Below are positions 1 to 31,686 of a stretch of 31,686 nucleotides of DNA, in pieces. The notes below the pieces were generated by a model. The model was not told the origin of the DNA. It searched no databases and saw only the letters and a program-made list of their open reading frames with translations. Both the position numbers and the translations under genes were made by a program. The stretch covers positions 1 through 31,686 of IMG/VR virus record IMGVR_UViG_3300021379_002068; one strand, 5' to 3'. Position 1 is the first letter of the stretch. Each line of letters starts with the position of its first letter. Source of the DNA: a virus.

Positions 1-1416
1 AATCAAAGACTTGCTTACAGTCAGTCTAATTATATTTGGCACCCTATTACTGCTAAATTTATTGATCTTGGGCGATATAAAAGAGGAATCGCTAGATTGT
101 CTAATCCTTTATCTATAAGAAATCCATACATAACATATGCGGCAAGCGGTGATCCATTAACAACTGCTCAACAAGATATACAAAATGTGATTACCGCAGA
201 TTTTAATGCTGATGGAAATTACAACACATATAGTGATACATACAGCCCAACCATTACGTCTGCTGATGGGTCTGCGATGCCTGTTATAAATCCCCCTCCT
301 GCAACTGATGTTTTTAGTCAGATTTTTCCTACTCCAACAGGTTACAATATAACGACTAGATATATTCCACTAATATGGGATATCATATTTCCTTTCTTTG
401 GTTTTGTTGGCATCAATTCAGAGACACCTGCAGCCAACAGCACAGGATCAAACCCAAATTTTAAAAATATCAGGGTGCCATATATTGATACATGGACTGG
501 CAATCTGGTAATCATAGTTGCAGGTAGCGAATTACCGTTAAATATGCAGGTAAGTCTAGGTGGTTATTTTTTAATTACAGAAACCGAAATTCGGGCAGCT
601 ACAGCAGGATGGGAAAGCTATCTGACATATTGTATGACAAAAACTTATAAACCAGAATTATATAGTGCATTATTAAGAGCATATAAATATAAACTTACTC
701 CTGATGTAGAAGTGGAAGAAGGAGAGGAATTAATTGCAGATAAAAACGCAGATGGTAACGATAGCTTGCTTGGCACTACTAATGTTGCCAATAATCTTGG
801 ATATTTAGTAGGAGGAACAGGAACTTCTACTCCGGATCTTACTATTAATATTAACTGGATACTAAATCCAGATATGTTAAGAGATTTTATCAAAATTAGT
901 GAGTTTGTAGCTTCATTTGGTCAGTACTATGGAAAATCTTATATGGTACGAGTGCCTAAAATTGATTCTTACAGAGATATGAGTACAGAAAATACATTTA
1001 CTATTGATACACAATATACCGGAGCAGATATTGTGGGGTATAGGGGAACGGGTAAGATCTATTTTAAATACGAACCAGCTCCTGATGGCGGTTGGGAAGA
1101 ATATGGAAATAAAATCGGAGCTGTTACTGTGGGATCTGCTGATTGGTATAGTTTAATCAATGAAGACGGTAAAATACCACCTATTTTAGCTTACAATGCT
1201 AGAACATCAGTAGATCATGTTCAGAAAGAACTTTGCAATAAAGCTGTATCTGGTACGAGTATAATTATTAACTTGAATAATCTTCATATGATGCTTAATG
1301 CTGCATATTACAGTAATAATAAACCAACAGGAGTTAGTGGTAGTTGGTCATTCACGTCATCAGGATCAGAAGAATCAGAAGAATCAGAAGAATCAGAAAA
1401 TACACCAGCAGAATAA
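1..1416 (+). CDS. Virion-type structural protein, 5' end outside the window
   Basis: The frame is open from base 1, so the gene begins upstream and 471 codons are visible. A TTG at 97 is only an internal codon; the residues before it (for example WHPITAKFIDLGRYKRG) read as ordinary protein. No known domain is recognised. The sequence is rich in Asn, Thr, Tyr and Gly, has many short beta-type stretches and no signal peptide in the visible part. It ends in an acidic tail of Ser-Glu-Glu repeats. It is co-directional with two larger proteins of the same composition, which suggests a tail, baseplate or neck component. That role is inference from context only. The stop is TAA and 48 bases separate it from the next gene. 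Confidence 0.7.
   Translation, partial: NQRLAYSQSNYIWHPITAKFIDLGRYKRGIARLSNPLSIRNPYITYAASGDPLTTAQQDIQNVITADFNADGNYNTYSDTYSPTITSADGSAMPVINPPPATDVFSQIFPTPTGYNITTRYIPLIWDIIFPFFGFVGINSETPAANSTGSNPNFKNIRVPYIDTWTGNLVIIVAGSELPLNMQVSLGGYFLITETEIRAATAGWESYLTYCMTKTYKPELYSALLRAYKYKLTPDVEVEEGEELIADKNADGNDSLLGTTNVANNLGYLVGGTGTSTPDLTININWILNPDMLRDFIKISEFVASFGQYYGKSYMVRVPKIDSYRDMSTENTFTIDTQYTGADIVGYRGTGKIYFKYEPAPDGGWEEYGNKIGAVTVGSADWYSLINEDGKIPPILAYNARTSVDHVQKELCNKAVSGTSIIINLNNLHMMLNAAYYSNNKPTGVSGSWSFTSSGSEESEESEESENTPAE
1366..1398 (+). repeat. 9-bp tandem repeat coding for Ser-Glu-Glu
   Basis: Three exact copies of TCAGAAGAA, followed by a fourth diverged copy (TCAGAAAAT), sit at the 3' end of the first gene. 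They encode SEE-SEE-SEE-SEN. The unit is in phase with the codons, so copy number could change without shifting the frame. It probably forms a flexible acidic tail. Confidence 0.85.
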
Positions 1417-1464
1417 TTTTATGATAATCAACAAATAGTTAAAATATAATACAGGTTGTAAGTT

Positions 1465-1662
1465 ATGCCATCATTATCAAGTCTTAATTGTAGTAATAGT
1501 ACTTTTTTAGTAAACCAAATAAATACAGCTGCATTAGATCCTAAGGAATTTGTTTTTATTGCTGGGGCTGGTTCTGATAAAGATCCATGGGGAGAAGTGG
1601 ATAATGGTACAGCAGGATCTATATATGTTAAAGCTTCTCTTGATAAAATGTTCATTTTATAG
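1465..1662 (+). CDS. N-terminal fragment of a frameshifted structural protein
   Basis: A 65-codon reading frame starts at ATG 1465, with a weak AGG 9 bases upstream, and ends at TAG 1660-1662. The protein has no match of its own. The frame at positions divisible by 3 is open from 1647 and runs without break into the 895-residue protein that follows. Reading across by one missing base in 1645-1659 gives a smooth join such as SLDK/NVHFIDKDL. I therefore take this as the amino end of the next gene rather than an independent small gene. The overlap contains runs AAAA and TTTT, typical sites of a one-base loss. No canonical slippery heptamer is present. Confidence 0.6.
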   Translation: MPSLSSLNCSNSTFLVNQINTAALDPKEFVFIAGAGSDKDPWGEVDNGTAGSIYVKASLDKMFIL

Positions 1663-1787
1663 ACAAAGATTTAACACAACCATGTTTTCTTATTAATTCG
1701 CCATCGACAGTAGAGCTTAATCAGTATTCTTATGCTTACGAAACCGATCCGTCTAGAAGTGTTATTGCAAATGTTGCCGCAGAAGAT

Positions 1788-4475
1788 ATGGCTATTACTA
1801 TAGGAAATCAATATGGCGATGTTAGTAATATCAATCTTTATTTTGCTGAGTTTAAGAATAATCCAAATGTTTTAAAATATGCGGCATATGTTAGTCCTAT
1901 TTACGCTAACACTCTTGACGACCCAGATGCGACTCACGGAGTTAAATCTGATTTATTTACTCCTATAGCTCCTAAAGCTGCCCATCCTTATTTTGCCGCA
2001 GTACCTTTTAAGAACAATCAAGCTGTTTATGGGCCATGGTGTAGTTATCCAAGAGCTGATGGACAGAGAACAGATGTTGCCGGCTCTGTTGTTAAGGTTA
2101 TGGATGATTTTGTACCATGGAATTATGGCGGCATGGCCGCACTTGATAGTGTTGCCAGAAGCGAGATCAGTTCTCTGATTCAGTACGAGAGATCTTTGGA
2201 GATGGGTAGTGTATCTGTTGTGGGGCTGCCTACTTATGATTTGGGTGGTATTTTTGCTAGTGGTGTACCGCAATATCAGAGTTCAGAAGAAACAATAACA
2301 TTGAACGGCTTGAGCTACAGATGTTTAGGCATAGAACCAAGTGGAACTGGCACTGTTACAGGACCTGTAATCACTAATCTTTCTGTTAACATTAATAGTT
2401 CTAATGTTGGTACAACTTATAGTTTTAGAACCTACACAAAAAAAGTTGGTTTTTTCAATAAAGAAAATCAAGACACTATTAGGCGTAATGCTCAACAATT
2501 CTTACAACTTCAGAGAGATACAGCGTTAGCAGGATCTACTACTAATAGCAAATCTTTACAGAATCAGCAGTCTTATGAAACTAGCCTTATGAGCAAACAG
2601 CAAAGATCTGTAAAGGGTGCAGAAGCTAATTTATATAAAAGTAAATTTTTTGCTAGTAGCCCTGGTTGGGTTTTGGCTGGGTTTGCTACACCTTTTTTGG
2701 ATAAAAATGAAGCTGAAGAAGGTAATGACGGTAAAGGTGTGGAGCCTGTTGAAACTTACCAAGATGCGCTGAAGTCCTATAAAATGAAAACTTTTGTGGG
2801 TTTATATCCAGGAAATGAAGTTCCAGCAAATGTGGCAGGCAGATATCCCGCCATATCGGTCATGAGTTTGGATGGTATGTTTTCTCCTGTATCTTTTTAT
2901 CCAGGCGCTAATAGTGCTACTTATGGTATGTATCCATATCCTAGAAAATTGTGCTCCTTTTGCAGTGGCACTGGTTCTTTGGGTTTAAGCTCTATTAAAA
3001 ATTCCGTCAGCGGAGTTGCTGAGAGTGTTGATATGCCGTGTCCATACTGTTATGACAAATTTCCAATGTCTAGTAAAACTTCGGCCACAAATAACATTAC
3101 ACCAGGATCTAACTCTGAATTGCTACCTCCTTACGTTATATCTAACAATAATGACATTGATAATCTTAGAGGTCTTTTATCTGGATCCGCTAGTGCTGAA
3201 TCATCATCAAATGTGAACAACACCAAATCTGGATTAAAGATACCTATAAATCTAGAAAATTTGAACCCTATAGTTGTGCCGCAAGGTATATTTAGAAACA
3301 CCAATACTGGTAGTGACGATAGAGAAAAAACTAGACATTGTATAGAAATTGTTGCTAATAGTAAAAATTTTCACGGAAGCAAAATGGGTATTACCAGCTC
3401 TTTATCTGTGAAAGACAAAAAAAATCCTAATTTTACTGATTATTCTGATAAAATAAATGCACAGCTCAACAATCAAAGGTTTATAGGTTTGAGAGGACCT
3501 CTAGTTTTACATGGTTGGGGATATGATATCGATGGCTACCCTGTGCCAAATGAAAGCGACGAGCCTAGATACGACAATAAAGGAAGACCTTTGAGGTTTA
3601 AAGCAAAAGCAGAAGAAGACGGCGGCATTAAGCCGTATGATAAATTAAGTGCTGGCGACGCATTTGTTGCCACGACAGTAGCTATGAACGACGTATTTAC
3701 GGTTGGCTATAGCGTAAAAACACCCAATGATAGTGAGCAAGAAACTACTTATGGAGGTACCGATGTTAAAAAAATAAAAGTCACAAATGATTTAACAACA
3801 GAGGTTCCGGGAACTAGTACCACAGGATATAAAAATGGAGGAGATATTATCACTAAACAATATACTTGGAATGGCAGTAAATATATTAAGGGTGATAGGT
3901 CCACAAAATTTAGGATCAATCATTCAGAGCAGCCCAATCATTGGCCTGTTGGTCCAGTAGATTTACGTTGGGATTATAACAGAAGAGTCTGGACAATACC
4001 TGCTAATAATCCTATTATATATAAATGGGTATATGTAACACTAGAAGAAGATTTAGTTAGGAGTACTAATGACACAACTTATGCTGCTAGAGCTTATATA
4101 GACGATATAGAGTATGTTGCTGAAACTTTAGAGTCTGGTTATAGACGTTTAGTATATGTTAAAGACAGAGGAGGATATACAGCCCCTAGAGGTACAAAAT
4201 TATTTTGTAAATATATGCAGGATACTGGTTTCTATGAACCTATTAATAAACCTGTAGTAATTGTTACTGGCGTTATTAATAGTTCTAGTCAAGCTACTTT
4301 GGATCATTCGTTTCCTAATGGTAATAATAGTACAAGCCCAACAATGGTTGTGTCCTATAATAATCCTTTAGGGTTTGATGTTTCCACTGCCAACGAGAAT
4401 GGGATTTTTACTTTTATTAATGGATCATGGACCTTAACATCAAAACTACAAACTCAACCTAATGCAACTTCGTAG
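1788..4475 (+). CDS. Large virion structural protein with a DnaJ-like zinc motif (main part)
   Basis: The longest ATG-started frame is 895 codons, but the same frame is open from 1647. The 47 codons before ATG 1788 read as real protein (for example YAYETDPSRSVIANVAAED), and there is no clear ribosome site at 1788. The true product probably begins at 1465 and is frameshifted (see the 1465-1662 entry). Residues 389-392 are CSFC followed by SGTG, and residues 418-421 are CPYC. This CxxCxGxG plus CxxC pattern is like the zinc fingers of DnaJ. Later segments such as LVLHGWGYDIDGYPVP and WPVGPVDLRWDYNRRVW recall uncharacterised structural proteins of marine phages, from memory. The gene lies between two other structural-type genes, 9 bases before the next start. 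A virion protein is likely, but its place in the particle is unknown. Confidence 0.7.
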   Translation: MAITIGNQYGDVSNINLYFAEFKNNPNVLKYAAYVSPIYANTLDDPDATHGVKSDLFTPIAPKAAHPYFAAVPFKNNQAVYGPWCSYPRADGQRTDVAGSVVKVMDDFVPWNYGGMAALDSVARSEISSLIQYERSLEMGSVSVVGLPTYDLGGIFASGVPQYQSSEETITLNGLSYRCLGIEPSGTGTVTGPVITNLSVNINSSNVGTTYSFRTYTKKVGFFNKENQDTIRRNAQQFLQLQRDTALAGSTTNSKSLQNQQSYETSLMSKQQRSVKGAEANLYKSKFFASSPGWVLAGFATPFLDKNEAEEGNDGKGVEPVETYQDALKSYKMKTFVGLYPGNEVPANVAGRYPAISVMSLDGMFSPVSFYPGANSATYGMYPYPRKLCSFCSGTGSLGLSSIKNSVSGVAESVDMPCPYCYDKFPMSSKTSATNNITPGSNSELLPPYVISNNNDIDNLRGLLSGSASAESSSNVNNTKSGLKIPINLENLNPIVVPQGIFRNTNTGSDDREKTRHCIEIVANSKNFHGSKMGITSSLSVKDKKNPNFTDYSDKINAQLNNQRFIGLRGPLVLHGWGYDIDGYPVPNESDEPRYDNKGRPLRFKAKAEEDGGIKPYDKLSAGDAFVATTVAMNDVFTVGYSVKTPNDSEQETTYGGTDVKKIKVTNDLTTEVPGTSTTGYKNGGDIITKQYTWNGSKYIKGDRSTKFRINHSEQPNHWPVGPVDLRWDYNRRVWTIPANNPIIYKWVYVTLEEDLVRSTNDTTYAARAYIDDIEYVAETLESGYRRLVYVKDRGGYTAPRGTKLFCKYMQDTGFYEPINKPVVIVTGVINSSSQATLDHSFPNGNNSTSPTMVVSYNNPLGFDVSTANENGIFTFINGSWTLTSKLQTQPNATS

Positions 4476-4484
4476 GATTTAATA

Positions 4485-7400
4485 ATGCCCGGAAAATGTC
4501 ATATATTTGACGGATATTTAGACAATGATATTATATCAGTATCAGATGTTGTGCATAATACAGACAAACTGATAGAATTAAAAAATGCGCAAGGATACAC
4601 CACTATAGATAATGATATATGGTATCCTGTATTTATAGATACGGAGACGAACGCTGTTGGCAATAGTGTAATGTCATCTCATGGTCTTATTCAAAGCACC
4701 AGGCTCGGCATAGAGTTTTTTACTTCTTTTGGTGCAGGTTTCGATCATTGGGAAACAGATGGAAGCATGAGTATAGATTGGATTCTCAATAATCATAATA
4801 TCCCATATCCTGTTTATTATGGCTTAATGTTTTGGTTTAAAAAATATGATATTAGCAATATTTATGAAGATGATACCTTTTTATTGGAAGGAGATACTAA
4901 TATATGGATACCAGATGGAGACGTTTTTGGCTATGAGCAAGATGTTCAAGCCAGAACTTTGTATAGAGACGCTGGAGTACCAACAAAACCATATATAGGT
5001 ATGGGTGTCCACAAGTATTATAGAGATATTCATAATGCTCTTACAATCAAAGAACCTAAGACCACTAGTAAGTCTGTTAAAAAATCCCGTATATACAAAA
5101 ATATAGCCGCGTATTTAGCAACCAGTCCGTTTGCTTCTGCTTTTCCATCGCATGCAATACTAGACGGCAACATACAGGAGTATATTAATACTGCTATTAA
5201 TTCTGATGGTACAATGTCTGATATTAGAACATGTTTATTATCTATATCTACTTATTTCAAGACGATAGGATTAGATGAAAATGAAATACAAAGACAATCT
5301 ATAGGAGAAGATAAATACTTAGCTCCGATAAGGCAAACACTAACGAATAATTATATTGCTTCATTAGACGATTTGTATAAAAAATGTCTTAATAAATATG
5401 GGGCTAATTTAATCTTGGGTAATGGTAAATATCTCAAATATAAGAAGACCCTTCCAAATAACGCTAATTTCGAATGCGTAGAATTTAGAGAAAATTTAGC
5501 ACCCGGTGGTCTGTCTAATAGTAAAATTTTTATTAATCAAGAAATTAATACCGGCTTTATGCGGGTGAAGAGCGATATTAGAGAAGATAATACCTCGTTG
5601 CAATTTTTTGGAGGTGCAGAACAAGTAGATATACCACTGGCCGAAATAGCCAAACCTGGTTTATCCAGCCTTTCTTTCGTAATTACTATGGGTTCTAATT
5701 ACGACCAGACTATACAGCCTAATCTGGATATTAATATATCTAGTAGAAATAGATTTTTCGTTGCTAGCAATACAGAAGGGTTTGCTATTGGGGCAGATGG
5801 TAAGCCGACCTCAGACATTACTCTGGAGCTTTCTGCGTTCTTAAATGAGCCTTTAGATTTTACGAATAGATCTCCTATTAACTATAATATCTCTCAAATG
5901 ATAAATTTTAATTGGGAGATTATATCCGGTGATGCCACTTTTGCTGGTCGTTTTGTGGAAGGTCAGGGGTTTCCGAACGCGGGTGCTAAAATTACTGTGC
6001 CTGATCCGACTATAAAAATCGATCGTCTTGGTCCAATAGTAGTCAAAATGACTGCAATTACACCGTTTGGCACTGTTAATAAAATCAAGACCATCAATGT
6101 TGTTGCAGCAGGACAAGATGCTAACGAAAGAACAGTAATCAACAAAGTAGTACCACCGTCTCCACCATTTAGCCATGATCTATCTGGACAAGGTGAAGAG
6201 CTTTTTAGAGAGATTAACGAGATTGCAGACGATGATTTTGAACTACAGCCATCTACTGTAAACTCTAGAGGTAATACAGTATGTATATGTTCAATGAACA
6301 GGTACGCTTTTAGTAATGATGGTATTTTTTGGCCCATCAGCACTAATATGTATGTTGCTCCTACGACTACAGCTAGTAGAGTAGAGGTAGCAAAACTAGA
6401 AAGATATTTTAAATTTCATCTTAGCTCAACCAATAAAACTCGGGATGCTCTATATAAAACAACATTTACTACTACACATGGCGCTTTTGTCAAAATATCC
6501 AGAATGACACTTAATTGTACGCGTTCAAGTGATGCAGAGTTTTCTGACTGTTTAAGTGTTTGTCAGATACGATTAAAAAAAAGCAGTCCAGGTAGATTTT
6601 TTTATACGGACAACAATAGAGACGGATTGTCTTTATTAGCTATAGATGGTTCTTTTTATAATGCGACAGTTGGAGATATACATGATTTTGATTCTGGAGT
6701 ATCTTCAACATTAAATGCTCCAGCAATGCAAGCCTACGGCGGTTATAATCAGTCTTTTAGAGATTTAATACAGATGTCCGGTTTGCCAGATCATCCAATA
6801 AACGGCCCTGTCAATGATGATACGGTAACTCAATTTGAACTATTAAACCCTATCGACAACACACAGCAAGCAAATGAAGGAGAACAATATAAAATATGTT
6901 ATCCCAAAATTGTAGACCATGGAGAGTCTATAGAATTTTCCAAAGGAACATTTGATCCGACACTAGGTTGGATACCATACGATAGTCCACTTTATCCAGA
7001 TGTTGCTAATAGTACCTCCGTTTTAAAATTTAGGCCAGGATGCAGAGATACAATTTCTTTTATAGGTCCAGGATTATCGGATTTCGCATGCTCATACTCA
7101 CAAGATCGATTGACCACCCTACCTAAAGTTTATAAAGCGATCATAGAATTAAAGATAGATAAAGATATAGCTCCGGAGCCTTATAGAGGCTGTAATAACA
7201 CTAGCGAATATGACAAATTTATTCATGAAAGGGAGGAAAATATAGGTAGACGAGCTGCGGATCAAGTAGATTCTAGAAATTCTCATGGGTATAGAATACT
7301 TAATAAAGGCAGACCCAAAAGATATGATACTAGATCAGGATCCGCCGATAATGATTATATACAGTGTGATGAATTTGGTTTTGATATATCCAACGGAGTA

Positions 7401-10400
7401 ACTAACAATAACAACGAGATCTCTAAAGCTTTCACTTATTCTTTAATGAAATTGGGTATAGAGGATAGAAGGCTTACCGCATTACCCGACATCACATCAA
7501 TCACAACTCAAGAAGAATATGAGGCTTATAAAGAGGGTGGAGGAGTACCAGATACTGAATTGTATGATAATAGATATATCGATGCTACCATTAATGATAT
7601 AGAGGTCAAACTTAATCTATTCAATATATTAAATACTAAAGACTATGCTTTTAAATTTGGTGTGGCATATGATGCGGAGACTGCCAAATCCTTTGCTCCG
7701 CAACCTGGTGGAGATGGTAAACCAAAAGCTCCAGTTAGCAAAAGAGTCAATAAATTTATAGACAGTACCCAAACTGCTGTTCAGGCATATGATAATTACA
7801 ATCAGGGTTTTAGCGGGCCAGATATGGCTGCAAGATTCGCAGGAGAGATAGAGCCTAGTGGTTTTTCTACATACTGTAGAGATTTGGTACATACTAATAG
7901 TAAGTTTACTACTGGTGATAAATTCTTATATTTAATGAATCAAGAATATTTTGGTAATAATCATTTAAATAGCACTTTGATTTTTTCAGATCATGCCAAC
8001 AAGAATAATGTACTATATAACCATAATAGATATAATCCTTCTGGCGTTAATATGAATCAATCTATAGTAAAATTTTCTGAAGATCAAAAAATATTACCGA
8101 CGGTTGCTGCTACAGGATATTCTGAAAGTGATCATATTTTTTACAGAAATTTAATTGTAAACAATAATATCGGTATTGGTAATAATACCTTTAGCAAATT
8201 TCACGGTCTTGGATTTTTTCAAAGGTATGTAGAGAAAGACTGCGTAACAGAATACACAGATAGTATTACGTTTACCTTAGAGGTAGAAGTAACAGATGAG
8301 CCAGATATTATGGGTGCTTACGAAAATACTAGAGATGGACCAGCACTGGCCGGATATTATAGTAGTTATAATCAACCAAGATCCACATCTCCGTTTAATT
8401 CATTATGTAATTGGGAACTTATTTTACATAACAAACCTGTGCCGAAAATGTCACCACACACAACTTCAAGTGTGCAATCTATGAATAATTCAGATGCTCT
8501 TGGTTTAATAGAATATGGATCCAAACCAAAATATGACGGCTATAATTTTATAGCTGATTTATCTGGCGCAAAGCATCTTTTACCGAGAGTTAATATGGAT
8601 GCACCAAATACGTTTTTATCTGATTTAAGCTTATGTACACCAGGGGATGTTGATAATGTGCGCAGACAAAGAATGCCACCCCTGCCAGACTTTCCGTATG
8701 ATGCAATCATTAGGGCCATGATAACTTATGTGGGGGTGGGAGCTTTGGGCAGTCTGGTTGGAACATTATCTTTTCTTGGATTTACAGGTATTGATACAAG
8801 TGCTCTCGTTAGCTATTTATCTTCGTTAGCTCAACAAGCTACTCTAGAAGCTAGAGATAGAAGTATATATTCTGTAGATTTTACCGAATATTACATGGGT
8901 TCTCCTGAAAAAATTCTTTTGAATGTTAGTAAAGATGGTGGTATATGGTATAAATTAGAGGCTAGTATTTTTAAACTGGCTAATACGCCAGCATTGCCAG
9001 ATGCTGAATATCAATATGTGCTTATGAAGCCCGGCGTTTTTCCACTGTTTACAGACATGGTGTTTGATTCTGTGTCGTCGTTAAAAGATATGATAGATGA
9101 AAGTTTTATTAAGAATGTCATACTCAGATCGCAATCCGGTTCATCCGGTTCATACGATATTAATAGTTCTACATTGGATATAATACCCGGTACTGGTATT
9201 TACGGAACAGAAGATGTAGAATTAAAAGAACAAGATATTGTTAACATTCAGGTTGTTAATCATCCAAATTATGATGGGTTATATTTAGTAAACCAGAATT
9301 CCTGGCAGCTGTTAGAACCTAAAAATGTAAATATGATCGCCAACTATAGTGGTCTTGTGGATCCTATGAAGATGTACAATTGCAATCTTTATATTTCTAT
9401 CAATTCTGTATTTGCTATAGGTAGATCTTTCTTTTCTGGCTTTCATGCGAATGCTTCTGGCGGCAAAATGATAATACTGGATAATGCTTATAGTTTTGAC
9501 ATATTTCAAGTTGGTGATACGATTATAGCACACAATGGTAATAATGCTAGTAGTGGCAGTAGTGGTACAATCGAATCATCGTGTCCTGATAGCGGTAGTA
9601 GTGGTAGTAATTGTCAAATAGTTACGATTGCAGACAAAGCGAGAATTATTAAAGATGGTATTGTTAAAACTGTATTATTATTAAGTGGTGATATTAACAG
9701 ATATAGTTATGTATCGCCTTATTTTGGAAAAGTAGATTCTGCAGGATCTCATAAAGCTATTATATTCAAAGCTGGCACAACGATTTCATCGTCAGAAAAT
9801 ACAGAGGTTCCATTTAATAGGTGGACTCTTAATAAAACTGGATTTTCTAACAACCATGTTCCTGACATCACAGAACCATATAGAAGTATTGGTTCGGTTG
9901 GGGATGGGTCGTTGAGTATAGATAAGGGTATATTCACCAACGCCTTGCAATACAATAGGATACAAAATTTAGATGAATTACTAAATAATACTGAAAGCAT
10001 GCGAGTCAAATATAATACTTTACATCTCTACAATGACGATACCAGTAGTGGCAGTGTTCCATTTTCCTATGATTCTACGGGTTATATTACGGGATTTAAA
10101 GTTTCTCATGATGATTTTAGATACAACTTTATTAACAATATTCGATTTAATGAGGGCATTGCTGACGAAGATAAAGAAAATTTCCTACGTCAAATAAATA
10201 GCATAGACACTAATCGTAGTAATTATTCTATGATGATTGTTTGCTTTCAACCTGGATCCCCGATGCTCCAGGATTATCATCAAGCCGGTAAGGCTAAAAT
10301 AGATCAAGACTTTGAATATAAACAAGTAAAAAGCATAACTGATGAAAATAAGACTATTATTGAAGATAGGATTACGTTTTTAGAAGATAGTGTTATACCG

Positions 10401-11702
10401 GGCTTAGAATCTGACTATATAAATAGTTCTGATGATGATATTGAATGTTATTTTGCAAATCCTCAAGTATTATGTCCTAAAAAAAATACAGAAAGCGCTT
10501 TACAGTCAGCATACCATGAGAGAGCCCAGTTGATAGCAACATTAGATTCGGTTACTGCGAATGTTTTTGGTGCTGTAGAAATATCTCCAGAAATTAATGA
10601 TAATGGCTCGATAACATTAGTAGAAAATTATATTGGTAATGATTATTACTGGATTAATATAGACACTGAACAGTTTTGTAGCGTAGCTGATGATATGACT
10701 CCAAAAGTCTTAGTCAAAACCGAAGTTTCCTGCATCCCGACACTTTATGCTGGACTAGTTGTTCAAATACCTCAAGCTTTTGATAATAATATATGCCCAG
10801 CATTTGCTCAGGGATCTGCCAGCAGAGAAACAGACGATGCAGAGTCCTATGAAGGCGAAACATTAAAGTTTACCTATGAATTTGACGAAGATCATATAAA
10901 CACTATAAAAAATGACATAATGCAGCAATTTCCTTCTATAAAAGGATGGAAAAAGGGTGATAGAACACGGGTGATATATGGATATGGTCCTAGCTTGAAT
11001 TCAAATACAAATTATGTATCTCATGTCATAGAAGTGCGAGAAATATATGACATGGCTATACCATTGGAAGAAACCATTAGCGAAAATTGGCATCTTGAAC
11101 CAGGTTTATATAACGATTTTACTATAGACATAAATCCTGATGCGATTTCGTTACCTGAGCAAGATATGGGAGAAGGATCTTTTGAGGGAGGATCACCTCC
11201 AGAACCTATCGTCAATACTAAACCTCTTGGATATTTATCATCTATTGGTGATAGAAGAGAGAAGCCAGGTAAAGTGATTAATATTTTTAATCTAGATGAG
11301 ACAAATAAATTAAAGGTAAATTTTAGAAAAATACCCAGATCAATTAGAGGTAAAGATTTTTATGGCAAAATTCAGAGATATGATTCGCTTGGTAATAAAT
11401 ATTCTAGTCCTTTGACAGCAGGTAGTCCTCTCATACCCATAGACATAGCAGATAACGGAGAGGATGTATTATTAAATGATATGTATGCATGGTATTGTTT
11501 TCGTAAAGATAGTAATGGTCAATTAATACAAGAATCAACACCTGATTACTTTAAACTTTTAAACGAAATAGAATTCAGAGCTTTCTATGGCAGTAAAGAC
11601 GGTATGGAAGTATCAAAATTCCAAGATACTACAGAAGCTCTAAACCAAGAGGAAATGCTACCGTTTGAGTTCGGAGGAAACCCAGAAGGAACCAATCTAT
11701 GA
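4485..11702 (+). CDS. Giant virion structural protein (2405 residues)
   Basis: Single uninterrupted frame. The ATG follows AGGA by 7 bases. At 2405 residues it is the largest gene here, in the size range of phage tail, baseplate or tail-fibre-associated proteins, and it is Asn/Ser/Asp-rich. Residues about 470-542 look like a PKD/Ig-like beta domain (INFNWEIISGDATFAG through VVKMTAITPFGTV). Residues about 1411-1435 are a Gly/Leu/Val-rich hydrophobic stretch that could be a membrane or buried helix (GVGALGSLVGTLSFLGF). Around residues 1685-1710 there are Ser-Gly linkers, SSGSSG and GSSGSN, with two nearby cysteines. Around 1949-1980 a charged helical region could form a short coiled coil. No lysin, protease or fibre-trimerisation motif was recognised. 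The stop overlaps the next start as ATGA. A structural role is inferred from size, composition and position. Confidence 0.75.
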   Translation: MPGKCHIFDGYLDNDIISVSDVVHNTDKLIELKNAQGYTTIDNDIWYPVFIDTETNAVGNSVMSSHGLIQSTRLGIEFFTSFGAGFDHWETDGSMSIDWILNNHNIPYPVYYGLMFWFKKYDISNIYEDDTFLLEGDTNIWIPDGDVFGYEQDVQARTLYRDAGVPTKPYIGMGVHKYYRDIHNALTIKEPKTTSKSVKKSRIYKNIAAYLATSPFASAFPSHAILDGNIQEYINTAINSDGTMSDIRTCLLSISTYFKTIGLDENEIQRQSIGEDKYLAPIRQTLTNNYIASLDDLYKKCLNKYGANLILGNGKYLKYKKTLPNNANFECVEFRENLAPGGLSNSKIFINQEINTGFMRVKSDIREDNTSLQFFGGAEQVDIPLAEIAKPGLSSLSFVITMGSNYDQTIQPNLDINISSRNRFFVASNTEGFAIGADGKPTSDITLELSAFLNEPLDFTNRSPINYNISQMINFNWEIISGDATFAGRFVEGQGFPNAGAKITVPDPTIKIDRLGPIVVKMTAITPFGTVNKIKTINVVAAGQDANERTVINKVVPPSPPFSHDLSGQGEELFREINEIADDDFELQPSTVNSRGNTVCICSMNRYAFSNDGIFWPISTNMYVAPTTTASRVEVAKLERYFKFHLSSTNKTRDALYKTTFTTTHGAFVKISRMTLNCTRSSDAEFSDCLSVCQIRLKKSSPGRFFYTDNNRDGLSLLAIDGSFYNATVGDIHDFDSGVSSTLNAPAMQAYGGYNQSFRDLIQMSGLPDHPINGPVNDDTVTQFELLNPIDNTQQANEGEQYKICYPKIVDHGESIEFSKGTFDPTLGWIPYDSPLYPDVANSTSVLKFRPGCRDTISFIGPGLSDFACSYSQDRLTTLPKVYKAIIELKIDKDIAPEPYRGCNNTSEYDKFIHEREENIGRRAADQVDSRNSHGYRILNKGRPKRYDTRSGSADNDYIQCDEFGFDISNGVTNNNNEISKAFTYSLMKLGIEDRRLTALPDITSITTQEEYEAYKEGGGVPDTELYDNRYIDATINDIEVKLNLFNILNTKDYAFKFGVAYDAETAKSFAPQPGGDGKPKAPVSKRVNKFIDSTQTAVQAYDNYNQGFSGPDMAARFAGEIEPSGFSTYCRDLVHTNSKFTTGDKFLYLMNQEYFGNNHLNSTLIFSDHANKNNVLYNHNRYNPSGVNMNQSIVKFSEDQKILPTVAATGYSESDHIFYRNLIVNNNIGIGNNTFSKFHGLGFFQRYVEKDCVTEYTDSITFTLEVEVTDEPDIMGAYENTRDGPALAGYYSSYNQPRSTSPFNSLCNWELILHNKPVPKMSPHTTSSVQSMNNSDALGLIEYGSKPKYDGYNFIADLSGAKHLLPRVNMDAPNTFLSDLSLCTPGDVDNVRRQRMPPLPDFPYDAIIRAMITYVGVGALGSLVGTLSFLGFTGIDTSALVSYLSSLAQQATLEARDRSIYSVDFTEYYMGSPEKILLNVSKDGGIWYKLEASIFKLANTPALPDAEYQYVLMKPGVFPLFTDMVFDSVSSLKDMIDESFIKNVILRSQSGSSGSYDINSSTLDIIPGTGIYGTEDVELKEQDIVNIQVVNHPNYDGLYLVNQNSWQLLEPKNVNMIANYSGLVDPMKMYNCNLYISINSVFAIGRSFFSGFHANASGGKMIILDNAYSFDIFQVGDTIIAHNGNNASSGSSGTIESSCPDSGSSGSNCQIVTIADKARIIKDGIVKTVLLLSGDINRYSYVSPYFGKVDSAGSHKAIIFKAGTTISSSENTEVPFNRWTLNKTGFSNNHVPDITEPYRSIGSVGDGSLSIDKGIFTNALQYNRIQNLDELLNNTESMRVKYNTLHLYNDDTSSGSVPFSYDSTGYITGFKVSHDDFRYNFINNIRFNEGIADEDKENFLRQINSIDTNRSNYSMMIVCFQPGSPMLQDYHQAGKAKIDQDFEYKQVKSITDENKTIIEDRITFLEDSVIPGLESDYINSSDDDIECYFANPQVLCPKKNTESALQSAYHERAQLIATLDSVTANVFGAVEISPEINDNGSITLVENYIGNDYYWINIDTEQFCSVADDMTPKVLVKTEVSCIPTLYAGLVVQIPQAFDNNICPAFAQGSASRETDDAESYEGETLKFTYEFDEDHINTIKNDIMQQFPSIKGWKKGDRTRVIYGYGPSLNSNTNYVSHVIEVREIYDMAIPLEETISENWHLEPGLYNDFTIDINPDAISLPEQDMGEGSFEGGSPPEPIVNTKPLGYLSSIGDRREKPGKVINIFNLDETNKLKVNFRKIPRSIRGKDFYGKIQRYDSLGNKYSSPLTAGSPLIPIDIADNGEDVLLNDMYAWYCFRKDSNGQLIQESTPDYFKLLNEIEFRAFYGSKDGMEVSKFQDTTEALNQEEMLPFEFGGNPEGTNL

Positions 11703-12043
11703 CAATGTATATACCAAAAATCAATAATAAAACATTATGTAATTTTACCCGAATGTCCGACAATAAATGGCAATGCTCTAAATGTCAACAGGTTATAGGA
11801 ATATCTGATGGCGGACATCCACCGCCGATACCTTGTAAAAGTACTATTAAGGATTTTATCAATAACGATAATCATGATTCAAAATTAAAACATTTAATTC
11901 AGACCAGATATCAAATATGTCAAAGTTGTGCATTTTTCAAAAATAACATCTGCAATAAGTGTGGATGCTTAATAAGTACTAATACAATATATACCAATAA
12001 ACTAGCAGATGTTAATGACAAGTGTCCAGAAGGTAAGTGGTAG
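11699..12043 (+). CDS. Small Cys-rich zinc-binding phage protein
   Basis: 114 residues, translationally coupled to the giant structural gene by a 4-base overlap. It carries an N-terminal CSKC pair and a C-terminal array: RYQICQSCAFF, then CNKCGC, then CPEGKW. The ending pattern R..C..C....C..CGC...CP.GKW is a recurring small domain in phage genomes, known to me only as an uncharacterised zinc-ribbon-like family. It is the last gene of the rightward block, facing the leftward block across a 3-base gap. Its partner may be the structural proteins or DNA; nothing in the sequence decides this. Confidence 0.7.
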   Translation: MTMYIPKINNKTLCNFTRMSDNKWQCSKCQQVIGISDGGHPPPIPCKSTIKDFINNDNHDSKLKHLIQTRYQICQSCAFFKNNICNKCGCLISTNTIYTNKLADVNDKCPEGKW

Positions 12044-12071
12044 ATATTATTTATCTTGCCATTTATACCAC
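12037..12071. terminator. Possible bidirectional terminator at the convergent junction
   Basis: GTGGTA (12037-12042) and TACCAC (12066-12071) form a perfect 6-bp inverted repeat. An inner hairpin, AGATA-TTATT-TATCT, lies at 12042-12056. Together they span the stop codons of the two convergent genes. The stems are AT-rich and there is no clear U tract, so termination activity is uncertain. Confidence 0.3.
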
Positions 12072-12364
12072 CCATTATTTGGCATGTAGTTGTTGCTCTC
12101 ATCTTTTCTTTTAGGGAATAGCGTACCTCCCTTTTTATGCTGACCAAAAGATAGTGTAGCACCACAACTACCACATTTTAATTCAAAATAATCATTATCT
12201 TCTATTGTTCTGACAGAAAGTTTAATATCATCTTTCTTGCACATTCCGCATTTATTTTCCCCAAAAATTTCTTGAATCTGCGCTATTTCTTTGAATAACT
12301 CTTTCTGTCCGCCACCCTCAACCTCAAATTGCATCTTGTCGTTAGCTCTGTATAAAACTTTCAT
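12047..12364 (-). CDS. Zinc-ribbon protein of unknown function
   Basis: I place the start at ATG 12364 (MKVLYRANDK), one base after the TAA of the preceding gene, giving 105 residues. An upstream in-frame extension overlaps that gene and looks spurious. The N-terminal part (FEVEGGGQKELFKEIAQIQE) is mixed alpha/beta. It is followed by a zinc ribbon, CGMC then CGSC. After that comes the conserved-looking tail LSFGQHKKGGTLFPKRK. I recall similar small proteins beside phage recombination genes, which fits its coupling to the upstream protein with an annealing-protein-like motif. Function unknown; nucleic-acid binding is a reasonable guess. Confidence 0.65.
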   Translation of the reverse strand: MKVLYRANDKMQFEVEGGGQKELFKEIAQIQEIFGENKCGMCKKDDIKLSVRTIEDNDYFELKCGSCGATLSFGQHKKGGTLFPKRKDESNNYMPNNGWYKWQDK

Positions 12365-12365
12365 C

Positions 12366-13043
12366 TTAAATCCACTCCTTGTCATAACCCATGATTTTTT
12401 CTGGAATATCTTCCATACTTCTTTGATAACCCGATAGTGTTCTGATCACATCAACGGCATCTTTATGATCCATTTGATGAGCATCGTCGATAGTTTTATC
12501 AATCGATTCCAACAAACTTCGCACGTTTATATTAAGACGCTCTGCTAAAACATTAATGAAATTAATCTGATTTAAACTTATCTTGTTAGCATTTGCACCA
12601 TCTGGACTATCTTCTAAATTTTCCACAACTTCTTCTGCTGCTAATACTTTTCGCAATCTTAATGCTCGTCTAAGAGCCCGCCCTTCTGCCCTGGTTTCAG
12701 CAACAGCTACCGGGTGATTACGATAAATTTTATCACAATTTCCCCAGTATACGTCTGCAGCACCATTGACGGTTATGGTATTAAATGGGCTGTCCTCACC
12801 CTTACTTTTTAAAATATATGTTAGAGAATGCACCACAGTGGCTCTCTTTTCATTATTTGGCTCGGGCGACTGTACAACAGTAGAGATAGATTCTGTCAAA
12901 ATACAGTCTAGAGCGATTTCAAAGATTCGTCTCAATCCGTCTGTCGTTGGATTGTCCGATATTTTTTCGTCCTCAGATAATAATCCAAGTACATATTCTG
13001 TCCACTCTACGTCTGTAATGTTTGGTTTTTTACTTTTAGCCAT
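12366..13043 (-). CDS. Conserved phage protein, possibly recombination-related
   Basis: 225 residues starting MAKSKKPNITDVEW. AGAGG lies 7 bases before the ATG, overlapping the end of the upstream gene. The centre has ITVNGAADVYWGN and then AVAETRAEGRALRRALRL (residues about 110-130). The TRAEGRALRRAL helix is like the RA.GRAL motif of phage single-strand-annealing proteins (Rad52/Sak type). The rest of such a fold is not convincing by eye. The C-terminal part is helical and may be a separate oligomerisation or partner-binding region. It sits between an HTH-nuclease gene and a zinc-ribbon gene at the tail of the leftward block. It belongs to a family I remember from marine T4-like phages without an assigned function. 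Annealing activity is only a hypothesis. Confidence 0.6.
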   Translation of the reverse strand: MAKSKKPNITDVEWTEYVLGLLSEDEKISDNPTTDGLRRIFEIALDCILTESISTVVQSPEPNNEKRATVVHSLTYILKSKGEDSPFNTITVNGAADVYWGNCDKIYRNHPVAVAETRAEGRALRRALRLRKVLAAEEVVENLEDSPDGANANKISLNQINFINVLAERLNINVRSLLESIDKTIDDAHQMDHKDAVDVIRTLSGYQRSMEDIPEKIMGYDKEWI

Positions 13044-13045
13044 TT

Positions 13046-13840
13046 TTAATCCTCTATTAGAATTTTATTTTCCTTGTTGCTTTTGATCCCGTCCAATGTT
13101 TTTAACAGCCTGTCATAAGTTATTCTAGCTCGCGTGCTACAGAAATCCTTGGTCTGCTTAATTCTAATTATTTTCCAACCCTTACCAATAATTAGACCTT
13201 CTTTTTTTCTGTCATATTTTTTATTTTTTTGCAGGGTTTCCTCTCCCCATACTGGTAGAAAATGTGACGGTCCATCCACCTCTATAACCACATCCATAGT
13301 AGGCAGAAAAAGGTCAAGTTGCAATTTGGTATTTGATAGGACTTGCTCCTTATGAAAATCTACTCTGTATCCATCTTTTATCAGATGCTCTAAAATAAAT
13401 TTTTCCAACTTAGACCCTAAAACACTTGCTGTTCTAACAGCCATATTAGCCTTTTTAAGCATCTCCTGTTTTTTATTTTCTGGTATGCTTTCCCAGCGTT
13501 TTTTCTGTTGGTTTTTTCTTTCTTTTAGCTGCTTATCGCTTAAGGATGACCAAGAATCCATCATGCTTTTACCTATTTTTTGTTTAGTGCTTTCGTTTCT
13601 TTCTGTGCCTTTTGTCGGATGTTTGTGAGTTCCGGTAGATAGTGCGTTCTTTTGTGCTTCTGATTTAGTTCTGATAGGTATATTAAATTTTTTTGCATCT
13701 CTTCTGATTTTATTAGCATATGTATTTAGTTCATTTGCTATTTGCCCGAAACTTTTCTTCTCTTCTTTATACATTTTTCTAATATACTCAGCTTTTAAAT
13801 TTTCTGGCATATCATTGTACGAATTTTTGAATTTGCTCAT
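13046..13840 (-). CDS. HTH plus PD-(D/E)XK-type endonuclease
   Basis: The start is taken at ATG 13840 (MSKFKNSYNDM) because GGAGA lies 9 bases upstream; the longer frame to 13888 overlaps the preceding gene more. The N-terminal third is helix-turn-helix-like (IRKMYKEEKKSFGQIANEL). A NUMOD3-like segment, HPTKGTERNESTKQKIGKSM, follows, then a charged helical linker. The last ~110 residues form a restriction-endonuclease-like fold: SKLEKFILEHL, then LQLDLFLP with the acidic residue, then VVIEVDGPSHF, then a beta strand WKIIRIKQT. This order (E, D, E-x-D, Gln/Lys) matches VSR/DUF559-like nucleases. NUMOD segments are usual in homing endonucleases, so it may be a mobile nuclease, although no intron or intein is seen next to it. 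It overlaps the upstream gene by 29 bases. Confidence 0.75.
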   Translation of the reverse strand: MSKFKNSYNDMPENLKAEYIRKMYKEEKKSFGQIANELNTYANKIRRDAKKFNIPIRTKSEAQKNALSTGTHKHPTKGTERNESTKQKIGKSMMDSWSSLSDKQLKERKNQQKKRWESIPENKKQEMLKKANMAVRTASVLGSKLEKFILEHLIKDGYRVDFHKEQVLSNTKLQLDLFLPTMDVVIEVDGPSHFLPVWGEETLQKNKKYDRKKEGLIIGKGWKIIRIKQTKDFCSTRARITYDRLLKTLDGIKSNKENKILIED

Positions 13841-14264
13841 AATTAAATGTCTCCATAATTCCAGTAGTATTTTGCCAGCACAACGCATAAATATCCGAAA
13901 GTTCTTGACTATTCGCCACTATATTCAAATCAGGGTTAGATAGCAAACTTTCCCATCTTCTATAATCGGTGTAATTGGAAACCCAAGGTGTGTTATTGGT
14001 ATAAAAATATGCGTTGCAAACATTGAAGGCGTTAGAGAATTGTAAACCTTCTATGTTAAAAAACCATAGATCTCCATCAAAATATTTAGCATAGTCCATG
14101 TGTAACACGGGTATAGAATTGTTAATAGGAACGTCAACTGAACTGCCAAAAACCACATAGTGATTGCAATGATCTTTTGTGATGATATCTTCAATACCAC
14201 GCATTATATTCTGTATATGTGGATCATTGTCTATATGTAGTATTAAAAAACCTATATTTTTCAT
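13812..14264 (-). CDS. Unknown protein at the end of the glycan cluster
   Basis: 150 residues starting MKNIGFLILHIDNDPH. The ATG overlaps the preceding stop as ATGA. No catalytic motif is recognised. It has alternating hydrophobic strands (VVFGSSVDVP, DLWFFNIEG) and a Trp/Tyr-rich middle (TPWVSNYTDYRRWESLL). The end, ALCWQNTTGIMETFN, recalls small proteins in phage glycosyltransferase clusters, from memory. Strand-helix alternation would suit half of a GT-B or Rossmann-like fold. Coupling to the cluster suggests a role in the same glycan pathway, but this is inference. Confidence 0.55.
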   Translation of the reverse strand: MKNIGFLILHIDNDPHIQNIMRGIEDIITKDHCNHYVVFGSSVDVPINNSIPVLHMDYAKYFDGDLWFFNIEGLQFSNAFNVCNAYFYTNNTPWVSNYTDYRRWESLLSNPDLNIVANSQELSDIYALCWQNTTGIMETFNYEQIQKFVQ

Positions 14265-15016
14265 TTGTTCACCATGTTTAATATAAATTGTTCAAAATCG
14301 TGTATATTGTCTAGCATCTTGTCTCGATCCTTTGAGCTTAGTTTTTCTGTAATAATATTGCCATTGTTAATGTCTTCTATGAACATTGATGTGCATTTTA
14401 AATATACAGATTCATAATAGTATTCGAAGTCTTTTTCGCATATAACATAATCAGATTCTGCTATTAGTGCCAATTTATTAGCATGGTTTACATAACCAAG
14501 ATTTTGAGGATGTTTAAATTCTGGATCGTTAAATAGTTTAATATTTACTTTACCTTTATTTGGATACAACATGTTTAATATACTGTTGTAATAATCACCA
14601 TTAATGTGATCAAGAAAACACACTGCTTGTTTTGGTTTTTTATCTTGTTTTATTGATTTGAGATATGACTCATTTATTATATTAGAAGGTATGGTTAAGC
14701 ATCCATTTCCATTTACATAATCTTGATAACATATATAATTTATGCCCGGTATTTTATTCATGCTATTATTTACATAATCTATTCTAGGACAAAAACAAAA
14801 TATCTTGCATTCGTGACCATATTCTGCTGCAAATTGTTGTATTTCTATATTTATTTCTAGCAGATTAATAAATAATATTTTAGGCTTTAATGCAGAATAT
14901 ATTCTATATAGATTACCGCGTATATTATGTCTGTAAATTGTGTAATCATCCAGAATCAGATCGGATATATCGTTAAATAATTTACTGGTTACAACTGAAG
15001 ATAGTAGCATATTCAT
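14261..15016 (-). CDS. Unknown protein, possibly GT-B-like
   Basis: 251 residues starting MNMLLSSVVTS. The start overlaps the upstream stop by 4 bases, and a second ATG two codons on is an alternative. The segment PKILFINLLEINIEIQQFAAEYGHECKI splits here as PKILFINLL and IQQFAAEYGHECKI; it is a strand-helix-strand like the N-terminal Rossmann part of glycosyltransferases. A later segment (LALIAESDYVICEKD, then YYESVYLKCTSM) is placed like the nucleotide-sugar binding half of GT-B enzymes. The signature E-x7-E is not present, so it may be diverged or inactive. It lies in a run of glycan-type genes and has the same low GC. Confidence 0.5.
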   Translation of the reverse strand: MNMLLSSVVTSKLFNDISDLILDDYTIYRHNIRGNLYRIYSALKPKILFINLLEINIEIQQFAAEYGHECKIFCFCPRIDYVNNSMNKIPGINYICYQDYVNGNGCLTIPSNIINESYLKSIKQDKKPKQAVCFLDHINGDYYNSILNMLYPNKGKVNIKLFNDPEFKHPQNLGYVNHANKLALIAESDYVICEKDFEYYYESVYLKCTSMFIEDINNGNIITEKLSSKDRDKMLDNIHDFEQFILNMVNK

Positions 15017-15708
15017 GAATATCTTTTTGCCTTTGCTAATTCTTTGGTATTATTGATTTTGATAAACTTGGTAGAACTGATAATATGATAATCAAATTCT
15101 ACGTTGTATTCTAGGAGCATATTGATAATTTCAAAAATGAATTTGTTCTTAATATCTGAATCGGCTATAATTTGTTTTAGCTTACTTAGGGCTTTTCCGG
15201 TAAGATAGACGCATTCCGCCCAGCAGTGTTCCAAATCAAAAAACATATATTTGATTTTATCATTTTGTATTGAGCATCCCGTATTAAAATTCTCGTTATA
15301 TTTATTTAAAAGGAATATGGTTGACTTTTTATTGATATGTTGATATAATATGGTATTAGGTTTAAATAATATACCAGCAGGCACAATCAATAACCTCTCT
15401 GTATCGGGATAGTGCTTAAGGTATTCTGAGATAATATATCCTTCATTATATCTAGCATAATCTTTACAATATAATGTATTGTTAATTTGTTTTTTATTTT
15501 TTTGTATTCTCAATAAGTATTTCTTTATTTTTTCACTATCAAATCCTATAGACGTGACTATATTTGCGCTTTTTTGTAGACTAATAAAATTTTCTATGTG
15601 ATAATCTATTATTTTTTTCTTATGATTCACATCTAATAGTATTTTGGGTCCAAAAGATTTTATTCCTTTGGTTGGTTCTTGAGCCATTAGTAGTATACTA
15701 ATAGGCAT
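15013..15708 (-). CDS. Nucleotidyltransferase-like protein (NTP-transferase fold)
   Basis: Start at ATG 15708 (MPISILLMAQ): GGAG lies 10 bases upstream, while the ATG at 15717 is one base from it, too close. This gives 231 residues. The N-terminal pattern ISILLMAQEP, then FGPKILLDV, then KKIIDYHIENF resembles sugar-phosphate or MobA-type nucleotidyltransferases (xxLAAGxGxR...PKxLLxI..kPLlexxi). Here the Gly/Arg loop is replaced by QEPTKGIKSFG. A following segment, DTERLLIVPAGILF, sits where such enzymes carry the metal-binding Asp. If active it would make an activated sugar or alcohol for the neighbouring transferases. The diverged loop makes loss of activity possible. Confidence 0.5.
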   Translation of the reverse strand: MPISILLMAQEPTKGIKSFGPKILLDVNHKKKIIDYHIENFISLQKSANIVTSIGFDSEKIKKYLLRIQKNKKQINNTLYCKDYARYNEGYIISEYLKHYPDTERLLIVPAGILFKPNTILYQHINKKSTIFLLNKYNENFNTGCSIQNDKIKYMFFDLEHCWAECVYLTGKALSKLKQIIADSDIKNKFIFEIINMLLEYNVEFDYHIISSTKFIKINNTKELAKAKRYS

Positions 15709-16522
15709 ATTCTGCATACTCCGTATCTGGATATTCTATTTTTACATTGCCTAGTATTTGCTCAAAATTTGTTTCTTCTCTGTAATGTGAAGAAAAAAAC
15801 CAAAAGTTTGATGTGGTAAAAAGCCCAAATAAACCGTTAGAACTATCAACAATTTGATCAACATGTTTTGAGACTGATAGTATGGATGCGTCTATCTGTT
15901 TGACAACTATGAGATTATGTAATGCTTGTATAATATTGTGTTCTAGGACACGACCTATCATATCAATATGCAATAACCAAACATATGGCACGCTTTTAAT
16001 AGTATTATTTGTGCTTAAGGCCCATTTTATCATATTATATTCGTGTTCGTATGCTATGTAACCATTACATTTCCATGATGTGTTTGGTAATGATATATCT
16101 GCTATAGAATTTTGTAGCGTCTCCATGGTCTTATCTTTGCCGATTATTTGTAAATGCTGGGGTTGTATAGACAATTCTGATAATCGTCCTAATTTATGCC
16201 TTATTGTTTCGATATCTTGATTTTCTTCAGTATAAATAATAAGACTGTATTTTATCTGCGCATTTTTGACAGATTCTAACTTAGCATTATCTAAGGTTCC
16301 CAGTTCTTCCTGATATATGTCATATGTTTGTTTATCTAAAGCATATGAACACAAATACTTTTCGATGACATTATATCCATTTGACACATGCGTGTTAAAA
16401 TCCTCTTTGACGCTATCAAAGATCCCAATAGAACAGCTATTTTTCTTTTCTTTTGCAGGTCTTGAGAATATGCACTTCTCACATATGGTTTTATGTATGT
16501 GTTTTTTGTCTATGTTTTGCAT
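15698..16522 (-). CDS. Family 2-like glycosyltransferase with an N-terminal four-Cys domain
   Basis: 274 residues starting MQNIDKKHIH. Cysteines at 14, 17, 30 and 58 (CEKC, NSCSIG, YLCSYA) suggest a small metal-binding domain. I recall this Cys pattern in front of family 2 glycosyltransferases in some large phages. From residue about 90 there is a GT-A-like start, YSLIIYTEENQD, followed by a helix and QPQHLQIIGK. Then comes VPYVWLLHIDMIG, in the place of the DxD metal site, where only one Asp is left. The C-terminal part (GLFGLFTTSNFWFFSSHYREE) is aromatic. The missing DxD makes classical GT-A catalysis doubtful. It overlaps the following gene by a few codons. Confidence 0.5.
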   Translation of the reverse strand: MQNIDKKHIHKTICEKCIFSRPAKEKKNSCSIGIFDSVKEDFNTHVSNGYNVIEKYLCSYALDKQTYDIYQEELGTLDNAKLESVKNAQIKYSLIIYTEENQDIETIRHKLGRLSELSIQPQHLQIIGKDKTMETLQNSIADISLPNTSWKCNGYIAYEHEYNMIKWALSTNNTIKSVPYVWLLHIDMIGRVLEHNIIQALHNLIVVKQIDASILSVSKHVDQIVDSSNGLFGLFTTSNFWFFSSHYREETNFEQILGNVKIEYPDTEYAEYAY

Positions 16523-16523
16523 A

Positions 16524-16937
16524 TTAAGCTCTCTGTATTGATAAGGATATTTGATGATCAGATTCTATCATATTAATAATATTACAATTGTATTGTTTGA
16601 TTATGTTATTTAACCAGTGTATGTCAACTATATGATTTTTATTTTTTAATGCAGAGTATAGGACATCTCCATTAATCATCGAAGCATTATATTGATAACA
16701 AAGTTTTTTTATGTTAGCAAAAGATAGATTTATATAACCTCCCGATCTTAGTTTCCTTATGGAGTCTATTAATAGTTTTTCCGATTGTTGAGCATCTAGA
16801 AATTCTAATGTGTCAATAGATATTAGGTCGCAGGAATCATTTACTATTTTGTCCGTATTATATATTGATATGTTCTGATATCCATCGCTTGTTTCTTCTA
16901 TATTTTCTAAACATAGCCTGAGTTTTCTTTGCATCAT
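16524..16937 (-). CDS. Short methyltransferase-like protein
   Basis: 137 residues. ATG 16937 or ATG 16934 may be used: AGAGG lies 4 or 7 bases upstream, favouring the second. DLISIDTLEFLDAQQ and then LRSGGYINLSFANI match motifs IV to VI of class I SAM methyltransferases (D-x-LEHL, LRPGGxLxL). The glycine-rich SAM-binding loop expected before this is missing, and the protein is much shorter than a full methyltransferase (usually over 180 residues). It may therefore be a relic or a non-catalytic partner. The fold assignment is by eye. Confidence 0.45.
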   Translation of the reverse strand: MMQRKLRLCLENIEETSDGYQNISIYNTDKIVNDSCDLISIDTLEFLDAQQSEKLLIDSIRKLRSGGYINLSFANIKKLCYQYNASMINGDVLYSALKNKNHIVDIHWLNNIIKQYNCNIINMIESDHQISLSIQRA

Positions 16938-17758
16938 AAAACCTCTAATGTTGATTGATATTGAGTCTCGTTATAAGAATCTAGTATATTTTTTTTATCT
17001 AATAACAGTTGTTCTTTATTGTATGTGAAATTATTAATAACTTGATATATCTGATTAAATGAGGATACCTGCAATATAGAATTTATACTCAGTGTTGGCG
17101 ATATTTGTGGGCAAACAACTAATGCACCACATAATATAGACATAAGTGAGAAATGAACATTAATATTAGCTAGATTAATAACCAGCTGATACTGTTGTAT
17201 ATATTTGGCAAATTTTTGTATAGTAGCTGGTAGAGTGTCTAGATAATCGCATTCGATATTATTTAGTTTGATTTGATCATATAGTTTTTTAATATTGTCA
17301 TCTTTATGAAAATTAACTATCAGTATTTTTTTGGGTTTTACATAACAATTATCCGTATCTATACTGTCCAATATTTTTTGTGTGGGTATACCATAAGGTA
17401 TAATTCTTGCTTCGTTATCTTGCCATGTGTCTCTAGTGTATTCGTCAAAATATAAACAGTCTATTCCTCCTGCTGCCATCTTTTGTTTAAGGATATATAT
17501 GTCCTCCTTTTTTCTTCTAGCATCAGGAGGATTGTGTATCAATAATAGTTTTTTGCATTTTATATGTAATTTATTATAGTCTTCTAAATGATTAGAAATT
17601 ATTCCAGCAAATGGTATAGCACTATCATCTGTTAATATTAGTCTTTGACAATTGTAAAATATGTAGTCTATAGGATTAATAGCTGGTATATACCTTATAT
17701 TATTATTAGTGTTAAATGCGGTATTTATCAGATGATTTATTTCAGAATATTTTGCCAT
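16934..17758 (-). CDS. Probable GT-B-type glycosyltransferase, diverged
   Basis: 274 residues starting MAKYSEINHL. It overlaps the upstream gene by 22 bases and the downstream one by 4. KLLLIHNPPDARRKKEDIY, then ARIIPYGIP, then KKILIVNFHKDDN follow the usual order of a GT-B protein: end of the N domain, the IPYGI/V linker and the start of the C domain. YQLVINLANINVHFSLMSILCGALVVCP stands in for the donor-site helix (shown here as FSLMSILCGALVV), where active GT4 enzymes carry E-x7-E and a Gly-rich turn. The first Glu seems replaced, so activity is uncertain. Probably acts on a surface or virion glycan together with its neighbours. Confidence 0.5.
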   Translation of the reverse strand: MAKYSEINHLINTAFNTNNNIRYIPAINPIDYIFYNCQRLILTDDSAIPFAGIISNHLEDYNKLHIKCKKLLLIHNPPDARRKKEDIYILKQKMAAGGIDCLYFDEYTRDTWQDNEARIIPYGIPTQKILDSIDTDNCYVKPKKILIVNFHKDDNIKKLYDQIKLNNIECDYLDTLPATIQKFAKYIQQYQLVINLANINVHFSLMSILCGALVVCPQISPTLSINSILQVSSFNQIYQVINNFTYNKEQLLLDKKNILDSYNETQYQSTLEVL

Positions 17759-18669
17759 TGTAAATAAAATGTTTGATGATGTTGTAGGCTAGAGCTAAAA
17801 TGATTAAATAATTTATTGTAATTTATATCTACATTATATTGTAAATTGGGAACGCTAATTTCAGAGATATTTTCTATAATTTTATTACCGTTCGCTATTG
17901 CTATATGTTTATTAAATGTATTAATAGATTGTTTGTTATTTACATCAATAAATGTATCACAGTTTTTGTGTAGATATTGCATATTTGCTATGTCGCATGA
18001 TGATGAATTAAGTATTAGTATATATTTGGTAAGATCAGTCATATATTCTTGACTTGTACGAGATATAAAATCATATATATCTTTGATTATATTATTGTTG
18101 GTATTGTTCAGTAATAATATTAACGAATGGTTATATATACTAGGTAAAATTTTACCAAAATATGATATTAATCTATATACTAGATTTTGATCTGTTGTCA
18201 TGTCTAATATGCAATAAAATTTTGAAGTGTATTGATAAAACTTTAGATCTATGGATTTTTGTTGTTGATCTGATAGTTCTAAACAATTATCTTGATCTAG
18301 TATATTGCAATCTATGCCGTTGTGTTTAAGTATATCTCTTTCTATTTCTGTAGAAACCACAATATTACTATAGTCTTGGTAAATTTTAATATCTTCTAGT
18401 ATATCAAATATAGGAATAAGAACACTTTGCTTGCATATGCTGTTGATTGATGTGTCAGATAGATATTTATGCTCTATAATAGTATCTATGTCAGTTATGA
18501 TTGGTTTATTATCCAAAAACGATATAGATTCCGGTATATCTGCATTATCTGGGCCATAATTTCTAGCGTATACATTATATCCTAATGTAGTAATATATTG
18601 TAAATTTATTCTTGATTGTATACCTAGTAAAGATTGAGATTTATATGGACCAATATAGAGTATATTCAT
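17737..18669 (-). CDS. Diverged glycosyltransferase-like protein
   Basis: 310 residues starting MNILYIGPYKSQSLLGIQSR, which is a typical GT-B N-terminal strand-loop-helix. SNIVVSTEIERDILKHNGI resembles the region just before the domain linker in GT4 enzymes, where the protein partner is checked (VSTxxxxxxLxxxGI). The second half has strands such as KFYCILDMTT and KYILILNSS but no E-x7-E donor motif. It is very rich in Ile, Asn and Asp and looks fast-evolving. It directly follows the 549-residue transferase gene (1-base gap), so the two may act in series. Confidence 0.5.
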   Translation of the reverse strand: MNILYIGPYKSQSLLGIQSRINLQYITTLGYNVYARNYGPDNADIPESISFLDNKPIITDIDTIIEHKYLSDTSINSICKQSVLIPIFDILEDIKIYQDYSNIVVSTEIERDILKHNGIDCNILDQDNCLELSDQQQKSIDLKFYQYTSKFYCILDMTTDQNLVYRLISYFGKILPSIYNHSLILLLNNTNNNIIKDIYDFISRTSQEYMTDLTKYILILNSSSCDIANMQYLHKNCDTFIDVNNKQSINTFNKHIAIANGNKIIENISEISVPNLQYNVDINYNKLFNHFSSSLQHHQTFYLQWQNILK

Positions 18670-18670
18670 A

Positions 18671-20320
18671 TTATATAGATGATTTTAGGTGCGCGTACTG
18701 GATAAAGTCTTCCTGTGTATATGCTTGGCTGTCTTCTATGTTTTTTACCATATTATTATATTCTATGAAGTTATTCATTACGTCAACAGCATTAGACATT
18801 GTATAAGGCGATATTCTACTACCTGTTTGTTCGAAACCGTAATCCACATTCTTAAGAAGTTCAAATAGATAGCCCATATCTAATCGTCTAGATAAATAAC
18901 TATGATTTTTAATTAGATTGATCATATAGCTAATATTAGCCATATTGTGTGATGAATATTTTACCGGTTGGTGATGATTTAATTTTATGGTTTGCTGTTG
19001 TTCTAGTTTTTCGATACTTAAAGAATCAAAATATTTTTGCCACTTTAGAGCTATATTTTCCCAATTATAATGCTTGACTGTGAGATCTCTTACTTTTTTT
19101 CTCTTCTTTTCTCTCATTTCTTCAGGACTGGAAACAAATCTCATGATATGCTCTACCAATTCCTCATTCTGAGGATAAACTCTTATGGCCTTGGTTTCCA
19201 TCTCCTTAAAATGTACAGCAGCATTTATTGGATATGCATTCAGTTTTTGAATAATGTCTTCCATCGCGCTATACCTCACTGTGCATAATGGCACACCACA
19301 GGCTCCTGCCTCTACTTGCGGCATACCAAAACCTTCGCATATAGCATATTGAACATAAATATCAAATATGTTGTATATAGCACATAGTTCATTTTCGGTC
19401 ACTCCGTTAGTAACCGAACTAAGGGTTACATTTCTGTTTAAGCAGTGAGGACAGACTATCTGTGTGCCAGCAAATGTTCTGCATAGAATTTTATTACATG
19501 TTGCGCATTTGTATGTGAATAATACTTTATTAGAGACTTTGTGATCTTTTAGTAATTCCGGTATATCCCATCCCATATCTGGATAGCTAGAATGTAAATA
19601 TAGAAAAAGTTTAGATTTTAATTCTTTATTATCTGTTTTTTCTAAGCATTTACTAAATGATGATATTAATTCCGGTAGGAGTTTTCTTTTTTGATTTCTC
19701 ATAACGGAACCTATGATTATAGCATCTTGTTTTATTTGAAGAGCGTTTCTAACTTCCTGCCTATTAAGAGGATGGAACACAGTCGTATTAACACCCGGAG
19801 ATGCTGTATCAATATAGTTGATTTTATTTTTTGTTTGTTTCTTTAAAACGTCGGCTCCCCAATCAGAATAAGTGAATATCGCATCGGCAGATAAGAATGT
19901 GTCTAGCCACGGTTCTTGTTGGGGTGCTGAATCTACCGTAGGCATTAATACCCAGTTAAACCTATCTCTTAAAGGTGAATTTTTAACATATGAAGACATC
20001 CAATAATCTCTAACATCTACAACAACATGTGGCTTAAAGTCTAATACCGTTTTATCGAATCTCCATTTACCGAATTGATTTTCGCCATTAGAATTATAAG
20101 CATTAAATCTAGGATCATCTTTTTTTACAGCATTAGCATAGTATTTCCATCTAATTATCTGGTCTCTTGGATCATTTACAAATCCGTACGAAGCCAATTC
20201 CGCTAATTCATACTTTCCACTATCATAAAGTCTTGATATAAGTTCTCTGGTGTAATTCGCAAAACCAGAGTTCAAGAAGCTAGCTTCTGTATTAAATAAT
20301 ATTCTTAGTTTTTGATTCAT
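18671..20320 (-). CDS. GT4-like glycosyltransferase with an inserted zinc ribbon
   Basis: 549 residues starting MNQKLRILFNTEASF, a GT-B N-terminal start. WVLMPTVDSAP, then FTYSDWGADVL, then DTASPGVNTTVFHPL mark the end of the N domain and the linker. IIIGSVMRNQKRKLLPELI opens the nucleotide-sugar domain. ICEGFGMPQVEAGACGVPL carries the GT4 donor signature, with Glu at about 329 and 337. Between them, residues 272-293 (CATC ... CPHC) form a zinc ribbon that ordinary GT4 enzymes lack. After residue ~430 there is a ~115-residue C-terminal extension of unknown role. It is the best-preserved and first transferase of the cluster, so it is probably the active core enzyme. It may build a glycan on the virion or host surface, or on modified DNA. 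No ribosome site is obvious before the ATG. Confidence 0.8.
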   Translation of the reverse strand: MNQKLRILFNTEASFLNSGFANYTRELISRLYDSGKYELAELASYGFVNDPRDQIIRWKYYANAVKKDDPRFNAYNSNGENQFGKWRFDKTVLDFKPHVVVDVRDYWMSSYVKNSPLRDRFNWVLMPTVDSAPQQEPWLDTFLSADAIFTYSDWGADVLKKQTKNKINYIDTASPGVNTTVFHPLNRQEVRNALQIKQDAIIIGSVMRNQKRKLLPELISSFSKCLEKTDNKELKSKLFLYLHSSYPDMGWDIPELLKDHKVSNKVLFTYKCATCNKILCRTFAGTQIVCPHCLNRNVTLSSVTNGVTENELCAIYNIFDIYVQYAICEGFGMPQVEAGACGVPLCTVRYSAMEDIIQKLNAYPINAAVHFKEMETKAIRVYPQNEELVEHIMRFVSSPEEMREKKRKKVRDLTVKHYNWENIALKWQKYFDSLSIEKLEQQQTIKLNHHQPVKYSSHNMANISYMINLIKNHSYLSRRLDMGYLFELLKNVDYGFEQTGSRISPYTMSNAVDVMNNFIEYNNMVKNIEDSQAYTQEDFIQYAHLKSSI

Positions 20321-20332
20321 TATATATAGAAA

Positions 20333-20360
20333 CCCGATACGGGGACATGCCCCGTTCGGG
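20333..20360 (-). terminator. GC-rich hairpin, probable terminator after ssb
   Basis: CCCGA and ACGGGG pair with CCCCGT and TCGGG around a 4-6 base loop, with one bulged base. It is the most GC-rich spot in an AT-rich region. On the minus strand it follows ssb and is followed by TTTCTATATAT. This fits a Rho-independent terminator with a weak U tract, separating ssb from the glycan cluster. Some read-through into the cluster is likely, since no separate promoter was recognised. Confidence 0.6.
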
Positions 20361-20378
20361 TATTTGGTATGACATTAA

Positions 20379-20762
20379 TTAAAAAGCTACTACTTCTTCT
20401 CTGTCGCTACTGCTAGATGATTGGTTAGCTCTGCTAAGTTTGGTGATTTTAGAAAAGTTATTTACCCTAACCTTTAAGCTGCTATGCTTCACACCGTCCT
20501 TTTCCCATACATCATTCCGTAATGATCCTTCCACCATTACCAAATCACCCTTTTTGAATGATTCTCCGATGATTGATGCTCCTGTATCCCAAGCTTCGCA
20601 ATTAATGAAGGATGTAATTTTATCCTTATCGCCACTTGCTTTGGTATATTCACGAGAAACAGCAATAGTAAAATTTACCACATGCGTTTCTTTGTTTCCC
20701 GTAACAACCTGTCGCAATTCTGGATCTCTAACAACGTTTCCTCTCAAAATCGTAATATTCAT
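20379..20762 (-). CDS. ssb: Single-stranded DNA-binding protein
   Basis: 127 residues. Start ATG 20762 is 7 bases after AGGAG; a TTG one codon upstream is not needed. The OB-fold is typical of bacterial SSB: ITILRGNVVRDPELR, then VVNFTIAVSREYT, then SFINCEAWDTGA, then KKGDLVMVEGSLRNDVWE. It coats single-stranded DNA and protects it during replication and recombination. A short Ser-rich linker leads to the tail DREEVVAF. Bacterial SSB tails end in an acidic stretch plus IPF or similar, which recruits partner proteins. Here the last Phe and some acidic residues are kept but the tip is changed. It follows the C-terminal polymerase half and has its own strong promoter. Confidence 0.93.
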   Translation of the reverse strand: MNITILRGNVVRDPELRQVVTGNKETHVVNFTIAVSREYTKASGDKDKITSFINCEAWDTGASIIGESFKKGDLVMVEGSLRNDVWEKDGVKHSSLKVRVNNFSKITKLSRANQSSSSSDREEVVAF

Positions 20763-20797
20763 CAAAATTCTCCTAAAAAGGGTTTAAGTTAATAACT

Positions 20798-20826
20798 ATT
20801 ATAACACATCGACACTTCGATGTCAA
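20798..20826 (-). promoter_or_regulatory. Perfect consensus sigma-70 promoter for ssb
   Basis: On the minus strand, TTGACA (20826-20821) and TATAAT (20803-20798) are both exact consensus boxes, separated by exactly 17 bases. Transcription would start near 20790, about 28 bases before the ssb ATG and just upstream of its ribosome site. The -35 box overlaps the stop codon of the C-terminal polymerase gene. It implies use of the host vegetative RNA polymerase and high, probably early, expression of ssb separately from the upstream operon. Confidence 0.85.
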
Positions 20827-20833
20827 GACATCG
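20806..20833. promoter_or_regulatory. Two overlapping palindromes, possible operator
   Basis: ACATCGA-CACT-TCGATGT (20806-20823) has perfect 7-bp arms and fills the spacer and -35 box of the ssb promoter. CGATGTC-AA-GACATCG (20818-20833) is a second perfect 7-bp inverted repeat sharing one arm. Three half-sites of the type ACATCG in alternating orientation would suit a dimeric repressor that blocks polymerase. The second repeat could instead be a short hairpin at the end of the polymerase transcript. No cognate regulator gene was recognised in this window. Confidence 0.5.
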
Positions 20834-22460
20834 GTTCAAAACACTTTTCTACTATAAAAGAGTCTTTATTCTTGTTTTTTTGTCCCATGAAAATTAACAC
20901 ATTTCCTGGCGTAAGATTATTTCTAAAAATGGAGAACTGATCAGGAAAAAGTACGACTGAATCTATGGAACCACTTTGGTCCTGCACTGTAACAAATGCC
21001 ATTTCCTTTCCTGGAGTTTTTCCCTTTTTTGTTTTAACGATATTGATATCTGTAATTTCTGCCGCTAATATTATTTTTTTGCTTACAGGATCGTTCTTAA
21101 ACAGTTTGCAATCGCTATTAGTCATGCTAATGTCATAACTGTCGATTTTGGAACAGCTAATACTTGTACCCAAAAGTTCATGCTCCATATCTGATAGCCA
21201 CTCTATCTTGTCTTCTAGAGAATAAGGCGGATTGTTTAAATTATTAATAGAATCTTGTATGATTGATTTTCTGTTTTTATTAATCTTTATATTATTATCA
21301 CTGAGTAAGTTTTTTAAGATTTCTTTCAGTTTTGACTCGGCAGTTGTACTAAAATCAAAATTATTGATAACATATGCCTTCTCTTTGTTTGTTAAAATAT
21401 TTATTGTCTCAAGTTCCAGCAACATTGTTGTTCTTGTTTTTTTGGTATAATCTAACGCACCAGACATAATGAGAGATTTAGCAGCATTCACATTGATATT
21501 AGATAGAATTTTAAATGATACCTCTATACCGTTATTTAGGTTGATGTTATCGTATTCATTGATCAGTTTATTGATTTTTTGAAAGACGGATAGTCCTACT
21601 CCTTTTATGTCAGTAAGCCCAAAATAAATCTTTTTATCTCTTAGGGTGAATAGTTGATTTTTTAATCTCAGGTCTGGATTTGACACATAGATGTCCATCT
21701 CTAAGGCATTTCGGACCAATTCTTTTATCTCTTGGTGAGGGTCTATTTTATCCTTAGCAAATCTGAGATATGACGCAAAGAATATCCTAGGAAAATGACA
21801 TTTAGTATATGCTGAAAGATAAGCGTTGATAGCGTATGATATAGCATGGCTCTTATTAAAAGAATATCTCTGACTTTTTTCTATCCAACCAAATATCTCT
21901 TTTGCTTCATCGCTGTTGACAACATCAACCTTCTTGCATCCTCTGATAAACTTTTTTTTGATTTTTGCCATTTCTTCTGGTTTCTTTTTTCCGATAGCTT
22001 TTCTTAACATATCGGCTTCCTGTAGGTCGAAACCCGCAATGGTTTGCACTATCTGCATAGCCTGTTCCTGATATATCATTTCTCCATAAGTGTTTTCTAA
22101 AATAGGACGTAGAGACTCATGATAGTAATCGATAGATTCTTCACCGTTTTTTTTATCAATATAGTGATTACTCACATTTTTGCCGTCTCTAACAGCTTCT
22201 AAGCAACCTGGTCTCAAGATACTAATTAAGGCAGCTAACTGTTCTATATTTTCTGGTTTTAGCTTTTTAGCCATCATCTGACCAAGCCTGGACTCAAGCT
22301 GAAAACACCCTTTAGTGTTGCCAGATCCTATTAGATCCCAGCATAGCTTGCACTCTAAATTAATGCCCTCCACATTTGGATCAAAATCAATCAAAGGATG
22401 ATCATGTGTTTTACTGATCATATCAAAACTGCAGCCACATGGAAATTTATAACGATCCAT
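20823..22460 (-). CDS. dnaE: DNA polymerase III alpha subunit, C-terminal half
   Basis: 545 residues; AAGGA lies 5 bases before the ATG. It lines up with bacterial DnaE from just after the third catalytic Asp. It opens with CFQLESRLGQMM (about 52-63), then LISILRPG, then ENTYGEMIYQEQAMQI (about 122-137). These are followed by ADMLRKAIGKKKPEEMAK and RYSFNKSHAISYA (198-210, fingers), then IYFGLTDIKGVG (helix-hairpin-helix region). It ends with a C-terminal OB-fold starting near KKIILAAEITDI. The first 45 residues are unusual: Cys 8, 10, 37 and 40 (CGC and CKLC) suggest a small zinc site right at the split. The tau-binding C-terminal domain seems absent. On its own it has no catalytic triad, so it must work with the N-terminal half (23364-25244). 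Confidence 0.9.
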   Translation of the reverse strand: MDRYKFPCGCSFDMISKTHDHPLIDFDPNVEGINLECKLCWDLIGSGNTKGCFQLESRLGQMMAKKLKPENIEQLAALISILRPGCLEAVRDGKNVSNHYIDKKNGEESIDYYHESLRPILENTYGEMIYQEQAMQIVQTIAGFDLQEADMLRKAIGKKKPEEMAKIKKKFIRGCKKVDVVNSDEAKEIFGWIEKSQRYSFNKSHAISYAINAYLSAYTKCHFPRIFFASYLRFAKDKIDPHQEIKELVRNALEMDIYVSNPDLRLKNQLFTLRDKKIYFGLTDIKGVGLSVFQKINKLINEYDNINLNNGIEVSFKILSNINVNAAKSLIMSGALDYTKKTRTTMLLELETINILTNKEKAYVINNFDFSTTAESKLKEILKNLLSDNNIKINKNRKSIIQDSINNLNNPPYSLEDKIEWLSDMEHELLGTSISCSKIDSYDISMTNSDCKLFKNDPVSKKIILAAEITDINIVKTKKGKTPGKEMAFVTVQDQSGSIDSVVLFPDQFSIFRNNLTPGNVLIFMGQKNKNKDSFIVEKCFEPMS

Positions 22461-22481
22461 TATAGTCCTTAAACAAATATA

Positions 22482-23177
22482 TTAAGCCAAAAAAGAATTC
22501 TTAAATTTGATTTTTGCACAGAGGTTTCTGTGAAGTCTGAGGAATCTTATCATTATTTCTGCGGTATCCTTCACATCTTTTAGAGCGTCATGAGCCCCGT
22601 CTTTATCGATACCAAAATAGTCTCTAAGATTATCCAGAGTATAGTTTTTTAGTTCAGTATTACCTTCAAACCAATAGAATATAATATGCATTATATCTAT
22701 CATATCTCTCGGATAAAAAATATTTGACTTGTTTTCCTTCTTGTCTATATTTCCATATTTTTGAGATAGCCTGTCTGTTATTTTTAAGTCAAATCTGTTG
22801 ATATTATAGCCTGCAGCTATAGGAGCTGTAAACATACTTTTCTTACTTTTACGAATGTGATAAAGATCTAAGTATGACATAAACATTTTCCAGCCCTGTT
22901 CCTGTTTCTGGTATCCTTGCCAGGCTTTGAGGATGTCCTGTGAAGAACACCCTCGCACCTTGGCATGAAAATCTAGAACATCAGAGTCAGAATAATCATA
23001 ATCATTATCTGTTTCTAGTTTTTCTGGTTTTAGAGATATGTTAAATTCTGAATCTTTAACTATCTCAAGTTTCTTAGGGTCCACAATTACAGCAGCAATT
23101 TGAACCGGACTACATACTGAAGGATTGGCTCCGTCAGTTTCTAAATCAAAAACACAAATTTTCTGTATATTAGCCAT
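22482..23177 (-). CDS. DEDDh 3'-5' exonuclease (proofreading, epsilon-like)
   Basis: 231 residues, overlapping the upstream small gene by 8 bases. All four DEDDh acidic positions and the catalytic His are visible: FDLETDG (Asp 11, Glu 13), GYNINRFDLK (Asp 130), and GAHDALKDVKDTAEI (His 196, Asp 201). This is the DnaQ/epsilon family, which removes mispaired 3' ends during synthesis. The extra length over a minimal domain lies mainly between the first and second motifs. It sits between the two halves of the polymerase, which strongly suggests it is the dedicated proofreader of that enzyme. A clamp-binding motif was not recognised. Confidence 0.9.
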   Translation of the reverse strand: MANIQKICVFDLETDGANPSVCSPVQIAAVIVDPKKLEIVKDSEFNISLKPEKLETDNDYDYSDSDVLDFHAKVRGCSSQDILKAWQGYQKQEQGWKMFMSYLDLYHIRKSKKSMFTAPIAAGYNINRFDLKITDRLSQKYGNIDKKENKSNIFYPRDMIDIMHIIFYWFEGNTELKNYTLDNLRDYFGIDKDGAHDALKDVKDTAEIMIRFLRLHRNLCAKIKFKNSFLA

Positions 23178-23361
23178 TTTCCTTTAAAATCTGAACTGGG
23201 GTACTGTCCTTAAAAAAAGCTCTTTTTGATGCGTTGGAGGATTCTTGACAATTAATAGATTTACAGCAAGTAATTTTGGTATTCTTTAGCTTGGTATATT
23301 CTTTATCGTTCACATAAAAAACTTGACCAACTTTAAGGGAACCGAAGGTAGTATTTATCAT
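23170..23361 (-). CDS. Small conserved phage protein (CCKSIN type)
   Basis: 63 residues, starting at ATG 23361 (MINTTFGSLKVGQ), directly after the TAA of the N-terminal polymerase gene. A longer frame to 23397 overlaps that gene and is less likely. The order is LKVGQVFYVNDKEYTKL, then ITCCKSINCQ, then a short ending PVQIL. I recall many small phage proteins with this build (strand, hydrophobic turn, CCKS[IV]N) without a known role. It probably forms a small beta barrel. Its place inside the split polymerase operon could mean it helps the polymerase, but such proteins also occur away from polymerases. Confidence 0.65.
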   Translation of the reverse strand: MINTTFGSLKVGQVFYVNDKEYTKLKNTKITCCKSINCQESSNASKRAFFKDSTPVQILKENG

Positions 23362-23363
23362 TT

Positions 23364-25244
23364 TTATGCTCCGTTTTTTAACAAATCTGAAATACACATA
23401 ATTTTGTCAAGCATTGCGATACCGAGAACATCAAACTTGATAACACCTATGCTTTCCAGATCCTGCATCTCCATACCTGCTATGGTTTGTTTGTTTTTAG
23501 TATCATATACCATCGGACATACCGAGTCAAGGCTTGACTTACTAATAACTACACCGGCAGCATGCTTGGATTGATTGGATTTTGTTCCTTCTAATCGTAT
23601 AGCTTGTTCAAATCTTTTTGCTAAAGGGCCTAATAATTCACCATTTTTGTCTTTATAGCACCATTGTTTTAATTGGTCGGCATGATTTTCGAGTGTCCAT
23701 TTTATGATAGAAGATTCTCCAGTGGCTTCTTTCATTTCTTGTAAACTATCAGCAATTTTAGCTTCATCGGGAATGTTCTTTGTTATATCGTTCATTTCTT
23801 GGAATGAAATATTTCCATACACTCTAAGTACCTCTTTTAATGCGCCTCTACCTTTCATAGTATTGAATGTTATCATTTGAGATACTTTATCATGTCCATA
23901 CTTACCTTTTATGTATTCAATAACATCCTCTCTTTTATTAATTGGTACGTCGATATCTATATCTGGCATGGAAACCCTGCCATTGGTATTCCTTCCTGCA
24001 TTATAAAATCTTTCAAAGATCAATTGATATTTTATCGGGTCAATACTAGTTATTCCGATCAGATAAGACACCAAACACCCTGCTGCCGATCCTCTTCCCG
24101 GACCCGGTAACCAATTATTACCAGAAACATACCTTACTATATCTTGGACTATTAGGAAGTAACTCGACAGATCAGCGCCCTGCAAAACTCCGAGTTCATA
24201 TTTAATCCTATTTACATATTCTTCGTGATATTGTTTGTCTACATTATTTTGTATTTTTTCTAACCATCCATCACGACATAGTTGCCTTAGGTATTCATCT
24301 GGCCCACCCTGATCTGAGCAATCAAATTTTGGTAGTTGTGGTTGAGATAATATATTGTATTCTTCACACATGCTGTTAATGAGATTAGTATTTTCTATCT
24401 CTTCTTTTGTGTGATAATTAAACATTTCCTCAGTCGATAATATATGAAAATTATCAGACTGAAAAAAACAAGACATTGGCACCTTTTCATCATTAACTAT
24501 TTTTCTATTTATCTCATTCATGGTGGTGCGCAGATTATTACACAATAATATCCGTTGATCGAAGGCATCCTCTTTTTTACAATAGTGCGCATCTGGGGTG
24601 GCTACTATTTTAGTATTAGTGGTCTTTGACAACTCTCTTAGCATATTTGTTATTTCTATTTGTTCTGGATTATGCTCACTATCCATAAGTTGAGATTCTA
24701 AGAAAAAATTATCTTTACCAAACATAGCATTAAGTCTTGAGATTTCATTCAGTAGATTATCTCTAATATTAGCTTTGGCTAGTTTTGCCTTATGTGCCAA
24801 ATAAGAACCAAGATGTCCACATATACCGATTATGTTATTATCCAAAAGTTGTGCCAGCTTATCTATATCAAGCCTCGGTTTGTGGTAAAAATTTTCTGGC
24901 TTATTAGATTCGGAAACTATTTTTATAAGAGTTTTCCAGCCCTCATAATTTTTTGCTAAAACAACAAAATGACTCAATATAGAATTTTCAACGTCTTTAA
25001 TTGAACTATCTTGATCACATATATATAGTTCGCAACCAAGTATAGGTTTAATATTCTTGGCCTTCATTTGTTGATAAAACTGAACAGCACCAGATATAGA
25101 TCCATGATCTGTAATGGCACAAGTAGTCGATCCAATTTGAGCACACCTATTTGCAATATCTATAGGCTTGCTTAGTCCATCCAATAGAGAGTAGTGTGAT
25201 CTCTAGGAATGGACATGAAGAGGCGTGTATGCCGTCATGTCCAT
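23364..25244 (-). CDS. dnaE: DNA polymerase III alpha subunit, N-terminal half, with an in-frame TAG
   Basis: The open part runs from TTG 25184 (606 codons), but the expected start is ATG 25244, with AAGGGA 8 bases upstream. From there the frame reads MDMTAYTPLHVHS, TAG (25203-25205), RS, then HYSLLDGLSKP. The PHP domain continues with ITDHGSISGA, PILGCELYI, ICGHLGSYL and TPDAHY. The polymerase core follows (numbering from 25184): GPGRGSAAG (361-369), MPDIDID with catalytic Asp 408 and 410, KHAAGVVIS, and VIKFDVLG with Asp 585. These equal Asp 401, 403 and 555 of E. coli DnaE. The protein ends 21 residues later. There is no intein or fingers domain; the rest is encoded at 20823-22460. Whether the product starts at 25244 by recoding, or at an internal codon without the HVH motif, cannot be decided here. 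Confidence 0.88.
25185..25205 (-). other. Short hairpin beginning at the in-frame TAG
   Basis: In the mRNA of the polymerase gene, TAGAGA (25205-25200) pairs perfectly with TCTCTA (25190-25185) around a 9-base loop. The stem starts with the in-frame stop codon itself. It may be chance in AT-rich DNA, but its exact placement makes it a candidate recoding element. Confidence 0.35.
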
Positions 25245-25245
25245 T
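25208..25245 (-). promoter_or_regulatory. Inverted repeat covering the polymerase start codons
   Basis: AATGGACATGA (25208-25218) and TCATGTCCATT (25235-25245) are a perfect 11-bp inverted repeat with a 16-base loop; GGC and GCC inside can add three pairs. In the transcript it would bury both possible ATG codons (25244 and 25238) of the N-terminal polymerase half, leaving only the ribosome site free. It may limit translation until opened by upstream coupling. Confidence 0.5.
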
Positions 25246-25270
25246 ACAATTATCCCTTCTATATAAAAAA

Positions 25271-25717
25271 TTATTCGGTTGTACCAGGGGCTTTGTATTT
25301 GTCAAACTCATGCCCTTTGTTCTTATATATAGTAAGCACCTGATCGATGCCGTAAAGATCGATATCATGCTTTATCTGCTCGCACTTAGTCATATATTCG
25401 CCTACGCCGCATATTTGATTCTCTCTATACTCAAGCATTGGTTGAATATGTGTATTTTCAAACGTGGTTTTGCCAAAATGACACAATTTTTTACACATCC
25501 ATGTTTTCTTCAGTTTTGGTTTTTTTGTCGCTTTAATAACATCAAACTTATCTTTCAATAAACGTTCTGTAGAATACAAGTCCGAATCTTCGAAACATAT
25601 AGAGTATGGACCACCATCGTTAATAAAATATATAGAAAAAATCACATGCTTGATATGTGGATATATTTTTTTAATGGCATAATGATATATTTTAAGCTGT
25701 GGATCATGTTCTAGTTT
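25271..25717 (-). CDS. C-terminal part of an interrupted RecB/Cas4-like nuclease
   Basis: This segment lies in the same frame as the nuclease at 25718-26314 and follows its TAA directly. It begins KLEHDPQLKIYHYAIKK and continues YFINDGGPYSICFED, so it reads as the normal next strands of that protein. An independent start could only be the GTG at 25645, without a ribosome site. Conserved cysteines WMCKKLCHFG and CGVGEYMTKCEQ, together with Cys 17 of the first part, resemble the four-Cys arrangement that holds an iron-sulfur cluster in Cas4 and AddB-type nucleases. It ends KYKAPGTTE. I treat both parts as one gene of about 347 codons, split by a nonsense codon or read through. Confidence 0.7.
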   Translation of the reverse strand, partial: KLEHDPQLKIYHYAIKKIYPHIKHVIFSIYFINDGGPYSICFEDSDLYSTERLLKDKFDVIKATKKPKLKKTWMCKKLCHFGKTTFENTHIQPMLEYRENQICGVGEYMTKCEQIKHDIDLYGIDQVLTIYKNKGHEFDKYKAPGTTE

Positions 25718-26314
25718 TTATTGAGTTTTCTCTTCTCCCGTAGCCCAGTTGAGCCTTCTGCCTGTTTTCCAATCTATGATTTCTATAGTGTCTTCATTTG
25801 GTTGTGTTATAAGATCTATTGTACCTTTTAACGAAAGATATCCATCGATTTTCTTATCTCCTATATCATATTTATATTTAGCCCAAGGTTTTTCTATGGT
25901 AAAATCAAACATTTGCTCTGGATATAGAATATTTTTATTTCTTGGGTCAAACATACCATCATTAAAAGTTATTGCTTTATTGATCCAATCGGCACAGTCC
26001 TGCCTATCTTTTTTAGTCCATGAGTGATGCTGCGTATTCTCTGTATAATAATCATAAACTTTATTATATATGATAGACAGGTCGTAATTATTCACATCTA
26101 TATCGCCCGCTATGTCGTCATTATATATTTTAATATTGTCTTGTTGGTATTTCTTTATAAAAGCTAATATCTCTAGAGCTTTATGGACTATAGTACCCTT
26201 GTCTGCCTTCTTGCCCGATGGACCCCTCCAACCCAGATTATATTCGATAAAATATTGCTGCTGACACATATCATGAGCATTATAGCTCGATGATCTGAAA
26301 TATGTAATAATCAT
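25718..26314 (-). CDS. PD-(D/E)XK nuclease of the RecB/Cas4 type, N-terminal part
   Basis: 198 codons from ATG 26314, overlapping the upstream kinase stop as ATGA. SSSYNAHDMCQQQYF starts the family pattern (Cys 17 as possible cluster ligand). GTIVHKALEIL gives the His-containing motif, and LKGTIDLIT (Asp 167) and EIIDWKTGRR (Asp 181, Lys 183) are the catalytic core. Such enzymes trim DNA ends in recombination or packaging-related repair. The frame stops at TAA 25718-25720 after GEEKTQ. In homologs that I remember, this place reads GEEKTYEKL, so the TAA falls where a Glu codon is usual. A single GAA to TAA change would explain it. The catalytic residues are all in this part, but the cysteines and last strands are beyond the stop. 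Confidence 0.8.
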   Translation of the reverse strand: MIITYFRSSSYNAHDMCQQQYFIEYNLGWRGPSGKKADKGTIVHKALEILAFIKKYQQDNIKIYNDDIAGDIDVNNYDLSIIYNKVYDYYTENTQHHSWTKKDRQDCADWINKAITFNDGMFDPRNKNILYPEQMFDFTIEKPWAKYKYDIGDKKIDGYLSLKGTIDLITQPNEDTIEIIDWKTGRRLNWATGEEKTQ

Positions 26315-27039
26315 ACAAATAGTTTTCCTAAGATGGGTTTGAGAGACTTGAGATATTCCTGTAGTTCTATATTAGTATTATCAATGACATAATCAAAATT
26401 TGACCAATCATAATTTTCTTCATCTAAAATCGTTTCACTGATATGGTTAGAATTGTATGTATTTCTTTTCAACCTTAATGTTTTTCCTCCTATATTTTTT
26501 ATACTTTGCACCTCATTGGGAAATCTACAATCTGATATAATAATAATACGAGACGGGTTATGAATTATTTTATTTATAGTAGCAGACACCCACACATCAT
26601 CTTTTATTTGCCTAAAAATATCTGTGCCAATATATTGCATTATTTCTCTCGATGACGCATTATTACCATCAATCTGCAATTCTGTTAGATTATTTTTTTC
26701 CTCGTCTGAACCATAGCATTGATTATAGTTGAGTCCTAATATATTAATGCATATATCCTGTTTTAGTATATCTGCAAAATTATGTATTTTAATTACAGGG
26801 TCTAGTCTCTTAAAAACTTCATTAATGATAGTGTCTTTATTTTCCATACTTCTGTTACAAGGATCAAATACTCCTGAGTATTCTTTATTACCCAGAAGAT
26901 CGGAAACCAATATTCTACCACTATCATCCAGATATATGTGATCAGCAATTTTAAGATCAGACATTACTATGGAGACAAAAAAATTAGCAGCAGTACTTTT
27001 GCCAGATTGTTTTCTGCCCGATATGGCCAATATTTTCAT
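26311..27039 (-). CDS. Deoxynucleoside monophosphate kinase
   Basis: 242 residues starting MKILAISGRKQSGKST; the P-loop GRKQSGKST is at residues 8-16. MQYIGTDIFRQIKDDVWV and then RIIIISDCRFPNEVQSI are the family marks of phage dNMP kinases (T4 gene 1 type), including the DxRF(P)NE segment that closes over the substrate. The enzyme phosphorylates dNMPs to dNDPs and feeds the phage DNA synthesis pool. It overlaps both the primase gene and the nuclease gene by 4 bases (ATGA), so it is translated within the replication operon. Confidence 0.85.
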   Translation of the reverse strand: MKILAISGRKQSGKSTAANFFVSIVMSDLKIADHIYLDDSGRILVSDLLGNKEYSGVFDPCNRSMENKDTIINEVFKRLDPVIKIHNFADILKQDICINILGLNYNQCYGSDEEKNNLTELQIDGNNASSREIMQYIGTDIFRQIKDDVWVSATINKIIHNPSRIIIISDCRFPNEVQSIKNIGGKTLRLKRNTYNSNHISETILDEENYDWSNFDYVIDNTNIELQEYLKSLKPILGKLFV

Positions 27040-28214
27040 GAAAAAGCTCCGATAATTTGTGGTAATATATACTCTTCAATATCTTCTTTGCTCATTTCAG
27101 CAAGGTCGTTGTAATGATTAGGTAGTAATACATTGCTAATATTATGAGTTTTACAGAATCTGTTTTTTATTTTTTCGGAAGCGATAGCACCGGCTTCGTC
27201 ATTATCCATTATTGTTATAACATTCATAGCCCCGGTCATATCTATCAAAGCCTTTTGCTTATGTGATATGCTAGAACCAAAAATAGCTACACTATTATGT
27301 ATTTTCGCATTTTCTAGAGCCCAAACATTGCCTGGACTTTCCACTACAATAACAGTTAAAGATGATTGTATATGTGGTTTAGCTGACCACATGTTATATA
27401 AACAATTATCTGTTTTGAAATTTTTACTATGTTTCCATTTAGAGTGTCTATATTTCTGATGATCGTCTGGGCATTTTGTATTGTTATTATGATATGATCC
27501 GCATTGTTCACAAACTTCAAAAATACTCCTACCGGTACAGCCAATAAGATATTCGCCCTTTTCGTCGTATATAGGAACTACGGCCCTATGGCTCATTTCT
27601 TTTTTATCGTTATAGCATTCTCCAACATCATATTTTTTTAATATCTCTGCAGAAAATCCTCGACCTAAAAAATATTTAGAGGGTATGTCTAAAGACTTAA
27701 TAGCACTTTGTCTGGGTATTCTAACCACATCATCTATTTTGCTATCATTAATTTCGTTCATAGCTCTAACAAACATTGTCTTTTCTTGATTTTTCTTAAT
27801 GTTTAATAAAGCTTTGTCATTATCCTTATAGTTTAAAAATTCTTTGACAAATTTAATAGTTTCACTAAAAGAAACAGTATTATCACCAGATTTTTGCCAG
27901 TCATATTTTTGATGGGATAGACACCCCCTTATAAAACCAATGATAGAGCCTTTAAATACATGTTCACAATGTTGAGTATGACATGTCCAATTGCCCCTAT
28001 AATAGTCTCCAGCATGGTATAGATTTAAAGCTGAATTATTATCTCCTCCATGTATGGGACAACTTGCAAGGATCATTTTATCACATATTCTATAGTCATT
28101 AATATCTAAGGCCTCAAGCAACTGCTCTATGTCAGAACATAACATATCACACATATGCTTCAGTTCATTTTGATTATACGAACGGGATTTCTTCTTGATT
28201 GTCATCGTTGTCAT
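27036..28214 (-). CDS. dnaG: DnaG-type DNA primase
   Basis: 392 residues from ATG 28214 (ATG 28205 is an alternative), overlapping the helicase gene by 41 bases. The N-terminal zinc finger is of the CHC2 kind: Cys 52, His 55, Cys 78, Cys 83 (CPIHGG, CHTQHC). The catalytic TOPRIM centre has VIVVESPGN (Glu 292) and ITIMDNDEAG (Asp 337, Asp 339). A second Cys set in between (CEQC at 235-238, then Cys 248) is an extra zinc site in the RNA polymerase-like domain. The protein lacks the long C-terminal helicase-binding domain of cellular DnaG (about 580 residues in E. coli). It makes RNA primers for lagging-strand synthesis together with the adjacent DnaB-like helicase. Confidence 0.9.
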   Translation of the reverse strand: MTTMTIKKKSRSYNQNELKHMCDMLCSDIEQLLEALDINDYRICDKMILASCPIHGGDNNSALNLYHAGDYYRGNWTCHTQHCEHVFKGSIIGFIRGCLSHQKYDWQKSGDNTVSFSETIKFVKEFLNYKDNDKALLNIKKNQEKTMFVRAMNEINDSKIDDVVRIPRQSAIKSLDIPSKYFLGRGFSAEILKKYDVGECYNDKKEMSHRAVVPIYDEKGEYLIGCTGRSIFEVCEQCGSYHNNNTKCPDDHQKYRHSKWKHSKNFKTDNCLYNMWSAKPHIQSSLTVIVVESPGNVWALENAKIHNSVAIFGSSISHKQKALIDMTGAMNVITIMDNDEAGAIASEKIKNRFCKTHNISNVLLPNHYNDLAEMSKEDIEEYILPQIIGAFS

Positions 28215-29637
28215 TTATTCCAAATCCATTATTGGGGTTATTTGATAGTTCTAATTTTGTTTTACCTTCAACAATTTTGGCGCACCAGCCTTGCATGTGG
28301 CAATTAATATAATCATTGTCATCAAGCCCGCCGCCATGCCTGCTAACTACTGGTAATAGTTTTCTGTTACCGTTTTGTGGTCCGTCTTCTGCTATTTCTT
28401 CGTCTGTTTTTCTTTTGAAGATACTAAAATTGCTACAAAGCCAGATAATTCTATCGGAGCCACTAGCAGTATCTGTAGATTCTTTAGTAATACCATCTCT
28501 ATTTAATTGAACAAAAGCGACCATCGGTATTCTGTATTTAACAGCAAAGTTATGCAGCGTGGACATCATAAAGCCGAGCATCTGATATTCTTTCATATCT
28601 TGACTAATCCCTGCACTGTCCATCAATTTTAGATAATCGTAAAATATAACACAATCTTTTGCTGTTCCGTCGCTATTCAGTCCTACTTCCTTATATATCC
28701 ATCTTTTCATAATCGACAACTGTTCATCGAAAGGTTTACCAGCAATCGTTTTATAATAAAGAGGCGTCTCTTTAAGTTGCGACACGGCCTTTTCTATTTT
28801 TTTTGTTGCGTCGTTAGAATTTTGAAATTTGCCAGTCTCTATTTTTTGCATCTCTATTTCTGATAGCATAGCTATAAGTCTATTAAAATGATCTTCTTTT
28901 GACATTTCCGTATCCATGTTCAGCACAGGGATTTTAAACTTATTTGCAATATGAAAACCCATATTATCGGCTAATAATGTTTTGCCTGTTTTAGGTCTGG
29001 CCGCAATAACATTAATAGTACCCTTCCTTAAGCCTCCACCTATAGCTTGATCATACACCGGAAAACCGGTTGCAATACCCACTTGATCTATTGGGTTTTC
29101 CTTAAGGTATTCTATATATTCATCAATATTTTCAGCAACACTGAACGGTTGATTTTCAGGTTCCTGATTCAAAGATTCTGTAAAATGAAAAATAGGATCT
29201 TCTACTTTGCTTAATATACTGCTTATTGTTTCATTTCCATTGATATCCAGTAGCCCCTTTTTGATTTCGTCCAAATGAGCATACATACTTCTAGCGATTG
29301 ATAGTTTCTTTATTTTGGCTGCAAATTTTTTGAGATTGCTTTTATCCGCAGGAAAACTTATAATGGCTTTCAGATGCTCTATCTCTGATTTTTGAGATAA
29401 AATGTTTTCAATACCCAATTCTTTTGCTGTAGACAAAATAGAAGCTAAATCTAATACAGTCTTTTCCTGGTTGCTATATATGGTTTTGATACATTTATAT
29501 ATGTATTGATTACTATCAACGGTAAATACAGATTCGTCCAGTATATCTGCTACATCAATATATGAATCTTCACCACCGGAAAATATACAAGCCAGCACGG
29601 CACGTTCAGAAGAAACATCACACAATATTTTTGACAT
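28174..29637 (-). CDS. dnaB: Replicative DNA helicase, DnaB type
   Basis: 487 residues, starting at ATG 29637 (MSKILCDVSSERAVLA), five bases after the upstream stop; nine earlier codons in frame overlap the preceding gene. The N-terminal ~140 residues are the helical DnaB_N collar domain. After a linker comes the RecA-like motor: GGGLRKGTINVI, Walker A ARPKTGKT (about 213-220), MDTEMS with catalytic Glu, Walker B VIFYDYLKLMD (about 330-340), FVQLNRD, and SDRIIW near the arginine finger. It unwinds DNA at the fork. The C-terminal ~30 residues are acidic and Asn-rich (NDNDDNQEEIPFV), possibly for partner contact. The 3' end overlaps the primase start. Confidence 0.9.
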   Translation of the reverse strand: MSKILCDVSSERAVLACIFSGGEDSYIDVADILDESVFTVDSNQYIYKCIKTIYSNQEKTVLDLASILSTAKELGIENILSQKSEIEHLKAIISFPADKSNLKKFAAKIKKLSIARSMYAHLDEIKKGLLDINGNETISSILSKVEDPIFHFTESLNQEPENQPFSVAENIDEYIEYLKENPIDQVGIATGFPVYDQAIGGGLRKGTINVIAARPKTGKTLLADNMGFHIANKFKIPVLNMDTEMSKEDHFNRLIAMLSEIEMQKIETGKFQNSNDATKKIEKAVSQLKETPLYYKTIAGKPFDEQLSIMKRWIYKEVGLNSDGTAKDCVIFYDYLKLMDSAGISQDMKEYQMLGFMMSTLHNFAVKYRIPMVAFVQLNRDGITKESTDTASGSDRIIWLCSNFSIFKRKTDEEIAEDGPQNGNRKLLPVVSRHGGGLDDNDYINCHMQGWCAKIVEGKTKLELSNNPNNGFGINDNDDNQEEIPFV

Positions 29638-29642
29638 GAATT

Positions 29643-30062
29643 TTATCCAGCCTTTGAGGAACAACTATTGCATTTATATCTATCTTTAGTATCTACTAGT
29701 AAACTAGACGGTATGGTTTCTTTAACACCGCATACACGACATACTACATTTACCTTATTTTGTTTTCTTATTCTGGGTGTTTTTGGATGCTGACGCAAAA
29801 GCTTGTCAACCTCCACATCTCCTTTATGCATATTCTTTTCTGCCATATCATCGAATCTGTTCACCAGATGTTGATTGCTGGTTGGGTTTCTATCACTACT
29901 GAAAATTTTCCTACGACTCTTGGTATTTATATTAGATTTATCGTTTTCTTTTGCATTATTGGTAACACTAGCATCATCTTTATCATCATCTACTAAATTT
30001 TGCAGTGCCGATATTAATTGTTTCAGAGCTTCTTTGTTGTTAAGAATATCATTGATTTCCAT
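29643..30062 (-). CDS. Zinc-ribbon protein of the replication operon, unknown role
   Basis: 139 residues; AAAGGTG lies 4 bases before the ATG. The N-terminal 40 residues are helical, the middle (about 40-100) is charged and probably disordered, and the C-terminal 40 residues hold a zinc ribbon: CRVCGVKETIPSSLL then YKCNSC. The position right before the helicase gene could suggest a helicase-loading or primosome-assembly role, or transcription regulation. No similarity to known loaders is visible. The function is therefore open. Confidence 0.6.
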   Translation of the reverse strand: MEINDILNNKEALKQLISALQNLVDDDKDDASVTNNAKENDKSNINTKSRRKIFSSDRNPTSNQHLVNRFDDMAEKNMHKGDVEVDKLLRQHPKTPRIRKQNKVNVVCRVCGVKETIPSSLLVDTKDRYKCNSCSSKAG

Positions 30063-30540
30063 GGTTCACCTTTGCTTTCTGAACATTGATCATTGTGTCT
30101 GCTAGATTTTTTATATTGTTAGCTATATAAGATAGTCTGTCGGAACGCTGTTTGGCGTACACCTTGACCTTTTGTAAGGAGGTGGCTCTTGAATTGTTTT
30201 TTATAGCTTGATATGATTTTTCTATATAACCATATCCTTTATAATTATTGATTTCCTCTGAAATAACCATTTTAATATTTTCTTCAACCCAGTTTAATCT
30301 TGATAATTCTCTATTGATAGATCTTTGTATATGGAAAGCATATTGAGCAAGTCTGTAGCTTATCTCTGCACAATCAATGGGAGTCAATTTTTCAATATCC
30401 GTTCTGTTCATGGATAAATAGTTTTGTAATTCACTCTCGGGCATAGACTCTGCCATATACGTAGGCAGACCTAGACTGTTTTCGTATTCATCTAGGATTT
30501 TATCCCAATGTGATATTTCTTCTTTAGTTGTTTGAGTCAT
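30049..30540 (-). CDS. Helical phage protein of unknown function
   Basis: 163 residues starting MTQTTKEEISHW; overlaps both neighbours (by 17 and 14 bases). It is almost all helix. Landmarks are LPTYMAESMPESELQNYL, then PIDCAEISYRLAQYAFHIQRSINRE (here cut as CAEISYRLAQYAFHIQRSIN), then LSYIANNIKNLADTM. It has no Cys-pair metal site and no catalytic motif. I recall similar proteins beside phage recombination genes without a set role. Between a nuclease and the helicase, it could be a recombination mediator or scaffold. Confidence 0.55.
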   Translation of the reverse strand: MTQTTKEEISHWDKILDEYENSLGLPTYMAESMPESELQNYLSMNRTDIEKLTPIDCAEISYRLAQYAFHIQRSINRELSRLNWVEENIKMVISEEINNYKGYGYIEKSYQAIKNNSRATSLQKVKVYAKQRSDRLSYIANNIKNLADTMINVQKAKVNHGNQ

Positions 30541-30940
30541 TGATTATGTTTTCCCATTGTGTATCTGTTTTATCAAAAGGTAATACAATTAATTCAATAT
30601 TATTGATTTCGCACCACTCTATTTTTTCCTGATCCCTCTTTTTGTGCTTCATAAAGCCCATCATATTTTGATGGTAGTAAGGAACAAATTTGTAATGCTG
30701 CTCACCGTGAACTTCTATACATTTTCTATTTAATGGTAAATAAAAATCTAGAAATAAATTTTCTGTTTTTCTTAATGGTATCTTTACCTCCTCCAAAATC
30801 TGAAATGTTGGATACAGGGAGTGTATAATCTTACGAGCCCTCAAGTGTAATTCTGATTTATTACCTCTAGAGCCTCTAGCTATAGCTCCTGTGAGTCTCC
30901 ATTGAACATTATTACCATCAAGATCCACCACTGTCTGCAT
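30524..30940 (-). CDS. PD-(D/E)XK-type endonuclease, single domain
   Basis: 138 residues; the ATG overlaps the recombinase stop as TGATG. NKSELHLRARKII gives the first acidic residue, ENLFLDFYLP the second, and KCIEVHGEQHY the third; the final strand is IELIVLPF. This is the same order as the C-terminal domain of the gene at 13046-13840, with EVH in place of EVD, so the two nucleases belong to one broad family (VSR/DUF559-like). It probably cuts DNA in recombination or replication repair, given its link to the RecA-like gene. It has no HTH or NUMOD part, so it need not be a homing enzyme. Confidence 0.7.
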   Translation of the reverse strand: MQTVVDLDGNNVQWRLTGAIARGSRGNKSELHLRARKIIHSLYPTFQILEEVKIPLRKTENLFLDFYLPLNRKCIEVHGEQHYKFVPYYHQNMMGFMKHKKRDQEKIEWCEINNIELIVLPFDKTDTQWENIINDSNN

Positions 30941-31686
30941 CAGCTTATACCCATCGTGTTTCTAAACTCAGCATACAGTCTATCATATGCTTCTGGATTG
31001 TCAAGTATATATTGTCTTAATTTTTCGGTGCCTTGCATTTTAGGTTTGTCTTCTTCCGTCGTGATTGTATACCAAGATCCACCCTTGGATATAATACCCA
31101 GATCAATACATAAATTAAGAAGCTCCATGGGTTTATCAACACCGTAGCCGTATCTAATAAAACTTTTTGTTACTCCTCCAGGAGGGCCGAGAGCAGAACA
31201 TAGCACCTGCCAATCAACCTCTTGCCCTATTTGAGGGCCGTCAGCAGTGGCTGACCACGGCTTGAACATTTTGGCCTTTAGCTTTATATCTGTTTGATAA
31301 GCAACAGACTGACCTGATTTTTCTTTCCATTCTACATTGCCATACCCTGGATTACCCATTAAATGCGTAATACCTATTACAATACACTGATTCACTGGTA
31401 TGACATTAGCAACTTTTCGGCAGAATTTTGCTAATAATTTAGCTCCGTCAGCTCTTTGCATCTTAGACATATCCGAAGTAATTTCCGCCTCTGTACATAA
31501 TGCCGAATAAGAGTCTATAATTAATACGCATCCCGGTTCTTCGTTAATAATTCTTTCGGCAATTTGTAAATATTCTTCTGCATGTAAAATTTTCCCTTGC
31601 TGAGATCCTATCACATCAAATCTCTCTAAATCTAATCCACTGATACCTTCAAGATCTCTTTTTTTTAATCTACCTTCTATGTTTAG
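30940..31686 (-). CDS. RecA-like recombinase, 5' end outside the window
   Basis: The frame is open to the right edge, so 248 residues are visible and the start is missing; a GTG at 31614 is internal. Walker B is CVLIIDSYSAL. INPVN-like VIPVNQCIVIGITHL and the DNA-binding loop region GYGNVEWKEKSGQSVAYQTDIKLK follow as in RecA/RadA/UvsX proteins. A winged-helix-like end (LCIDLGIISKGGSWYTI) follows the core, as in RecA C-terminal regions. Walker A lies upstream of the window. It pairs homologous DNA in phage recombination-dependent replication and repair. Whether it is nearer RecA or UvsX cannot be settled from this part. Confidence 0.85.
   Translation of the reverse strand, partial: LNIEGRLKKRDLEGISGLDLERFDVIGSQQGKILHAEEYLQIAERIINEEPGCVLIIDSYSALCTEAEITSDMSKMQRADGAKLLAKFCRKVANVIPVNQCIVIGITHLMGNPGYGNVEWKEKSGQSVAYQTDIKLKAKMFKPWSATADGPQIGQEVDWQVLCSALGPPGGVTKSFIRYGYGVDKPMELLNLCIDLGIISKGGSWYTITTEEDKPKMQGTEKLRQYILDNPEAYDRLYAEFRNTMGIS

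Follow-up and report, generated by a model that had tools for sequence, protein, structure and literature searches.

In the 31,686-nucleotide stretch of DNA from an uncultured bacterial virus analysed here (the window), the DnaE-type DNA polymerase III alpha subunit is encoded by two genes, which flank those for a small protein and a DEDDh exonuclease, and the gene for the N-terminal half contains a stop codon close to its start. How could such a locus yield a polymerase? Sequence comparison suggests an answer, to which we give a probability of roughly three in four: a mobile ribosome-bypass cassette, programmed like that of T4 gene 60, sits at the start of the N gene, and the split polymerase is assembled post-translationally.

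Profile searches of both halves bore out the first-pass annotation, which had proposed an alpha in two genes with the proofreader between them. The N gene matched PHP (PF02811, E 2e-32) and DNA_pol3_alpha (PF07733, E 2.5e-73), and its MPDIDID and KFDVLG motifs hold the three catalytic aspartates. The C gene, annotated as fingers, HhH and OB parts, matched PF17657 (finger, E 6e-47), PF14579 (HhH_6, E 7e-8) and, weakly, the OB profile PF01336 (E 2e-5); its alignment to E. coli alpha begins at about residue 585. PHP, palm, fingers, HhH and OB follow one another in the order of homologous DnaE-type enzymes, spread over two ORFs rather than joined in one polypeptide, in the window as well as in every relative that has both halves.

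Aligned to PDB entries, the N half extends as far as the palm motif KFD-FLG, which puts the break between palm and fingers, in the linker, in agreement with its earlier placement just after VIKFDVLG. The order N, small protein, exonuclease, C is common to more than 150 IMG/VR relatives with 56-76% identity, which indicates that the split is ancestral. All relatives of at least 56% identity with both halves on the contig are split likewise. Thus, the split is genuine and not an artefact, and none of these relatives has the unbroken alpha that would have told against it. No intein sequence was detected at the ends of the N and C genes or elsewhere in the window; the annotated lack of inteins holds there, but not in some relatives, whose N gene contains a split intein or else a LAGLIDADG gene. 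With every catalytic motif present, it is natural to suppose that the enzyme is assembled from separate chains: the PHP-palm and fingers-HhH-OB halves would come together after translation.

The same annotation was right about the PHP domain and the three aspartates of the N gene but took 23364-25244 for one continuous ORF. The translation in fact reads MDMTAYTPLHVHS*RSHYSLLDG..., with an in-frame TAG at 25205-25203, after the PHP motif PLHVHS; this codon was passed over, and with it the candidate bypass cassette. The longest standard ORF begins at a TTG at 25184 and lacks PHP motif I. The features of the locus are collected in Table 1.

Table 1. Features of the split polymerase locus and of the proposed bypass cassette (window positions)
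Feature	Positions	Strand	Basis
Cas4-like PD-(D/E)XK nuclease, just upstream; neighbour outside the cassette	25271..26314	-	profiles
Shine-Dalgarno-like AAGGG, 9 nt ahead of the N gene ATG	25254..25258	-	sequence; AAGGAG there in relatives
ORF1 of the N gene, MDMTAYTPLHVHS plus TAG, with PHP motif I (HxH)	25203..25244	-	sequence; codon selection
Stem-loop 1, 5′ arm, ATGGACATG, start codon included	25236..25244	-	covarying 9-bp stem
Stem-loop 1, 3′ arm, CATGTCCAT, abutting the take-off codon on its 5′ side	25209..25217	-	covariation
Proposed take-off codon UCC (Ser)	25206..25208	-	UCU 29 / UCC 17 in 46 cassettes
In-frame stop UAG, adjoining the take-off codon	25203..25205	-	UAA 26 / UAG 20 in 46 cassettes
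Stem-loop 2, 5′ arm UAGAGA, partner 25185-25190	25200..25205	-	paired-cell test against shuffles
Proposed landing triplet UCA; coding restarts at CAC 25196-25194	25197..25199	-	NC[UAC] in all cassettes
Stem-loop 2, 3′ arm UCUCUA, within the HYSLLDG coding sequence	25185..25190	-	structure, covariation
ORF2 of the N gene: remaining PHP and palm, including MPDIDID and KFDVLG with the catalytic Asp	23364..25199	-	sequence, profiles, PDB alignment
Small protein, 63 aa	23170..23361	-	ORF at same place in 171/171 loci examined
DEDDh exonuclease (proofreader)	22482..23177	-	PF00929 E 2.6e-12, phrog_192
C gene of alpha: fingers, HhH, OB; starting extension of ~30 aa with CGC...CxxC	20823..22460	-	profiles, E. 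coli alignment

The relatives contain 46 distinct cassettes, in which 8, 9, 10, 11 or 12 nt lie between PLHVHS and HYSLLDG at one site, in all three frames. Every gap opens with TAA or TAG directly after TCY and never with a sense codon or UGA, so that the stop is immediately 3′ of the take-off codon, as in gene-60-type bypassing. The triplet in the landing position is NC[UAC] in 46/46, a Ser codon (UCN) in 29 and ACU or GCU/GCC in 17; the mismatches are UCC to ACU in 10/46, and landing on GCU or GCC in 7/46. Take-off and landing codons are thus not always matched, unlike those of gene 60, a point against bypassing. Coding restarts at H or M and continues with YSLLDG. Uninterrupted HVHS-HYSLLDG was read in 117 of the 225 N starts examined, a set that includes overlapping loci and was enriched for gaps by pattern search; by homology alone, 39/156 N genes are gapped and about three-quarters of homologues have no gap. 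Neither the sequence up to 10 kb from N nor four near-complete genomes yielded a clear further bypass site, in a search that returned mostly antisense ORFs, and no phage tRNA-Ser reading UCN was found in four genomes.

The interrupted form always comes with two abutting, covarying hairpins, corresponding to the 5′ stem-loop and take-off stem-loop of gene-60-type sites. The mean MFE z was -4.30 for gapped starts (46/46 below -1.5) versus +0.37 for 67 contiguous starts (p 2e-19). In stem-loop 1, 99.2% of cells are paired, and pair 7 of its 9-bp stem is GC in 27 cassettes, AU in 16 and GU in 3, with no mismatch. Stem-loop 2 was tested with explicit registers, defined from its 5′ arm alone: 98.2% of cells are paired versus 88.6% in shuffles (maximum of 2000, 93.8%), and non-circular covariation amounts to 18 double changes versus a shuffled mean of 3.0 and maximum of 11. 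RNAalifold on a MAFFT alignment found stem-loop 1 only, because stem-loop 2 has two registers that MAFFT cannot align.

Leader codons YVPL have a pN/pS of 0.21 in their own frame, compared with 0.72 and 2.1 in the two alternative frames, which points to purifying, protein-level selection on the leader in its own frame. The PHP ligands encoded after the gap are retained in 57/57 gapped and 73/73 contiguous proteins, so motif I of the leader must join the rest of the PHP domain. As judged from the sequences, the interruption falls between two coding parts that would both be required for one product, as it does in gene 60. Synonymous constraint ends at the LDG codons, right past the hairpin. The leader is 13-14 codons long, with a basic residue at positions 4-6 in most alleles; a nascent chain of 13-14 residues is too short for a gene-60-type tunnel signal, which weighs against bypassing.

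On the polymerase tree, genes with and without the gap are intermingled. A tree of 74 proteins requires 20 state changes versus a shuffled mean of 22.8, and monophyly of the gapped genes is rejected (AU p 5e-90). At the loci L164, L174/L210, L186, L195, L198 and L216, an HNH endonuclease gene ends at the cassette, and all five full-length homing endonuclease genes (HEGs) of more than 55% identity recovered in a scan adjoin gapped N genes. Such a gene, tying an HEG to the insert, lies beside a minority of gapped loci and never beside contiguous ones. Most gapped loci, including that of the window, have no adjacent endonuclease, which counts against a mobile cassette. No long co-conversion tracts were seen flanking the cassette.

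A model that links these features begins with initiation at the ATG behind the Shine-Dalgarno-like sequence, which would give M...PLHVHS, as the sequence and codon selection suggest. The ribosome would then reach UCY followed by UAA or UAG, where the 5′ strand of the covariation-backed second hairpin begins at the stop codon. Instead of terminating, the peptidyl-tRNA-Ser would detach and the mRNA slide by 8-12 nt, until the tRNA re-pairs on NC[UAC] in the hairpin loop and H (or M)-YSLLDG follows in whatever frame. By analogy with T4 gene 60, stem-loop 1 may re-form behind the moving ribosome and pull it forward. The product would contain the junction peptide PLHVHSHYSLLDG, with the gap residues absent. 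The insert may have spread and been lost together with the free-standing HNH homing endonuclease that lies just upstream in some relatives, and would shield its target from cleavage by that enzyme. We know of no precedent for a landing triplet within a hairpin loop.

Termination and re-initiation would leave a 14-aa peptide ending at the stop, a restart at the TTG of SLLDG or the ATG of MYS, a polymerase half without PHP motif I, and hairpins with a regulatory role. The stop and hairpin do lie near a TTG, which is codon 5 past the gap in 43/46 cassettes, and 12/46 have an ATG directly past it; contiguous genes, however, also have TTG there more often than any other codon, and two alleles (L011 and L111) lack any in-frame ATG, GTG or TTG for 43 codons. 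Re-initiation would also make the conserved PLHVHS leader and the invariant PHP ligands needless, and we regard it as unlikely. Conventional recoding, with stop readthrough at gaps of 9 or 12 nt and a frameshift of -1 or +1 at the others, is quite unlikely. It would require three different mechanisms at one homologous site and add 3-4 residues to the PHP motif I loop that are absent from every uninterrupted homologue. The window's gap is in frame, so that readthrough would give HVHS-X-RS-HYSLLDG, and a frameshift would keep several other alleles open, but a +1 shift meets a second stop in three (L030, L169 and L174). Reading TAG as Gln genome-wide was rejected, since both TAG and TAA serve as normal gene ends, the gaps of relatives are out of frame, and the break in the Cas4-like gene is a TAA.

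Excision of the 8-12 nt from RNA, by a splicing-endonuclease-like or other processing activity that reads the hairpins, would account for a seamless product, structured borders and varying length. Yet the gap is shorter than any self-splicing intron, the cassette has no Rfam match, and a stop exactly after the last codon would be left unexplained; we know of no bacterial system that removes such gaps, and consider this very unlikely. That the N gene is simply broken, as a pseudogene or by sequencing error, with a host or second phage polymerase used instead, is barely credible. A second in-frame stop does occur in the window, at 25720-25718 (TAA) in the Cas4-like gene, where relatives have an ungapped EKTQEKLE or a close variant of it; we rejected it as a second bypass site, and it appears to be a lone nonsense change or an error. 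Against a broken N gene, 57 distinct gapped proteins keep all PHP and palm motifs with no internal stops, ORF2 shows no relaxed selection in gapped lineages, the interruption is limited to one structured site and recurs over the tree, and elsewhere in these loci genuine genes have almost no broken frames or internal stops.

Bypassing thus remains our preferred reading, and we consider it likely that the cassettes form a second natural family of phage programmed bypass: mobile, with dozens of alleles, sliding 8-12 nt from a Ser codon plus stop into a hairpin loop, aided by mRNA structure rather than a long nascent peptide, and located in the catalytic half of a replicative polymerase. To our knowledge, programmed bypassing in bacteria has for decades meant essentially one proven gene, so essential and accidental features could not be separated by comparison. 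The 46 natural alleles, with their varying gap lengths, frames, stops and landing triplets, and their uninterrupted homologues supply that comparison and make the proposed mechanism testable with standard reporter assays. In addition, the locus illustrates the extent to which homing endonucleases can break up an essential replicative polymerase.

In cyanobacteria, DnaE is likewise encoded by two genes, but these are distant from each other, the break lies elsewhere and a split intein is present, unlike in the window. The two-gene alpha has precedents in phages. The cultured Rossellomorea phage phiT1 (PV767480) has the order N, 49-aa ORF, C, and resembles the window in its two-chain alpha, in a break at about the same place and in the short ORF between. 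Some jumbo phages of group 2.2 also have a split alpha (PMC7824862), although theirs is minimal, encoded by distant genes beside a family B polymerase, whereas the window has full-length halves in one cluster with the exonuclease between.

As for the cassette, synthetic stop-hops in E. coli (Weiss et al. 1987) are similar in that matched codons flank a stop and ~9 nt yield one residue (PMC5009743); unlike the cassette, they are laboratory constructs without conserved stimulatory structures. The mitochondria of Magnusiomyces capitatus have 81 bypass inserts, described as independent of mRNA context (PMC5009743). These too are short, skipped in translation and at times mismatched at take-off and landing, but they are read by mitochondrial ribosomes, while the cassette occupies one site with a strong, conserved context. 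T4 gene 60 has a programmed bypass of 50 nt, the HEG mobA, and a kit made up of a stop after the take-off codon, a 5′ stem-loop, a take-off stem-loop and an HEG origin (PMC5009743, PMC11194080, PMC2988022). The cassette shares the stop adjoining the take-off codon, the take-off stem-loop that contains the stop, the upstream 5′ stem-loop, a free-standing HNH endonuclease tied to the locus and a position in a replication gene already split in two. It differs in its gap of 8-12 rather than 50 nt, its leader of 13-14 rather than 46 codons, take-off from Ser rather than Gly, a stem-loop 1 that includes the start codon, a landing triplet in a hairpin loop with inconsistent matching, and its occurrence in a different gene, as dozens of alleles with recurrent presence and absence. 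On the best explanation, the cassette would represent only the second well-supported family of phage bypass, its gap shorter and its landing triplet within a hairpin.

The Pol III alpha polymerase of this virus is encoded in two genes, and the first-pass annotation had correctly placed the C gene (fingers, HhH and OB parts), the exonuclease and the small protein.

Genes confirmed downstream of the N gene (minus strand of the window)
Feature	Position	Basis
C gene of alpha	20823-22460	sequence and domain matches
Exonuclease gene	22482-23177	sequence and domain matches
Small protein gene	23170-23361	sequence

The break also lies where it had been claimed, in the palm-fingers linker, since the N half (PHP and palm) aligns to solved structures through the KFD-FLG palm motif and alignment of the C half begins at E. 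coli alpha residue ~585. The C half has a possibly metal-binding N-terminal extension of ~30 aa with CGC...C (window 22340-22460 and relatives), which is absent from the relative loci L131, L133, L134, L144 and L153. The N gene is not open to 25244, as had been annotated; it reads MDMTAYTPLHVHS, then an in-frame TAG (25205-25203), then RSHYSLLDGLSKP....

Two IMG/VR scans yielded ~150 loci that match N or C at 56-76% identity. Wherever a contig holds both halves, the genes run N, small protein, exonuclease, C, and the N-C distance is ~0.86-0.95 kb in nearly all such loci, the exceptions being L027 and L157 (extra insertion) and loci in which the N gene itself is interrupted. The small ORF was found at 171 of 171 loci tested. 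The two-gene split is thus ancestral. Another HNH endonuclease relative is inserted between N and the small protein in L027 (8430-9089), L157 and L184. The nearest unsplit homologues were bacterial DnaE and gut phage contigs (33-35%), and no deposited phage had >60% identity. Rossellomorea phage phiT1 encodes N (574 aa), a 49-aa protein and C (469 aa), broken at about the same place, and a split minimal alpha was reported in jumbo group 2.2 (PMC7824862). The split proposed in the first pass is therefore real, but its kind was already known.

The interruption of the N gene, which had been overlooked, is probably (about three chances in four) a new variation of a mobile bypass cassette, a putative element over which ribosomes would jump. 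Among 225 N starts, 117 were contiguous (HVHS-HYSLLDG) and 108 were gapped, with an insert directly after the Ser codon; the totals contain overlapping loci as well as results of a pattern search biased towards the insert, and by homology alone its frequency was 39/156. Inserts begin with TAA or TAG (46 of 46 distinct cassettes) and end in NC[TAC], followed by CAY or ATG; that of the window is 9 nt (TCC, TAG AGA TCA, CAC). Since lengths range from 8 to 12 nt (8 nt, n=3; 9 nt, n=9; 10 nt, n=15; 11 nt, n=18; 12 nt, n=1), ORF2, the remainder of the gene, occurs in all three frames relative to the leader, ORF1.

Two abutting stem-loops are predicted at the cassette. In SL1, ATGGAC[G/A]TG, which contains the start codon, pairs with CA[C/T]GTCCAT, which abuts the take-off codon; SL2 starts at the stop codon and its partner strand is the Y-S-L codons. 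Folding z-scores averaged -4.30 in gapped sequences (46/46 below -1.5) versus +0.37 in contiguous ones (n=67; Mann-Whitney p 2e-19). By the tool's count 99.2% of SL1 cells were paired, and its pair 7 was GC in 27, AU in 16 and GU in 3 cassettes with zero mismatches (80% paired when shuffled). With its register fixed from the 5′ arm alone, SL2 was 98.2% paired, versus 88.6% in 2000 shuffles (maximum 93.8%), with 18 double changes versus 3.0.

The inserts are not noise. Elsewhere in real genes of these loci, frame breaks turned up only twice and an in-frame stop once, as a TAA in the Cas4-like gene of the window (25718-25720; a sense codon in relatives) that is a lone nonsense change or an error. 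A long recent transfer tract was rejected as the cause of the synonymous constraint: excess synonymous identity ends immediately past the LDG codons, so the constraint is local and functional. Since the YVPL leader codons are constrained in frame (pN/pS 0.21, rising to 0.72 and 2.1 in the two alternative frames) and a Shine-Dalgarno site lies upstream, ORF1 is probably translated. ORF2 is fully constrained: its PHP ligands (D-H, E, H, H, E, D-A-H) are kept without exception, whether the protein is gapped or contiguous. Given this invariance, PHP motif I of the leader must be linked to the rest of the protein. On the +1 path three alleles have a second stop, and two alleles lack a usable start for re-initiation. 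Judged from sequence, no single mechanism other than bypass would account for all three frames.

Mapped onto the N tree (130 rows), gapping requires 24 changes of state, or 20 once the tree is thinned to 74 rows (shuffled mean 22.8, minimum 18); monophyly of gapped genes was rejected on the 74-row tree (AU p 5e-90). An endonuclease ORF of 240 aa, HNH/endonuclease VII-like (phrog_3322/374), ends ~20 nt ahead of the take-off site in part of the gapped loci, full-length at L164, L174/L210, L186, L195, L198 and L216 and as fragments at L169, L175/L192/L208/L226 and L197/L214/L219. Its final codons supply AAGGAG, which is retained in loci without the gene and there looks like a relic. In an endonuclease scan, all five full-length relatives with >55% identity adjoined a gapped N gene, and no contiguous locus had this endonuclease at that position. 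The 201-kb phage record G009, which is gapped, contains a predicted tmRNA gene (tag GKTSLALAA; L295 15237-15586).

The N gene is broken elsewhere in relatives. In L025, L031 (6120-9113), L037 and L040-L043 a free-standing LAGLIDADG gene divides it just before PDIDID; L031 encodes PHP and early palm (432 aa) and PDIDID with later palm (294 aa), the PDIDID-side part having a new N-terminal extension of ~90 aa. Alpha in these loci would comprise three chains, with the palm divided. An insert at PGRG|SAAG in L192 (6127-7457) and L164, and by the same interruption in L175, L226 and L210, starts intein-like (CFLPDSRVLTPSGE...) and ends ...GIAVHN; it resembles a split intein, and in L192, where a stop and another ORF lie between the ends, one that has gained an extra gene. 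Both kinds of insert support the idea that endonucleases break the N gene and phages cope. Separately, a Cas4-like nuclease gene has a LAGLIDADG-containing intein in L031 (4135-6123), L025, L037, L040-L052 and L155, and the window has an HNH/homing-endonuclease-like gene at 13046-13888 (phrog_559, phrog_9084).

In T4 gene 60, a stop follows the take-off codon within a take-off stem-loop, a 5′ stem-loop is thought to pull the mRNA on re-forming, and the interruption has an endonuclease origin (PMC5009743, PMC11194080, PMC2988022). The putative cassette shares the stop after the take-off codon, the take-off and 5′ stem-loops and the endonuclease link, but differs in its gap length, its proposed landing triplet inside a hairpin loop, its imperfectly matched take-off and landing codons and its leader of 13-14 codons.
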